DNA from: Rhodothalassiaceae bacterium
Lineage (GTDB): Bacteria > Pseudomonadota > Alphaproteobacteria > Sphingomonadales > Rhodothalassiaceae
DNA length: 64,000 nt
Direction: 5' to 3'
Assembly: GCA_026004935.1 (NCBI GenBank)
Contig: BPKC01000001.1
Span: 2,827,381-2,891,380, forward strand
In this document: positions 1 to 64,000 of the stretch, piece by piece
Layout: each line of letters begins with the position of its first letter
How positions within the stretch are numbered: the first letter of the stretch is position 1
Position numbers and translations under genes: made by a program
The notes under the pieces: model-generated
The model's database searches: none
Told to the model about the DNA's origin: nothing
Seen by the model: the letters and a program-made list of their open reading frames with translations, nothing else

Positions 1-653
1 GCGTCCGCAAAGCTGCGTGCGCGCGCGACGAAGATGCCGGCGTTCCAGTAGAAGCCGCCCCGGGCGAGATAGCGGGCCGCGGTCCGCGCATCCGGCTTCT
101 CATGAAAGCGGCGCAGCGCAAAGCCGTGAGGGTCCAGCGCCGCGCCCGCCTCGATGTAGCCGTAGCCGGTCGCCGGCCGGTCCGGGGCGATGCCGAGGGT
201 GACGATCAGCGGCTCGCGCCGGGCGAGTTCGGCCGCCGCCGCGAGCGCCTGCCGGAAGGCGGCCGCATCGGCGATGTGGTGATCGGCGGGCAGAAGCGCC
301 AGCACCTCCTCGTGCGCGCCCCGGCCGCGCGCCCACAGGGCCGCGGCCGCCACGGCCGCCGCGGTGTTGCGGCCCTCGGGCTCCAGCAGCACGGATGCCG
401 CCGTCTCCCCGGCCTGCGCAAGCTCGTCCGCCACCAGCGCCTCGTGGCGCGCGCTGGCGATGACGAGGGGCGGCGCGAACGGCGGGCCGGCCACCCGCGC
501 GAGCGTCTCGGCGAAGAGACTGCGCCGGCCGGCAAGCGGCACGAACTGCTTAGGCCGCGCGCGCCGCGAGAGCGGCCACAGCCGCGTGCCGCTGCCGCCG
601 GAGAGCACCACGGGCCGGATCGCGGCGCCGGCTGCGGCCGTCTCTTCGGACAT
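1..653 (-). CDS. manC: Mannose-1-phosphate guanylyltransferase (partial, runs off the window)
   Basis: Makes GDP-mannose from mannose-1-phosphate and GTP, for polysaccharide synthesis. The first 217 codons are present; the C-terminal part lies beyond base 1. The nucleotidyltransferase signature SGGSGTRLWPLSR sits at about residues 19-31 and is followed by the PKQF motif typical of ManC/AlgA enzymes. Further on are a LLLEPEGRNTAAA stretch and an AL-LPADHHI metal-site region. The start ATG at 653 lies 24 bases downstream of the glmS stop on the same strand, so it may be the distal gene of a glmU-glmS-manC operon. Whether an isomerase domain is fused at the C-terminus cannot be seen here. Confidence 0.9.
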   Translation of the reverse strand, partial: MSEETAAAGAAIRPVVLSGGSGTRLWPLSRRARPKQFVPLAGRRSLFAETLARVAGPPFAPPLVIASARHEALVADELAQAGETAASVLLEPEGRNTAAAVAAAALWARGRGAHEEVLALLPADHHIADAAAFRQALAAAAELARREPLIVTLGIAPDRPATGYGYIEAGAALDPHGFALRRFHEKPDARTAARYLARGGFYWNAGIFVARARSFAD

Positions 654-677
654 GGACGACTCCTTCTGCGGCATTCG

Positions 678-2501
678 TTACTCTACCGTAACGGACTTGG
701 CGAGGTTGCGCGGCTGATCGACGTCGGTGCCCTTGAGCACCGCCGTGTGATAGGCGAGCAGCTGCACGGGCACCGCGAAGACGAGGGGGGCGATGAAGGG
801 GTCGTGCTCCGGCAGCACCAGCGCATGCGCGGCCGTCGCCGCAAGCCCGGCGGCGCGGCCGCCGGCGGCGATCAGGAACACCCGGCCGCCGCGCGCGCGC
901 ACCTCCTCCACATTGGCGGCGACCTTCTCCACGAGCGGGCCCGAATCGGCGAGCACCACCACCGGCACCGACTCGTCGATCAGCGCGATGGGACCGTGCT
1001 TCATCTCGCCGGCCGGATAGCCTTCCGCATGGATGTAGGAGATCTCCTTCAGCTTCAGCGCGCCTTCGAGCGCGAGCGCATGCAGCTGGTCGCGGCCGAG
1101 ATAGAGGACATCGCGCGCATGCATCAGCTCATGCGCCATCGCCTGCAACTCGCCGTCGACCTTGAGAGCTTCAGCCAGCGTCGCGGGCGCCGCCGCCAGC
1201 GCATCGGCGAGACGCGCCGCATGTTGCGCCGTCAGCACGCCGCGCTCCTCGCCCCAGGCGATCGCGAGTGCCGCCAGCACCGCAAGCTGCGCCGTGAAGG
1301 CCTTGGTGCTGGCGACGCCGATCTCGGGCCCGGCATGGGTGGGCAGCACGACGTCGGCCTCGCGCGCGATGGTGGAATGGGGGACATTGACGATGGCGAC
1401 GGTCTTCAGTCCCGCCTCCTTCGCCAGCCGCAGCGCGGCGAGCGTGTCCGCCGTCTCGCCGGACTGGGAGATGAAGAGCGCCGCCTCGCCCGCCTCCAGC
1501 ACCGGGTCGCGGTAGCGGAACTCGCTCGCGATGTCGACCGCGACCGGAAGATGCGCCAGCCGCTCGATCCAGTAGCGGGCGGCGAGCCCGGCGTAGAAGC
1601 TCGTGCCGCAGGCGACGATGTGCAGCCGCCGCAGGCCGGCCGCGTCCACGCCCTCCGGCAACCGGATCCGGCGCGCGAGCGTATCGAGATAGGGGCCGAG
1701 CGTCTCGGCCACCGCCGTCGGCTGCTCGTGGATCTCCTTGAGCATGAAATGGCGGTAGTTGCCCTTGGCCGCCATCTGGGGGCTGATGTCGAGCCGCAGG
1801 AAACGGCGGGCGACCGCGCGGCCGGACGGATCGAAGATGACGGCGCGGCCCGCGCCCACCTCCGCCCATTCGCCCTCCTCCAGAAAGGCGATCTCCTCGG
1901 CAAGCCCTGCGAGCGCGAGCGCGTCCGAGCCGATGAAGCCCTCCGTCCCGCTCAGCCCCACCGCCAGCGGGCTGCCCCGGCGCGCGGCGTAGAGCCGGTC
2001 GGGCGCATCCGCAAACAGGATCGCGAGCGCGAAGGCCCCGCGGATGCGCCCGAGCAGATCCCGGACGGCCGCGCGCGGCGGGCGTCCCTCGGCGCGCAGG
2101 CGCGCGAGCAGATGCGCGACGAGCTCGGTGTCCGTGTCGCTCTCGAGCGTGGCGCCTTCGGCCGAGAGCTCCTCGCGCAGCGCCCGGTAATTCTCGATGA
2201 TGCCGTTGTGGACGACGGCGACGCCGCCCGCGACATGGGGATGGGCGTTGCGTTCGGAAGGCGCGCCATGGGTCGCCCAGCGCGTGTGGCCGATGCCGAC
2301 GGGGCCGTCGATGGGCGCGGCGGCATGCGCCTCTTTCAGGGCCGCAAGCTTGCCCTCGCGCCGCAGCCGTCTGAGCCGGCCGTCGCCGTCGACGACGGCG
2401 ATCCCGGCGCTGTCGTAGCCGCGGTATTCGAGGCGCTCCAGCGCGCCGATCAGGCGGTCGGCGACGGTGGTGCTGCCGACGATTCCGACGATTCCGCACA
2501 T
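678..2501 (-). CDS. glmS: Glutamine--fructose-6-phosphate aminotransferase (isomerizing)
   Basis: Converts fructose-6-phosphate and glutamine to glucosamine-6-phosphate, the first committed step to UDP-GlcNAc. The product is 607 aa, normal for the family. I chose the start at 2501 because the mature enzyme must expose the catalytic cysteine right after Met (MCGIVGIVG); an in-frame ATG 39 bases upstream would bury it. Domains in order are the N-terminal glutaminase (about 1-220) with HTRWATHG and NGIIENY motifs, then two SIS sugar-isomerase domains (SQSGETADT and later the EGYPAGEMKHGPIALI region). The C-terminus NLAKSVTVE is the classic GlmS end. It lies 35 bases downstream of glmU, so the two sequential UDP-GlcNAc enzymes are probably co-transcribed. 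Confidence 0.97.
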   Translation of the reverse strand: MCGIVGIVGSTTVADRLIGALERLEYRGYDSAGIAVVDGDGRLRRLRREGKLAALKEAHAAAPIDGPVGIGHTRWATHGAPSERNAHPHVAGGVAVVHNGIIENYRALREELSAEGATLESDTDTELVAHLLARLRAEGRPPRAAVRDLLGRIRGAFALAILFADAPDRLYAARRGSPLAVGLSGTEGFIGSDALALAGLAEEIAFLEEGEWAEVGAGRAVIFDPSGRAVARRFLRLDISPQMAAKGNYRHFMLKEIHEQPTAVAETLGPYLDTLARRIRLPEGVDAAGLRRLHIVACGTSFYAGLAARYWIERLAHLPVAVDIASEFRYRDPVLEAGEAALFISQSGETADTLAALRLAKEAGLKTVAIVNVPHSTIAREADVVLPTHAGPEIGVASTKAFTAQLAVLAALAIAWGEERGVLTAQHAARLADALAAAPATLAEALKVDGELQAMAHELMHARDVLYLGRDQLHALALEGALKLKEISYIHAEGYPAGEMKHGPIALIDESVPVVVLADSGPLVEKVAANVEEVRARGGRVFLIAAGGRAAGLAATAAHALVLPEHDPFIAPLVFAVPVQLLAYHTAVLKGTDVDQPRNLAKSVTVE

Positions 2502-2536
2502 GCCTTCGATTCCACTTCCTGCCGCCGTCGGCGCGC

Positions 2537-3928
2537 TCACTTACCCTTCGCCGCAGCCTTTCGCGCACGGAGACGCGCGGCCGCGCCCGCGCGGGTCTCC
2601 TGCGGCGCGCGGGTGAGCGCGAGCGCATCGGCGGGCACGTCACGGGTGATCGCGCTGCCCGCGCCGATGATGGCCCCGGCGCCGACGGTCACGGGCGCGA
2701 CCAGCGCCGTGTTCGAGCCGATGAAGGCGCCGGCCCCGATCACCGTGCGGTGCTTGGCGAAGCCGTCGTAGTTGCAGGTGATGGTGCCCGCGCCGATGTT
2801 GGCGCCGGCGCCCACCTCCGCGTCGCCGATGTAGCTCAGGTGATTGGCCTTGGCGCCCTGCTCCAGCACCGCCGCCTTGACCTCGACGAAATTGCCGACC
2901 CGCGCGCGCGGGCCGATGCGGCTGCCCGGCCGGATGCGGGCGAAGGGGCCGATCACCGCCCCCTCCTCGATCACCGCACCGGCCAGATGCGAGAAGGCCT
3001 CGATGCGGGCCGGCCCGCGCACCTCCACCCCTGGCGCGAAGACGACATGGGGGCCGATCACCGTGCCCGGCGCGATCTTCGTATCGAATGCGAAATGAAC
3101 CGTGTCGGGCGCGACCAGCGTCACCCCTTCGGCCATGGCCTCTGCGCGCCGGCGCGCCTGGAAGCGGGCTTCCGCGGCCGCAAGCTCCGTCTGGGTGTTG
3201 ACGCCGTAGAGCGTGTCGGAATCCGCGGCCTCGACGACGGCGGCCGGCCGCCCTTCCGCCGCCGCCAGCGCGACGAGATCGGTCAGATACAGCTCGCCCT
3301 TGCTGTTGTCGGGCGCGAGTTGCGCGATGCCCCGGCGCAGAAAATCGAGGTCGAAGGCCATGATGCCCGAATTGACGAGGCCGATGGCGCGCTCGGCGGC
3401 CGTGGCCTCCGATTCCTCGACGATGCCGACCAGCCGTCCGTCGTCGCCGGTCACCAGCCGGCCGTAGCCCGCCGGATCGCCGGGCCGGAAGCCCAGCACC
3501 GCGACCGCCGCCCCCCCGGATACCGCGCGCAGGAGGCGGACGAGATCCGCGGTCTCCACCAGCGGCACGTCGCCGCACAGCACGAGCGCGAGGCCCTCCG
3601 CCGCCTCCGCGGCCCCGGCGGCCTCCAGCGCCACCCGCACCGCATCGCCCGTGCCGCGGCGCGCGGCCTGCTCGACGCTGCGCGCGCCCAGCGGATGGGC
3701 CGCCACCACCGGCTCCACCGCCACGCGCCCGGCCCCCAGCACGACGATGGTCTCCTCCGGCGGCGGCTCGAGCTCCGCCAGCCGGTCGAGCACATGCAGA
3801 ACCAGCGCCCGGCCGCCGACCTCGTGCAGGACCTTCGGCCGCGGGCTCTTCATCCGCGTGCCCTCGCCGGCGGCCAGCACGATGGCGAGCCGGACATGCC
3901 CGCCGCCGCCCGGGACCCGTTCCGTCAT
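2537..3928 (-). CDS. glmU: Bifunctional UDP-GlcNAc pyrophosphorylase / GlcN-1-P N-acetyltransferase
   Basis: Carries out the last two steps to UDP-GlcNAc: acetylation of glucosamine-1-phosphate, then uridylyl transfer. The product is 463 aa, the usual GlmU length. The N-terminal pyrophosphorylase has the LAAGEGTRMKS-PKVLHEV signature near residue 18 and a CGDVPL motif. The C-terminal left-handed beta-helix shows hexapeptide repeats, KAN-LSYIGDA and GAGTITCNYDG, the acetyltransferase active-site region. UDP-GlcNAc feeds peptidoglycan and lipopolysaccharide and may also feed the legionaminic-acid locus found later in the window. It is the first gene of the glmU-glmS run; the tRNA-Gly gene lies upstream on the same strand. 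Confidence 0.97.
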   Translation of the reverse strand: MTERVPGGGGHVRLAIVLAAGEGTRMKSPRPKVLHEVGGRALVLHVLDRLAELEPPPEETIVVLGAGRVAVEPVVAAHPLGARSVEQAARRGTGDAVRVALEAAGAAEAAEGLALVLCGDVPLVETADLVRLLRAVSGGAAVAVLGFRPGDPAGYGRLVTGDDGRLVGIVEESEATAAERAIGLVNSGIMAFDLDFLRRGIAQLAPDNSKGELYLTDLVALAAAEGRPAAVVEAADSDTLYGVNTQTELAAAEARFQARRRAEAMAEGVTLVAPDTVHFAFDTKIAPGTVIGPHVVFAPGVEVRGPARIEAFSHLAGAVIEEGAVIGPFARIRPGSRIGPRARVGNFVEVKAAVLEQGAKANHLSYIGDAEVGAGANIGAGTITCNYDGFAKHRTVIGAGAFIGSNTALVAPVTVGAGAIIGAGSAITRDVPADALALTRAPQETRAGAAARLRARKAAAKGK

Positions 3929-4107
3929 CCGCCGCCTTCCATCCCCGTTCCGCTGCGATCGCCATGCGGGCGCGGCGCAGCGGCAAGGCGCCGCCCGGCG
4001 CGCCCATCATGCGCCGCTTCATGGCGAAATCATGCCGCCACGGCAAGGGGCGAGCGGACAGCCGGTTTCGCCGGGGCGATCGATGCAGCTTGGCGCGGGA
4101 AGAGATC

Positions 4108-4181
4108 TGGAGCGGGTGAGGGGAATCGAACCCCCGTCTCAAGCTTGGGAAGCTTGCGTTCTACCATTGAACTACACCCGC
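4108..4181 (-). tRNA. tRNA-Gly (anticodon CCC)
   Basis: Read on the minus strand this folds as a full cloverleaf. The acceptor GCGGGTG pairs with CACCCGC, the anticodon stem CAAGC/GCTTG encloses the loop TTCCCAA, and the T-arm is GGGGTTCGATTCCCC. The discriminator T is followed by an encoded CCA. The anticodon is CCC, which reads GGG glycine codons. It stands alone between glmU and the lipoprotein gene. Confidence 0.96.
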
Positions 4182-4348
4182 AGGACGGGACGGCGATTCT
4201 GATAGCCCCTCGCTTGCGCGGTTTCAAGCGTCTGCGCATCGCCGGCCGCGCCCTGCGGCCGCCAGGGCCCGCGGTGACAGCGCCGGGGCGAAGGAGTATG
4301 ATGATCACCCGGAACGGACACCCAGTGAGGGGGGCGACGGAGACGATC

Positions 4349-4993
4349 ATGGCGGCTGGCGCGAAGACTTGCGGAACCCGGTTGGCGGCGCGCGCCGCCT
4401 TCGTGGCGGGCCTTGCGCTTCTTCTTGCGGCCTGCGCGCAGGAGCGGATCGCGGTCACCGTCACCCCCTTCTACGAGTCGCCGCCGGATCCGCTCGCCGG
4501 GCTTGCCGCCGATGTCGTGCCGGCGCGCCCGGAGCTCGCGCAGGATCCGGCGTTTGCGGATTTCGGCGACCGCCTGGGCGCAAGGCTCGCGCGCCTCGGC
4601 CTCATGCCGGCCGCCGGCGGACCGGCCGCGATCCACGCCCGGCTCGACTATGAGTCCCGCCCCCGCGACGAGCGGCGCGAGGGGCCACGGGTCGGGGTCG
4701 GCATCGGCATCGGCCACGTCGGCCGGCATGTCGGGGTCGGCGGCAGCGTCGGCGTGCCGATCGAGACGGGCCGCACGGTGACCGTCTACGACCATCGCGT
4801 CTCGGTCGCCCTCGTGCGCGCCGACGACGGCGCCGTGCTGTGGGAGGGCCGCGCGCTCGCCGATGACGTCTCGGCGCCGCTCGCCGAGGTGATCGATGCC
4901 ATGCTGGACGCCCTCTTCACCGATTTCCCGGGCCAAAGCGGCGCCACCCGCACCATCCGGCTGCCGGCGAAGGCGGATTCCGGCGCGCCTTGA
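4349..4993 (+). CDS. DUF4136-like lipoprotein
   Basis: A 214-aa predicted lipoprotein of unknown function. The start at 4349 gives a clean signal peptide: basic residues, a hydrophobic core (AFVAGLALLL) and the lipobox LLAACAQ, with lipidation expected on the Cys. After cleavage comes a DUF4136-like domain with conserved features of that family: a YESPPDP-type start, a glycine/valine-rich strand (VGVGIGIGHVG...) and a TVYDHRVSVALVRADDGAVLWEG strand near the middle. The open frame extends far upstream without a signal peptide, which is a high-GC artefact. Anchoring in the outer membrane is expected because Asp+2 is absent (Ala at +2). Its neighbours give no functional hint. Confidence 0.8.
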   Translation: MAAGAKTCGTRLAARAAFVAGLALLLAACAQERIAVTVTPFYESPPDPLAGLAADVVPARPELAQDPAFADFGDRLGARLARLGLMPAAGGPAAIHARLDYESRPRDERREGPRVGVGIGIGHVGRHVGVGGSVGVPIETGRTVTVYDHRVSVALVRADDGAVLWEGRALADDVSAPLAEVIDAMLDALFTDFPGQSGATRTIRLPAKADSGAP

Positions 4994-5086
4994 AATATCC
5001 GGACATTCGGGCCACAAGAGGCGGCGCGCGCCCCCGCGGTGCCGGCGCGCGCGCATCTTCGGGCACGGCCCACAAGGAGGGGAGCG

Positions 5087-6229
5087 ATGATCGACATCAC
5101 GTCCAGCTTCGACGGCGGCAACATCGAGGTGGTCGAGGCGGTCACCCCCGGCAACATCCGCCTCAGGATCCGCAAGGACAACAATTCAGATTTCTATCAG
5201 TGGTTCTATTTCCGCCTGACGGGCGGGCTGAAGTCGAACGTGAAGATCACCATCGAGAATGCCGCCGGCGCCGCCTATCCCGACGGCTGGAAGGGCTATC
5301 GCGCCTGCGTGTCGCACGACCGCGAGCGCTGGTTCAGGGTGCCGACCGAATACGATCCCGAGGAGGGCACGCTGACGATGCATTTCCGGCCCGAGCGGGA
5401 TGTCAGCTGGGTCGCCTATTTCGCGCCCTATCCCATGGAGCGGCATGCCAGGCTCATCGCCGAGGCCAACATGAGCCCGGAGGTGCGCGTGCGCTCGGCG
5501 GGGCTGACGCTCGACGGCCAGGACGTCGACATGATCGAGATCGGCGGCCTCGGCACCGGCCGCGAGCCGCTCAAGATCTGGATGATCGCGCGCCAGCACC
5601 CGGGCGAGACCATGGCCGAATGGTGGATGGAGGGCGCGCTCGAGCGCCTGCTCGACCCGGACGATCCGGTCGCGCGCGAGCTCAAGAAGCGCGCGCGCTT
5701 CTACATCGTGCCGAACATGAACCCGGACGGCTCGCGTCGCGGGCATCTGCGCACCAATGCGGCGGGCGTGAATCTCAACCGCGCCTGGGCCAATCCCGAC
5801 ATCGACACGGCCCCCGAGGTGTTCTGGGTCCGCAAGCACATGCACCGGCTGGGCGTCGACTTCCATCTCGACGTCCACGGCGACGAGGCGATCCCCTACA
5901 ACTTCATCGCCGGCTTCGAGGGCGTGCCCTCGGTGACCGAGCGCCAGCTCGAGCTTCTGGACCGCTACAAGAAGGCGCTCGCCCGCCTCAATCCGGACTT
6001 CCAGACCGAGCACGGGTATCCGGTGGACCCGCCGGGCAGCTCGGATCTGCGCAAATGCACCGACTATGTGGCCGAGACCTTCGGCTGTCTGGCGATGACG
6101 CTCGAGATGCCGTTCAAGGACAACGCGAACGCGCCGGATCCGCAGTTCGGCTGGAGCCCCGAGCGCTCGAAGCACCTCGCCAGAAGCTGCCTCGATGCCC
6201 TGCTCGAGGTGATCGACGATCTCCGCTAG
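5087..6229 (+). CDS. M14 family (cytosolic-type) zinc carboxypeptidase
   Basis: A 380-aa predicted cytoplasmic metallocarboxypeptidase. It has the N-terminal beta-sandwich of the cytosolic carboxypeptidase group (FDGGNIEV and DNNSDFYQWFYFRL, residues 6-45) before the peptidase domain. Zinc ligands are visible as HPGE (His and Glu, about residue 171) and the His of DVHGDE (about 265). The general-base glutamate is probably the one in TLEMPFKDN (about 342). No signal peptide is present. Start 5087 follows a strong ribosome site (AAGGAGGGG) eight bases upstream. Bacterial members remove C-terminal residues from peptides or proteins, but the substrate is not known here. It is convergent with rel. 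Confidence 0.9.
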   Translation: MIDITSSFDGGNIEVVEAVTPGNIRLRIRKDNNSDFYQWFYFRLTGGLKSNVKITIENAAGAAYPDGWKGYRACVSHDRERWFRVPTEYDPEEGTLTMHFRPERDVSWVAYFAPYPMERHARLIAEANMSPEVRVRSAGLTLDGQDVDMIEIGGLGTGREPLKIWMIARQHPGETMAEWWMEGALERLLDPDDPVARELKKRARFYIVPNMNPDGSRRGHLRTNAAGVNLNRAWANPDIDTAPEVFWVRKHMHRLGVDFHLDVHGDEAIPYNFIAGFEGVPSVTERQLELLDRYKKALARLNPDFQTEHGYPVDPPGSSDLRKCTDYVAETFGCLAMTLEMPFKDNANAPDPQFGWSPERSKHLARSCLDALLEVIDDLR

Positions 6230-6286
6230 GCATGCCGGCGCGCGTCGGGCCGTGAAGGCGCGCGGGCAAAGAGGGGCCGCCGGCGC

Positions 6287-8420
6287 CTATCCGCGCACGC
6301 GTTCGGCAGACGAGACCTGGGGCAGAGCTCTGAGGGCCGTCAGAATGGCGGTCAGATGCTTGAGGTCGTGGACCTCGACGTCGATCAGCATCGTGTAGAA
6401 CTTGGGGTCGCGCTCGGTCATCTTGAGATTGGCGATGTTGCCCTCGTGGCGGGCGACGATCGCCGCGATCGCGGCCAGCGCGCCGCGCTCGTTGAGCACG
6501 ATGAGCCTGAGGCGGCCCGCATAGAAGTCGCGCTCCGCCTCCCCGGCCGTCCAGGCGAGATCGAGCCAGTCCTCCGGCGCATCCTCGAAGGCGGACAGGG
6601 CCTCGCAGTCGATGGTGTGGACGACGATGCCGCGCCCGGGCTCGCGGATGCCGACGATGCGGTCGCCGGGCACGGGGTGGCAGCAGTCGGCCAGATGCAC
6701 CGCAACCCCCGGCGTCAACCCCTCGATGGGGATGCCGGAATGGCGCGCGCGGCGGCCCTCCTCTGGCTCCCAGCCCTGGCGCACCGCCGCCGGCACGCCG
6801 CGGTCGGGTTCGATCTTCATGCCGGGGAAGGCCGCGCGCAGCACCTCCGCCACCGTCCACTGGCCGCGGCCGAGGCCGAGAAAGACGTCGTCCGCCGTCT
6901 CCACACCAAGTCGGTCCGCCGCCTCGGCCACCGCCCGCTCGCTCAACTCGATGCCCTGTGATTCGAACGCTCGTTCGAGAATGGTCCGCCCGAGCCGCGC
7001 GTATTCCGCCTGCTCCTGCTGGCGGATGAAGCGGCGGATCGCCGAACGCGCCTTGCCGGTGACGACGAAGCGCTCCCAGCGCGGGCTGGGTGTGGCGGTG
7101 CGCGACGTCAGGATCTCCACCTGGTCGCCGTTCTCGAGGATGTGGCCGAGCGGCACGATGCGCCCGTTCACCTTAGCGCCGACGCAATGGTTGCCGATCT
7201 CGGTGTGCACCGCATAGGCGAAGTCCACCGGCGTCGACCCCCGGGGCAGGACGATGAGGTCGCCCTTCGGGGTGAAGCAGAACACCTGGTCCTGGAACAT
7301 CTCGAGCTTGGTGTGTTCCAGGAACTCCTCGGGATTGGCCGCGTTCTCGAGGATCTCGAGCAGCGCCCTCAGCCAGCGGTAGCGCTCGGTCTCCTCCGGG
7401 TCCGGCGCGCCGCCGTCCTGCTTGTACTTCCAATGGGCCGCGACACCGAATTCCGCGATCTCGTGCATCCGGCGGGTGCGGATCTGGATCTCGACGCGGG
7501 TCTGGCGCGGGCCGATCACCGTGGTGTGGATGGAGCGGTAGCCGTTCCGTTTCGGTGTCGAAATGTAGTCCTTGAAGCGGCCCGGGACCGCCGGCCACTT
7601 GCGGTGGACGATGCCGAGCGCGCGATAGCAGGTCTCCTCGTCGGCCACGACGATGCGGAAGGCCATGACGTCGGAGATCTGCTCGAAGGGGATGTGCTCG
7701 GCCTCCATCTTCTTCCAGATGGAGTACGGCCGCTTCTCGCGCCCGCTCACCTCGCGCCTCGATGCCGGCATCCGCCAGCGTCTTTTTCAGCTCCGCGATC
7801 ACGTCGGCGACCAGGGTTCCCGCCTGCTCGCGCAGCATCGCCAGACGCTTGGTGACGGTCTCGTAGGCCTCCGGCTCGAGCTCGCGGAAGGCGAGGTCCT
7901 CCAGCTCCTCCTGCCACTCGCGGATGCCGATGCGCTCGGCGAGCGGCGCATAGATGTCGAGGGTCTCGCGGGCGATCCGCCGGCGCTTGTCGGGATCGCG
8001 GATGTAGTGGAGCGTGCGCATGTTGTGCAGCCGGTCGGCCAGCTTGACCAGCAGCACCCGGATGTCGTTCGACATCGCCAGCACGAACTTGCGGAAATTC
8101 TCCGCCGCGCGGCTGCCCTCGGCCTTGATCTCGATCTGGGACAGCTTGGTGACGCCGTCGACGAGCTCGGCGACCTTGGGGCCGAACTGCCGTTCGATTT
8201 CTTCGAGCGGCGTGTCGGTATCCTCCACCACGTCGTGCAGCAGCGCGGTGGCGATGGTCGCCGCATCGAGCTTGAGCTCGGTGAGGATTCCGGCCACCTC
8301 CAGCGGATGCGAAAAATAGGGATCCCCCGAGGCCCGCTTCTGGCTGCCGTGGGCCTTCATCGAGAACACATAGGCCCGGTTCAGCAGGCCTTCGTCGGCC
8401 TGCGGATCATAGGCCTTCAC
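6287..8420 (-). CDS. rel: Bifunctional (p)ppGpp synthetase/hydrolase (RSH), reading frame interrupted once
   Basis: The stringent-response enzyme that makes and degrades (p)ppGpp. Order of parts: HD hydrolase domain (YFSHPLEVA, ALLHDVVEDT with the catalytic His-Asp intact), synthetase domain (GREKRPYSIW, GYRSIHTTV), TGS domain (CFTPKGDLIVLP), a Cys-Cys-His zinc-type motif (ADCCHPVPGD) and a C-terminal ACT domain. The frame breaks near 7750-7757: the upstream half reads LADAGIEA and then turns to nonsense, while the downstream half begins at EVSGREKRPY in the next frame. Deleting one base from GCGCGAGG gives the expected GIEAEVSGREKRPY and a 710-aa protein of normal length. I therefore treat it as one gene with a likely insertion error. 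It follows rpoZ, the usual alphaproteobacterial order. Confidence 0.93.
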
Positions 8421-8647
8421 GCGTTCGACGAGCTCGTACTGGCGAATGGCGCTTTCCTCCGGCCCGTGGCCGCCGTCACGAGGCGGCGCCGGCCCGCGTC
8501 ACGACGCGGCCCGCACCGCCGCCTTCCACAGATAGGCAAGCGCGCAGGGCAAATAAAGCCGCGAAGGGAGCCCCGCGGCCGGGCTCGAGCGGCGGCCGCA
8601 GGCGGATCATGCGCCGGGCGCGGCGAAGACCGGGAAGAAGCGGCGGC

Positions 8648-8959
8648 TCAGCGGCGCTCGGGTTCGCCCTCGCGCGCCAATGCCTCGGCCCGCATGAGCA
8701 GCGCCAGATCGTCCTCTTCCGGCTCGTCGCGCTCGACATAGCGCTGCAGCGCCTGCACCAGCGCCTCCTTCAGCGCCTCGGGCCTGATCTTCTCGTCCGC
8801 GATCTCGCGCAGGGCGACCACGGGGTTCTTGTCGTTGTCGCGCTCGACGAGAAGCGGCGCCCCGGCCGCGATCTGGCGGGCCCGCTGGGCCGCGAGCAGC
8901 ACGAGATCGAATCGGTTCGGGACCTTGTCTACGCAGTCCTCGACGGTGACACGGGCCAT
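8648..8959 (-). CDS. rpoZ: RNA polymerase omega subunit
   Basis: The small subunit that helps assemble RNA polymerase and forms part of a ppGpp-binding site. The product is 103 aa. The start at 8959 gives the canonical [20 protein letters not shown] beginning; an ATG 27 bases upstream adds residues not found in the family. The conserved LAAQRARQI helix and [15 protein letters not shown] region are present, followed by an acidic tail. Placement directly upstream of rel on the same strand matches other alphaproteobacteria and links it functionally to ppGpp signalling. Confidence 0.96.
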
Positions 8960-9068
8960 GAAGAGATCCTCGATTCGCGTTGACACGAAAGCACCGCACG
9001 CTCCCCGCCCCGGGGGGAACGCGCGGACCGCTCGATCGCCCGCTCCTTAGCCGCGCCTGATGCGGCGG

Positions 9069-9734
9069 TCAAGGGCCGGCGGGCTTCAGGTCGATCCAGG
9101 CGGCCGCCCCGCGCAGGACCCGCCGGCCGGTGACAAGCCGCATCGGCGCCGCAAAGCCCGGCATGTCCTCGACACAGCTGTGAAACTCCCCGTTCTCGCC
9201 GCACGGGTCCACCCCGGGCGGGAGATCGGCCAAGAATGCTTCGTCGTACCGGCGGCCGAGAAAGCCGACGCCGAGCCGGCCGCGCTGGATGGCGCTGATG
9301 CGCGCCCGAATTCCCGTGGCGATCATCTCGGCGGCGAGCGCGGCGCTGTCCTCTCCCCACAGCGGAAACAGACCGGCGAGCCCCGCCCGCGCCAGCAGGC
9401 GCTCGCGGTAGGCGCGCACGTCGGCGAGGAAGATGTCCCCGAATGCGACGGCTTGCACGCCGGCGCCGGCCAGCGCCGTCAGCGCGGCGCCGAAGCGCTC
9501 CTCGTAGACCGCATTGGGACACGGCTCCGGCAGCGGCACCTTGACGAGCGGCAGCCCCAGCGCGGCGGCCTGGGCGTCGAGCACCGCCTCCCGCACCCCG
9601 TGGATCGCCACCCGCCGGCGCCTTTCGTTCACGGTGGTGACCAGCGCGGCGATCGTCACCTCCCGCCGCCCGCGCAGCCGGTGCAGCGCCAGCGCGCTGT
9701 CCTTGCCCGAACTCCAGGACACGGCAACGCGCAT
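9069..9734 (-). CDS. ATP-pyrophosphatase-like (diphthine-ammonia ligase / DUF71 fold) protein
   Basis: A 221-aa adenine-nucleotide alpha-hydrolase superfamily protein. The N-terminal PP-loop is clear: SWSSGKDSALALHRL at residues 6-20. Other family marks are the PLPEPCPNAVYEERF stretch, the GDIFLADVRAYRE segment and the conserved DPCGENGEFHS motif near residue 185. The start at 9734 puts the beta strand MRVAVSW directly before the PP-loop; an extension to 9884 is non-homologous. Eukaryotic relatives amidate diphthine on EF2, but bacteria lack diphthamide, so the bacterial substrate is unknown. It stands alone between rpoZ and the NYN gene. Confidence 0.86.
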   Translation of the reverse strand: MRVAVSWSSGKDSALALHRLRGRREVTIAALVTTVNERRRRVAIHGVREAVLDAQAAALGLPLVKVPLPEPCPNAVYEERFGAALTALAGAGVQAVAFGDIFLADVRAYRERLLARAGLAGLFPLWGEDSAALAAEMIATGIRARISAIQRGRLGVGFLGRRYDEAFLADLPPGVDPCGENGEFHSCVEDMPGFAAPMRLVTGRRVLRGAAAWIDLKPAGP

Positions 9735-9984
9735 GATCACTTCCCATCTGTTCCAGGGCACCGGGGGCCGTCCATGCCGCAGTGGAGAGCGACTGCCACA
9801 GGTGCGGGCCCGAATGCCAGCCCGGGCGGGCGGGTCGGGGACGGCAATCTCCGAATCGAAATGACTCGACCGGATATCAGGCAACCATGGCCGAACAGCG
9901 GGAAAGGGAGAGTGCAGGCGAAACAGGGATGATGAAGAGCATTCCCGTTTCCAATATCGCAGTCATTATTGACCGACCGCCGTT

Positions 9985-10797
9985 CTAAGGGTGGCCGGCG
10001 GCGGACGGCTTGAGCACCGAATAGACGCCATCGACATGCTCCTCCAGGTCGTCGTCGACGCTCTGGCCGAGAGGATCGAGAACGACTTCGGCGCCTTCGC
10101 GACGGGCGATCTTTGCAGCGGGCACGAAGTCGCTGTCGCCGGTCACGAGCACGAGGGTGTCGGCCTGGCGCTTCAGGGTGATGGTCGAAATGTCGAGGCC
10201 GAGCCGCATGTCCACGCCCTTCTGGCGCAGGCCGATCAGCAGATCGCGGTCTTCCAGATTGCGCCACGTCTCGATCGGTCGGGAAAGAGCGCGCCGGTCA
10301 TCCTCGCTGAGAGAAGTCCGGAGGGGAGCGTCCACCCCCTCCATGAGAGGCGCCTCCAGCAGGTGCAGCCACTCCCGCGTCTTGAGCAGAGGTTTGGTCA
10401 GCCGGTCCGAAAAGCGCCAGTCGCTGTCCTTTCGCACCTTTCCCAGACGAAGCGCAAATTTGCGTTTGCGCCGGAGCGCGGCGAACAGCGCGCGGCAAAA
10501 GGCGGCCTCGGGGGTGCGGGCGAATTCGATGCGCTTGTTCAGCAGCGGGTGATGCGAGACGCCGTCATAGGGTTCCGCGTCGTAATAGAAGATCCGATAG
10601 ACATGATCGAGCCAGCGGCTTTTCCTGGAGCGCGCATCTTCGCCGGTGAGGCGCTGGACATGCCGTTTGCACAGAATGCGCGCGGATTCGGCAACGGCTT
10701 CGGGCGAGGAGCAGAACTTCGGCTCTGCGATCTTGGGCAGGCGCTTCAGAAAGAATGCGCCGTCAATGAAAACCGCAATCCGTCGTATACGCATCAC
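9985..10797 (-). CDS. NYN-domain (LabA/DUF88-like) putative ribonuclease
   Basis: A 270-aa PIN-fold protein. The N-terminal strand IAVFIDGAFF carries the first acidic metal ligand (Asp at about 12) and the C-terminal VTGDSDFVPAAKIARREG supplies the typical second acidic pair of NYN/LabA proteins. Between them is a basic middle section (RRKRKFALRLGKVRK). Members of this fold cut RNA in a metal-dependent way, but the target of this group is not known. Two ATGs in tandem (10797 and 10794) are possible starts. The gene is followed upstream by a long region without genes. Confidence 0.83.
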   Translation of the reverse strand: MMRIRRIAVFIDGAFFLKRLPKIAEPKFCSSPEAVAESARILCKRHVQRLTGEDARSRKSRWLDHVYRIFYYDAEPYDGVSHHPLLNKRIEFARTPEAAFCRALFAALRRKRKFALRLGKVRKDSDWRFSDRLTKPLLKTREWLHLLEAPLMEGVDAPLRTSLSEDDRRALSRPIETWRNLEDRDLLIGLRQKGVDMRLGLDISTITLKRQADTLVLVTGDSDFVPAAKIARREGAEVVLDPLGQSVDDDLEEHVDGVYSVLKPSAAGHP

Positions 10798-11274
10798 CCC
10801 CGCTTCGCCCCCGACAATTCAGCGAGTCAACGAGACGCAGGAAGCATGGCCTCACCATGGCTTTCACGCAAGAAGCCCCACGCTTTCTGCACACGCTCGG
10901 GATAAGTGAGCGGGCGTACTCCCGTGGGGCGGATACGACGTCAAGCTTTTGAACTGCGCACGCATATACGAAATTCGTAGACGGTTGGCAAGCTCTCTGT
11001 GTCAAGAAAAGCTCCAAGGCCTTTCGGCGGAAACCATTCACTCCTGCCCGGCGTGCGGAGATGCGTACCTCTCCAACCCTGCGCAACCCGCGCGGACTCC
11101 GCCTCGATCATCTAAGGTTCAGAATTCCCTCGCGCAGGAGCGGACATCCTGGGGGCCGTAAATCGGAAAAGCCTGGAAACCCCGACCGGCTCAGAAGAAC
11201 CGCTCCGCCGGTCTGGAAGAAGTCGTGGTCGCCGCCTTTATGGGCGGAAGCGACATGGTCGCCGGGTTCGCATC
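10798..11274. other. Gene-poor stretch with lower GC
   Basis: About 480 bases between the NYN gene and the cobalamin-binding gene, both of which point away from or end here. The composition is visibly less GC-rich than the flanks around 10900-11050. I found no convincing coding region, RNA gene, riboswitch fold or terminator. The promoter of the NYN gene should lie in the first 150 bases. Confidence 0.5.
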
Positions 11275-12270
11275 TCAGGCCGGCCAGGCGTGAAAGCCTC
11301 CATCCGGGCCGTATCGCAGGACGGGCGGCACATGCGCCGGCCAGGACGCGAGCTGCGGGTGCAGGATGGCCGCAAGCTGTTCCAAGCTGTCGACGAGCCG
11401 GGGGCCGGGCCGCGAGAAATGGGCGTTGCCGTCGACGATCCACACGCGCCCCTCGCGCACCGCCGTCAGCGCCCGCGCCGGGCCATGCGCGAGCCAGCCT
11501 TGGGCGTCCCGCCGGCTGCGCGCGAGATCGCAGCCGCAGCAGGCGATCACCAGCACGTCGGGATCGGCGGCCAGAAGCTCTTCGATGGGCACCGCGCGCG
11601 ACGGCGCCCCGGCGCGCCCGACGAGCTCGCGCCCGCCGGCGCGGGCGACGATCTCGGGCGTCCAGTGGCCTGAGGCATAGGGCGGATCCAGCCATTCGAG
11701 CAGCACGACCGACGGCGTCGCCGCGCGGGATGCCACCGCCCGCTCCACGCGCGCGATCCGGGCGCTAAGGGCCGCGAGCAGGGATTCGGCCCGCTCCGGC
11801 ACGCCCGCGGCCTCGGCGACGAGCCGGATCGTCCGCCAGACGTCGTCCAGGCCATGCGGCTCGAGATTGACGATGCGCGCCTCCTGCGGCAGGCGGCAGG
11901 CCGCCTCCTCCACCGCCTCGATCGCCACCGCGCACACCGCGCACAGCGCCTGGGTGACGATCAGATCGGGCGCGAGCTTCACGAGCAGCGCCTCGTCGAG
12001 CGCATAGAGCGGTTCGCCCTGGCCGAGCTCGCCGCGCACCGCCTCGTCGATGGCGCGCTGGGAGGCATCCTTGGGGATGCGCGAGGAGGTGAGCTTCGGA
12101 AGTCCGCCCACGAAGGGCGGCCAGTCGCATTCATGGGTCACGCCCACCAGCCGGTCGCCAAGTCCCAGGGCACAGATGATTTCGGTCGCGCTGGGCAGGA
12201 GCGAGACGATCCGGCGCGCCGGTTCGGACCGGCCGCGCGGTGCGCGCAGCGCTGCCGCGGCACGGCTCAT
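11275..12270 (-). CDS. Cobalamin-binding (BtuF-like) periplasmic-binding-fold protein
   Basis: A 331-aa protein of the BtuF/FecB-type binding fold. It opens with RIVSLLPSATEIICALGLGDRLVGVTHECDWP, the signature of the COG0614 cobalamin-binding subgroup, and includes PDLIVTQALCAVCAV and a C-terminal VWIVDGNAHFSRPGPR segment seen in this subgroup. There is no obvious signal peptide, so it may be cytoplasmic or annotated without its export signal; many alphaproteobacterial homologues also lack one. The start ATG at 12270 overlaps the stop of the upstream S9 peptidase (ATGA), implying translational coupling. No BtuC/BtuD partners or cobalamin riboswitch are visible nearby, so a transport role is unproven. 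Confidence 0.83.
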   Translation of the reverse strand: MSRAAAALRAPRGRSEPARRIVSLLPSATEIICALGLGDRLVGVTHECDWPPFVGGLPKLTSSRIPKDASQRAIDEAVRGELGQGEPLYALDEALLVKLAPDLIVTQALCAVCAVAIEAVEEAACRLPQEARIVNLEPHGLDDVWRTIRLVAEAAGVPERAESLLAALSARIARVERAVASRAATPSVVLLEWLDPPYASGHWTPEIVARAGGRELVGRAGAPSRAVPIEELLAADPDVLVIACCGCDLARSRRDAQGWLAHGPARALTAVREGRVWIVDGNAHFSRPGPRLVDSLEQLAAILHPQLASWPAHVPPVLRYGPDGGFHAWPA

Positions 12271-14249
12271 CTCTCCGGCTCCTTCACCAGATGCTCCTCC
12301 AGGAAGGCCGCCACGGCGCGGTAGAGCGTCACGCGGTTGCCGAGCCTGCGCACGCCGTGGCCCTCGTCCGCAAAGCGCAGATAGGTCACCGGCACGCCGT
12401 TCGCGCGCAGCGCCCGCACCATGCGGTCCGATTCGGTCACCGGATCGCGCGGGTCGTTGGCGCCGTGGCTGAAGAGCATGGGCGCGCGGATGCGGTCCAC
12501 GTAGCGGATGGGGGAGATCTCCGCGAAGAACGCGCGCCAGTCCGGATCCGTGATGTCGCCGTACTCCAGCCGGTCGGAGGCCTTGAGCGCGGGCGAGGCC
12601 TCCTCCAGCGCCCGCACCCAGTCGGACACCCCGACGAAGGACACGCCCGCCTTGTAGACGCCGGGATGCATCCCCATCACGGCATTGACGAGAAAGCCGC
12701 CATAGGAGCCGCCCATCACCGCGGCGCGGTCGGCGTCGACGCGGCCGTCGCGCCGCAGGAAGGCCACGGCCTCCGCGACGTCGCGCACCGCCTTCGGCCG
12801 CTCGCGGCCGTTGTCGGCGCGGGCGAAACGCCTGCCGAAGCCCGTGGAGCCGCGGAAGTTGAGGTCGAAGACGGCGATCCCGCGCCCCACCAGATACTGG
12901 ATCAGCGGGTCGAAGCCCGGGCGCGCCTGGGCGGTGGGCCCGCCGTGCACGCGCACGACGACGGGCGGCTTCGCATCCGCCGCACCTGCGCGCGGCAGAT
13001 AGAGAAGGCCGTGGAGTCGGAGCCCGTCGGAGGATTCGAAGAAGACCGACTCGGGCATCACCAGCGTGTCGGGATCGATGCCCGCCAGCGTCGAATGCGT
13101 CGCCCGCCACAGGCGTCCGTCGGCGAGATCCCAGACCCACACGTCGCCCGGGATCTTCGGCGAGCGCACGGTGATCGCGAGCCGCGCGGAGCCCGCGCCG
13201 CCGCTCAGCGCGTAGATGCCGGCCGGAAGCTCCTTCGGCACCGCGAGCCGCCGCCGGCTCTCGCGGTCCTCGACGACGAGGCGCGAAAACCCGCCGTCGT
13301 TCTCGGTCCAGGCGAGGTAGCGCCCCCCGGCCAGCAGCGCGACATCCTCGACGTCGCGCCCGGGTGTGGCGATCCAGGAAAGGCGGCGGCTCTTCAGGTC
13401 GAAGAAGGCGAGTCCGGCAAAGTCCCGGTCCAGGTTTGTCGCCATGAAGAAGCCGCTGCCGTCCGGCAACCAGGCGAAGCCGGAGAAGGAGGCGGGATCG
13501 GCGGGGGCGAACAGCGTCTCCAGCCGGCCGGTCGCCGCATCGAGCAGATGAAGATCGTTGCCGTCCTCGCCGCGGGTCTCGCTCACCAGCACGCGCGTGC
13601 CTTGCGGCTGCCAGCTTGAAGCGTACCAGCCGAAGCGCCCCTCATGCACGAGCCGGGTCCCGCCGGTTTCGAGATCCGCGAGATGGATGTCGAAATCGGT
13701 GCCGTTGCGCTTCGTCGAGGAATACAGGAACCGTCGGCCGTCGGGCGCAAATGCCCCGAAGGCGCGGAACGCCCCGTCATGGGCGAGCGCGACCCGCTCG
13801 CGCCGGCCGTCGCGGCTGATGAGGTAGAAGGCCTCGCGCTCGTCGCCGTCGCGGTCCGCCGCATAAAGGATCCGGGCCCCGTCCGGTGCCCAGTGGTGCT
13901 CGGTGATCCCGCCGGGCGCGAAGGTGAGCTGCTGCGGCCAGCCGCCGGTGGCCGGCACGGTCCACAGCTGCGGCACGCCGGTGATCCGCGCCGTCACCGC
14001 CAGCGTCTTCCCGTCCGGCGCGAGCGCCGCCTGGCCGATGCCGCGCACGAGCAGGAAGCGCTCGATATCGACCGGAAGGGTCCCGGCCAGCCCCGGCCGG
14101 GCCACAGTCGGTGCCGGGATGTCCTGCGGATACGGCCAGTCCTGCGTCTTCTCGTCCGCGGCCGCCGCCGCGCCGGTGCCGAGCGCGACGGCAAGGACCG
14201 CCGCCGGCGCCCGCCGAAGCGCCCGCTCCAGGCCTGCGCGTCCGATCAT
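12267..14249 (-). CDS. S9 family serine peptidase (prolyl oligopeptidase / acylaminoacyl-peptidase type)
   Basis: A 660-aa exported peptidase. The N-terminus has a signal peptide (APAAVLAVALGTGAAAAA). Residues about 60-390 form WD/beta-propeller-like repeats (LAPDGKTLAVTARI, WAPDGARILYAADRDGDER and others). The C-terminal alpha/beta-hydrolase domain carries the nucleophile in GGSYGG, the Asp in SHGANDPRDP and the His in ADEGHGV. It probably hydrolyses short peptides in the periplasm. An open frame continues 1 kb upstream into the next gene, but the signal peptide fixes the start at 14249. It is translationally coupled to the downstream cobalamin-binding gene. Confidence 0.92.
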   Translation of the reverse strand: MIGRAGLERALRRAPAAVLAVALGTGAAAAADEKTQDWPYPQDIPAPTVARPGLAGTLPVDIERFLLVRGIGQAALAPDGKTLAVTARITGVPQLWTVPATGGWPQQLTFAPGGITEHHWAPDGARILYAADRDGDEREAFYLISRDGRRERVALAHDGAFRAFGAFAPDGRRFLYSSTKRNGTDFDIHLADLETGGTRLVHEGRFGWYASSWQPQGTRVLVSETRGEDGNDLHLLDAATGRLETLFAPADPASFSGFAWLPDGSGFFMATNLDRDFAGLAFFDLKSRRLSWIATPGRDVEDVALLAGGRYLAWTENDGGFSRLVVEDRESRRRLAVPKELPAGIYALSGGAGSARLAITVRSPKIPGDVWVWDLADGRLWRATHSTLAGIDPDTLVMPESVFFESSDGLRLHGLLYLPRAGAADAKPPVVVRVHGGPTAQARPGFDPLIQYLVGRGIAVFDLNFRGSTGFGRRFARADNGRERPKAVRDVAEAVAFLRRDGRVDADRAAVMGGSYGGFLVNAVMGMHPGVYKAGVSFVGVSDWVRALEEASPALKASDRLEYGDITDPDWRAFFAEISPIRYVDRIRAPMLFSHGANDPRDPVTESDRMVRALRANGVPVTYLRFADEGHGVRRLGNRVTLYRAVAAFLEEHLVKEPER

Positions 14250-14326
14250 GGCTCGCTCCCCTGCCTGTCTGCTGCCCGGCGCATCGTGACGAGGGGTGGG
14301 GCGCAAGGCAACTCCACCATGGTTCG

Positions 14327-15400
14327 TCAGCCGGCCGCGCGGGGCTCGCCGGCATCGAGATCCCGGCGTTCGCAGCCCGGAAATTCCAGAATGAAGTCCG
14401 CCCCGAAGACCCGCGCCGGCGTCTGGAAGCCGGGCCGGGCCGCACCCTCCTCGATCACGCGCCGGGCGATCTCGAGCGTCGTCATGGCCGTGAGCGTGTA
14501 GCCCTCGGGCGTGCGCAGCAGCGCGCGGGCGGTTTCGCCCTTCGCATTGCGCGCCTCGGCCAGGATCAGCGCGAAGCTCTTTGCCCGCTGTTCCGGCGTC
14601 GGGCCGGGCGGGCGCTTGTCGATCTCGGCCTTGAGATACCGCTGGCCGATGGGCGTCGACAGCAGCCAGCGCAGGAGGGGATTGAGATCGCCGAGCGCTT
14701 TCAGCGGTCCGGCCTCCTCGAAATAGACGGTGATGTCGGGAATTCCGGTCGTGTACCAGGCGGTTGCGACGTCGCCCCAGGACACGGAGATGCCGGGTGC
14801 CTCGCGCTCCGGCAGGCGGAAGCTGCGGCGCAGCGGCTTGTTCAGCGCGACGATCCGGCCATTGCGCCGCACGCGCGCCGGATAGCGGATGCTCTCGACG
14901 GCGGTCTTGGCGGTGCCGCGCGAGGTATGGCCGAGACCGGTGATGAAGATGTCGAGCGCGCCCGCATCGGGCAGGCGCCGCTTCACATGCGCGGCGAGAC
15001 AGTCTGAGGGCACGACGTCGAAGCCGCAGCCCGGCATCAGCATGACCCCCGCCTCGCGGGCCTCGCGGTCGATCCCGGCGAGCGCCTCGAAGACGGCGAT
15101 CTCGCCGGTGATGTCCAGATAATGCGTCCCCGTGGCGACACAGGCGGCCGCCATCGGCGAGGCGGTCGCGGAGAACGGCCCGGCCAGATGCAGCACCGCA
15201 TCGACCGCCCCGAGCGCCTCCCGCAACCGCTCCTTGTCGTCGAGACGGAAGGCGGTCCACGCGAAGCCGTAGCGTTCGGCCACGGCGCGCGTCCTGTCCG
15301 GATCGCGGCCGGCCACCGTGGGCTTGAGGCCCAGCTCCGCCGCACGCTCGGCGACGAGACCGCCCGTGTAGCCCGTGATTCCATAGATGAGCAGCCGCAT
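14327..15400 (-). CDS. Saccharopine dehydrogenase-like NAD(P)-binding reductase
   Basis: A 357-aa protein with an N-terminal Rossmann fold: LLIYGITGYTGGLVAERA, a GxTGYTG-type dinucleotide site at residues 3-20. HLAGPFSATASPMAAACVATGTHYLD and MPGCGFDVVPSDCLA follow; these are typical of the trans-acting enoyl reductase/saccharopine dehydrogenase-like family. True lysine-pathway saccharopine dehydrogenases differ, so lysine metabolism should not be assumed. I chose 15400 because the longer frame from 15469 adds non-homologous residues before the first beta strand. It is divergent from the glycosyltransferase fusion gene. Confidence 0.85.
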   Translation of the reverse strand: MRLLIYGITGYTGGLVAERAAELGLKPTVAGRDPDRTRAVAERYGFAWTAFRLDDKERLREALGAVDAVLHLAGPFSATASPMAAACVATGTHYLDITGEIAVFEALAGIDREAREAGVMLMPGCGFDVVPSDCLAAHVKRRLPDAGALDIFITGLGHTSRGTAKTAVESIRYPARVRRNGRIVALNKPLRRSFRLPEREAPGISVSWGDVATAWYTTGIPDITVYFEEAGPLKALGDLNPLLRWLLSTPIGQRYLKAEIDKRPPGPTPEQRAKSFALILAEARNAKGETARALLRTPEGYTLTAMTTLEIARRVIEEGAARPGFQTPARVFGADFILEFPGCERRDLDAGEPRAAG

Positions 15401-15531
15401 GCGACGCTTCCTCTCCACCGTGACGTCTTCAGGCCCGTGCCAGCATAGAGCTTCGGGCTTGGAGCACAAGCGCCCCCGCTGCTAACGCTCGAGGCGGGGT
15501 GCGGCCGCACCCGGATTAAGGAGCCCCGACG

Positions 15532-17712
15532 GTGACCGGCAGCCGGACCGACACGCTGTTCGTCTCGCGCAATTTTCCGCCGCTCGTCGGTGGATCCGTC
15601 ACCGTCTACGATGCGCTGGCCCGCGCGCTCGCGCCCCGGATCCTCGTGCTGACGGGCGCCGAGGACCCCGAGACCGGCCGGCCCTTCCCGCCTGCCGATC
15701 TGGAACGCCTCGACCTGCCCTATCCCGTCCACCGCATCCGCCGCCTGCGCCCGAGCGTGCGCGCACCCGCAAGACGCAGCGCGGCGGCGCGCCTCGGCTC
15801 GTTTCTGCTGCGCGACCTCCCGGTCATGCTGCGGCTCGCGGGCACGATAACCCGGCTCGTTCTGCGCCACCGCATCCGCAATGTCGTGATCGGCGAGCTG
15901 GTCTATGGCGGCTGGCTGGTGTTCCCGCTGCGCTATCTTCTGCGCCGGCGCGTGATTCTCTACTGCCACGGCGAGGAGATTTCGACCGATGACGAGTCCC
16001 TCGCGGACCGCCTGCGCCCCCTTTATCTGCGCCATGCCCACGGCATCGTCGCGGTCTCGGCCTTCTGCCGCTCTCTCATCGTCTCGCGCTACCGGATTCC
16101 GTTCGAGCGCATCGCGGTGGTGGCGAACGGGGTACGCGACGAGGCCTTCGCTGCGCCGGGTCCACCGCCGGCCGAGGTCGCGGCCTTCTGGGCCGGCGCC
16201 TCCCACCGGCTGGTCGCATTGGGCCGGCTCGTCGCGCGCAAGGGCCATGACGCGCTGATCGCGGCGCTGGCGGGGCTGGAGCGGAGCCATCCCGGCGCCC
16301 GGCTCGCGATCCTGGGTGACGGCCCGCTCAAACCCGCGCTCGAGAAGGCGATACGCGACGCGGGGCTTGAGCGGCGCGTGCGCATCTTTTCGGGCCTCGC
16401 CGACGAGGCGGTGCGGGCCGTGCTGGCCGCCGCCGACCTCTTCGTCCTGCCCACCCGCACGATGCCCGACGGCGACACGGAGGGCTTCGGTCTCGTCTTT
16501 CTGGAGGCGGGCGCGGCGGGCCTGCCGGTGATCGCGGGTGCGGCCGGCGGCACCGTGGAGGCCGTGATCGACGGCGAGACCGGGATTCTCGTCGACGGCA
16601 CGGATGTTGCGGCGCTTCGCCGCGCCATCGCGATGCTGCTGGACGATCCGGCGATGCGCGCGCGCATGGGGGCGGCGGGCCGCAGGCTGGCGCAGGCCTG
16701 TCGCTGGTCGGCGCGCGCACGCGCCTTCGCCCGCCTGCTGGATGCCCGCGGCCCCTTCGCCGAGCCGCGCCCGGCCTATCACCCGCCCGCGGAGGCCTCG
16801 CTTCCCGCGCCCGCCGGCCCGCCGCGGCTCGTTGTCGCGATCGACTGCGAGGAATGCTTCCCCTGGCGGGAGCGCCGGCCGCAAGGCTGGTGGCTTGCGG
16901 GGCGCGCGGAGCTGGAAGCGCTGCAGACCGCGCTCGCCGCGCGCGGCATCCGGCCGCTGCATCTGCTGACCTGGCCGGTGCTGGCCGACGAGGACTGGTG
17001 CGCGCTGTTCGCGCGCTGGCGGCAGGCGGGAGAAGCCGAGCTCGGCATCCACAACCACCCCTGGGTAACCCCGCCGCTTCACGAATGGCTCAACGCCTGC
17101 AACAGCTATCCCTGCAATCTGCCGGCGCATCTCGAGGCGGCGAAGATCCGCACGCTCGCCGAGCGCTTCCGGGCGCGCTTCGGCACCGGGCCGCTCGCCT
17201 ATCGCGCCGGGCGCTGGGGCGGATCCGACCGCACGCCGGAGCTGCTGGCTGCGGCCGGGATTCCGCTCGACCTGTCGGCGGCCGCCCGCATGCCGCCGGC
17301 GGCCGACGGCGGCCCCGATCACCGCGCCGTCTCCTGCCGGCCGTGGCGGGCGGGCGCGGGCGGCAAGGTGGTGGTGCTGCCGGCCGCGGGCCTGCTGTGG
17401 CCGCGCGGGCCGGATGCGCTGGCGCGCAGACTCGGACGCCTTGCCCCCGCGCGCCCGCAGCGGTTCACGCCCGAGCTTCATCCGCTCGCGCGTCTCGGGC
17501 GCATGGCGGCGGCGCTGGAAAGGGAGCGGCCGGGCGTCGTCTGCCTGTCGCTCCATGCGAGCTCGCTGGTTGCCGGCGGCAACCCCTACGCACCGGATGC
17601 CGGGGCGGCGCGGCGGAATCTGGCGCGCACGCTGGCGCTCGTCGACCATCTGCTCGACGAGCGAGGCTGGCGGCCCGTCGCCGCCTCAAGCCTCGTCCGG
17701 CCCGCGAACTGA
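15532..17712 (+). CDS. Fusion of a GT4 glycosyltransferase and a polysaccharide-deacetylase-like domain
   Basis: A 726-aa protein starting with GTG at 15532. Residues 1 to about 400 are a GT-B glycosyltransferase of the GT4 type: RNFPPLVGGSV near the start, NGVRDEAF, LGRLVARKGHDALI, and the donor-site segment EGFGLVFLEAGAAGLPVIAG. From about residue 430 a second domain begins with VVAIDCEECFPW, and it contains GIHNHPWVTPP, YRAGRWGG and LSLHASSL. These match NodB-like or WalW-like deacetylase motifs: acidic base, metal histidines, and the Arg and His of later motifs. It probably acts in exopolysaccharide assembly. Its last 27 bases overlap the convergent flippase gene. The fusion itself is unusual. 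Confidence 0.85.
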   Translation: MTGSRTDTLFVSRNFPPLVGGSVTVYDALARALAPRILVLTGAEDPETGRPFPPADLERLDLPYPVHRIRRLRPSVRAPARRSAAARLGSFLLRDLPVMLRLAGTITRLVLRHRIRNVVIGELVYGGWLVFPLRYLLRRRVILYCHGEEISTDDESLADRLRPLYLRHAHGIVAVSAFCRSLIVSRYRIPFERIAVVANGVRDEAFAAPGPPPAEVAAFWAGASHRLVALGRLVARKGHDALIAALAGLERSHPGARLAILGDGPLKPALEKAIRDAGLERRVRIFSGLADEAVRAVLAAADLFVLPTRTMPDGDTEGFGLVFLEAGAAGLPVIAGAAGGTVEAVIDGETGILVDGTDVAALRRAIAMLLDDPAMRARMGAAGRRLAQACRWSARARAFARLLDARGPFAEPRPAYHPPAEASLPAPAGPPRLVVAIDCEECFPWRERRPQGWWLAGRAELEALQTALAARGIRPLHLLTWPVLADEDWCALFARWRQAGEAELGIHNHPWVTPPLHEWLNACNSYPCNLPAHLEAAKIRTLAERFRARFGTGPLAYRAGRWGGSDRTPELLAAAGIPLDLSAAARMPPAADGGPDHRAVSCRPWRAGAGGKVVVLPAAGLLWPRGPDALARRLGRLAPARPQRFTPELHPLARLGRMAAALERERPGVVCLSLHASSLVAGGNPYAPDAGAARRNLARTLALVDHLLDERGWRPVAASSLVRPAN

Positions 17713-19149
17713 CGACCCGCGCGACGCCTTGAGACGCCGGCGGATCTCGCGCCAGAGCGGATGGCCGGTCATCGCGAGTCCCGTGAGCGCCCCCGCGCCG
17801 GTCGCCGCCGCCCCCAGGACGAGGGCGGCGAGCGGATGGATCGCGGGCGCATAGCCGATCGCGAGCATGACGGCGCCCGCGGCGCTGGCGGCGGCCGCGA
17901 GCGTGCCGAGCGAGGGCAGCAGAGCGCGGAGGATCGCGCGCGGGCGAAGCCCCGTCACCCGCACGACGACGGTCTGGGAGACGAGGGCGTAGACGAGGCT
18001 TGCAAGCACCTCGCCGAGAGCCACGGCGACAAGGCCGAACGGGGCGAGAAGCAGCACGAGAAGGATCCGCAGCCCCTGGTAGACGGTCTGGATCGCCGAG
18101 ACCCCGCCGGGCCGGCCGGCGGCGACGAGAAGCGTCTGGGCGACCGCAAACGGCAGGAACGCCATGCCCGCAAGAGCCAGCAGGCTGGCGGCCGGAGCCG
18201 CCGCCAGCCACTGCCCGCCGTAGAGGATCGCGATCAGCGGATGGGCGAAGAGCGCGAGAAAGGCGAGCAGCGGCCAGATGAGGGCGGTGACCGCCCTGAG
18301 CCGCGCCAGATACACGTCCTCGACGCGCGCGCCGGCGGCTAGCTCCGCGGAAAAGGCGGGCAGCAGCACCTGGGCGAGCGCGGGCGAGACATACATGCCC
18401 ACCATCCGCGCCAGCGCGCCCGCCTTGTCGTAGAAGGCCGCGATCCCCAGCGTCTGCACGCGGCCCAGCACCAGCTCGCCGGCACGCGCGCCGAGCTGCT
18501 GGACGAGCTGCGCGAAGGTCAGCTGCGCACCGAAGGCCAGAAGCGGTTTCACGCCGGCGAAGGCGGGCCGCCACAGGAACCCTTCGGGCCGGGCCGCCAG
18601 GCCGATGAGAAGGATCACGAGACTCTGGACGAGCATCCCGATCGCCAGCGCCGCATAGCTCCAGCCCGCGAGCACGAGCAGGATGGAGGCGGCGTTGCCG
18701 GCGAGCAGTCCGGCCGTCTGCACGGCGGCGAGCGCCGGATAGCGCCGGGCGCGCTGCAGCAGCGCCTGGACGAGCCCCGGCCAGGGCGCGATCAGCATGT
18801 TGGCGGCAAGGATCTTCAGGCAGAGCGCAACCCCATCGTCCGCATAGAATCGCGCAAGCGGTTCCGCGCCGGCCCCGATCGCCGCCGCCAGCGCAAGGGA
18901 AAGAAGCAGCGACAGCCCCAGTCCCGCGCGCACCAGTCCGGCGTCAAGACGCGGCGCCCGCACGAGATAGGCGAAGATGCCGAAGACTCTGAGCGACTCC
19001 ATCACCATCACCACGCCCATGGCGATGGCGAACACGCCGAGCTCGTGGGGCGTGAGCAGCCGCGCGATCACGGCGGTCGTGCCGATGTGGATCGCGGCCT
19101 GCAGGATCCGCGCCGCGAAGGAGACCGAGAACTCCCGCTTCAGGCTCAT
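17686..19149 (-). CDS. Polysaccharide flippase (Wzx/MOP superfamily)
   Basis: A 487-aa integral membrane protein with about 12-14 hydrophobic segments. It opens with the typical FSVSFAARILQAAIHIGTTAVIARLLTPHELGVFAIA, a first helix pair found in Wzx/MurJ-like oligosaccharide flippases. It would move lipid-linked sugar units across the inner membrane. The start ATG at 19149 overlaps the stop of the sulfotransferase gene (ATGA), so the two are coupled. With the glycosyltransferase fusion it forms a small surface-glycan module. Confidence 0.88.
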   Translation of the reverse strand: MSLKREFSVSFAARILQAAIHIGTTAVIARLLTPHELGVFAIAMGVVMVMESLRVFGIFAYLVRAPRLDAGLVRAGLGLSLLLSLALAAAIGAGAEPLARFYADDGVALCLKILAANMLIAPWPGLVQALLQRARRYPALAAVQTAGLLAGNAASILLVLAGWSYAALAIGMLVQSLVILLIGLAARPEGFLWRPAFAGVKPLLAFGAQLTFAQLVQQLGARAGELVLGRVQTLGIAAFYDKAGALARMVGMYVSPALAQVLLPAFSAELAAGARVEDVYLARLRAVTALIWPLLAFLALFAHPLIAILYGGQWLAAAPAASLLALAGMAFLPFAVAQTLLVAAGRPGGVSAIQTVYQGLRILLVLLLAPFGLVAVALGEVLASLVYALVSQTVVVRVTGLRPRAILRALLPSLGTLAAAASAAGAVMLAIGYAPAIHPLAALVLGAAATGAGALTGLAMTGHPLWREIRRRLKASRGSSVRGPDEA

Positions 19150-20204
19150 CCGGGATGCGCCTCGAACTGGCGGGCGAGCCGGCGCTCCGCCTCGGCCTCG
19201 ATCGCGGCGAACCAGTCCGCATCCGCATAGTCCGGCCAGCGCGGCGGCCGCGGACCGGATGCGAGCGCCCGCAGCCGCTCCTCCGCGCCCGCGGGAAGCT
19301 CCCGGCCGACGAGCGCCAGCGCCTTGCGCAGCTCCGGCACCGGATCGGCGCACAGATCCTCATACGTCACGGCGAGATCGGCATGGGCTCGACCTGCCGC
19401 CTGCGACAGCCGCCAGATCAGATAGAAGAGGAGGTAGGGATGCGCATCCTCTTCGACCGCGAGCACGGGGAAGAAGAGCGTCAGGTCCATCGCCCATTCG
19501 CGCAGCAGGAAGCGGTCGTGCGGCGCAAAGTCCGCCAGCCGCGTCGCCGGGGTGACGGCGGCGGGATCGATGGACGAGAGGAAATTGTCGCGCGGGTGGC
19601 GCAGGAGATGGACGATGCGGGCCGCCGGAAACCGGCTCTTGAGCCAGGGCAGGCGGAAATCGACCCGGTTGAACTGCAGTACGGGCAGCCGGCCGGCGGG
19701 CGCCGCCTCGACGAGCCCCGAGATGAAGCGTTCAAGATCCCGGTCCTCGGCCGCCGCATCCATGACCAGCCGGTGCCTCGACCAGTCGTCGTGAAAGAAG
19801 CGGTCGAGATGGTCGAGGCCGTCGTAGTTGCGGCGGTAGTCCGTGACCCCGCGGTGCGTGGGATCATGGACCGCGCCCGAGGAGTCGCTGCGGTGCCAGC
19901 GGCGCGGGTTGAGCGGCTCGTAATACGCCGTGACACCATCGATCGCATCGAACAGCTGCCAGAAGAAGGTGGAACCGCTGCGGAACCGCGCGGTGATGAA
20001 GAGCGCCGGCCGCTGGGCCGCCGCCTGCGCCCGCCCCGGCTCCGGGAGGCCATAGCGGCCGGGCGGCGGCGGCAGCTCCCCCAACACCCGCTGCGGCACG
20101 GCACCCGCCAGCTCCGCGCGCAGGCGGCGGGCGAACCAGCGGCCGAGCTGCCAGGACGACAGCAGCCGCGCCACCAGCCTGCTCCGCAAAGCCCTCACGA
20201 CCAC
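19146..20204 (-). CDS. Sulfotransferase family protein
   Basis: A 352-aa predicted PAPS-dependent sulfotransferase. The 5'-phosphosulfate loop is TARFRSGSTFFWQLF (about residues 71-85), and the 3'-phosphate site is RHPRDNFLSS near residue 190, both in the right order. It has no membrane helices. It is coupled to the flippase, so it probably sulfates a surface glycan or its lipid-linked precursor. The PAPS donor would be made by cysD and cysNC found near 34.5-37.4 kb in this window. Confidence 0.85.
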   Translation of the reverse strand: MVVRALRSRLVARLLSSWQLGRWFARRLRAELAGAVPQRVLGELPPPPGRYGLPEPGRAQAAAQRPALFITARFRSGSTFFWQLFDAIDGVTAYYEPLNPRRWHRSDSSGAVHDPTHRGVTDYRRNYDGLDHLDRFFHDDWSRHRLVMDAAAEDRDLERFISGLVEAAPAGRLPVLQFNRVDFRLPWLKSRFPAARIVHLLRHPRDNFLSSIDPAAVTPATRLADFAPHDRFLLREWAMDLTLFFPVLAVEEDAHPYLLFYLIWRLSQAAGRAHADLAVTYEDLCADPVPELRKALALVGRELPAGAEERLRALASGPRPPRWPDYADADWFAAIEAEAERRLARQFEAHPG

Positions 20205-20397
20205 GGACCTCCCGCGCGCGACTCATACGCCGAGGGTGCTTACCGGCATCGCCGCAGCGGCTCAAGCATCGCCGATCGCGGACGCGGCGGCAAACGAAAG
20301 ATGGAGCGCAGGGATGGGCCGGCCCGGCGCGTAGGAAAGGGTGCAGGGCGTCCGGCCGACAGGCGGGACGCGCAAGGCAGGAACGGGAGATGAGCCC

Positions 20398-21120
20398 ATG
20401 CGCATGACGATGATCGCCGCGGCCCTGGTGTCGGCGGCATGGATGCCGGCGAGCGCGGTCATGGCACAGGATGCGCCGCCGCCTCGGTCGCGGGTGGTGG
20501 TGGCGAGCGGGGATCCCGCCGCGCCGGAGGTGCTCGTGCTCGACGCCGAGGGCGTGATCGAGGATGCGCTCGCCGAGCTCGACGCCGCGCCCGAGGCGCT
20601 GGCGATGCTCGACATGGACGCGGATGTCGACCTCGACGACGAGGATGCGGACAAGCCTCGCGGCCGGCGCGGACCTCTCACGAAGAAGGAGGCAGAGAAA
20701 CGCTGGAAGGAGCGGTTCTCCGAATTCGACCTCAACCGTGACGGCAAGGTCACGGCAGACGAGCTCGTCGCCTGGCAGGAGAAGAAGCGCGCCGAACGCC
20801 GCCGGAAGATGGCCGAGCGGCGGCTCGAGCGCTTCGATGCGAACGGCGACGGCGTCGTGACCGCGAAGGAGTTCGAGGAGTTTCACGCCAAGCGCTTCGC
20901 CGAGGCCGATGCGGACGGCGACGGCGTGATCACGCCCGAGGAGCGCCGCGCGGCCCTGCGCAAGCGGATGGCCGAGCTGCGCGAGAAGATGGCCGAGCTC
21001 AGGCGCGAGATGGGCCGCATGCGCATGCACATGATGCGCCGGATGCATGACGGCGACCGCGACGTCGAGATCATCATCCGCGACGACGGGCCCGGGCACG
21101 ACGACGAGGACCATCGCTGA
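20398..21120 (+). CDS. Exported EF-hand calcium-binding protein
   Basis: A 240-aa protein with a signal peptide (MTMIAAALVSAAWMPASAVMA, cleavage before QDAPP). Three canonical EF-hand loops are visible: DLNRDGKVTADE, DANGDGVVTAKE and DADGDGVITPEE, spaced along residues 110-185. The linkers are highly charged and rich in Lys, Arg and Met, and the tail is His/Asp-rich. It is likely a periplasmic or secreted calcium sensor or buffer of unknown partner. Start 20398 follows a GGGAGA site. A strong intrinsic terminator follows the stop. Confidence 0.88.
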   Translation: MRMTMIAAALVSAAWMPASAVMAQDAPPPRSRVVVASGDPAAPEVLVLDAEGVIEDALAELDAAPEALAMLDMDADVDLDDEDADKPRGRRGPLTKKEAEKRWKERFSEFDLNRDGKVTADELVAWQEKKRAERRRKMAERRLERFDANGDGVVTAKEFEEFHAKRFAEADADGDGVITPEERRAALRKRMAELREKMAELRREMGRMRMHMMRRMHDGDRDVEIIIRDDGPGHDDEDHR

Positions 21121-21169
21121 CGCGCCCTGCGCGCAAGCGGCGGCGACCGCCCCGGGCGGGCGGGCCGCG

Positions 21170-21209
21170 GGACCGGCGTGATCCCTCCCCACGCCGGTCC
21201 TTTTCTGTT
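21170..21209 (+). terminator. Intrinsic terminator after the EF-hand gene
   Basis: GGACCGGCGTG at 21170-21180 pairs perfectly with CACGCCGGTCC at 21190-21200 (11 bp, 9-base loop), followed directly by TTTTCTGTT. It is 50 bases past the EF-hand stop and separates that gene from dapA. Confidence 0.88.
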
Positions 21210-21288
21210 CCGGCGTTTTTCTGTTAAGGGCTGGCCCGGACCTTGACCGCGGGCTGCGGCCCGCCCGGTGGAACGCGGACGCCCTGCC

Positions 21289-22182
21289 ATGCTCTCGGGA
21301 TCGCTGACGGCGCTGGTCACCCCCTTCGACGAAGACGGCCGCCTGGACCGCGAGGCGCTGGCGGCGCTCGTCGACTGGCAGATCGCGCAGGGCACCCACG
21401 GGCTCGTGCCCTGCGGAACCACCGGCGAGGCACCGACGCTTGCGCATGAGGAATGGCGGCAGGTGATCGCGACCACGGTGGAGACGGCGGCCGGCCGCGT
21501 GCCGGTGGTGGCGGGCTGCGGCAGCTACGACACGGCCGCGACCATCGCGCGGGTGAACGAGGCCGGCGAGCTCGGCGCGGCTGCCGCGCTCATCGTCGCC
21601 CCCTACTACAACAAGCCGACGCAGGACGGGCTCTTCGCCCATTTCCGCGCGGTCCACGATGCGACCCGGCTTCCCATCGTCATCTACAACATCCCGGGGC
21701 GCACCGCCGTGGATGTCGCCGTCGAGACGCTGGCGCGGCTGGCGGAGCTGGAGCGGATCATCGGCGTCAAGGATGCGACCGGCAATCTCGCGCGCGTCGC
21801 CCTGCAGCGCCGGGCCTGCGGGCCGGACTTCATCCAGCTGTCGGGCGAGGACATGACGGCGGTCGGCTTCAACGCCATGGGCGGCGCGGGCTGCATCTCG
21901 GTTACGGCGAATGTCGCACCGGGATTGTGCGCGCGGCTGCAGGAGGCCTGCCGGGCCGGCGACTACGCAACGGCGCTGGCGCTTCAGGACCGGCTCGCCC
22001 CGCTGCATGAGGCGCTCTTCCTGGAGACGAGCCCGGCGCCGGTGAAGTATGCGCTCTTCCATCTCGGACGGATCGCAAGCCCGGCTCCGCGCCTGCCGCT
22101 CGTCGCACCCCGCGAGCAGACGCGGCGGCGGATCGAGGCGGCGCTGGCCGCCTGTCTCGACGCCCCGCCGGCGGCCGGGTGA
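21289..22182 (+). CDS. dapA: 4-hydroxy-tetrahydrodipicolinate synthase
   Basis: Condenses pyruvate with aspartate semialdehyde in the lysine/diaminopimelate pathway. The product is 297 aa, normal length. Motifs include SLTALVTPF at the start, GTTGEAPTL, APYYNKPTQDGL, the catalytic tyrosine in IYNIPGRT and the Schiff-base lysine in GVKDATGN. The start at 21289 matches the family; a GTG at 21268 would add seven residues. It is followed after 21 bases by smpB. Confidence 0.96.
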   Translation: MLSGSLTALVTPFDEDGRLDREALAALVDWQIAQGTHGLVPCGTTGEAPTLAHEEWRQVIATTVETAAGRVPVVAGCGSYDTAATIARVNEAGELGAAAALIVAPYYNKPTQDGLFAHFRAVHDATRLPIVIYNIPGRTAVDVAVETLARLAELERIIGVKDATGNLARVALQRRACGPDFIQLSGEDMTAVGFNAMGGAGCISVTANVAPGLCARLQEACRAGDYATALALQDRLAPLHEALFLETSPAPVKYALFHLGRIASPAPRLPLVAPREQTRRRIEAALAACLDAPPAAG

Positions 22183-22203
22183 GGGGAAAGGCGCATCGCG
22201 GCC

Positions 22204-22680
22204 ATGGCCGATCCCCAGTATCGCGGCGCGGGCGCGCTCATCGCCGAGAACCGCAAGGCGCGCCACAACTACGAGGTCGAGGAGACGCTGGAGGCCGGCA
22301 TCGTGCTGACCGGCACCGAGGTCAAGTCGCTGCGCACGGGGCGCGCCAACATCGCCGAAGCCTATGCCGAGATCAGGAACGGCGAGGCCTGGCTCGTGAA
22401 CGCGCACATCCCGGAATACCGCTTCGGCAACATCCACAACCACGACCCGCGCCGACCCCGGAAGCTGCTGCTGAAGAAGCGCGAGATCCGTCGGCTGATC
22501 GGCGCCACCCAGCGCGCGGGCTACACGCTGGTGCCGCTGAAGCTCTATTTCGACGACCGGGGCATCGCCAAGCTGCTCTTGGGGCTTGCGCGCGGGCGCA
22601 AGACCCATGACAAGCGCGAGCGCATCAAGGAGCGCGAGTGGCAGCGCCAGAAGGCGCGGCTGATGAAGCTCGCCCGCTAG
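22204..22680 (+). CDS. smpB: SsrA-binding protein SmpB
   Basis: Binds tmRNA and delivers it to stalled ribosomes. The product is 158 aa. The start region [14 protein letters not shown], the core [14 protein letters not shown], the [10 protein letters not shown] strand and the basic C-terminal tail ([20 protein letters not shown]) are all typical. It is linked to dapA, as in many alphaproteobacteria. The tmRNA gene itself is not in the window. Confidence 0.96.
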
Positions 22681-22708
22681 CGGGCGGCGCCGGGGGAGGA
22701 GGGGTCGC

Positions 22709-23449
22709 ATGGCCGAGCGGTCGGACGGCGGAACCGGCAGGGCGGGCATCGCCATCACCCGCGCCGGCAGCGTCACCCGTTTCCGCTACTACGATTTCGC
22801 GATGGCCGCCTTCGTCGCGATCCTGCTGCTGTCCAATCTCGTCGGCGCGGCGAAGGTCTCGGAAATCGCGGGGTTCCGCTTCGGCGCAGGCGTCCTGTTC
22901 TTTCCGCTGTCCTACGTGCTGGGCGACGTGCTGACCGAGGTCTACGGCTATGCCCGCGCCCGGCGCGTCGTCTGGGCGGGCTTTGCGGCCATGGCCTTCA
23001 TGGCCTTCATGACGACCGTGGTGGTGGCGCTGCCGCCGGCCGACGGCTGGACCGGCCAGGCGGCCTACGAGGAGGTCTTCGCGATCACGCCGCGGATCGT
23101 CGCGGCCTCGCTGACCGCCTTCTGGGTGGGCGAGTTCGCGAACGCCTACGTGATGGCGCGGATGAAGGTGCTCACCCGCGGGCGATTCTTGTGGATGCGC
23201 ACCATCGGCTCGACCATCGTCGGCCAGGGCTTCGACAGCCTCATCTTCTATCCGCTCGCCTTTTTCGGCGTCTGGCCCGCGGAGTTGCTCCTTGCGGTGA
23301 TGACGAGCAACTTTCTGCTCAAGGTCGGCTGGGAGGCGGCGCTCACCCCCGTCACCTACCGCATCGTCGGCTGGTTGAAACGCGCCGAAGGCGTGGATAT
23401 CTATGACATCGACACCGACTTCACCCCCTTCACCCTGAAGGAGCGGTGA
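22709..23449 (+). CDS. Queuosine precursor transporter (YhhQ family)
   Basis: A 246-aa inner-membrane protein of the COG1738/YhhQ family that imports preQ0/preQ1-type queuosine precursors. About six hydrophobic segments are seen. Family marks are LSNLVGAAKV, FPLSYVLGDVLTEVYGYARAR, GEFANAYVMARMKVLT and RTIGSTIVGQGFDSLIFYPLAFFG. Start 22709 follows a strong GGAGGAGGGG site. It may be transcribed with dapA-smpB, with which its spacing is short. Confidence 0.92.
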   Translation: MAERSDGGTGRAGIAITRAGSVTRFRYYDFAMAAFVAILLLSNLVGAAKVSEIAGFRFGAGVLFFPLSYVLGDVLTEVYGYARARRVVWAGFAAMAFMAFMTTVVVALPPADGWTGQAAYEEVFAITPRIVAASLTAFWVGEFANAYVMARMKVLTRGRFLWMRTIGSTIVGQGFDSLIFYPLAFFGVWPAELLLAVMTSNFLLKVGWEAALTPVTYRIVGWLKRAEGVDIYDIDTDFTPFTLKER

Positions 23450-23513
23450 AGGGGCGGGCGTGCGGGTGCTGGACAAGCGCGGCCGCTGCCGCTATGAGGC
23501 GCCTCGTCCCGGT

Positions 23514-23589
<76 letters not shown>

Positions 23590-23657
23590 CTCTTCTCCAG
23601 GCCACGGCCTGAACCTTCTTCCGGTCCTGCGCGGCGGTCCGGTCCTGCGCGGCGGTC

Positions 23658-24875
23658 CTACGCCGCGCGGCGGCGCGCGGGCCGGCGCCGGCCGCGGCGG
23701 GGCGCGGCGGGGGCTGGCGCGGCGAGCGGACGGCCTTCGGCGGGAATGCGGCTGCCGACGAGACGCTCGATGTCGGCCAGCAGGGCGCCCTCCTGCTCGC
23801 CGCACAGGCTGACCGCACGGCCCGTGCGCCCCGCGCGGCCGGTGCGGCCGATGCGGTGGATGTAGGCCTCCGGCGTCGTCGGCAGATCGAAGTTCACGAC
23901 CTGCGCCACCTCGGGGATGTCGATCCCGCGGGCGGCCACATCCGTCGCGACCAGCACGCGCACCCGGCCGCGCCTCAAACCTTCCAGCGCCCGCTCGCGC
24001 TGGGCCTGGCTGCGGTCGCCGTGGATCGCGGCGCTCGCGATGCCGGCACGCATGAGCTGGCGCGACAGGCGCTCGGCCCCGCGCCGCGTGCGGGCGAAGA
24101 CGATCACGCGCCCGTCCGCACCGCGGCTTTCGGCGGCGAGAAGATCGATCAGGGCCGCACGCTTGTCGGCGCGGGCGACATGGATCACCCGCTGGTCGAT
24201 GCCGGCGGCGGGCCGGCGCGCCTCGTCGACGCTGATCGTCGCAGGATCGCGCATGAGCGCGCGGGCGAGCGAGCGGATCGCCCGCGGCATGGTGGCCGAG
24301 AACAGCAGCGTCTGGCGCCCGGCCCCCACGAGGCCCGCGATCCGGCGGATCGGCGGCAGAAAGCCGAGATCGAGCATCTGGTCGGCCTCGTCCAGCACCA
24401 GCACCTCGGTCGGCTGGAGCCGGCAGTGGCCGCGCTCGATGTGGTCGATGAGCCGTCCGGGCGTGGCGACGAGGATGTCGAGACCGCGCCGCAGCGCGGC
24501 CGTCTGCGGCCCCATCTTCCGGCCGCCCACCACGGCCGCGACCGCAAGGCCGAGTCCCGCGCCATAGACCGGGATGGCCTCGGCGATCTGGCTCGCCAGC
24601 TCGCGGGTGGGGGTGAGCACGAGGATGCGGGCGCCGAAGGCGGGCCGGCGCCGGCCGCCGCCGGAGACGCGGTCCGCCGTCAATCGGTCGATGAGCGGCA
24701 GCACGAAGGCCGCCGTCTTGCCGGTGCCGGTGGCCGCCGTCGCGATCACGTCGCGCCCGGCGGCGATGGCGGGAATCGCGGCGGCCTGCACGGCGGTGGG
24801 CCGTTCATGGCCCGCGCGGGCGAGATTGGCGAGAAGAGTCTCGGAAAGTCCGAGCGCTGCGAATGTGTTCGTCAT
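23658..24875 (-). CDS. DEAD-box ATP-dependent RNA helicase (RhlE-like)
   Basis: A 405-aa RNA helicase. Motifs in order: Q-motif region (FAALGLSETLLANLARAGHERPTAVQ), Walker A AATGTGKT, PTREL, TPGR, DEAD (VLDEADQMLD), SAT, and in the second domain ATDVAARGIDIP and HRIGRTGRAGRTG. The C-terminus is a short Arg/Ala/Pro-rich tail (RRGRRRPARRR) likely to bind RNA. Start 24875 gives the standard N-terminus; the frame stays open 430 bases upstream. It acts in ribosome assembly or RNA decay. Confidence 0.92.
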   Translation of the reverse strand: MTNTFAALGLSETLLANLARAGHERPTAVQAAAIPAIAAGRDVIATAATGTGKTAAFVLPLIDRLTADRVSGGGRRRPAFGARILVLTPTRELASQIAEAIPVYGAGLGLAVAAVVGGRKMGPQTAALRRGLDILVATPGRLIDHIERGHCRLQPTEVLVLDEADQMLDLGFLPPIRRIAGLVGAGRQTLLFSATMPRAIRSLARALMRDPATISVDEARRPAAGIDQRVIHVARADKRAALIDLLAAESRGADGRVIVFARTRRGAERLSRQLMRAGIASAAIHGDRSQAQRERALEGLRRGRVRVLVATDVAARGIDIPEVAQVVNFDLPTTPEAYIHRIGRTGRAGRTGRAVSLCGEQEGALLADIERLVGSRIPAEGRPLAAPAPAAPRRGRRRPARRRAA

Positions 24876-25343
24876 CACGAAAAACCTTCTTGCAAGACGC
24901 CGGCGCATGAGCGGGCGACATGCCCGCCGACGCCGCCGGCGCGGATGTTCCGCGGCCGCCGGCCGGTTGCCGCGCCGGCACCTCTGGTGCCGCGGGCGCG
25001 TCCGCCGGGGCCGCATGTCTGTTCGGGAATGGGGACGGAAAGTCGGCCAGGGCCGCAGGATCCGCAAGGCAGGCGACGCGGGATCGCAACAGGCCGGCCC
25101 AAATCCGATGCCCGCTTGTCGCACATCCGGCGCCGCTTGGCAAAGACTATCTTGTGCGGCATCAGCACCCGAACAGATGAGTACCGCTCGGGAGGTCAAA
25201 CCCCCTGACCGCAAATCAGCTGCCCTGAAGGGAATGATCCGTTTGGAGACCCACCAGACCTCGTGTCGCGCGCACGCGACTGCCGAGTGTGCATTGCCAA
25301 ACATTCTATTCTATCATAAGGTTAGAGGATTATACTCTGAAAT
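24876..25343. other. Region between helicase and DUF4236 gene, with a GC transition
   Basis: About 470 bases without a supported gene. It should hold the helicase promoter and a possibly long 5' leader. GC is high until about 25180, then falls sharply at about 25280 at the edge of the AT-rich island. No direct repeats or attachment-site-like sequence could be recognised by eye. Confidence 0.5.
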
Positions 25344-26465
25344 TTAGCAATTTGCCGTACCACCTGACGTCAATTTTCCCAAGCCTGTTGCAGCCATTTC
25401 ACGAATGGCCTCCTTCAGAATGGAACCACACCCGCTTCTTGAACATTGAACCATTTCGGATAGTCCGTTTTTGCTCGTCAGGTGCACATTCTCGTAATAG
25501 CAGATGGGTACCTGATAATTATCCCGGAATCTCCTATCCGGCCCACCGCTCTTGTTTGGGTGCCGCCACGTATGACCTATAATTTCCGCATCGGATGGAA
25601 CCTCTTCAATTTCAATGAATCTATCTTTCGTTATGTTTACATCTGTTTCCTCGTATAATGCGGCAAAGATATTGCTTTTTTCCTCCAGCAAAATAAAATC
25701 TGGCATAAAGTACAACGTCTTCCCATGAAGCACTAATCTCGGGAAATCAATATTCGATTTTACCACGTTGGGCAAGCCAAACCCTGCGGCAGCTACCTTC
25801 CGATCGACCAAACTTGTTGCCCCTGCATTTCTTTTCCAAGCATTTAGATCTTCGACCATTCCAAAAGCGTTGATGTGCCACAACTTCCCACAAGATTGGA
25901 ACGCCCGCACAGCTTTCCTAACATTTTCAAAGACGGCCCCGTGCGTCGAATCCAAATCATAGTAGAGAATTACAACTTTCTGGAAACTATCAAGCCACTT
26001 TCCGAGGAGTGCTCCGAATCCTGAGAGAGCCAACACAGATACAGCCATATCGACCCGATAAGCTATCCAAAGTATGAGAGCAACAAGTGATCCAGCTAAT
26101 GCCAATGGATATACTGCGCTTGCCCTATTGTACTTTTTTCTAATTTCATTTAGAAGATCAGTCACATGAGAAGATTCCAAGTCACGTACTGTTTCTGATG
26201 TTATAGAGATCATACTCCATTGACTTGGATCATCGCCTCTCACTTCCTCGGCCAGCCTTTGCTCAATACGCTGAGCGTTCGGCAAACTTTTCTTTGAGAA
26301 CGTTTTGCGATAGTAAATTCCGTTCCGCCCCGCGTGGACATAGTACGCCTTAGGCGCCGCTCCTACCCGGAGACCCTTCACTCCGACGGAAACCCCGAGG
26401 CCACTCTTCGAGAAATTGAACCGAAATGGGCCTGCACGAATGCTTTTGCGCAGATATGTCGGCAT
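25344..26465 (-). CDS. DUF4236-domain membrane protein in an AT-rich island
   Basis: A 373-aa protein. The N-terminus is a DUF4236 domain: YLRKSIRAGPFRFNFSKSGLGVSVGVKGLRVG, here cited by its parts RKS, FNFSKSGLG and GVKGLRVG, at residues 4-35. Residues about 115-160 hold two hydrophobic segments. The rest (about 160-373) is a soluble region of unknown function, with a CSRSGCGS pair of cysteines near the end. Start 26465 follows a good GGGAGGGA site; the longer frame to 26597 lacks homology. Codon use is rich in AT-ending codons (ATT, AAT, AAA), unlike every neighbour, so recent horizontal acquisition is likely. Function is unknown. Confidence 0.83.
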   Translation of the reverse strand: MPTYLRKSIRAGPFRFNFSKSGLGVSVGVKGLRVGAAPKAYYVHAGRNGIYYRKTFSKKSLPNAQRIEQRLAEEVRGDDPSQWSMISITSETVRDLESSHVTDLLNEIRKKYNRASAVYPLALAGSLVALILWIAYRVDMAVSVLALSGFGALLGKWLDSFQKVVILYYDLDSTHGAVFENVRKAVRAFQSCGKLWHINAFGMVEDLNAWKRNAGATSLVDRKVAAAGFGLPNVVKSNIDFPRLVLHGKTLYFMPDFILLEEKSNIFAALYEETDVNITKDRFIEIEEVPSDAEIIGHTWRHPNKSGGPDRRFRDNYQVPICYYENVHLTSKNGLSEMVQCSRSGCGSILKEAIREMAATGLGKLTSGGTANC

Positions 26466-26675
26466 TGTCCCTCCCTTTCGGTGCCATTTCCAAGATGATA
26501 TGCCACATATGAGGTGACATCCGCAATGGGAGGTGGCATTCTGGAGCCCCTTGGCCAACGAAGAGGAATGACACAGGGACAGTGAATCATGACGCAATTA
26601 ACGATATTCCATGCACAAATAAGAGATATAGATTTATAGTTTCGACGGAGGCGTTGAGATGGGGAAAAATGGGAT

Positions 26676-27473
26676 ATGAACGTATTTGTAGAATTGCGAG
26701 ACAGATGGATTCATTTTTTCAATTACGGGTCCTTTACGCGTGGCCCGCCCCTCGTCCTCGCGCATGCGCTCGGCATGGATCTGCGGATGTGGGAGCCGCT
26801 CGTTGCCGCATTGGACGAGCGGCTTCCGGTCGTCGTCTGGGACACGCTGGGCCACGGCCTGTCGGCTCTGCCCGAGAACGGCATCACCATCGACGACCAG
26901 ATCGATGCGCTTGCAGCCCTGCTCGATCACCTGGGCTGCGCGCGGGCGGTGGTGGGCGGGATCTCGATGGGCGGGATGATCGCCCTCGGCCTTGCCGCGC
27001 GCGGCGATTCGCGAGTGATCGGCGTCATCGGCATGGCGACGGCGCTCCGCTTCGGCGATGCCGCCTCCTGGGCACAACGCATCGCGGCGGTGGAGGCCGG
27101 CGGGCTCGAAGCCATCGCGGACGAGACCATGGCCCGCTGGTTCGCGCGCCGCACGCATGCGGCCCGCGCCCATGAGATTCTCGGCTGGCGCAGCCTGTTC
27201 ACGCGCGGGCCCGTTTCCGGCTATCTCGCCAACTGCCGGGCGCTCGCGGCGGCCGACCTCACGGAGCGCGCGCCGCAGATCCGGGTCCCGGTCCTGCTTC
27301 TTGCGGGCGCGGAAGACCCCGGCCCCGGCCCGCGGGCGACGGCCGCCCTCGCCGCACGGCTGCTGGACGCGCGGGCGGTGACCATTCCCGATGCCGCGCA
27401 TCTGCTCGCGATCGACCAGCCTGCGGCCACGGCCGAGGCGATCCTGCGCTTCCTCGACGGTCATGTCGGCTGA
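26676..27473 (+). CDS. Alpha/beta hydrolase, 3-oxoadipate enol-lactonase-like
   Basis: A 265-aa alpha/beta hydrolase. VLAHALGMDLRMWEPL resembles the oxyanion-hole region of PcaD enol-lactonases. The nucleophile is in GISMGGMIA, the acid probably the Asp of AGAEDPGPG, and the base the His of IPDAAHLLAIDQP. No other beta-ketoadipate genes are nearby, so the substrate is open. The first 18 codons (about 26676-26730) are AT-rich and the rest is GC-rich, so the boundary of the acquired island passes through the 5' end of this gene. Confidence 0.83.
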   Translation: MNVFVELRDRWIHFFNYGSFTRGPPLVLAHALGMDLRMWEPLVAALDERLPVVVWDTLGHGLSALPENGITIDDQIDALAALLDHLGCARAVVGGISMGGMIALGLAARGDSRVIGVIGMATALRFGDAASWAQRIAAVEAGGLEAIADETMARWFARRTHAARAHEILGWRSLFTRGPVSGYLANCRALAAADLTERAPQIRVPVLLLAGAEDPGPGPRATAALAARLLDARAVTIPDAAHLLAIDQPAATAEAILRFLDGHVG

Positions 27474-27553
27474 GCCTGCCGGAGCCTTGAGCTCGCCGGG
27501 AGCGCCCGATCCGTGTAGGATCGGCCGAGAGGGTGCAGGATGAGGCAAGGCCG

Positions 27554-28948
27554 ATGGCTGACGATGTTTCCCGCCGGTTCGACCGCACGGCGTTCCTTGC
27601 GGCGCTGGAAAAGCGCTTCGGCGAGAAGCTGAGCACGGCGCCGGCCGTGCGCGAGCAGCACGGGCGCGACGAGTCGGCCCATCCCGCGATGCCGCCGGAT
27701 GCCGTACTGTTCGCGGAATCCCGCGAGGACGTGGTGGCGGCGGTCCGGCTCTGCCGCGAGCACCGCGCCCCGCTCATCCCCTTCGGCACCGGCACGAGTC
27801 TGGAGGGCCACGTTCATGCGCTCTTCGGCGGGCTGTCGCTCGATCTTTCGCGGATGAACCGCATCCTCGAGGTCGCGGCCGAGGACCAGCTCGCGGTGGT
27901 CGAGGCCGGGGTGACGCGTGAGCAGCTCAATACCCATCTGCGCGATACGGGCCTGTTCTTCCCGGTCGATCCCGGCGCGGATGCGAGTCTCGGCGGCATG
28001 GCCGCCACCGGCGCCTCGGGCACGACCACCGTGCGCTACGGCGCCATGCGCGAGAATGTGCGCGCGATGACGGTGGTCACCGGCACCGGCGAGGTGGTCC
28101 ATCTGGGCTCGCGCGCGCGCAAGTCGTCGGCCGGCTACGACCTCGTGCACCTGATGATCGGCTCCGAGGGCACGCTCGGGATCATCACGGATCTCACCGT
28201 CCGGCTCTACGGCATCCCGGAGGCGATCGCCGCCGGCGTGATCGCCTTCGATGATCTCGAACGCCTGGTGGATGCGGTGATTCTCGCGATCCAGTCCGGC
28301 CTGCCGCTTGCGCGCATCGAGCTCGTGGACGAGCTCGCGATGATGGCGATCAACCATTTCGCGGGGCTCGAGCGGCCGACGAAGCCGCATCTGTTCCTCG
28401 AATTCCACGGCTTCGCCGACACGATCGCCGCCGACATCGCCCGCTTCGAGCAGCTCGCCCGCGAATTCGGCGGCGAGGCCTTCGAGGCCGAGACCACGAC
28501 CGAGGGCCGCAACCGCCTGTGGAAGGCGCGCCATCAGCTGCTCTATGCCGGCCGCCAGCTCAACCCGGGCAAGCTGGGGCTGATCACGGACGTCTGCGTG
28601 CCGATCTCGAAGCTTGCCGAGTCGATCCGCGAAACCAGGCGGGACCTTGCCGAATCGGGGATCGTCTCGGCGATCGTGGGGCATGTGGGCGACGGCAACT
28701 ACCATACGACGCTGTGGGTGGATCCGGCCAGCGAGGAGGAGATCGCCCGCGCCCGCGGCGTCATCGCGCGCATGGCCGAGCGCGCGCTGGCCCTCGGCGG
28801 CACGGTGACGGGCGAGCACGGCATCGGCATCGGCAAGAAGAAGCTGCTCGAGAAGGAGCATGGGGATGCGATCGGGCTGATGCGGGCGGTCAAACGCGCG
28901 CTCGACCCCGACGGCATCCTGAACCCGGGCAAGATCTTCGACGCGTAG
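27554..28948 (+). CDS. FAD-linked D-lactate dehydrogenase (cytochrome) / glycolate-oxidase type
   Basis: A 464-aa FAD-dependent oxidase of the DLD/GlcD family. The PCMH-type FAD domain is at about residues 50-225: PFGTGTSLEGH, PVDPGADASLGGMAATGASG and GSEGTLGIITD. The C-terminal half has the FAD-oxidase C domain with GHVGDGNYHTTL and the conserved GEHGIGIGKKK, then PDGILNPGKIFD. It most likely oxidises D-lactate or another 2-hydroxy acid and passes electrons to the respiratory chain. Start 27554 was preferred over 27533 on N-terminal similarity and spacing. It follows the hydrolase by 80 bases. Confidence 0.9.
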   Translation: MADDVSRRFDRTAFLAALEKRFGEKLSTAPAVREQHGRDESAHPAMPPDAVLFAESREDVVAAVRLCREHRAPLIPFGTGTSLEGHVHALFGGLSLDLSRMNRILEVAAEDQLAVVEAGVTREQLNTHLRDTGLFFPVDPGADASLGGMAATGASGTTTVRYGAMRENVRAMTVVTGTGEVVHLGSRARKSSAGYDLVHLMIGSEGTLGIITDLTVRLYGIPEAIAAGVIAFDDLERLVDAVILAIQSGLPLARIELVDELAMMAINHFAGLERPTKPHLFLEFHGFADTIAADIARFEQLAREFGGEAFEAETTTEGRNRLWKARHQLLYAGRQLNPGKLGLITDVCVPISKLAESIRETRRDLAESGIVSAIVGHVGDGNYHTTLWVDPASEEEIARARGVIARMAERALALGGTVTGEHGIGIGKKKLLEKEHGDAIGLMRAVKRALDPDGILNPGKIFDA

Positions 28949-29167
28949 ACGCGATTGCCGGCCACCCGGCGCACGCCTGCCCCCATTCGTCGCAGGCTGC
29001 CGGGGAATGGTTCAAATTTTAGGCAATCGCAAAGGTTTGTTAACGGGTGTCTGATCACCTGCCGGTGTGCGCGACGGTCCGGCGAGGGATGGGGTCCGTC
29101 GATCCCGGGGGCAACTGCCACGCAGCCCGTGGCGGTGGCAGGGCGGAGGCGAGACGGTGCAAGGGAC

Positions 29168-30163
29168 ATGATCCCGAAGGATTTCACAAACCTGCCGGCC
29201 TGGCGCCGGGCGGAGATCGAGCGGGTCGCGCTCGCCCGCCAGGTGGGGGCGTTCCTGTGCGACATCGACAAGCCGGCGGACGAGCGCGAGGTGGTCGTCG
29301 GCATCGCCATCAAGCTCGCCGAGGATCTCGCCGTCGAGGTGCGCCAGGCGCTCGCCTTCGAGCTGAGACGCGCGCCGGAACTGCCGATGGCGCTGGCCGA
29401 GAAGATCGCCCGCGACGTCGAGGAGGTCTCGAGCCCCTTCCTCGAGCACACGACCGTCTTCTCGCCCGAGCAGCTGGCGCGCTTCGCCCGCGAGCTCGGC
29501 GAGCATGTCCGAGTCGCGATCGCCAAACGCTCCCATGTGCCGGAGGTGGTGGCGATCGCCATCGCCGAGGCCGGCGGCGAACGCTCCGTCACCTTCCTCC
29601 TGCGCAATCGGGGCGCGGAGATCGCGGGGGCCGGCGCCATCATCATCGAGCGCTTCCGCCACAGCCGGCAGATGATGGACCTGCTGGCCCGCCGGCCGGA
29701 CTTCCCCGCGGCGCTGATGGCGGACATCATCGAGCATGTGAGCGAGGCCGCGCGGCGGGAGCTCGTGGCGCGGTACGGCGTTCCCGGGCAGGTGGCCGAG
29801 GATGCGACGCGCTTCGCCAAGGCCGCCAATCTCGCGCGCTGGGCGGTCTCGGCCAGCTATGCCGCGCTCAACGACTTCATCCGCCAGCGCGAGTCGCTGG
29901 GCGCGTTTACCGAGCGGCTTCTCATCGACGTCACCCGCGCCGGCGGCCTGCGCCTGTTCGTCGCCGCCATGGTGCACATGACGGGCCTCGATCTCGAGGC
30001 CGTCGACCGCATCACCCGCCTCGGCAGCCGCGCCCATCTGGAGCGGCTGATCAAGCGCGCCGGCATCCGCGGATTTGCGGTCGGCCAGCTCGTGCACGCG
30101 GTGGAAGCCGGGCGCCGGCGCGAGGAGGCGCTGCGGGCGGAAGACGCCGGCGGGCAGGACTGA
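29168..30163 (+). CDS. DUF2336 domain protein
   Basis: A 331-aa mainly helical protein of the DUF2336 family, common in alphaproteobacteria. Visible marks are IAIKLAEDLAVEVRQALAFELRRAPELPMALAEKIARDVEEVSSPFLE (near residues 50-90, quoted as family-like in AEDLAVEVR and VSSPFL), SHVPEVVAIAIAEAG and RFRHSRQMMDLLARRPDFP. The repeats suggest a HEAT-like solenoid. Its role is not firmly known; homologues are often found near chemotaxis, motility or c-di-GMP genes. The AT-richer leader at 28990-29045 probably contains its promoter. Confidence 0.83.
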   Translation: MIPKDFTNLPAWRRAEIERVALARQVGAFLCDIDKPADEREVVVGIAIKLAEDLAVEVRQALAFELRRAPELPMALAEKIARDVEEVSSPFLEHTTVFSPEQLARFARELGEHVRVAIAKRSHVPEVVAIAIAEAGGERSVTFLLRNRGAEIAGAGAIIIERFRHSRQMMDLLARRPDFPAALMADIIEHVSEAARRELVARYGVPGQVAEDATRFAKAANLARWAVSASYAALNDFIRQRESLGAFTERLLIDVTRAGGLRLFVAAMVHMTGLDLEAVDRITRLGSRAHLERLIKRAGIRGFAVGQLVHAVEAGRRREEALRAEDAGGQD

Positions 30164-30230
30164 AGCCTCCGCGCCCCCTCTTCTCCCCGCCCCTGCCGTC
30201 CCGGTGCCGGCGCCGGTCCGTCCGCTTACG

Positions 30231-31040
30231 CTAGTTTCCGGAACGCAGGGCGGGCGCGAAGGCGATGCCGGCGCCCGACGACTCGCCGCCGGCGTGCAGC
30301 CACCAGGCCTCCTCGTTGATGGAATAGACGGGCCGGTAGTGGCGCACGCGGGCCGCATCGACGACGACGGGGGTCTGGTTGTCGAGGATCCAGATCCGGC
30401 CCGTCTCGTCGCGCACCGCGAGCACGGCGTGATCGGTGCCCAGATTGCGGTCCTCCAGCACCACCACGCGCATCTTCGCGGCCGACACCCCGAGCCGCCG
30501 CAGGGCCAGATACTTGGCGATCGCGTAGTCCTCGCAGTCGCCGTCCTTTGCGGCGAACTGGCCCGGGCTCGCCCAGTAGTCCGGCACGCCCCAGTTGACG
30601 GGATCGACGACATAGGGCGCGCGGTTGAAGAAGCGGTTGACCGCCGCGAGCTTCTCGGGCAGCGGCCTGTCCGCCAGGCCGGCCAGCAGCTTCGCGACTT
30701 CCCGCTCCGCGCAGGCGGCCTTGTCCGGCATCGCCGCCGCCGTGCCCTCGCGGCGCGCCCGGGCGAGCGCCACGAGATCGGCGAAGCTGCGCGCGCGCAC
30801 GGGCCCTGCGGCCGCAGCCTGCCGTCCGCAGTCCGGGTGGAGTGCGGCCAGCCGCCGCTGCTCCTCATGATAGCGGGCGAGCATCCCGGTCCATTTGGTG
30901 AAGGCCGCAAGCGAGCGGTTCGCGATCTCGCGGCTGCCCCACAGATGCCAGGCCGCATCCGCGGCCGGCGCCGCCTTGATCGGGCCGGCGGCGCCCATGA
31001 GGACTCCTGCGATGGCGATGGCGATCGCGCGCCGCGGCAT
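30231..31040 (-). CDS. Transglutaminase-like cysteine peptidase (BTLCP, LapG-like)
   Basis: A 269-aa exported protein of the bacterial transglutaminase-like cysteine proteinase family. The signal peptide is RRAIAIAIAGVLMGAAGPIKA. The catalytic triad is in the expected order: Cys in GDCEDYAIAKY, His in TDHAVLAV and Asp in WILDNQTP. In Pseudomonas the relative LapG clips large adhesins in the periplasm and is held inactive by the c-di-GMP receptor LapD. Here a degenerate HD-GYP membrane protein is divergent and shares the promoter region, which holds a CtrA box. Start 31040 fits the signal peptide best; 31076 is an alternative. No LapA-type adhesin is in the window. Confidence 0.86.
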   Translation of the reverse strand: MPRRAIAIAIAGVLMGAAGPIKAAPAADAAWHLWGSREIANRSLAAFTKWTGMLARYHEEQRRLAALHPDCGRQAAAAGPVRARSFADLVALARARREGTAAAMPDKAACAEREVAKLLAGLADRPLPEKLAAVNRFFNRAPYVVDPVNWGVPDYWASPGQFAAKDGDCEDYAIAKYLALRRLGVSAAKMRVVVLEDRNLGTDHAVLAVRDETGRIWILDNQTPVVVDAARVRHYRPVYSINEEAWWLHAGGESSGAGIAFAPALRSGN

Positions 31041-31091
31041 GTCCACACCTCGAGAGCTGGCCGGCATCGACGCCATCCTCGCGCCCCCGCG

Positions 31092-31106
31092 TTAAAAGGG
31101 TCTTAA
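31092..31106. promoter_or_regulatory. Perfect CtrA-type box between the LapG-like and HD-GYP genes
   Basis: TTAA at 31092-31095, seven bases, then TTAA at 31103-31106: an exact match to the alphaproteobacterial CtrA site TTAA-N7-TTAA. In DNA of this GC content such a match by chance is uncommon. It lies in the divergent promoter region of the LapG-like protease (minus) and the HD-GYP protein (plus), so both could be tied to cell-cycle or motility control. Confidence 0.72.
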
Positions 31107-31170
31107 AGAATTCGCGCATATGGCAGGATCGACACACGCAGCCGGCTGGGCTGCGGGAAGAGAGCGGGCC

Positions 31171-33241
31171 ATGGCCGACAACGACCGGAAAAGCCTCTGG
31201 CACACGCGCGACGGCCGCATCACGCTGCTGCTCGTCGGCGGGATCGGGCTGCTCACCCTTGCGCTCGTCGCGACCGCCTTCATCCTCGGCGGCCGGGAGC
31301 GGGAGCGGGCGCTGGCCGACGCCGAGCTGAAGCTTGCGCTGCGCGGCGACGAGGCGGCGCACGCGGTCTCGACCTGGCTCGGCGAGCAGGACGCCCTCAT
31401 CGCCCGCACCGCCGCCAACCCGACGCTCCAGCTGCTGGCGGGACTGAGCGCCGGGGATCCGGCGGCGGAGGCGGCGGGCGACTATGCGCGGGCTCTCCTC
31501 ATCGTCACCGCGGAACAGGGCGGCCTGGTCCGGCGCGAGCCGGTCTCGGCCAACCTCGTCTCCGATGCGGGCGGGATCGCGCTTCTCGGGGGCGACGGGT
31601 CCCCGCGCCTTGCGGTCGGCCGCTGGCCCGCCGCCCTCGGCTCCCTGCCGGCCGGAATTCCGGCGACGGCCGTCCGCGAGCTGCATCCGACCGCCGACGG
31701 CCTCTGGCTGGTGTGGCGGCACCCCGTCCTGGCGGCGCAGCGCGAGGAGGCCGGCGCGGCGGGCGTGCTGGTCGCCTGGATGCGCATCGACTCCGTTCTG
31801 CCGGCGCTCCTGTCGCGCACCGGGCGGCTCGGCGGCATGCCGACGGATGCCCTGCTGGTCGCGGCCACCGGGGCGGGTCTGAGGGCCCTGACCCCGATCC
31901 CCGGGCTTGCCACCGCCACGCCCTGGACGCTGGCCGTGCTGCCCGGCTGGGTGCGCGAGGCGCTCGCCGCGCCGGGCCGGATGCGCGTCGGCGAGGGCGG
32001 GCAGCGTCGGCTTCTGGTCTTCGCCCAGCCGGTCGCAGGGGTTGAGGGCTGGACCGTCATCACGACGGCGGACGGCGAGCGGGTGCTGGCGGCGGCGCGC
32101 GCCGCGACCTGGCGGTTCGCCGGCTTTGCGGTGCTGGTCGTCGGCCTCATCGCCCTGCTTCTGCTGCTCTTCTGGCGCCACGCGGCCAATCGCCGGCTCG
32201 CCGCAGCCGAGGCCGAGCAGAAGACGCTGATCGCCCGCCTGCTGCGGCAGAGCCGGTTCCTCGAGGCGGCCACCGACGCCCAGCCCACCGAGATCCTGGT
32301 CCTCGACCGCCAGGGCATCGTCCGCTTCGCGAACCGCCGGGTGCGCGAGGAGGTCGGGGCCGATTCGGATGCGATCCTGAACAAGCCGGTCGAGGCGGTG
32401 CTGGGCGCGGATGCGGGGCGCGCGCTCAGACTCGTGGCCGAGGCGGCCTTCGAGGAGGGTCCGCTGCAGGACACCCAGGAGGTCGAAACCGCGGAAGGCG
32501 GACGCCGCCTCTACGTCATCAACGCCGTGCCGCTGCGGGCCGGGGAGGCGAGCGAGGACGAGGCGGTGCTGCTGGTGCGCGAGGAGGTCACGAGCTTCGT
32601 CGAGGAGCGCGAACGCCGCGAGCGCACCCTGAAGCGCCTGGTCGCGACGCTGGCGGCCCTCATCGACGCGCGCGATCCCTACGCGGCGAGGCAGTCCGAG
32701 CGGGTCGTGGAGGTGGCCTCGGCGCTCGCCACCAGCCTCAATCTGACGCTCTACGAGACCGAGGCGGTGGAGGTCGCGGGCCGCCTCATGAACATCGGCA
32801 AGATGCTGGTGCCGCGCGAGATTCTCGTAAAGAAGGGGCGGCTGACCGAAGACGAGCTGGCGCTCGTGCGCACCGCGATGAAGCGCAGCGCCGATCTGCT
32901 TGCGGGTGTGGAGTTCGACGGCCCCGTCGTCGAGACCCTGCGCCAGCTTCATGCCCGGGTGGACGGCACCGGCGATCCGCCGCTTGCCGGGCGAGGAGAT
33001 CCTGATCACGGCGCGCGTGCTGGCGGTCGCGAACGCCTTCGTCGCCATGGTCTCGCCGCGCGCCCACCGGCCCGGACTGTCCATCGACGAGGCGCTCGCG
33101 GAGCTGCAGAAGGAGGCCGGCACCCGCTTCGACCGCGGCGTGGTGGCGGCGCTCGCCCACCAGATCGAGAATCTCGACGGCCGGCGCCGCTGGGCCCGCT
33201 TCGCCGAGATGCCGGAGGGAATCGCCGAACCCGGCGACTGA
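31171..33241 (+). CDS. Membrane PAS/degenerate HD-GYP protein, frame interrupted once
   Basis: A 689-aa sensor-like protein once one base is removed. TM1 is at about residues 17-40 and TM2 at about 315-337, bracketing a roughly 270-residue extracytoplasmic domain. A PAS-like domain follows (about 360-480: EILVLDRQGIVRFANRRV), then an HD-GYP domain (about 490-670). The catalytic signature is lost: the HDIGK site reads MNIGK, the first His is Gln (ARQSERV), and GYP reads GDP. It therefore probably binds or senses rather than hydrolyses. The frame breaks near 32978-32985: VDGTGDP continues as LPGEEILITARVLAVANAF only in the next frame, and removing one C repairs it. Start 31171 has a GGAAGAGAG site; 31120 is also possible. 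Confidence 0.82.
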
Positions 33242-33363
33242 CGGCGGGCGTCCCGCCACCCCTTCCGGGCGGCTGGCCGCCGGCCGCCGATCCGCCTATG
33301 CTGGTCCCGAGCGCGGAGGACGGGTCCCGCCCGTCTTCGCAGGGCGGGCGGAGGACAGGGCGG

Positions 33364-34647
33364 ATGTGCGATTCGGTGGCGATCGCCGATGCCGCGCGCG
33401 GCGGCTGGTGGCTGGCCAAGAATTCGGACCGCGAGCCCGACGAGCCCCAGCTCGTCGAGTTCCACCCGGCCGTGCGCGGCGATCCTGCCCCCGCGCTGAA
33501 GGTCACCCATCTCACGATCCCGCAGGTGCCGGACCGCCATGCCGTCCTGATCTCGCGCCCCGCCTGGATGTGGGGGGCGGAGATGGGGGTGAACGAGCGC
33601 GGGCTCGCGATCGCCAACGAGGCGGTCTTCTCGCGCCGCCGCGATGTGCGCGTGCCGCGGCTGCTCGGCATGGATCTTCTGCGGCTCGCGCTCGAGCGCG
33701 CGGCGAGCGCCGCTGAGGCCCTCACCGTCATCACGGAGCTTCTGGAAGAATTCGGCCAGGGCGGGCCGGCCGGCTACCGCAACCGGCGCTTCGCCTACGA
33801 CAACAGCTTCCTGATCGCCGATGCGCGCGAGGCCTTCATCCTCGAGACGGCGGGGCGGGAGTGGGCGGCGAAGCGGCATCCGGCACGGCTTTGCGGCGCT
33901 GTCCAACGGCTACCGCCTGCGCCGCGACTGGGACGCGGGCCGGCGGCGGCTTTCCCGGCGGCGATTTCGCGGCCCGCCATGAGCGACCGGGCCATGCGGA
34001 TGATCGCCGCCGCCCATGCCCGCCGCTGCCTCGCCGAGGCGGCGCTGGCCGAGATGGCGGCCGGGTCCGGCCCCTCCTTCGAGGCGCTCGCGGCGCTGCT
34101 GCGGCTGCACGCGCGCGGCGACGGCTTCGCCGGCGGCTCCAACCGCGACATCTGCATGCATGCCGGCGGCGGCTTCCGCCCCTGGCGGCCGTCGGCGACG
34201 ACGGCGAGCATGATCGCATGGCTCGCCCCCCACGGACCGCCGCGGGTCGCCTTCACGGGGGCGATGACGCCCTGCATCACCCCCTTCCGCCCGGCCGTCT
34301 TCGATGCCGACCGGATCGCGGGGCTGTTCCCGCCGGGGCTCGGCGAGGCCGGGCGCCGCGCCCATCGCCGGGCGATGCGCGATGCCGCCTTCCGGGCCGC
34401 GCGCAGGCGGCGCTCGGCGCTGATCGAGGAGGCCGTCTTCAAAGCCGCCCTCGCGCCCGCGCCGGAGGCGCTGGCAGGCCGCCGCCAAGGCCCTTGCGCG
34501 GCTTCCCGGTGCGGACCCGCTTCAGTCCTCCGGCGGCGCGAGCCGGCCGGATTCGCGAAGCAGCCGGATGATGGCCTCGGCGGCCTCCTCGGGCCGCATG
34601 CGGCGTGGTGTCGATCTCGATCTCCGGGCTGCTCCGGCGGCTCGTAG
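33364..34647 (+). CDS. C69 (secernin/dipeptidase-like) Ntn-hydrolase, several frameshifts
   Basis: Starts with MCDSVAIAD, where the Cys after Met is the expected N-terminal nucleophile, and continues with [13 protein letters not shown], a hallmark of C69/U34 dipeptidases and secernins. [16 protein letters not shown] and a [23 protein letters not shown] segment follow. At 33871-33975 the conserved stretch [15 protein letters not shown] is found only in another frame, after which the original frame resumes at [16 protein letters not shown]; three extra bases (about 33875, 33941 and 33970) would explain it. A fourth shift near 34464 would give [15 protein letters not shown]. The true 3' end is thus uncertain, and the tail as given overlaps cysNC. 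It is probably a real gene with insertion errors. Confidence 0.7.
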
Positions 34648-36434
34648 GGACTGTCGAGCCCCGTGAAATTGCGGATCTCGCCGGCAAGCGCCCGCCTGTA
34701 GAGCCCCTTCGGATCGCGCTCGGCGCAGACCTCGAAGGGCGTATTGACGTAGATCTCGAAGAACTCGCCCTCTTCCATCAGCTCGCGCGCCATCCGCCGC
34801 TCGGCCCGGAAGGGCGAGATGAAGGAGACCAGCACGATGAGCCCCGCGTCCGCCATGAGCTTCGCGACCTCCGCGACACGGCGGATGTTCTCCACCCGGT
34901 CGGCCTCGGTGAAGCCGAGATCCTTGTTGAGGCCATGGCGGACATTGTCGCCGTCGAGCAGATAGCTGTGGCGGCCCAGCGCATGCAGGCGCTTTTCGAC
35001 CAGGTTGGCGATCGTCGACTTGCCGGAACCCGACAGCCCCGTGAACCACAGCACCGCCGGCTTCTGGCCCTTGAGCGCCGCGCGTGCGCGCTTGGTGACA
35101 TCGAGCGCCTGCCAGTGGATGTTGTGGGCGCGCCGCAGGGCGAAATCGATCATCCCGGCGGCCACCGTCTGATTGGTGAGCTTGTCCACGAGGATGAAGG
35201 AGCCGGTCGCCCGGTTCGCCCGGTAGGGATCGAAGGGGATCTCCCGGTCGAGTGCCAGATTGGCGACCCCGATGTCGTTGAGCTGCAGGGTCTTGGCGGC
35301 CGCATGCTCGCCGGTGTTGACGTTGATCGCGTATTTGAGGCGGGTGACGGTCGCATTCGCCCAGCCGGCCGCGGACTTGAGCAGATAGGGCCGGCCGGGC
35401 AGCAGCGGCTCTTCGGCCATCCACACGAGATGCGCCTCGAACTGGTCGGCGACCTCGGCCCGCGCGTGCGGATGCACAAGGAAGTCGCCGCGCGAGATGT
35501 CGATCTCGTCTTCGAGCGTCACGGTGACGGCCTGGCCGGCGACCGCCTCCTTGAGATCGCCGTCGAAGGTGACGATCCGCGCCACCCGCGAGCGCCGGCC
35601 CGAGGGCAGGACGACGATCTCGTCACCCTTGCCTATCCGGCCCGAGGCGATGGTGCCGGCAAAGCCGCGGAAGTCCCGATCCGGCCGGTTGACCCACTGG
35701 ACGGGAAATCGGAGCGGATGGTCCACCAGCGCTTCGCCGGCCGGAGCCTCCTCGAGGATCTCCATCAGCGACGGCCCGTCATACCAGGGCATGCGGTCCG
35801 AGCGGCGCGAGACATTGTCGCCGAGGAGCGCCGAGACGGGCACCGCATGGACCGTCTCGACGCCCAGCGCATCCGCGATGCCGCGGAAGGCCTCGGCGAT
35901 GGGGCGGAAGGCCTCCTCGCGGAAATCGACGAGATCCATCTTGTTGACGGCGAGCACCAGCTGCCGGATGCCGAGCAGCGCGCAGATGAAGGCGTGCCGG
36001 CGCGTCTGGGTGACGACGCCCTTTCTCGCATCGACCAGCAGCACCGCCAGATCCGCGGTCGATGCGCCGGTGGCCATGTTGCGGGTGTACTGCTCGTGAC
36101 CGGGCGTGTCGGCGACGATGAAGCGGCGCCGGTCGGTGGCGAAGAAGCGGTAGGCGACGTCGATGGTGATCCCCTGCTCGCGCTCGGCCTCGAGCCCGTC
36201 GAGGAGCAGCGAGAAGTCGATCTCCTGGCCTTCCGCCCGGTTGATGCGCCGGCTTTCCTCTTTCAGCGCCGCGAGCTGGTCCTCGAAGACGAGGCGCGCA
36301 TCATAGAGCAGGCGGCCGATCAGCGTCGACTTGCCGTCATCGACGCTGCCGCAGGTGATGAAACGCAGGAGATCCCTGTCCTCCTGCTCCTTCAGATAGG
36401 CGGCGACCGCCGCTTCGGCCTTGCCTTCGAACAT
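34522..36434 (-). CDS. cysNC: Sulfate adenylyltransferase large subunit / APS kinase fusion, two shifts near the 3' end
   Basis: The GTPase subunit of ATP sulfurylase fused to APS kinase, giving PAPS from APS. About 636 aa after repair. CysN part: GSVDDGKST (G1), [12 protein letters not shown] (G3), NKMDLVD (G4). CysC part from about residue 450: [42 protein letters not shown]. Near the C-terminus, after DSPYEPPE, the expected PEIEIDTT and [19 protein letters not shown] lie in two different frames. Removing one base at about 34624 and one at about 34602 joins them into a normal APS-kinase end finishing APPED. The catalytic parts are upstream and intact. It lies 31 bases downstream of cysD. 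Confidence 0.92.
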
Positions 36435-36465
36435 CGCGTGTCCCGTGTTTCGCCCCTCGGCGTTC

Positions 36466-37371
36466 CTAGAAATAGCCTTCCTGCTTCTTGCGCTCCATGG
36501 AGGCGCCGGGATCGCGGTCGATCACCCGGCCCTGGCGCTCGGAGGTGGTCGCCGTCAGCATCTCGGCGACAATGCCTTCAAGATCTTCGGCATCCGACTC
36601 GATGGCCCCCGTGAGCGGATAGCAGCCGAGCGTGCGGAAGCGGATCTTGCGCATCTGCGGCACTTCGCCGGGCTCGAGCGGCAGGCGGTCGTCATCGACC
36701 ATGATGAGCATGCCGTCGCGCTCGACCACCGGGCGCACCCGCGCGAAATAGAGCGGGACGATGGGAATCCGCTCCCGGTGGATGTACTGCCAGATGTCCC
36801 GCTCGGTCCAGTTGGACAGCGGAAACACCCGCATGCTCTCGCCCTTGTGGACGCGGGTGTTGTAGAGATTCCACAGCTCGGGCCGCTGGTTCTTCGGATC
36901 CCAGCGGTGCTGGCGGTTGCGGAAGGAGAAGATGCGCTCCTTGGCGCGGGACTTCTCCTCGTCGCGCCGCGCCCCGCCGAAGGCCGCATCGAAGCCGTAT
37001 TTGTCGAGCGCCTGCTTCAGGGCCTGCGTCTTCATCACGTCGGTGTGCACCGCCGAGCCGTGGGTGATGGGATTGATCCCCGCCTTCACGCCCTCCTCGT
37101 TCATGTGGACGATGAGATCGAGATCCCATTCCTTCGCGATCCGGTCCCGGAAGGCGATCATGTCCCGGAATTTCCAGCCCGTGTCGATGTGCAGCACGGG
37201 GAAGGGAATGCGCCCGGGGTGAAAGGCCTTGCGCGCCAGATGCAGCAGCACCTGGCTGTCCTTGCCGATGGAATAGAGGATCACGGGGTTGCGGCATTCG
37301 GCCGCGACCTCGCGGATGATGAAGATGCTTTCGGCCTCGAGCCGGTCGAGATGCGAGAGAGTCCGCGCCAT
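36466..37371 (-). CDS. cysD: Sulfate adenylyltransferase subunit 2
   Basis: The catalytic PP-loop subunit of ATP sulfurylase, which makes APS from sulfate and ATP. The product is 301 aa, usual for the family. Motifs: [19 protein letters not shown] (PP-loop near residue 32), [36 protein letters not shown], and the C-terminus KKQEGYF that is typical of CysD. Start 37371 matches the family. It pairs with cysNC; together they yield PAPS, which could serve both assimilation and the sulfotransferase at 19-20 kb. No PAPS reductase or sulfite reductase genes are in the window. Confidence 0.96.
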
Positions 37372-37503
37372 CACCGCGCCTGCCGTCCTGGGGTCCCGTT
37401 CACTGCCGTCAGGGCGTTTAGGAAATCGCGCCCGGTCCGGCAACCGATTTCCCCTTGTCCGCCGATCAAGGCATTCTTGCGGCGGGCGCCGCATGCCGCC
37501 GCC

Positions 37504-37518
37504 TTAAGCCTTCCTTTA
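37504..37518. promoter_or_regulatory. Near-perfect CtrA-type box upstream of legB
   Basis: TTAA at 37504-37507, seven bases, TTTA at 37515-37518: one mismatch from TTAA-N7-TTAA. It lies 34 bases before the legB start. CtrA commonly controls flagellar genes, which fits a flagellin-glycosylation sugar pathway. Confidence 0.5.
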
Positions 37519-37551
37519 CCATGATGCGGCGAGGAAGGAGCGGCGGAAGAC

Positions 37552-38601
37552 ATGAGCGAAGGCCCATCGATGGCGGAGGGCTCGGCGGACATCGCGGCGC
37601 GCATCGGCCGGGCGCTGGTTACGGGCGCCGACGGCTTCATCGGTTCGCATCTCGTCGAGCGGCTGGTGACGCTGGGCGTGCCGGTGACGGCGCTCGTGCT
37701 CTACAACAGCTTCGGCACCGCCGGCTGGCTCGACAGCCTGGACGAGGCAACGCGCGAGCGGATCACCATCGTCCCCGGCGACATCCGCGATCCCGGCCAG
37801 ATGCGCAGGGTGATGGAGGGGATCGACACCGTCTTTCATCTCGCCGCGCTGATCGCGATCCCCTATTCCTACCACGCGCCGCAATCCTATGTGGACACCA
37901 ATGTCCGGGGCACCGTGAACCTGCTCGAGGCGGCCCGGGCGGCTGGCGTGCGGCGCTTCATCCAGACGTCGACGAGCGAGGTCTACGGCACTGCGCAGCA
38001 TGTGCCGATCGACGAGCGGCATCCGCTCGTGGGCCAGTCGCCCTATGCGGCCAGCAAGATCGCGGCCGACCAGCTCGCCTATTCCTTCTTCGCCGCCTTC
38101 GATCTGCCCGTCGTGATCCTGCGGCCCTTCAACACCTACGGCCCGCGCCAGTCCCAGCGCGCGGTGATCCCCACCATCATCACCCAGATCGCCGCCGGCA
38201 GCCGCGCGATCAGGCTGGGTGCGACCCACCCGACCCGCGATCTGAGCTTCGTCGCCGACACGGTCGAGGGTTTCCTTCTCGCCGCCGCCGCCGAGGGCGT
38301 GGAAGGCGAGACCATCAATCTCGGCACCGGGCACGAGATCGCGATCGGCGATCTCGCGCGGCTGATCGCCGGGATCATGGGTGTGGAGATCGCCATCGAG
38401 ACCGATGATGCACGCCTCAGACCCGCCCGCAGCGAGGTCGAGCGGCTCGTCGCCGACAACGGCAAGGCCCGGCGTCTGCTGGGTTTCGCGCCGCGCTTCG
38501 CCGGGCCGGACGGCCTGCGCCGCGGGCTTGAGCGCACGATCTCCTGGTTCACCGATCCGGAAAACCTCGTCCGCTATGCCCCGCACCGCTACCAGATCTG
38601 A
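37552..38601 (+). CDS. legB: NAD-dependent 4,6-dehydratase of the legionaminic acid pathway
   Basis: A 349-aa extended short-chain dehydrogenase. It has the TGADGFIGSHLVERL nucleotide site (about 25-40), HLAALIAIPYSY, TSTSEVYGTAQ with the catalytic threonine/serine, and YAASK as the YxxxK catalytic pair. RPFNTYGPRQSQRAVIPTII is typical of LegB-type enzymes. It would turn nucleotide-linked GlcNAc into the 4-keto-6-deoxy intermediate. The stop overlaps the start of legC by 26 bases, so the two steps are translationally linked. Start 37552; Met-7 is a possible alternative. Confidence 0.88.
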   Translation: MSEGPSMAEGSADIAARIGRALVTGADGFIGSHLVERLVTLGVPVTALVLYNSFGTAGWLDSLDEATRERITIVPGDIRDPGQMRRVMEGIDTVFHLAALIAIPYSYHAPQSYVDTNVRGTVNLLEAARAAGVRRFIQTSTSEVYGTAQHVPIDERHPLVGQSPYAASKIAADQLAYSFFAAFDLPVVILRPFNTYGPRQSQRAVIPTIITQIAAGSRAIRLGATHPTRDLSFVADTVEGFLLAAAAEGVEGETINLGTGHEIAIGDLARLIAGIMGVEIAIETDDARLRPARSEVERLVADNGKARRLLGFAPRFAGPDGLRRGLERTISWFTDPENLVRYAPHRYQI

Positions 38602-39790
38602 GGCCGCCTTTGCGGCCGCGGCCTTCCTCGGGCGGCTCGATGCGCTGTTTGCGGGACTCGCGCGTCCCGTGCCGCTGCACGAGCCGCTCTTCGGGAAGGA
38701 GGAGGAGGAGGCGGTGCGCCGGGCGGTGGCCTCGGGCTGGGTGTCGTCGGCCGGCCCCGAGATCGCGCGCTTCGAGGAGCGGCTTGCCGCGCTCACCGGC
38801 GCGCGCCATGCGGTCGCGGTGGTGAACGGGACGGCGGCGCTGCATCTGGCCTTCAGGGCCGTCGGCGTGCGGCCCGGTGACGAGGTGATCATGCCGCCGC
38901 TCACCTTCGTCGCCACCGCCAATGCCGCGGTCCACGCGGGCGCGGTGCCGCATTTCGTGGACATCGAGCCGGCGCGCCTCGGCCTCGATCCGGCCGCTCT
39001 CGCCCGCAGGCTCGAAGCGGTGGCCGAACGTCGCCCGGACGGTGTTTTCAACCGGTGGACCGGCCGGCGGATCGCGGCGGTTGCCCTCGTCCACGTCTTC
39101 GGGGTGCCGGCCTGCGATGCGGAGGTGGCGGAGGTCTGCCGGGAATGGGGCCTGCCGCTGGTGGAGGATGCGGCCGAAGCCCTGGGATCGCGGCGCGCCG
39201 GCCGGCATGCGGGGCTGACCGGTGCCTGCGGGGCGCTTTCCTTCAACGGCAACAAGATCGTCACCACCGGCGGCGGCGGCGCGGTGATCACGGACGACGA
39301 GGCGCTCGCCGGCCGCGTGCGCCACTGGGCGACGGTGGCGAGACGCCCCCACGCCTTCCGCTTCTTTCACGACGAGACGGCCTTCAACTACCGGCTGCCC
39401 AACCTCAACGCCGCCCTGGGGCTGGCCCAGCTCGCGCGCCTCGACGCCTTCCTCGCCGCCAAGAAGGCGCTCCACGACCGCTACCGCGAGGCTCTGGCCG
39501 GCCTGCCCGGCGTGCGGCTGCGGGAGGCGCCGGCGGACGCCGCGCCGAACCACTGGCTGATCGCGGCCGAGATCGACGTGCCCGACACGGCCGCGCGCGA
39601 TGCGGTGATCGCGCGGGCCGCCGCCGCCGGCATCGGCTTGCGGCCGGTGTGGGACCTGCTCCACCGCCTGCCCATGTACCGGGATGCGCCGCGCGGCGAT
39701 CTTGCGACCGCCGAGGCGCTGGAGCCGCGCCTCGTCTGCCTGCCCTCCGGCCCCGCGGTGGCGCTGGCGATCGCACGCAGACGGATGTGA
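38576..39790 (+). CDS. legC: Aminotransferase of the legionaminic acid pathway
   Basis: A 404-aa PLP-dependent aminotransferase of the DegT/DnrJ/EryC1 family, LegC subgroup. The segments PVPLHEPLFGKEEEEAVRRAVASGWVSSAGP, NGTAALHLAF and PPLTFVATANA are present, the Asp of LVEDAAEALGS should bind PLP, and SFNGNKIVTTGGGGAV contains the internal-aldimine lysine. It would aminate C4 of the legB product. The first ATG (38576) lies inside legB. It is the last plus-strand gene before the lower-GC island; the remaining leg genes come from the other side. Confidence 0.88.
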   Translation: MPRTATRSEAAFAAAAFLGRLDALFAGLARPVPLHEPLFGKEEEEAVRRAVASGWVSSAGPEIARFEERLAALTGARHAVAVVNGTAALHLAFRAVGVRPGDEVIMPPLTFVATANAAVHAGAVPHFVDIEPARLGLDPAALARRLEAVAERRPDGVFNRWTGRRIAAVALVHVFGVPACDAEVAEVCREWGLPLVEDAAEALGSRRAGRHAGLTGACGALSFNGNKIVTTGGGGAVITDDEALAGRVRHWATVARRPHAFRFFHDETAFNYRLPNLNAALGLAQLARLDAFLAAKKALHDRYREALAGLPGVRLREAPADAAPNHWLIAAEIDVPDTAARDAVIARAAAAGIGLRPVWDLLHRLPMYRDAPRGDLATAEALEPRLVCLPSGPAVALAIARRRM

Positions 39791-39797
39791 CAGGGCC

Positions 39798-40727
39798 TCA
39801 CGGGCTCGTTGAACACTGGTCCTTAAGAAGGCCGGTCGCGAGGCCGGGAATATCATGATGTTTCGGCGGAACGCCGCCGGCGGCGAAGAACTGAGCGTCT
39901 GGCACGGCTTTCAGAATCGCCTCGATGAAGGGCCTTTGTTCCTCCACAAACGGCACCACTTGGTCCTGCGGGTCACTTACGAATATCATTCTCTTTGGTG
40001 CATGCCTGATTATGTCTTCCAAATGATCGATCGGATTGTAGGGAGGATAGACGCCCGCTTTTGTCAGCCGATCGTAATAGGGGTCCCTGTTGCGCGCAAA
40101 GGGAGTTGAGATGAAGATTGCGCACGCAATGTCGCTGCGATCCTGAATGAGCCTGGCCAACACGACACCCGCCCATGATTCCGCCGAGATGCAGAGAGTT
40201 TTTCGCCCGTATCGCGTCTTGAGACGATCGAGCGCCCGGTGAAGAATTTCCGGAAACCGAACCGCGTCACCGATCGCCCCATCGGACCCGAAGGCCCCCG
40301 GCAGCGTCAGAAATACGTATGGCAGCTTCCAGTCCTGACGATCCTTTGACACCTGGCGCAGAAGCCCGCGTGGCGTCAGCTGCTTGAAATCCTCATTCAC
40401 GTTCCAGCTGCCGTCGTCGTGCAGCGCCACGGTTCCGGAAACCGGATAGAGGCGCACCGGAAGGCAACCGCCGCCGGGCGCCATCGGGAGGGCGGCCCAG
40501 CCAGGGGCAACAAGGCGGTAGCGCCGGCCGTCATCCAGTTCCACCTTCAGAAAGTCATCAGGTGCGAGAAAGAAGGAAAGCGCGGGTCGCGTCCAGAGAA
40601 CCTTGCGGACGAACACCTCGATTACTTCTCTCCCGGGAACAAACAAGACGACTCCGACGACGCAAATCCCGAGAACGAGGAGGGTGCCGAAGGTCACGCG
40701 GCGCACGGTGTTGCGGGGCTGCGTCAT
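39798..40727 (-). CDS. Membrane-anchored alpha/beta-hydrolase-like protein of unknown function
   Basis: A 309-aa protein I cannot assign. Residues about 11-30 (FGTLLVLGICVVGVVLF) are one N-terminal membrane helix, so the rest should face the periplasm. A hydrolase-like core is suggested by LTLPGAFGSDGA, a nucleophile-elbow-like ISAESWAGVVLA, an acid in VSDPQDQVVP and a late His pair in PPKHHDIPG, in the order expected for a Ser-Asp-His triad. The serine-elbow is not the textbook GxSxG, so enzymatic activity is only inferred. It lies 84 bases downstream of the double-glycine-leader gene, with hairpins between, and its composition is lower in GC than that of the leg genes on both sides. Confidence 0.7.
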   Translation of the reverse strand: MTQPRNTVRRVTFGTLLVLGICVVGVVLFVPGREVIEVFVRKVLWTRPALSFFLAPDDFLKVELDDGRRYRLVAPGWAALPMAPGGGCLPVRLYPVSGTVALHDDGSWNVNEDFKQLTPRGLLRQVSKDRQDWKLPYVFLTLPGAFGSDGAIGDAVRFPEILHRALDRLKTRYGRKTLCISAESWAGVVLARLIQDRSDIACAIFISTPFARNRDPYYDRLTKAGVYPPYNPIDHLEDIIRHAPKRMIFVSDPQDQVVPFVEEQRPFIEAILKAVPDAQFFAAGGVPPKHHDIPGLATGLLKDQCSTSP

Positions 40728-40751
40728 GACACTGCCTGTCCTGTCCAGCCT

Positions 40752-40797
40752 CCTTCCGGGCAGGAAGGTCGGGAGGGAGAGGAGGGCAACCCTCCTC
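40752..40797 (-). promoter_or_regulatory. Two tandem hairpins between the small leader-type gene and the hydrolase gene
   Basis: GAGGAGGG at 40779-40786 pairs with CCCTCCTC at 40790-40797 (8 bp, 3-base loop). CCTTCC at 40752-40757 pairs with GGAAGG at 40763-40768. There is no U-run after either on the minus strand. Such hairpins between a small abundant product and its downstream gene can stabilise or attenuate the message. Confidence 0.5.
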
Positions 40798-40811
40798 CCC
40801 CATCCTCGACT

Positions 40812-41084
40812 TCAATTGGGCACGCACTCGACCGTCACGGTTCCGCCGCCGATATCGATTCCTCCGGCTCCACCCTTGCCGGCAACATAGGTTACCTTGG
40901 GATGGGTGCCCTCGGGGCAGCTCACGTGAACCTGGCCACCACCCGGCAGGGTCACGGTGACGGTCCCCCCGCTATTCCCCTCGCCCCCGAACACGAAAGG
41001 GAGCTCCTTCTCGTCCAGCTCTCGAACGAACGGTTCCACCTTGGGCCGGTCCAGTGCCGGAACTTGAGGGATGATGCCAAGCAT
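40812..41084 (-). CDS. Small glycine-rich protein with a double-glycine-type leader
   Basis: A 90-aa protein I do not recognise. The first part is charged and ends in RELDEKELPFVFGG (GG at residues 33-34), closely resembling the LDxxELxxVxGG cleavage region of double-glycine leader peptides. The remainder (35-90) is rich in Gly, Val and Thr, has the repeat GGTVTV twice, and has two cysteines (56 and 87). Start 41084 follows a GGGAGAG site. It could be a processed secreted peptide or a RiPP-like precursor; no ABC peptidase or modification enzyme is visible next to it, so this is a hypothesis. A membrane hydrolase-like gene lies directly downstream. Confidence 0.62.
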   Translation of the reverse strand: MLGIIPQVPALDRPKVEPFVRELDEKELPFVFGGEGNSGGTVTVTLPGGGQVHVSCPEGTHPKVTYVAGKGGAGGIDIGGGTVTVECVPN

Positions 41085-41265
41085 CGCTTCTCTCCCATCA
41101 TTCAAGGCTGCCGACGCGTCGGGAAAGGACGAAGGAGGGCGGCGTTCACGCGCTGGCAGAGATCCCCCGGCGATCTGCGGCGGGAGGCCTGCCGCGCCGG
41201 CCACGCCGCGTCTCCGCCCGCCGTCCCCTCCCGAACGGCCCGGCGACCCCCGCCGGGCACTCGCC

Positions 41266-41300
41266 TCATTACCCCCCCCCCCTCTGATTGAGAAAGTCAA
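41266..41300 (-). promoter_or_regulatory. Promoter-like hexamers separated by an 11-base poly-G tract
   Basis: On the minus strand TTGACT (41300-41295) is followed by 23 bases and then TAATGA (41271-41266). Eleven of those bases are an uninterrupted G run (41282-41272). The spacing is too long for a normal promoter, but loss of about six G would give 17. It lies 180 bases upstream of the small leader-type gene. Homopolymers in promoter spacers are known phase-variation devices. Confidence 0.4.
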
Positions 41301-41456
41301 GCCAAATTCGCCTAATCACAGAGCGACCGTGGAAAATGCTGCCAACCGCATGGGGCCTGCCGCCGGCGTGGGGGAGTTCGCGCCCCTGACGCCAAGAAAA
41401 ACAATGTCGAGGGTCGCGGCCGGTGGTGGGGGCCCCTCCGTCGTCGGAGCGGAGCT

Positions 41457-42536
41457 TCAGGCGCCATCGATCGGTTCGCCGGGGGCGTAGGCGCGCGGGG
41501 CGGAGCGGCCGAGAAGCTGCCACCACGAGAAGGGATCGGCGCCTTCCGCCGGGCGCAGAACGGCCATGTTCTCGGCCGTCAGCGGCTCGCCGGCGGCGAT
41601 CGGGCGGGTTGCGACGATGCCGCGCCGCGCGACGCGCCGGGTCGCGCGCTCCGCCTCTGAAATCGGCTTGCCGGGGCGGCCGAGCGCCCGTTCCACCGTG
41701 CGGATCCCGGCGATCATCCGCGCGAGCTCGTCCGGCTCCAAAGAGGCGCGATGGTCGGGGCCGGGCAGCGACCGGTCGAGCGTGAAATGCTTCTCGATCA
41801 CGCGCGCGCCCAGAGCGACCGCCGCAGGCGCCGCCCAGACGCCCGCGCTGTGGTCGGAATAGCCCACCGGCAGGCCGAAGACGGCCTCAAGCGTCGGGAT
41901 GCTGTTCAGATTGAGGATGTCGTCGGCGGCCGGATAGTCGCTGACGCAATGCAGCAATGTCACGCGCCCGGCGAGCCAGGCCCGCGCGGCCTCGTCGCCG
42001 AGCGCATCGAGCGCCTCCTCGCGCCGCATCGGCGCACGCGCGGGTGAGAGATGCGCATGGGCGAGAATGGCGAGCGCGAACTCGATCTCGCCCAGAGTCG
42101 CCATGCCGGTGGAGACCAGCATCGGCCGGTCGTAGAGGGCGTGGGCCCGCAGCAATGGTGCATTCGTGATCTCGCCGGAGGCGATCTTGAAACGGGTGAC
42201 GGCAAGCTCTTCGGCCAGAAACCGCAGGCTCGCCTCGTCGAAGGCGGTGGACAGGAAGACGAGCCCGCGCTCTTCCGCCGCCGCCTTGAGATCGCGATAG
42301 ACCTCCCGCGGCAGGGTCAGCGCCTCCAGCATGGCGCGCTGATCGCCACCGGCGGCCCCGGCGCGGTCCTGATAGCGGGCCTTCGGCGCACCCGGACGGG
42401 CGAGCGCCGCCGGGTCGAAGGTCTGGAACTTGACGGCATCCGCACCCGCGGCCGCCGCGGCTTCGACGAGCCTGAGCGCCAGCGCCGGATCGCCGTTGTG
42501 GTTGACGCCGGCTTCCGCGATCACGAAGCAGCCCAT
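41457..42536 (-). CDS. legI: N,N'-diacetyllegionaminate synthase (NeuB family)
   Basis: Condenses the free sugar with phosphoenolpyruvate to form the nine-carbon acid. The product is 359 aa. Motifs: FVIAEAGVNHNGD at the start, VKFQTFDP, FKIASGEITNAPLL, STGMATLGEIE, LLHCVSDYPA, GYSDHSAG and EKHFTLDRSLPGPDHRASLEP, all typical of the NeuB barrel. The last 60 residues form an SAF (antifreeze-like) domain. Its start overlaps the legG end by 16 bases. It is the distal gene of the legH-F-G-I minus-strand operon. Assignment to legionaminate rather than sialate rests on the legB and legC partners. Confidence 0.9.
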   Translation of the reverse strand: MGCFVIAEAGVNHNGDPALALRLVEAAAAAGADAVKFQTFDPAALARPGAPKARYQDRAGAAGGDQRAMLEALTLPREVYRDLKAAAEERGLVFLSTAFDEASLRFLAEELAVTRFKIASGEITNAPLLRAHALYDRPMLVSTGMATLGEIEFALAILAHAHLSPARAPMRREEALDALGDEAARAWLAGRVTLLHCVSDYPAADDILNLNSIPTLEAVFGLPVGYSDHSAGVWAAPAAVALGARVIEKHFTLDRSLPGPDHRASLEPDELARMIAGIRTVERALGRPGKPISEAERATRRVARRGIVATRPIAAGEPLTAENMAVLRPAEGADPFSWWQLLGRSAPRAYAPGEPIDGA

Positions 42537-43777
42537 GCGTCCTCCGAGCGTCTCAAGATCGCATCCATGCCGGATCCGGCCGGGTCCTCCCGGTCGCAGA
42601 AGGGCTTGGCGACGAGAGCCGACCAGTCCGGCAGTTCTTCCAGCACATCGGCGATGCGCGCGGCCGCACGGCCGTCGCCGAAGGGGTGGACGGTCCCGGC
42701 CAGCGCCGCCCGGAAGGCGGGATCGCGCACCCGCTCGAGCGCCGCCGTGATGGCGGCCGCGTCCTCCGGGCAGGAGATGACGGAGGGGGCCTTGGGGCGG
42801 CCCTGCTGGCGCGGGCCGATGTCGATGGTGGCGGTCGGGATCGCCGGGGCTTCCAGGATCCCGCTCGAGCTGTCGCCGACGACGGCGATGGCATGCCGCA
42901 GAAGCGAGACGTAGGCGCGGTGTCCGAGGCTGTCCACGAAGAAGGCGCGCCCGGGGTGTGCGGCGGCGAAGCGGCGCGCCGCGTCACGGATCCCGTCGGC
43001 GCCGGGATCGGCATTGGGCGCGGTCCAGACCACATGAAGGTCCGGCTGCGCCTCGAGCGCGGCCAGAATCGCCGCAAGGCCGCGGCGCGTCGCGGCGGGA
43101 TCGCGGGTGACGGGATGCCAGGTCACCACCACGAGCGGCCGCGGCAGGCGGCGTCCCGGCAGGCCCAGCAGCGCCGCGAGCTCGGCTTCGTCCAGCGCCG
43201 GCTCGGTGTGGATCGCATCGACCCCGAGCGCCCCCACCACATGCACCCGCCCGGCCGGCTCGCCCATCCGCATGAGGCGGCGGGCGGCATCGGCGGTGGC
43301 CGCGAAATGCAGCGCCGCCATCTTGCTCACGGCATGGCGCACGGCGTCGTCGAAGGCGCCTTCGGTGACCTCGCCGCCGTGGATGTGGAAGATCGGAACC
43401 GCCGCCACCAGCGCCGCCGCCGCCGCCCCCAGAAGCTCGAAGCGGTCGCCGAGCAGGGCCAGCGCATCGGGCCGGGCCGCGGGATCCGCGAACAGCGCGC
43501 CCAGCTCCTCGGCCAGCCGCGCGATGGCCCGGCTCGCCGTCTGCGGAGAGTCGTCGGCGAGCGCCAGCGGAATCTCGCGCCACGCCCGGCGGCCGTCGGC
43601 CGCGATCTCGGCGATGGTGCGGCCGTGCCGGTCCTCCAGATGGGTGCCGGTGACGACGAGAAGCGGCGCGATGCGCCCGCGCCGTTCCAGCTCGGCCAGA
43701 AGCGGCCGCCACAGACCGTAGTCGGCGCGCGTCGAGGTCAGCACCGCCAGCCGGCGCAGGGGCGCTGCCGCCGCCAT
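42521..43777 (-). CDS. legG: Hydrolyzing nucleotide-sugar 2-epimerase (NeuC/LegG)
   Basis: Removes the nucleotide and inverts C2 of the diacetamido sugar. The product is 418 aa. The start LAVLTSTRADYGLWRPLLAEL, LGDRFELLGAA, HIHGGEVTEGAFDDAVRHAVSKMA and VVTWHPVT are characteristic NeuC/WecB motifs, and GDSSSGILEAPAIPTATIDIGPRQQGR near 330-355 closes the active site. The ATG at 43777 overlaps the legF stop (TGATG); a GTG one codon earlier is possible. Both neighbours overlap it, so the operon is tightly coupled. Confidence 0.9.
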   Translation of the reverse strand: MAAAAPLRRLAVLTSTRADYGLWRPLLAELERRGRIAPLLVVTGTHLEDRHGRTIAEIAADGRRAWREIPLALADDSPQTASRAIARLAEELGALFADPAARPDALALLGDRFELLGAAAAALVAAVPIFHIHGGEVTEGAFDDAVRHAVSKMAALHFAATADAARRLMRMGEPAGRVHVVGALGVDAIHTEPALDEAELAALLGLPGRRLPRPLVVVTWHPVTRDPAATRRGLAAILAALEAQPDLHVVWTAPNADPGADGIRDAARRFAAAHPGRAFFVDSLGHRAYVSLLRHAIAVVGDSSSGILEAPAIPTATIDIGPRQQGRPKAPSVISCPEDAAAITAALERVRDPAFRAALAGTVHPFGDGRAAARIADVLEELPDWSALVAKPFCDREDPAGSGMDAILRRSEDAWAAS

Positions 43778-44484
43778 CACATGACCTCCTCTTCCTCGGC
43801 GAGCAGACGGCGCGCCAGGACCTCGGCGATGTCGAAGTCGAGCGCCGTGTCGATGTCGAGCGAGCGCGCCCGCGGCATGACATGGGCGATCGTGCCGGGC
43901 AGGATCAGCCTCTTTTCTTTGAGCAGCGTCGGCACATGCGCGACATAGATCGCACCGTTCAGCGCATAGATGCGCGGCAGCTCCTGTCGGCGCGCCAGCG
44001 GCTCCTCGCCGAGAAGATGCGTCAGACGGCCATCCTCCTCGATGTGGTACATCCAGGAGGGATGCTGGCTCGCCGGGGTGACGGACACCACGCTCGGTGC
44101 GCCGGTGTCGATGCAGCGGGTAATCGCGGCATCGATGTCTTCGGTCGTGCGGAAGGGGGAGGTGGGCTGCAGCAGCACGAGATGGTCGTAGCCCGGCAGC
44201 TGCTCGAGCGCATGCAGCACGGGGGCGATCCCGGGCGTGTCGTCGCGCGCGAGTGCCGGCGGGCGGCGAAACGGCACTTCGCAGCCATAGGCCGCGGCGA
44301 TGCGGCAGATGTCCTCGTTGTCGGAGGAGAGCACGACGCGGTCGATGAAGCGGGACGCCCGCGCCGCCTCGATCGTCCAGGCGATGAGCGGCCGGCCGGC
44401 GAGCGGCCGGATGTTCTTGCCCGGCACCCCCTTCGAGCCGCCGCGGGCCGGGATCAGGGCCAGGATCCTGCGGTCGCGATACAT
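43777..44484 (-). CDS. legF: CMP-legionaminic acid (sialic-acid type) synthetase
   Basis: Activates the nine-carbon acid as its CMP derivative, the donor for glycosyltransferases. The product is 235 aa. The signature ALIPARGGSKGVPGKNIRPLAGRPLIAWTI (residues 9-38, cited by ARGGSKGVPGKN), LLQPTSPFRTTEDID, and the late DIDTALDFDIAE metal site are all typical of NeuA/LegF. It lies 16 bases after legH and overlaps legG. Confidence 0.92.
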   Translation of the reverse strand: MYRDRRILALIPARGGSKGVPGKNIRPLAGRPLIAWTIEAARASRFIDRVVLSSDNEDICRIAAAYGCEVPFRRPPALARDDTPGIAPVLHALEQLPGYDHLVLLQPTSPFRTTEDIDAAITRCIDTGAPSVVSVTPASQHPSWMYHIEEDGRLTHLLGEEPLARRQELPRIYALNGAIYVAHVPTLLKEKRLILPGTIAHVMPRARSLDIDTALDFDIAEVLARRLLAEEEEVM

Positions 44485-44500
44485 GCCGGACCTTCCTCGC

Positions 44501-45148
44501 TCACCCGCCGGTTAAGGCCGCGCGCGCGCCGGCGGGCACATCCGCGCGCACCACACAGCCGGCCGGCACCAGCGCGCCGGCCCCGATCGCCGTTCCGGGC
44601 AGGACGACCGCGCCGGCGCCGACGAAGGCCGCCTCGCCCACTCTCGCCGCCCCGCACAGCACCGCACCCGGGGCGATGTGGGCGCCGGCGCCGATCACGC
44701 AGTCGTGATCGACGATCGCCCCGGTGTTGACGACCGCATCGGGACCGACTCTGACGCCGGTCTGGAGCACCGCGCCGGCCATCACCTGCGCGCCTTCCTC
44801 CAGCACCGCATCCTCGGCCAGGATGGCCGCCGGATGCCGCACGGTCGCGAAGCGGAAGCCGGCCGCGCGATAGCGTGCGGCCAGCTCGAGACGCAGCCGC
44901 CGGCCCGGCACGAGCCCGACGCCGAGAAGCAGCAGAAATCGCGCCGGATCCTGCCCGATGAGCCAGGAGTCGCCGCGCCGCCAGCTGCGCCCGGACGGCC
45001 GCCAGGCCGCATCGCCATGCCCGTCGGCGACGACGACGCCGGCGATGGGCCCGCCGCCGGCCGCGCGCCAGGCATCCGCGACGACGCGCGCATGCCCGCC
45101 CGCGCCGAGCAGCACCACCTCGCGTTCGCCATGCGCCTGCCTCGTCAT
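44501..45148 (-). CDS. legH: Sugar N-acetyltransferase (NeuD/PglD/LegH family)
   Basis: Likely acetylates the 4-amino group made by LegC. The product is 215 aa. The N-terminal nucleotide-sugar fold shows VVLLGAGGHARVVADAW (residues 10-26); the C-terminal left-handed beta-helix shows hexapeptide repeats (VMAGAVLQTGVRVGPDAVVNTGAIVDHDCVIG in part) with the conserved NTGAIVDHDC containing the catalytic His. Start 45148 fits this family; an upstream ATG at 45196 adds unrelated residues. It is the first gene of the minus-strand leg operon. Confidence 0.86.
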   Translation of the reverse strand: MTRQAHGEREVVLLGAGGHARVVADAWRAAGGGPIAGVVVADGHGDAAWRPSGRSWRRGDSWLIGQDPARFLLLLGVGLVPGRRLRLELAARYRAAGFRFATVRHPAAILAEDAVLEEGAQVMAGAVLQTGVRVGPDAVVNTGAIVDHDCVIGAGAHIAPGAVLCGAARVGEAAFVGAGAVVLPGTAIGAGALVPAGCVVRADVPAGARAALTGG

Positions 45149-45251
45149 CGCCACTCCCGCCTGCCATCGCCAGCCCGCCATGCAAGCGGCGTGCACATTA
45201 GAGCCGGGATGCTTACCGAAGCGTTTACGATATTGCGGATGAAGGGACGCG

Positions 45252-45269
45252 CCCGGCCGTGCGGCCGGG
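45252..45269 (-). terminator. Possible hairpin terminator after the degenerate GGDEF-like gene
   Basis: CCCGGCCG at 45252-45259 pairs with CGGCCGGG at 45262-45269, an 8-bp GC stem with a 2-base loop, 11 bases past the stop of the minus-strand gene at 45280. There is no U-run, so termination strength is uncertain. It may insulate the leg operon. Confidence 0.4.
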
Positions 45270-45279
45270 CCCGGCGCGG

Positions 45280-46485
45280 TCAGAAGGGCGCAAACAGGCG
45301 GAAGGGCTGCGGCGCGCCGGTCTCCTCGCCGTCATCCGCGCACCAGACGAGCCGCTCGGGCGCGATCCCGGCGACGAGGGCGGGCGCCTCGGCGCGGACC
45401 TCGCGCCCCGAGGCCGTGGCCGAGAACAGCAGCAGCGCGACCGGCCAGCGCTTCTGGTCGCCGACGGCCGGGGCGAGCGCGAGCGGCAGGCCCCCGAGCG
45501 CGGCCCGGATCCCGAGCGGCTTCGCGAGCGCGGCGGCCTTCGCGAATTCCCCCGGCCGCGCGAGCGCCTCGCCGGCGGCGACCACGACGACGAGGCCGGC
45601 CTCCGCGCCCGCCCGGTGCAGCCGGGACAGCCACGCGCGCCCCCTTGCGGCGGCGAAGGGCTCCAAGGGAAAATCGAGCAGCAGCGGCCGCCCGCGGCCG
45701 CCCCAGCCGAGCGCGGCCGGCTCGACCTCGAGAAGCCGCTCGGTCAGCGCCTGGGCGAGCAGCGCGGCGGCCGGCGAGCCGGACGCAAGCCCGCGGCCCG
45801 GGGCGAGCCTGTTCACGAGCGCGGCGAGATCGAAGCCGATGCGGTCCATGACGGCCGCCCGCCCCGCAGCCGCGAGCCGCACCGTGCCTTCGCGCAGGAA
45901 GGCGCGCGGATCGATGCGGCCGAGGTGGCGCAGCAGGCCGGCGGCCGTTTCCGCCTCCAGCCAGTCGGGCTCCGGCAGGGGAGCCTCGGCCTCGGCGGCC
46001 GGCGGGCCGGCATCGCCGCCGGGTGCGGCGGGCGCGGAGGAGGCGCCCTCCTCCAGCTCCTCCGGATCGCGTCCCTCGGCCACCGCCCGGGCGAGCGCGA
46101 GGAAGGCGTCGTAGTCCTGCGCGATGTCGTAGAAGCGGGCGAGGAAGGCGAGCTCGCGCCCGTCCGCCTCGGCCGCGCGCATGTTGGGATCCTCGCGCAC
46201 GAGCGCCTGGACCGCGAGCACCGCGCGGTCGAGCTCGGAGGCCGACACCCCCTTCAGGACGCAGACGAAATCGTCATTGGGCAGCGTGAACAGCTGGCCC
46301 TCGTAGCGGCGCAGCAGCCGGGCGAAGGGCTCGCGCGCGGCATGCTGGTAGGACGGCTGGCGGAAGGGCTTCGTCAGCCGCGACAGGCGCACGAGCACGG
46401 CGCGCCGTCCCTGCCGGTAGCGGGCGAGCCGTCTTGCGTAATCGTAGAACTGTTCTTCCACACCCACGCGCGATGCCACCGCCAT
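45280..46485 (-). CDS. Uncharacterised protein with a degenerate GGDEF-like domain
   Basis: A 401-aa soluble protein without a clear family. Residues about 28-110 resemble a GGDEF fold: AVLVRLSRL at the start, a middle FARLLRRYEGQLFTL and, where GGDEF would be, PNDDFVCVLKG, so the cyclase signature is lost. The centre is an Ala/Pro/Glu-rich linker (about 145-170). The C-terminal half contains LLLDFPLEPF and a series of beta-alpha units that could be a decayed EAL domain, but no EAL motif is present. It is probably a receptor or structural relative of c-di-GMP enzymes, if related at all. It sits just upstream of the leg operon. Confidence 0.62.
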   Translation of the reverse strand: MAVASRVGVEEQFYDYARRLARYRQGRRAVLVRLSRLTKPFRQPSYQHAAREPFARLLRRYEGQLFTLPNDDFVCVLKGVSASELDRAVLAVQALVREDPNMRAAEADGRELAFLARFYDIAQDYDAFLALARAVAEGRDPEELEEGASSAPAAPGGDAGPPAAEAEAPLPEPDWLEAETAAGLLRHLGRIDPRAFLREGTVRLAAAGRAAVMDRIGFDLAALVNRLAPGRGLASGSPAAALLAQALTERLLEVEPAALGWGGRGRPLLLDFPLEPFAAARGRAWLSRLHRAGAEAGLVVVVAAGEALARPGEFAKAAALAKPLGIRAALGGLPLALAPAVGDQKRWPVALLLFSATASGREVRAEAPALVAGIAPERLVWCADDGEETGAPQPFRLFAPF

Positions 46486-46593
46486 TCTGCGTCCTGAACC
46501 CCGTTCCGTTGCACGGATACTTGCCCGACATCATTCCAAGACTGCCGCACCGGCGCTTTCGGAAAGGTAAATGCGGGCCCGTCCCGGGCGAGA

Positions 46594-47703
46594 TCAATCC
46601 GGCAGGGGATAGCGGGCCACCAGCCGGGCCTCGTGGCGCCAGGCGGCCAGGATCTCGCGCACCCGCGGCAGCGGCACGCCCCGCCGGCGCTGGGCGCGGC
46701 CGATCTCGAAGAGCAGCCGGTACTGGCGCGCCAGGTCCCGCCACGCGCCGAGCAGCGTCATGCGCGAATCCCAGATGTGGGTCGCCTCGCCGCCGGCCCC
46801 GTTGACCTCGATGACGATCAGGTCTTCGCCGGCCAGAAGCCTGTGGAAGTCATGGAACCGCACGTCGAAGCGGCCGATGAAGAAGCCGTCGATGTCGCGC
46901 GCGATGGCGTCCACCCGCCGCCGCAGCGCCTCGGTGATCCACGGGCGGCCGTCGCGGAAGATGGCGCCTCTGGCATGGGCGCCGACGTGGGTGAGCACCA
47001 CCTCCTCGCCCGCCGGGATCACCTCGTCGAGGCGGTCGGCAAGGCGCGGGTGGTAGAGATGCGCGAGCCGGCCGGCGCGGCGGTCGGCCGCGACGAGCTC
47101 CCTCAGCGTCCGCCGGCCGTCGCCCACGACCCGGGGAAAATACTTGAGCGTCATCGACAGCAGCCGCCCCTCGGCCTCGTCCGGATGCCGGACGTAGAAA
47201 ATTCCGACCTCGCCGGGGGCATCCACCCAGTTCTGGGCGATGAGCGGCACCTCCGGCGGGTAGGCGGCAAGTGTCGCGGCGATCCGCGCGCGATCCGTGA
47301 TCCGCCGAACGCCGGCGGCCCGGCAGCCGACGTCCGGCTTGATGACGACGGGAAGACGCAGCCTCTCGGCATCGAGCGCCTCTTCAAGCATGCGTACGCG
47401 CGTACGCGAATCGCCGGCCGGCAGGATGACGAAGGCCGGCAGCGCCGCGCGCGCCTGCGGACCGAACCGGGCCAGCACCGCCGCCTTCGATTCGCCGACG
47501 AAGCCGCCCAGCGGAAACCCCGGATTCGCGATGAAGGGGTAGCGGGCATCGCCGTGGCGCAGGGCGAGCAGCGCCCACCAGGCGATCATCGGCGCGTAGA
47601 AGACGCTGCGCGGCCAGAACTCGAAGAAGGACAGCGGCGGGCCGACGTCCTCGAGCGGCGGCATGTTGGCCGCGCGCGCGCTCCCTCGCGTCCCGCCCCT
47701 CAT
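46594..47703 (-). CDS. ATP-grasp domain protein
   Basis: A 369-aa ATP-grasp-like ligase. Supporting features are LPVVIKPDVGCRAAGVRRI (the ATP-binding Lys region), GEVGIFYVRHPDEAEG, FPRVVGDGRRTLRELVAADRR and the late metal-binding FDVRFHDFHRLLAGEDLIVIEVNGAGGEATHIWD. The first 60 residues hold an FWPRSVFYAPMIAWWALLAL hydrophobic stretch. The substrate is unknown. The start ATG at 47703 overlaps the stop of the DedA gene (ATGA), so the two are translationally coupled. Confidence 0.8.
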   Translation of the reverse strand: MRGGTRGSARAANMPPLEDVGPPLSFFEFWPRSVFYAPMIAWWALLALRHGDARYPFIANPGFPLGGFVGESKAAVLARFGPQARAALPAFVILPAGDSRTRVRMLEEALDAERLRLPVVIKPDVGCRAAGVRRITDRARIAATLAAYPPEVPLIAQNWVDAPGEVGIFYVRHPDEAEGRLLSMTLKYFPRVVGDGRRTLRELVAADRRAGRLAHLYHPRLADRLDEVIPAGEEVVLTHVGAHARGAIFRDGRPWITEALRRRVDAIARDIDGFFIGRFDVRFHDFHRLLAGEDLIVIEVNGAGGEATHIWDSRMTLLGAWRDLARQYRLLFEIGRAQRRRGVPLPRVREILAAWRHEARLVARYPLPD

Positions 47704-48353
47704 CGGCCGGGCTCCGGGTCGTCGGTCGCCAGCGGCAGCGCCGCCAGCCATCCCTCCGCCCGCAGCCGCCGGACGAGCGCGGCGGCCACCCGCGGCAGCA
47801 GGAAGAGCGCCAGCACCAGCCCCGCCCCCAGCGCGAGCCGGCCCCGGCCCGTCAGCTCCTTCAGCCAGCCGCCGGCCGCCTGCGCCGCGGCGAAGACCAG
47901 CGCCGTCCAGACCGCGACGGCGATGAGATCGGCCAGCAGGAAGCGCGGCCAGGCGAGCGGGCGGAAACCGCAGGCGAGATAGGTCAGCAGCCGGGTGCCC
48001 GGCAGAAAGCGCGCCGTGATCACGAGCCGCGCGCCGCTTGCGTCGATGAAGCGCCACAGCCGCTTCAGCCGGTCGGCATGCAGACGGGTCCGGAGCCAGT
48101 CGCTGCGCCGCGCGAGCCGGCCGGCGCCGTAGAGCCCGTTGTCTCCGAGGATGAGGCCCGTCGCGGCGGCAAGCCACAGCAGCGGCAGGCGCGCCGGATC
48201 CGCGGCCGCCAGCGTCGCGGCGGTGGCGCTCGCAAGGTCCTCCTGGAGGAGAGACAGCGTGACGATCGCCCCGAACAGCAGCAGCGGATCGCCCGCGAGC
48301 CTCATGATGATCTGGTCGATATCGGGCGCCACCGCAGCCTCTTTTTCCTTCAC
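47700..48353 (-). CDS. DedA family membrane protein
   Basis: A 217-aa inner-membrane protein of the DedA/SNARE-associated family, members of which flip undecaprenyl phosphate or other lipids. Seen: a hydrophobic N-terminal segment with LSLLQEDLASATAATLAA, a GLILGDNGLYGAGRLARRSDWLR motif, and the family's basic membrane-loop motif as ITARFLPGTRLLTYLACGFRPLAWPRFL. The arginine and proline of RFLPG are conserved. It is coupled to the ATP-grasp gene. Confidence 0.86.
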   Translation of the reverse strand: MKEKEAAVAPDIDQIIMRLAGDPLLLFGAIVTLSLLQEDLASATAATLAAADPARLPLLWLAAATGLILGDNGLYGAGRLARRSDWLRTRLHADRLKRLWRFIDASGARLVITARFLPGTRLLTYLACGFRPLAWPRFLLADLIAVAVWTALVFAAAQAAGGWLKELTGRGRLALGAGLVLALFLLPRVAAALVRRLRAEGWLAALPLATDDPEPGR

Positions 48354-48469
48354 CCGCCGCCGAGGGCTTTACAGAACCGTCATGATCGTCGGACAAGATC
48401 GCCTTAGCGGCTTGCCGCGGCCATGGCCAGCCGCCGATGCCGCGGGCGGGAGAGTGAAAGGATCGCGCG

Positions 48470-48994
48470 ATGACGGCATCCGCGGACGCCGAGGGGCGCT
48501 GGAACGTGCTCTATCTGTGCACCGGCAACAGCGCCCGCTCCATCCTCGCCGAAGCCCTCACCCGCCACCGCTTCGGCGATGTGCTCGGCGCCTTCAGCGC
48601 CGGTTCCGAGCCCGTCGGCGCGATCAACCGCTTCGCCCTCAAGGTCCTGGAGGAGGAGGGCATTCCGGCCGCCGGCCTCGAATCGAAGGGGCTGGACCGG
48701 TTCCTCGGAGCCGACGCGCCGCCGGTGCATCTCGCCGTCACCGTCTGCGACCACGCGGCGCGCAACTGCCCCGTCTTCCCGGGTGCGCCGATCCGCCTGC
48801 ACTGGCCGCTGCCGGATCCGGCCCGCATCGAGCCGGGCGAGGGCATGGCGATGGCCGCCTTCCGCGAGACGCTGGCGGTGCTCGCGGAGCGCATCGCGGC
48901 GCTCGCCGGGATCGCCCGCATCGCCCGCAGTCCCGCGGAGCTCAAGGCGCGTCTCACGGCGGATCCCCGCGGCTATCTCCACCCCATCGGCTGA
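48470..48994 (+). CDS. Arsenate reductase (thioredoxin-type, LMW phosphatase fold)
   Basis: A 174-aa low-molecular-weight protein-tyrosine-phosphatase-fold protein. The P-loop LYLCTGNSARSILAEA carries the nucleophilic Cys-17, and two further cysteines, C93 and C100 in TVCDHAARNCPVF, match the resolving cysteines of thioredoxin-coupled ArsC. HWPLPDPA supplies the general-acid aspartate. It would reduce arsenate to arsenite. No arsR, arsB or acr3 gene is next to it, so it may be housekeeping. It is divergent from dedA. Confidence 0.85.
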   Translation: MTASADAEGRWNVLYLCTGNSARSILAEALTRHRFGDVLGAFSAGSEPVGAINRFALKVLEEEGIPAAGLESKGLDRFLGADAPPVHLAVTVCDHAARNCPVFPGAPIRLHWPLPDPARIEPGEGMAMAAFRETLAVLAERIAALAGIARIARSPAELKARLTADPRGYLHPIG

Positions 48995-49019
48995 TGGCCC
49001 GGTCGAGGGCGCCCCGGCC

Positions 49020-50157
49020 TCAGGCGAACAGCGAAAGCTGCGCCGGTCCGCACGCATCCGCCGCCGGCGGACGGAAGGACGCGCAGTCGAGCCGCACGGG
49101 AGCGCGGTTGAGGCCGAGCCGGCGCACGGCGAGCCGGAAGCGTTTGGCGATCAGCGCGACATGGGGGCCCTCGCCCCGCATGCGGTGGCCGAACCGGGGA
49201 TCATTGTCCCGGCCGCCGCGGGCGGCGCGGACGAGATGGCGCACGCGCCGGGCACGCTCGGGCGAAAAGGAAGCCACCGCCTCATGGAAGATGTCTTTGA
49301 CCTCGTGCGGGAGTCTGAGCAGGATCCAGCCGGCTTCTCCCGCGCCCGCGGCCGCCGCGCGCCTCCAGGATCCGCTCGATCTCGTGGTCGGTGAGCCCCG
49401 GGATCACCGGTGCCACCATGACGCCGACGGGCACGCCGGCCCCCGCAAGCGCCTCGATCGCGGCGATCCGGCGTGCCGGCGTGGCCGCCCGCGGCTCGAT
49501 CAGTCGCGCAAGCCGGCGGTCGAGCGTGGTGACGGAGAGCGCGACCTTGACGAGGCGCTCGCGCGCGAGGGCGGCGAGAAGCTCCCGGTCGTCGAGGATG
49601 CGGTCGGACTTGGTGACGATGGTGACCGGATGGCGGGTCTCAAGGCAGACCTCGAGGATGGCGCGCGTGATGCGCCAGCGCCGCTCGATGGGCTGGTAGG
49701 GGTCGGTGTTCGTGCCCATCGCGATCGGCCGGCAGACGTAGCCGGGACGCGCCAGCTCGCGCCGCAGCAGCGCCGGTGCGTCCGGCCGGGCGATCAGCCG
49801 GGTCTCGAAGTCGAGGCCCGGGGACAATCCGAGATAGGCGTGGCTCGGCCGCGCATAGCAGTAGACGCAGCCGTGCTCGCAGCCGCGGTAGGGATTGATC
49901 GAGCGGTCGAAGGGGATGTCGGGCGAATCGTTGCGGGTGATGATGCGGCGCGGCCGCTCGACGGTGACGGTGGTCGCAAGCGGCCCGAGCTCCCCTTCAG
50001 CGCGGTCGTGCTCCAGCGCATCGCCATCGGCTTCCACATGCGTGCGGGCGTAGCGGTCGGGCGGATTGATCGTCGCGCCCCGGCCGCGGCGCCGCTCCGG
50101 CGGAACGAAGGCTGCGGTGGTGTCCCGGTCGTCCGTCACCTGCGCATTTCCCTGCAT
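49020..50157 (-). CDS. PA0069-type radical SAM protein, frame interrupted once
   Basis: A radical SAM protein of the PA0069/SplB-like group, 378 aa after repair. The cluster motif is RGCEHGCVYCYARP (CxxxCxxC). ITRNDSPDIPFDRSINPYRG, AMGTNTDPYQPIERRW and PVTIVTKSDRILDD follow. After IERILEA the expected AAAAGAGEAGWILLRLPHEVKDIFHEA lies in the next frame, continuing as ASFSPERARRVRHLVRAARGGRDNDPRFG to the QLSLF end typical of the family. Deleting one C at about 49366-49371 restores the frame. The biochemical role of this group is not known to me. It is convergent with the ArsC-like gene. Confidence 0.88.
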
Positions 50158-50217
50158 GCCCGCCCCGGAATGCTACCAGCGGGAATCGAACATTTCAAGA
50201 ACATGCGAATCGCAGGG

Positions 50218-50232
50218 TTAACGGCTTGGTAA
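50218..50232. promoter_or_regulatory. Near-perfect CtrA-type box upstream of the sugar aminotransferase cassette
   Basis: TTAA at 50218-50221, seven bases, GTAA at 50229-50232: one mismatch from TTAA-N7-TTAA. It lies 70 bases before the aminotransferase start, in the divergent region with the radical SAM gene. Confidence 0.45.
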
Positions 50233-50302
50233 GACAGCCGGGATTAGGTGATCGGCGCCGGACCCGTGCGGCGCATGGCGGCCGCAGATGGAGGAGAATC
50301 GG

Positions 50303-51496
50303 ATGCCCGTGCCGTTCTACCGCCACGCCCTCGGCCCCGGGGATGCGGCCGCGATCGCGCAAGTCCTCTCCTCGCCGATGCTCTCCAGCGGTCCCGTCTG
50401 CCGCCGCGTGGAGGAGCAGATCGCCGCCTTCTTCGGCGTCCCGCATGCGCTGCTCACGAACTCCTGGACGAACGGGGCGGTCGCGACGCTGCTCGCCCTC
50501 GACATCGGCCCCGGCGACGAGGTGATCGTGCCCGCGATGACCTTCATCGCGACCGCGAATGTCGTGGCCCTCGTCGGTGCCACACCGGTCTTCGTGGACG
50601 TCGATCCCGACACCCTGATGATGACGCCGGAGGGGCTGGAGGCCGCGATCACGGCGCGCACGCGCGCGGCGATCCCCGTCCATCTCTATGGCCAGATGGC
50701 GCCGATGCGGGAGCTTGCGGCGGTCGCGGAACGGCACGGCATCGACCTCATCGAGGACGCGGCCCACTGCTTCGAAGGCAGCCGCGACGGTCTGCGCCCC
50801 GGCGCCCTGTCGCGGGCGGCGATCTTCTCCTTCTACGCCACCAAGAACGTCACCTGCGGCGAGGGCGGCGCGGTCATCACCCGCGATGCGGAGCTCGCCG
50901 AGCGCATCCGCCAGACCCGGCTGCACGGCATGTCCGCGGGTGCCGCCGAGCGCTTCGCCGGCGGCCGCTACCGCCACTGGGACATGCTCCGGCTCGGCAC
51001 CAAGGCCAATCTGCCGGACATCCTGGCGGCGCTCCTGCCGGACCAGATCGCCCGCGTGGAGGAGCGGCGGCTGCGGCGCGAGGCGCTGGCCCGGCGCTAC
51101 CGGCGGCTGCTCGAGGGCGAAACCGACGCGCTGCGCTTCCCGCGCTGGGTGGAGGGAGCCTTGCACGCGCATCACCTCTTCCCGGTCTGGGTGGCGCCGC
51201 GGCTGCGCGATGCGCTGCTTGCGCGGCTCACCGAATCGGGCATCGGCGCCACCGTGAACTACCGGGCCGTGACCCGGACCTCCTACTGGCGCACCCGCCT
51301 CGGCGCGGCCGCGGCCGACGGCGCCTTCGTCCACGCAACCCGCTGGGGCGAGGGGACATTTTCGCTGCCGCTTTTTCCCGGCCTCACGGAGGCCGAGCAG
51401 GACGAAGTCGTCGGGACGCTGGCACGGCTCTTGCGAGAGCTCCCGCGGGACGATGACGGCCCGGACGGGCCGGATCCGGCTGAAGGGATGCCATGA
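50303..51496 (+). CDS. DegT/DnrJ/EryC1/StrS sugar aminotransferase
   Basis: A 397-aa PLP-dependent aminotransferase for nucleotide sugars. SSGPVCRRVEEQIAAFFG, NSWTNGAVATLLAL, VPAMTFIATANVV and the PLP-binding DLIEDAAHCFEG are typical. FSFYATKNVTCGEGGAV contains the internal-aldimine lysine. I chose the ATG at 50303, which has a GGAGGAGAA site seven bases upstream; the ATG at 50288 would overlap that site. It begins a four-gene run (aminotransferase, epimerase, glycosyltransferase, acetyltransferase), distinct from the leg genes. Confidence 0.9.
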   Translation: MPVPFYRHALGPGDAAAIAQVLSSPMLSSGPVCRRVEEQIAAFFGVPHALLTNSWTNGAVATLLALDIGPGDEVIVPAMTFIATANVVALVGATPVFVDVDPDTLMMTPEGLEAAITARTRAAIPVHLYGQMAPMRELAAVAERHGIDLIEDAAHCFEGSRDGLRPGALSRAAIFSFYATKNVTCGEGGAVITRDAELAERIRQTRLHGMSAGAAERFAGGRYRHWDMLRLGTKANLPDILAALLPDQIARVEERRLRREALARRYRRLLEGETDALRFPRWVEGALHAHHLFPVWVAPRLRDALLARLTESGIGATVNYRAVTRTSYWRTRLGAAAADGAFVHATRWGEGTFSLPLFPGLTEAEQDEVVGTLARLLRELPRDDDGPDGPDPAEGMP

Positions 51497-52533
51497 TGCG
51501 CGTGCTGGTGACGGGTGCGGGCGGCTACATCGGCGGCGTGCTGGTGCCCGCGCTGATCGCGGCCGGTCATGACGTGATCGCGCTCGACCGCTTCTTTTTC
51601 GGACAGCGGCGGCTGGAGAGCGCCGTGGCCCGCCTGAACGGCGAGGCCAGGGGGGCGTTCACCGCCGTGCGGGCCGACGTGCGCGCGATCGAGCCCCGGC
51701 ATCTCGAAGGCGTGGATGCGATCGTCGACATGGCGGCGCTCTCGAACGATCCGGCCGGCGAGCTCGACCCGGCGCTCACCCGGGCGATCAATTTCGAGGC
51801 GCGCGCGCGACTCGCCCGCATGGCGAAGGAGGCCGGCGTCCAGCGCTATCTGCTCATGAGCTCCTGTTCGGTGTACGGCGATACCGGTGAGACGATCGCG
51901 GACGAGACGACGGAACCCAGACCCCTCACCACCTACGCCCGCTGCAACCAGCTCGCCGAGGAGGCGATCCTGCCCCTTGCGGGCGACGGCTTCGTGCCGA
52001 TCGCCTTCCGCAACGCGACGCTGTTCGGGGTCGCGCCGCGCATGCGCTTCGACCTCGCCGTCAATCTCATGACGCTGCACGCGGTGCGCGACGGGCGCAT
52101 CATCGTCATGGGCGGCGGGCGGCAGTGGCGGCCCTTCGTGCATGTCCGCGATGTCGCCGACGCCGCGCTGCTGGCGCTTGCGGCCCCGGCAGAGCGCGTG
52201 GCCGGCGAGATCTTCAACATCGCCCATTCCAACGTCCAGATCCGTGCGCTCGCCTATCTCGTGCGCGAGAATCTGCCCTTCATGGTCGAGATCGCGATGG
52301 CGCCCGACGATCCCGACCGCCGCAACTACCGGGTCAGCAACGCGAAGGCGCGCGACGGGCTTGGATTTGTCGCCGAGCGGGATCCCGCCCACGGCGTGCG
52401 CGAGATCTATGACGCCTTGAAGCGCGGGGAGATCGACGAGGAGCCCCAGGCCTATACGGTGCGCTGGTACCAGGCGCTGCTGGATGCGGAGCGGCTCGTG
52501 CGCGAGGTGGCGCTTGACGGCCGCATTCTTTGA
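51493..52533 (+). CDS. NAD-dependent sugar epimerase/dehydratase (extended SDR) with an altered active site
   Basis: A 346-aa extended SDR protein. The Rossmann site is VLVTGAGGYIGGVLVPAL at residues 4-21, and DMAALSNDP and LLMSSCSVYGDTGE are as expected. The catalytic YxxxK, however, reads YARCN (in TTYARCNQLAEE): the lysine is asparagine. NATLFGVAPRMRFDLAVNLM and FVHVRDVADAAL are typical. The change may mean altered chemistry or a binding role. It overlaps the aminotransferase by 4 bases and may be coupled to it. Confidence 0.85.
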   Translation: MMRVLVTGAGGYIGGVLVPALIAAGHDVIALDRFFFGQRRLESAVARLNGEARGAFTAVRADVRAIEPRHLEGVDAIVDMAALSNDPAGELDPALTRAINFEARARLARMAKEAGVQRYLLMSSCSVYGDTGETIADETTEPRPLTTYARCNQLAEEAILPLAGDGFVPIAFRNATLFGVAPRMRFDLAVNLMTLHAVRDGRIIVMGGGRQWRPFVHVRDVADAALLALAAPAERVAGEIFNIAHSNVQIRALAYLVRENLPFMVEIAMAPDDPDRRNYRVSNAKARDGLGFVAERDPAHGVREIYDALKRGEIDEEPQAYTVRWYQALLDAERLVREVALDGRIL

Positions 52534-52566
52534 CGGGCCGTCGCGGCAGGCGGGAGGAAAGTCCAC

Positions 52567-54211
52567 ATGATGGCGCTCGTCCAGGAGGGCGGAATCGGTC
52601 TCGCCCCGCCGGCGGCGGTGGCCGAGGCCCGGCTGGCGGGGCTGGCCGGGGACCTTGCCGTGAACCGGGACGTCGACGGCCCGTCCGTGCAGCGCAGCCT
52701 GCTGCTTCTCGTCGAAAGCTTCGCCGCGCTGGAGGAGCGCGAGCGCCGACAGCTCGTGGATCGCCTGCTAGCGGGCTGGGAGGGCGCGGAGCCGCAGACG
52801 GACGTGGCGCTCAAGGCCTTCGCCTTCCAGCAGGCGCCCTCACCGGCCAATCGCGACAGGCTGGTGGACGCGATCGTTCGGGGGCGATGGGCCCCGCAGG
52901 TCGAGAACTTCCTCTACTGGCAGCTCGTGCGCCTCGCCTTTCTGCGGCCCCAATTCTTCCCGCCCGATGAGGCGGGCCTCGTGCTGCGGCGGTTTCACCG
53001 GCGGCGGGTGAAGGCCTGGGCGCGCCGGCTCAACAGGCGCTTCGGCTGGCTGCCGCCGGACCGGCGCGACCGGCGGCTCGTGCTGATGTCGCGCCAGTTC
53101 GTGAGCATCGAGCACGCACCCAGCCGCGATCTGCTGGATTATGCCGCGAGCGCTCGCCGAGCTCGGCTGGGAGGTGGAGATCATCATCAGCTTCGAGATG
53201 CCGCGCGACCTGCCGCTCCCGTTTCCAGAGCCGTTTCTCGCCGCCCGCGACAGCCGCATCAGCGGCGCCAACCGGATCGCCTGGAAGGACCACCAGTTTC
53301 CCTGCTGGCAGATCCCGGGCGCCATGCCGACGGAACGCGGGCTGGTCACGTTTCTTCAGACGGTCACCAGAAAGAAGCCGCTTGCGATCCTGGACATCGG
53401 CGGCAACGGCGTGGCGGCGGATCTCGCCTCGCAGATCACCACCACCGTCGCGCTGCCGCTGAGCGCCGCCCCGCCGATCGCGGAGACGACCTTCCTTGCC
53501 ACCGTCGGCCGCGAGCACGAGACGGGGCTCGGCCCGGATCCGGTCCGCGAGGAGCTCGATCTCGACGCCGGGCGTTTCCTCCCCTTCCGTTACGCCTACC
53601 GCCTGCCCGAGAGCGGCGGGACGGTGCCGGATGCCCTGGAGAGTATTCCCGCCGACAGGATCCGGGGTGTCATCGTCGGCAACCGGCTCGACAAGGAGAT
53701 CAGCGGTGCCAATTTGGACCTGCTCGTCTCCTGTCTCGAACGCGTGCCGCAGCTCCATCTCGTCTTCGTCGGACCCTTCCAGTCTTTCGACATGTTGGCG
53801 GCCCGCCATCCGCTGCTTGGCGTGCGGGCGACAGCGCTGGGCCTGCAGAACGACGTCGTCGCCATCCTGCGCCGCTGCCACCTCTACCTCAATCCGCGCC
53901 GAGCGGGCGGCGGCACCTCGGTCGCCCATGCCCTGGGTTGCGGGCTGCCGGTGATCACCTTCGCGGACGGTGACGGCGCCTATGCCGCCGGTCCGGCATT
54001 CACGGTGGCAGGCCCCGAGGACTATCTCGCCCGCCTTGCGCTCTGGGCGCGGGATGAGGCCGCGCGCAGGCAGGCTGGCGCAGAGGCAGAGCGGCGCTGG
54101 GCCGCGATCTCCGACCGTCGGGCGAGCCTTGCCGCCTTCCTCGACCTGCTGCTTGCCGACGACCGGCTCGCGCGGCCGGCGCCGCTGTTCGTGCGCAAGA
54201 GGAAGCGGTGA
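52567..54211 (+). CDS. Glycosyltransferase (GT-B type), frame interrupted once
   Basis: About 547 aa after repair. The N-terminal 180 residues are helical and without recognised motif. MSRQFVSIEHAPSRDLLDYA then breaks at about 53144: the continuation RALAELGWEVEIIISFEMP is in the next frame, and removing one C from ATGCCGCGAG gives DYARALAELG. The C-terminal part is a GT-B fold: RGVIVGNRLDKEISG, LVFVGPFQSFDML and the donor-site segment LYLNPRRAGGGTSVAHALGCGLPVITFADGD. It probably transfers the sugar made by the cassette. Start 52567 has a GGAGGAAAG site. Confidence 0.8.
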
Positions 54212-54237
54212 CCCGCCGACAGCAAGGGACGCATCCG

Positions 54238-54834
54238 ATGGGCTATCTGTCTCGTGAACGCCTGGAGGCGATGGGCTTCGCCAGCCTCGGGCAGGATGTC
54301 CTCATCTCTGAAAAGGCAAGCATCTACGGAGCCGAGCGCATCGCCCTGGGCAGCCGAGTGCGGATCGATGACTTCTGCCTGCTTTCGGCCGGCAAGGGCG
54401 GCATCACCATCGGCAGCAACGTGCACATCGCCGCCTTCTGCTCCTTGCTCGGGCAGGGCGAGATCGTGATGGAGGACTTCTCCGGGCTCGCCTGTCGGGT
54501 CAGCGTCTATTCCTCGAGCGATGACTATTCCGGAGACGCTCTGACCAATCCGACGGTGCCTGCCCGATTCACGAATGTGACGGCGGCACCCGTGCGCATC
54601 GGACGGCATGTGATCGTCGGCAGCAGCTCCGTCGTGCTTCCGGGCAGCGTGCTGCTGGAAGGATGCTCCGTCGGCGCCCTGAGCCTGGTAAAGGGATCGT
54701 TCGGTCCATGGGAGATCGTGGCCGGCCAGCCGGCCCGCGTGATCCGCCAGCGCCGGCGGGGACTTCTCGAACGGGAGCGCGCCTATCTCGCCTTCCTTGC
54801 GGACGAGGGCGCCGACGAGCGGGCGGCGCCTTGA
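54238..54834 (+). CDS. Hexapeptide-repeat acyltransferase (sugar O/N-acetyltransferase-like)
   Basis: A 198-aa left-handed beta-helix protein. Repeats are visible at DVLISEKASIYGAERIALGSRVRIDDFCLLSA and again at GRHVIVGSSSVVLPGSVLLEGCSVGALSLV, ending with the usual WEIVAGQPARVIRQR. The active-site-like loop YSSSDDYSGDAL is where many acetyltransferases of this type have a catalytic His, and I see no clear His there. The ATG at 54238 has an AAGGGA site; a GTG at 54208 overlapping the previous stop is an alternative. It is the last gene of the cassette. Confidence 0.8.
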   Translation: MGYLSRERLEAMGFASLGQDVLISEKASIYGAERIALGSRVRIDDFCLLSAGKGGITIGSNVHIAAFCSLLGQGEIVMEDFSGLACRVSVYSSSDDYSGDALTNPTVPARFTNVTAAPVRIGRHVIVGSSSVVLPGSVLLEGCSVGALSLVKGSFGPWEIVAGQPARVIRQRRRGLLERERAYLAFLADEGADERAAP

Positions 54835-55040
54835 CAGCTCGGCGGTGCGCGGCTAAGGGACGGCGCGTTCCCGGCGGCCGCGCGCGGGTGGGGTGCGCCC
54901 GCCCGAGCCGTCCGCCGTGGTGAAGAAGGCCAGCCTTGAGCCGCAGGGTGCGGCGAACCCCGCACCCCGACGACGTCACAAGCACGGTCCGGCGGGACCG
55001 TCCGGTTCGGGCGGCGGCAAGAACGACGAAGGAAACCGAG

Positions 55041-55613
55041 ATGTACGCAGTCGTCAGGACGGGCGGCAAGCAGTATCGCGTCGCCCCGGGCGATATCCTC
55101 AAGGTCGAGAAGCTCGACGGCGAGGCCGGCCAGACCATCCTGCTCCAGGACGTGCTCATGGTGGCCGACGGCGAAACCCTCACCGTCGGCACGCCGCTGG
55201 TCGCCGGGGTCGCCGTCAAGGCCGAAATCCTCGAGCAGGCGCGCGCGCCCAAGATCGTCGTCTTCAAGAAGAAGCGGCGCCACAACTATCGCAGGAAGCG
55301 CGGCCATCGCCAGCATGTGACCGTGCTGAAGGTCCTTGAGATCGGCGAGGAAAAGGCGCTCACCGGCGGCGCCAAGAAGGCCAAGCAGACGCAGGAGCCG
55401 GCTCCCGCCGCGGCCGGGACGGAGAAGGCCCCGGCCAAGAAGACCGAGGCGAAGAAGTCCCCGGGCGGGAAGACCGCGGCCAAAAAGGCGGATGCGGAGA
55501 AGACGGCCGGCGACAAGAAGACCGCAGCGAAGACGGCTGCAAAGAAGACGGCTGCAAAGAAGGCGACGCCGAAGAAGGCGACCGCGAAGGCGAAGGCCAA
55601 GGACGACGAATAG
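55041..55613 (+). CDS. rplU: 50S ribosomal protein L21 with a long lysine/alanine-rich tail
   Basis: The L21 core (residues 1 to about 105) is standard: [64 protein letters not shown]. The total is 190 aa, about twice normal, because of a C-terminal extension from about residue 110 made of AKK, TAAKK and PKKA units with little else. It resembles the low-complexity tails of histone H1-like bacterial proteins. The start ATG at 55041 matches the family. It is followed by rpmA. Confidence 0.95.
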
Positions 55614-55682
55614 GCCCCGCGCCGCGCCGGTGCGCCGCGGCGGGCACCGGGTGCGGCGGGAGACGGGTGAGAGGACGGGACC

Positions 55683-55937
55683 ATGGCACACAAGAAAGCA
55701 GGCGGTTCCTCGCGCAACGGCCGCGATTCCATCGGCCGCCGGCTCGGCATCAAGAAGTTCGGCGGCGAGAAGGTGGTCGCCGGCAACATCATCGTCCGCC
55801 AGCGCGGCACGAAGTGGCATCCGGGCCGCAACGTCGGCCTGGGGCGCGATCACACGATCTTCGCGCTCGCCGACGGCATCGTCTCCTTCCGCAAGAGCCG
55901 CGGCAGGACGGTCGTCGACGTGCTGCCGCTCGAATAG
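55683..55937 (+). CDS. rpmA: 50S ribosomal protein L27
   Basis: An 84-aa protein with the full L27 sequence: [42 protein letters not shown] and [14 protein letters not shown]. Its N-terminal tail reaches the peptidyl-transferase centre. It lies 69 bases downstream of rplU, the usual pairing. Confidence 0.97.
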
Positions 55938-56002
55938 CCGGCAGGCCGCCGAGCGCGCCGGCGCGGCCGGCGCATCCTGCGGGATCCTTCGAGGAGGATG
56001 AC

Positions 56003-56035
56003 GCACGGGCACTTGGCATGGACAGGTGCCCGTGC
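56003..56035 (+). terminator. Hairpin between rpmA and obgE
   Basis: GCACGGGCAC at 56003-56012 pairs perfectly with GTGCCCGTGC at 56026-56035, a 10-bp stem with a 13-base loop, 65 bases past the rpmA stop. No clear U-run follows. It could partly terminate ribosomal-protein transcription before obgE or act as a processing site. Confidence 0.45.
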
Positions 56036-56053
56036 CTATCTGTGCCGGGGTGA

Positions 56054-58402
<2,349 letters not shown>

Positions 58403-58413
<11 letters not shown>

Positions 58414-59701
58414 TCACGCCCGCCCGGCGGCGGCCGGGGATGCGGCCGGGATCCGGGCCGAAGTGGAGGCGCGCTGCCGGGCCGCCCGCGCCGCACTCCC
58501 GTCGCTCGCCGAGGCACCGCGCGCGGTGAAGGATGCGGCGCTCACGGCCGCCGCGCGGCTCATCCGCGGGCGGACGCGGGAGATCCTCGCCGCCAATGCG
58601 CAGGATCTGGCGGCCGCCGAGGCGGCCGGGCGCAGCGCCGCCTATCTCGACCGGCTGCGGCTCGATCCGGCGCGCGTCGAGGCGATCGCCGCGGCGCTTG
58701 AGGCGGTCGCCGCCCTGCCCGATCCCGTCGGCACCGAGATCGCGCGCTGGCGGCGTCCGAACGGGCTCGACATCGCGCGCGTGCGCGTGCCGCTGGGAGT
58801 GGTCGCGGTGATCTACGAAAGCCGCCCCAATGTCACGGCCGATGCCGCGGCGCTGGCGCTCAAGGCCGGCAATGCGGTGGTGCTGAAACCCGGCTCCGAT
58901 TCGCTGGCCTCCGCCCGGGCGATCCACGCCGCGCTGATCGAGGGGCTCGCGGAGGCGGGGCTGCCGGCCGAGGCCGCGCAGCTTCTTGCGACCGCCGATC
59001 GGCGGGTCGTCGGCGCGCTGTTGACCGCACAGGGCCTCATCGACGTCGTCGTCCCGCGCGGGGGCCGCAGCCTCGTCGAGCGGGTGATGGCGGAGGCCCG
59101 CGTGCCGGTGTTCGCCCATCTCGAGGGCATCTGCCACAGCTACGTGCACGAGAGGGCGGATCCGGAGAAGGCCCGGCGGATCGTGCTGAACGCCAAGATG
59201 CGCCGCACCGGCATATGCGGGGCGACCGAGACGCTGCTCATCGATGCCGCCGTCGCCCCCGCTCTGCTGCCGCTGATCGCGGCGGATCTCGAGGCGGCGG
59301 GCTGCCGGCTGAAGGGCTGTCCCAAGGCGCGCGCCATCTGCCCCGGCATGGAGGAGGCGACGGAAGAGGACTGGCGCACCGAGTACCTTGACGCGATCCT
59401 GTCCGTGCGGGTCGTCGACGGACTCGATGAGGCCATCGACCACATCGCGCGCTGCGGCTCCGGCCACACCGAGGCGATCATCACCGAGGAGGCGGAGGCG
59501 GCAGAGGCGTTCCTCGCCCGCGTCGACAGCGCGATCGTGATGTGGAACGCCTCCACCCAGTTCGCGGACGGCGGCGAGTTCGGCATGGGCGCCGAGATCG
59601 GGATCGCGACGGGCCGGCTGCATGCGCGCGGCCCCGTGGGGCTGGAGCAGCTCACGACCTTCAAATACGTCGTGCGCGCCGATGGTGCCGTGCGCCCGTA
59701 A
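58403..59701 (+). CDS. proA: Gamma-glutamyl phosphate reductase
   Basis: Second step of proline synthesis. The product is 432 aa. Motifs: [37 protein letters not shown], the NADP-binding VVPRGGRSL, the catalytic cysteine in [17 protein letters not shown], and [38 protein letters not shown]. The ATG at 58403 follows a GGAAGGGAG site. ProB and ProA usually act together because the intermediate is labile. Confidence 0.97.
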
Positions 59702-59775
59702 GGCCGGGCGCGGCCGAAGCCGAGGGAGGGCTGCGCCATCACCGAAGGATCGCAGCGCAGGGCTTCGTCATTCCG

Positions 59776-60490
59776 GTGCGCGCGGCCCGCGCGGCGGGCC
59801 ACCGCCGGGCGCTTTCCGCGGCCGCAGCGCGGCGGACCGGCGAGCGCGGTCTTCGCCCGGGTCGGGCTTGCTCGGCGGTGCCGGATCGGCATCCTCGGCG
59901 GCTCGTTCAACCCGGCGCACCACGGCCATCTTGCGGTCTCCGAGGCCGCCCGCCGGCTGCTCGGGCTGCACGAGGTCTGGTGGCTGGTCTCGCCCGGCAA
60001 CCCGCTCAAGGACCCGCGCGCGATCGCCCCGCTCGCGGTCCGGCTCGCCCGCGCCCGCGAGCTCGCCGGCGCGCGGCGGTTCGTGCGGGTGCTCGACCTC
60101 GAGGCGGCGCTCGGCACCCGCTATACGGCCGACTTTCTCGACCGGCTGCTGGCGATGCGCCGGCGGGCGCGATTCCTGTGGATTGCGGGCGCCGACCTCA
60201 TGGGCGAATGGCGGCGCTGGCGCAGGCCCGAGGACGTGCTCGGCCGGATTCCCCTTGCGGTCTTCGCCCGTCCATCCTATTTTCGGGGCGGGTTGCATGG
60301 GTGGTTCGCAACCCGCTACCGCGACGGACAGGTGATGGCAGCCGCGTCAAGATCGCTGATTTCAACCCCTCCACCGGCCTGGACCTTTCTGCGCTGCGCC
60401 CTGCCGCGGGTGTCGGCGACGGCGCTTCGCGCAAGGCTGGGCGAGCGGTGGTGGGAGGCGATCGGCGCGCCCAACGAGGAGGCCTTCTAG
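59776..60490 (+). CDS. nadD: Nicotinate-nucleotide adenylyltransferase, 5' end uncertain
   Basis: Makes NaAD in NAD synthesis. The body is clear: RIGILGGSFNPAHHGHLAVSEAARRLLGL, WWLVSPGNPLK, YTADFLDRLL and WIAGADLMGEWRRWRR. In the frame of this body there is no ATG, GTG or TTG between the proA stop and the first motif; only an ATC at 59738 follows a GAGGGAGGG site. Alternatively a GTG at 59776 in another frame reads into the body if one C at 59881-59882 is removed, giving SAVRIGILGG. I prefer the latter because six other genes show the same fault. That gives 237 aa. Confidence 0.88.
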
Positions 60491-60491
60491 G

Positions 60492-60893
60492 TTGCAGGCA
60501 GACGCGCAAAGTCTTCCGCGCCGGCAACCGGCGCATCCCGTAACCCCCCGCAACATCGTGGACGCCATCGTCAATCTTCTCGACGCCCGCAAGGCCGAGG
60601 AGATCGTCACCATTCCGCTGGCCGGCAAGTCGGCCATCGCGGACTACATGGTGATCGCGTCCGGCAGCTCCCACAGGCAGGTGACGGCCCTTGCCGAGCT
60701 GGCCGTCAAGGAGCTCCATGAGCTGGGCGTGGGGCAGATTTCGGTGGAGGGCCTGCCCCGGGCGGACTGGGTGCTCATCGATGCGGGTGACGTGATCGTC
60801 CACATCTTCCGCCCCGAGGTCCGGGCCTTCTACAATCTTGAAAAGCTCTGGATGGCGCCGGCCCTGGCGGACGGCGGCCGCAGCACCCACTGA
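60492..60893 (+). CDS. rsfS: Ribosome silencing factor RsfS
   Basis: Binds L14 to block subunit joining when nutrients are short. The product is 133 aa with a TTG start at 60492, one base after the nadD stop. Core: LLDARKAEEIVTIPLAGKSAIADYMVIASGSSHRQV, GLPRADWVLIDAGDVIVHIFRPEVRAFYNLEKLW. In many relatives rlmH follows, but here the next gene is petC on the other strand. Confidence 0.93.
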   Translation: MQADAQSLPRRQPAHPVTPRNIVDAIVNLLDARKAEEIVTIPLAGKSAIADYMVIASGSSHRQVTALAELAVKELHELGVGQISVEGLPRADWVLIDAGDVIVHIFRPEVRAFYNLEKLWMAPALADGGRSTH

Positions 60894-61049
60894 AGAGGCG
60901 GCGCGGCGCACCGCTCCGGCCCGCCCGGCGCGCCCACGGCGGGCCATGCGTATGGACGGGAAAGCAAGGAGGCGGCCGGCACCGGCGCCGACCGCCCCGG
61001 TGTCGCGTCGTCGGGCCTTGCGCCGCGCGGGGCGGCGCCGGTGCCGACC

Positions 61050-61859
61050 TCAGCCCTTGCCCGCGCCGTCCTTGCCGTCAACCAGCGGCGACCAGCCCGC
61101 CTTCACCGGCGCCCAGATCTTGCGGTAGGAGAGATAGAAGAGCACGGTGAGGAAGAACAGGTAGATCAGCACCCGCCAGCCCCACTCCTTGCGCTCCTCC
61201 ATGTTCGGCTCGGCCGCCCAGGCGAGGAAGGTCACCACGTCATGCGCCATCTGGTCGACGGTGGCGGGCGTGCCGTCGGCATAGGTCACGATGCCCTCCA
61301 TCAGCGGCGGCGGCATGGCGATCTTGTGGCCGGGGAAGTACTCGTTCCAGTACTGCCCGGGGCGCAGGGTCTCGCCGGCCGGCGCCTCGCCGTAGCCGGT
61401 CAGCACCGAGTAGACGTATTCCGCCCCGCCCTTGCGCGCCTCGACGATGAGCGAGAGATCGGGCGGCAGCGCCCCGCCGTTTGCGGCGCGGGCGGCCTCG
61501 TCGTTCGGGAACGGCGGCGGGAAGCGGTCCGAGAGCTTGCCCGGGCGCTGGAACATCTCGCCGTTCTCGTCGGGCCCGTCGGTGATCTGGTATTCCTGCG
61601 CGATCGCCTTGGCCTCGGCCTCGCTGTAGCCGAGCCGCTCGAGATCCCGGAAGGCGACGTATTTTAGGCTGTGGCAGGCCGAACAGACCTCCCGGTAGAC
61701 CTGAAGCCCCCGCTGCGCCGCCGCCCGGTCGAAGGTCCCGAAAGGCCCCTCGAAGGAGAACGGCACGTCCTTCGGCGCCCTGGCCTCGCCGGCGGCCAGC
61801 GCCGGACCGGCAAGCATCAGGGCCGCCGCGCAGGTGATCGCGAGAGAGCGCATGCGCAT
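61050..61859 (-). CDS. petC: Cytochrome c1 of the bc1 complex
   Basis: The heme c subunit of ubiquinol-cytochrome c oxidoreductase. The product is 269 aa. Signal peptide: RSLAITCAAALMLAGPALA. Heme motif CSACHSLKYVAFRDL at about 45-60; the methionine ligand is probably in the IAMPPPL segment. C-terminal anchor WRVLIYLFFLTVLFYLSYRKIW. I chose 61859 because a GGAAGGGAGA site and the signal peptide start there; an ATG at 61898 overlapping petB is also possible. Confidence 0.95.
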   Translation of the reverse strand: MRMRSLAITCAAALMLAGPALAAGEARAPKDVPFSFEGPFGTFDRAAAQRGLQVYREVCSACHSLKYVAFRDLERLGYSEAEAKAIAQEYQITDGPDENGEMFQRPGKLSDRFPPPFPNDEAARAANGGALPPDLSLIVEARKGGAEYVYSVLTGYGEAPAGETLRPGQYWNEYFPGHKIAMPPPLMEGIVTYADGTPATVDQMAHDVVTFLAWAAEPNMEERKEWGWRVLIYLFFLTVLFYLSYRKIWAPVKAGWSPLVDGKDGAGKG

Positions 61860-61894
61860 CGCCTTGTCTCCCTTCCGTCCCGTCCGGACCCGCC

Positions 61895-63121
61895 TCATGA
61901 CGCCGCCTTCGGCAAAACCGCCTCGGCGATGCTGGCGGGCAGGGGCGGCGTCTTCTCGATGCGGCTGACGATCGGCAGGATCACGAGGAAGTGCAGGAAA
62001 TAATAGGCGGTGGCCAGCCGTCCGATCAGGATCCAGTGGCCTTCCGGCGGATTGGCGCCGACGACGCCGAGGGTGACGGCATCGATGACGAGCAGCCAGA
62101 AGAAGATCCGGTAGACCGGGCGGAAGGTCGCGGACCGCACCTTCGAGGCATCAAGCCAGGGCAGGAAGAACAGCAGGAAGATCGCGCCGAACATCAGCAG
62201 CACGCCGCCCAGCTTGTCCGGCACCGCGCGCAGGATCGCATAGAACGGCAGGAAATACCATTCGGGCACGATATGCGCGGGCGTGGAGAGCGGATTGGCC
62301 GGGATGTAGTTGTCCGGATGCCCCAGATAGTTCGGCAGGAAGAAGACGAAGGCGCTGAAGACGATGAGGAACACGCCGAGCCCGAACAGGTCCTTGATCG
62401 TGTAGTAGGGATGGAAGGGCACCAGATCCTGCGGCCCCTTGACGTCGATCCCGAGCGGATTGTTGGAGCCGGAAATGTGCAGCGCCCAGATGTGCAGGAT
62501 CACGACGCCCACGATCACGAAAGGCAGCAGATAGTGCAGCGCGAAGAAGCGCTGGAGCGTCGGCTCGCCCACCGCGAAACCGCCCCACAGCCACTGGACG
62601 ATGTGTTCACCCACCAGCGGGATCGCCGAGAACAGATTGGTGATCACGGTGGCGGCCCAGAAGCTCATCTGCCCCCAGGGCAGCACATAGCCCATGAAGG
62701 CGGTGGCCATCATCAGCAGGAGGATGATGACCCCCAGCATCCACAGCACCTCCCGCGGCGCCTTGTAGGAGCCGTAGTAGAGGCCGCGGAAGATGTGGAC
62801 GTAGACGACGAGGAAGAAGAAGGACGCGCCGTTCGCGTGCATGTAGCGGATGAGCCAGCCCCAGTTCACGTCGCGCATGATGTGCTCGATGGAATCGAAG
62901 GCCCCGTCCGCCGTCGGCGTGTAATGCATGGCCAGCACGACGCCGGTCAGGATCTGGATGACGAGCGCGATGCCCGCCAGCGAGCCGAAATTCCACCAGT
63001 AGTTCAGATTGCGCGGCGCCGGATAGGAGACCAGCGTCCCGTGCAGCAGCGAGAGTATCGGCAGCCGCTCGTCGAACCAGCGGACCAGCCGGGACTTCGG
63101 CTGAAATGGCGCTCCCTTCAT
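61895..63121 (-). CDS. petB: Cytochrome b of the bc1 complex
   Basis: The 408-aa heme b subunit with eight membrane helices; it forms the quinol oxidation and quinone reduction sites. Marks: [41 protein letters not shown], heme histidines in RYMHANG and [33 protein letters not shown], and the [13 protein letters not shown] Qo-site motif. It is full-length rather than split or fused with c1. It lies 12 bases after petA. Confidence 0.97.
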
Positions 63122-63133
63122 GGGGATCCTCCC

Positions 63134-63691
63134 TTAGCCGATCAGAATCTGGGTATCGGTGACGAATTTGTAGGGCGGAAGCGGCAGGTTCTTCGGCGCC
63201 GGGCCCTTGCGGATGCGCCCGGCGGTGTCATAGTGCGAGCCGTGGCAGGGGCAGAACCAGCCGTCGAAGTCCCCCTCATGCGGCCCGATCGGCACGCAGC
63301 CGAGATGCGTGCACACGCCGATCATCACCAGCCACTGCTCGTGGCCCGGCTGCACCCGCGCCTCGTCGGGAGCGGGATCGCGCAGGCGATCCACCTCCAC
63401 GGCGCGCGCCTCCTCGATCATCTTCTCGGTGCGGTGAACGACGAAGACCGGCTTGCCCTGCCATTTGACGACGATCTGCTGGCCCGGCTCGATGGGGGTG
63501 AGATCGACTTCGGTGGTCGCCAGCGCCAGCACGTCGGCGGAAGGGTTCATCTGATCGATGAAGGGCCAGGCCGCGACGGCCGCGCCGAGGCCGGCCGCCG
63601 ATGCCGTCGCCACATACAGAAAATCCCGCCGCGTCACGTCCGCGCCGGCATGGCCGGCCGCTGCTGCCGTCGCCTCGCTTGCGTTGGTCAT
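63134..63691 (-). CDS. petA: Rieske iron-sulfur subunit of the bc1 complex
   Basis: A 185-aa protein with a twin-arginine-type N-terminus ([26 protein letters not shown]), as expected for Rieske proteins exported folded. The [2Fe-2S] motifs are [12 protein letters not shown] and CPCHGSHYD, with two Cys and two His ligands. Start 63691 gives a normal length; the open frame runs 153 bases further up without similarity. It is the first gene of the petABC operon. Confidence 0.97.
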
Positions 63692-64000
63692 CGCGTCGTT
63701 CCACCTCTTCAAAAGGGATGGGATGATCCGCCCGCATGTCCCGGCCCGCCGGAGGCACCGGGTCCACGCCGCGGCCGGACGCAGGAGTCCGGCCGGACGG
63801 CGGCGTGCGCCGGGTGGTTTAGCGGGCCAAGACGCGCATTGCAATGGGGTTTCCGGCGCGGGCCGCGCGCGGGCGCATCCCGCTTTCCGGCAGCTTGGTG
63901 GCCGGCCCGGCGGGTCGCATGATGGGTGGCGTGCGAGGGCGTGAGAGCGGGAAAGGGCGGAGAATGGCGGGATCGCACGGGCATGCCGGCCGCTTGCGGC
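63692..64000. other. Upstream region of petABC, no gene seen
   Basis: About 300 bases without a supported gene. It should carry the petABC promoter. A 9-bp GC-rich inverted repeat with a 6-base loop (CGGCCGGAC / GTCCGGCCG) lies at 63772-63795, role unknown. Confidence 0.5.

Follow-up and report, generated by a model that had tools for sequence, protein, structure and literature searches.

The stretch of DNA analysed here (the window) comprises 64 kb of a 2.9-Mb alphaproteobacterial genome (G000), from base 2827381 to base 2891380 of contig 1. Within it, a peptide precursor gene and the gene for a hydrolase form a small island in a legionaminic acid (leg) locus (Table 1). The island sits between legC-like and legI-like genes, at the meeting point of two convergent half-loci. 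The plus-strand half encodes a legB-like epimerase and the legC-like aminotransferase, and the minus-strand half carries legI together with the genes upstream of it. The GC content is 0.57-0.64 across most of the island versus about 0.70-0.75 in the flanks. The initial annotation of this DNA had placed the pair between legC and legI and had described it as lower in GC than the leg genes, and both statements are borne out by the gene order at the junction and by these values. In two relatives of the same family with readable leg loci (G004 and G002), the island is absent from the junction, which is occupied by a PIG-L/NeuC-like pair.

Table 1. Features of the island and of its upstream region, in window positions.
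Feature	Position	Strand	Basis or details
90-aa double-glycine precursor gene	40812..41084	minus	ORF, Shine-Dalgarno, coding score, motif rarity, sibling leader class
Predicted leader of the 90-aa precursor	40983-41084	minus	34 aa
Predicted core of the 90-aa precursor	40815-40982	minus	56 aa; Cys22 and Cys53 of the core
Shine-Dalgarno GGGAGAG	41090..41096	minus	sequence
Conserved 5' element, also present upstream of the three locus-A precursors	41215..41282	minus	blastn, genome search, alignment
-35-like box TTGACT	41295..41300	minus	alignment of five upstream regions
Poly-G tract of 11	41272..41282	minus	sole homopolymer of at least 8 in the 64-kb window
-10-like box TAATGA (TAAT invariant, five copies)	41266..41271	minus	alignment
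8-bp hairpin/palindrome GCCCGGCG-GGGGT-CGCCGGGC	41238..41258	minus	two compensated pairs among five copies
309-aa alpha/beta hydrolase, N-terminal TM segment, Ser184-Asp252-His291	39798..40727	minus	invariant residues, profiles, fold matches
Two strong hairpins between the peptide and hydrolase genes, no T-run	40753..40810	minus	folding

The likely start of the small frame is ATG 41084, with GGGAGAG just upstream, since the codon-usage score is positive from this codon on (+0.15 bits per codon for the whole 90-codon frame and +0.38 for its leader part) and drops to -0.44 bits per codon in the extension to TTG 41300, which is thus disfavoured. Substrates of C39 peptidases are required to carry GG, GA or GS at positions -2/-1 and hydrophobic residues at -4, -7 and -12 (PMC10885120). 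The window leader ends in L-DEK-E-L-PF-V-F-G-G, with hydrophobic residues at -12, -7 and -4, and L-12, E-8, L-7, V-4 and GG all fit the double-glycine consensus. In six frames of first-order Markov sequence of matching composition, 0.1 occurrences of this leader motif are expected per 64 kb; two were observed, including the window gene. The 56-residue core is beta-rich, with strands in the core only, in a predicted structure (an unaligned model of modest confidence) for which no fold match was found in the PDB; its calculated average mass is 5276.8 in the reduced state and lower by about 2 with a disulfide. The 90-aa frame, GG site, repeated GGTVTV and two cysteines listed in the initial annotation are all present, and its double-glycine reading is strongly supported by the leader consensus, the Shine-Dalgarno sequence, the coding signal and the sibling leaders described below. 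Judged by its sequence, the 90-aa frame is a genuine double-glycine precursor.

Searches of viral contigs, plasmids, 60 relatives and 385 class members yielded no real homologue of the 90-aa protein. Among the weak hits that were examined, four proved to be DnaJ-family regions and one an unrelated frame. The core (window 40815-40970) faintly resembles the C-terminal beta domain of DnaJ-family proteins (best 24 bits, single genomes); no Pfam DnaJ match is listed for the peptide. Profile scans with Pfam, NCBIfam and PADLOC gave nothing above cut-off, and a match to an NHLP or Nif11 leader profile, which the initial annotation had suggested as a check, was not found.

The genome-wide statements made here derive from pattern and profile searches of the genome and of selected stretches. 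Peptidase_C39 domains were located by profile search at two places in the genome. One of them, at a distance of 0.55 Mb from the window gene, encodes a 777-aa ABC exporter (L020:8676-11009) beside three further precursors (locus A). Its C39, ABC membrane and ATPase domains all score above the Pfam cut-offs, and the Cys, His and Asp motifs of C39 are visible by eye in the sequence. The leaders of the locus-A precursors (IRELTREELEEVKGG, IRELTMEECEEVKGG and IRELTVEEIDWVSGA) are of the same REL...E...G[GA] type as the window leader, and two of the three precursors exceed the cut-off of the class IIb bacteriocin model TIGR03949, to which the window peptide has no match. The second place is a TOMM cluster with an NHLP precursor (L021, G000:C1:1299501-1319400). 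This cluster encodes the NHLP-leader precursor (TIGR03793 above cut-off), a SagD/YcaO-type protein, an HlyD-like protein and the C39 domain. The argument that no exporter accompanies the peptide and that the system would hence be new consequently loses its ground: the genome holds a C39 ABC exporter beside sibling precursors as well as the C39 domain of the TOMM cluster.

A DNA pattern for the sibling leaders (REL-x3-[ED]-x5-G[GA]) occurs at seven sites of the genome including the window gene, all in the N-terminal part of short frames. Outside the window and locus A, the sites are L026, L072 and L073a, each with an ATP-grasp gene of the graspetide-ligase kind nearby, for which TIGR04187 is the best model (E 6e-11 to 3e-59, with scores under the curated cut-off). 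The loose pattern taken alone is not rare, since its reversed version was matched five times. None of four simulated genomes contained the full motif, which additionally demands the hydrophobic positions and a stop codon 15-90 residues on. The precursor set amounts to nine and includes L073b and L081, in both of which REL varies. Leaders of 34 residues are common to the window gene, L026, L020a and L020c. At least five further GG precursors lie outside the window and locus A, all adjoining graspetide-type ATP-grasp genes. The 777-aa protein is the likely shared exporter for about nine dispersed precursors.

The graspetide-like loci, with ATP-grasp genes of the TIGR04187 kind, occupy low-GC islands (L073:7406-10388, L072:7169-8221, L026:8614-9918 and L081:1641-3039), and the ATP-grasp frame of L072 appears broken. 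One match of the GG pattern (L027) runs antisense within a TonB-receptor-like gene and was discarded. The congener G001 harbors two GG-leader precursors (L063:500-775 and L064:3811-4065), each near a small membrane-protein frame; of these, the L063 precursor bears the poly-G element described next.

Upstream of the window gene, positions 41282-41215 share 80-81% identity over 70 bp with the DNA upstream of each locus-A precursor (blastn), and the locus-A upstream DNA in turn matches a region that precedes a GG precursor of the congener. Across the genome, the 70-bp element has four full copies, every one before a GG precursor, plus one 30-bp partial match; a degenerate copy is present at L026. 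The alignment reveals a common layout of TTGAC[AT], a short spacer, poly-G, TAAT and an 8-bp hairpin. The tract measures G11 in the window, G14, G11 and G13 in locus A and G9 in the congener, lengths of 9-14 G being prone to sequencing error. Between two locus-A upstream regions of about 300 bp, the differences are two substitutions, two gaps of one base each and a tract that is three G's longer in one of them (G14 versus G11). Read as a promoter, the element has spacers to TA of 19-23 bp versus the usual 17, and its -10 match is weak.

A minimal pattern (TTGAC, at least 8 G and TAAT) was searched in 60 genomes. Five matches were obtained in this genome and one in the congener, all preceding GG precursors, and one in another genome; the reversed pattern gave none in the 60 genomes. 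The fifth match, at L081 (TTGACG, ten bases, G11 and TAGAGT), marks a previously unrecognised GG precursor locus, in which an 83-aa precursor with the leader FRTLSSQEINQIGG is followed by an ATP-grasp gene. The signature, learned on one set of genes, thus predicted a previously unrecognised member. The sole match beyond the genus (L079, G038:C3:9380) stands before a 107-aa membrane-protein-like frame and is probably unrelated. Another possible slippage promoter is found upstream of the L072 precursor (about 8240, minus strand), where TTGACA and TATGAG flank a C7T6 double homopolymer.

The hydrolase gene begins 84 nt downstream of the peptide gene. The two hairpins in between, already noted in the initial annotation, are confirmed by folding (-47.9 kcal/mol, z -2.5) and have no T-run terminator. 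Likewise, the description of the downstream product as a membrane-anchored protein with a Ser-Asp-His order agrees with its N-terminal hydrophobic segment and with Ser184, Asp252 and His291, which are invariant across six hydrolase relatives. By itself, the 309-aa protein stays under the Pfam cut-offs; family profiles match its relatives and reach cinnamoyl and chlorogenic-acid esterases, and fold matches of the model, which has low to modest confidence, are esterases and peptidases. On these residues, profiles and predicted fold, the 309-aa protein is a membrane-anchored alpha/beta hydrolase. Given its one N-terminal hydrophobic helix, the hydrolase domain should lie in the periplasm, so self-protection or late tailoring of the peptide is more plausible than leader removal. 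A function as the processing enzyme, as proposed in the initial annotation, is also disfavoured by the presence of a C39 exporter. A scan of the genome contigs for the hydrolase returned only the congener and one chance hit; the copy in the congener (G001) lies at a contig end, where its neighborhood is cut off. Hydrolase relatives at L017:5032-8648 and L016:5810-9560 adjoin a DinG-like helicase gene in two distant genomes, G001 and G474, so the hydrolase may originally have belonged to a different locus.

Accounts of peptide bacteriocins usually feature a single locus with its own exporter and immunity gene. The window peptide shares with class II microcins and their C39 exporters (colicin V/CvaB; PMC9746304) the GG leader consensus, a small two-cysteine core and the presence of a C39-ABC exporter in the genome, and sibling precursors match the class IIb bacteriocin model. 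Unlike in class II microcins, the window precursor is 0.55 Mb from the exporter and its core matches no family. Moreover, no small membrane immunity protein in the range known for class II microcins (51-216 aa; PMC9746304) lies beside it; the neighbor is the 309-aa hydrolase with one TM segment. In C39 exporter systems of the LahT type, one cluster encodes as many as nine precursors, whose leaders are conserved and whose cores are diverse (PMC10885120). Here as well, leaders are similar and cores unlike among several precursors that probably depend on one exporter, but these precursors are dispersed and represent more than one peptide class. As in graspetide loci (MvdC/MvdD, TIGR04187 ligases), ligase genes of this kind adjoin the related-leader siblings L026, L072, L073 and L081, whereas no ATP-grasp gene is found at the window locus.

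Two neisserial systems are instructive with respect to the tracts. The nap island of Neisseria encodes GG-leader peptides that are likely phase variable via tracts inside reading frames (PMC11798529). It resembles the present case in its GG-leader bacteriocin-like peptides, its low-GC, acquired-looking island and its homopolymer tracts; here, however, they are found at several loci and lie in a promoter-like spacer ahead of the reading frame. In the literature searched, nap is the only example of phase variation of GG-leader peptides. In the porA promoter of Neisseria meningitidis, a poly-G tract between -35 and -10 sets expression, with 11G giving high, 10G lower and 9G nearly no expression (PMC3639595). 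The five aligned copies of TTGAC[AT]-polyG-TAAT would likewise place poly-G between -35 and -10 boxes, albeit with a weak -10 box. While porA is a single gene for an outer-membrane protein, the putative switches found here precede several peptide precursors. By this analogy, poly-G could switch precursor expression.

Since phase-variable porA has the same arrangement of poly-G between two promoter boxes, the best reading is a peptide repertoire that would be expressed stochastically and served by an exporter acting in trans. In this view, the small gene would specify a class II microcin/bacteriocin- or RiPP-type peptide destined for secretion. The C39-peptidase ABC exporter encoded 0.55 Mb away would cut the 90-aa precursor after GG and export the peptide in trans. 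Transcription would start from the promoter-like element with poly-G inside its -35/-10 spacer, and slippage of the tract would alter spacer length and thus promoter strength, resulting in phase variation. The state of an individual precursor gene may depend on the tract in front of it, and cells would then differ at random in the part of the repertoire that they produce. The peptide gene and the alpha/beta hydrolase gene downstream of it probably share one transcript. Taken as a whole, this scheme of an exported microcin-, bacteriocin- or RiPP-type peptide with C39 export in trans, poly-G promoter switching and probable co-transcription of the hydrolase is considered likely.

Alternatively, the GG-leader substrate might be genuine and the G tract a fixed part of a promoter, a regulator-binding site or a 5' RNA element, inherited through duplication or spread of the precursor genes. 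The hairpin with compensated pairs right after TAAT suggests an operator or RNA element, and the poor -10 box and long spacers would also be in line with a fixed tract. Yet, near-identical upstream regions differ most in the length of the tract, and L081 retains TTGAC and poly-G though its remaining upstream DNA is unlike; a fixed tract is considered rather unlikely. It is far less probable still that the small frame is untranslated, as the initial annotation had allowed for, and that its GG motif arose by chance in GC-rich sequence. The lack of any homologue found for the core would fit such a frame, but the Shine-Dalgarno sequence, the coding signal from the ATG and the leader motif point the other way, as does a 5' element common only to the window gene and other precursors.

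For the hydrolase, two possibilities are considered. The enzyme may act on the peptide, either as an immunity factor or by maturing it in the periplasm, for which the chances appear close to balanced. It is encoded by the next gene downstream on the same strand, shares the low GC with the peptide gene, and no separate minus-strand promoter or terminator is seen between the two genes; furthermore, other precursors of the genome precede small membrane proteins or ATP-grasp enzymes. Against this, known class II microcin immunity proteins are smaller, as described above, and the hydrolase relatives occur without GG peptides: the co-occurrence of both families proposed as a check in the initial annotation was negative in all readable cases (G205, G474, Azospirillum, Agrobacterium and Bosea). 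The link between hydrolase and peptide is therefore one of adjacency and composition, and assigning the enzyme to immunity, tailoring or neither amounts to a guess. Conceivably, it is a passenger or an enzyme of the sugar locus unrelated to the peptide, for example an esterase of legionaminic-acid glycans. Its position inside the leg locus and the esterases among its profile and fold matches lend this some plausibility, but the leg loci of G004 and G002 do without the island. In addition, a leg-specific esterase is disfavoured because G001, an 89%-complete genome, has the hydrolase family without a legI match. The passenger or sugar-locus role is thus a possibility of lesser weight.

The window peptide adds a new member to a known type of precursor; a dispersed repertoire preceded by poly-G is, as far as the literature searched shows, a form not described before. 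The meaning of the upstream element becomes visible only on comparing sibling loci, and the exporter lies outside the window. Since a promoter-like signature alone predicted an unrecognised precursor gene, this signature is a practical finder of orphan precursors. Tentatively, and with some doubt, the genome of this environmental alphaproteobacterium may be viewed as encoding a dispersed repertoire of bacteriocin-like and graspetide-type peptides served by one C39 exporter, several of them on their own poly-G switch and made in random combinations by clonal cells, with the window peptide and its hydrolase partner as an undescribed kind of member. If the tracts do switch, this would provide a testable model of bet-hedging, in which costly weapons or signals are made in random combinations within a clone.
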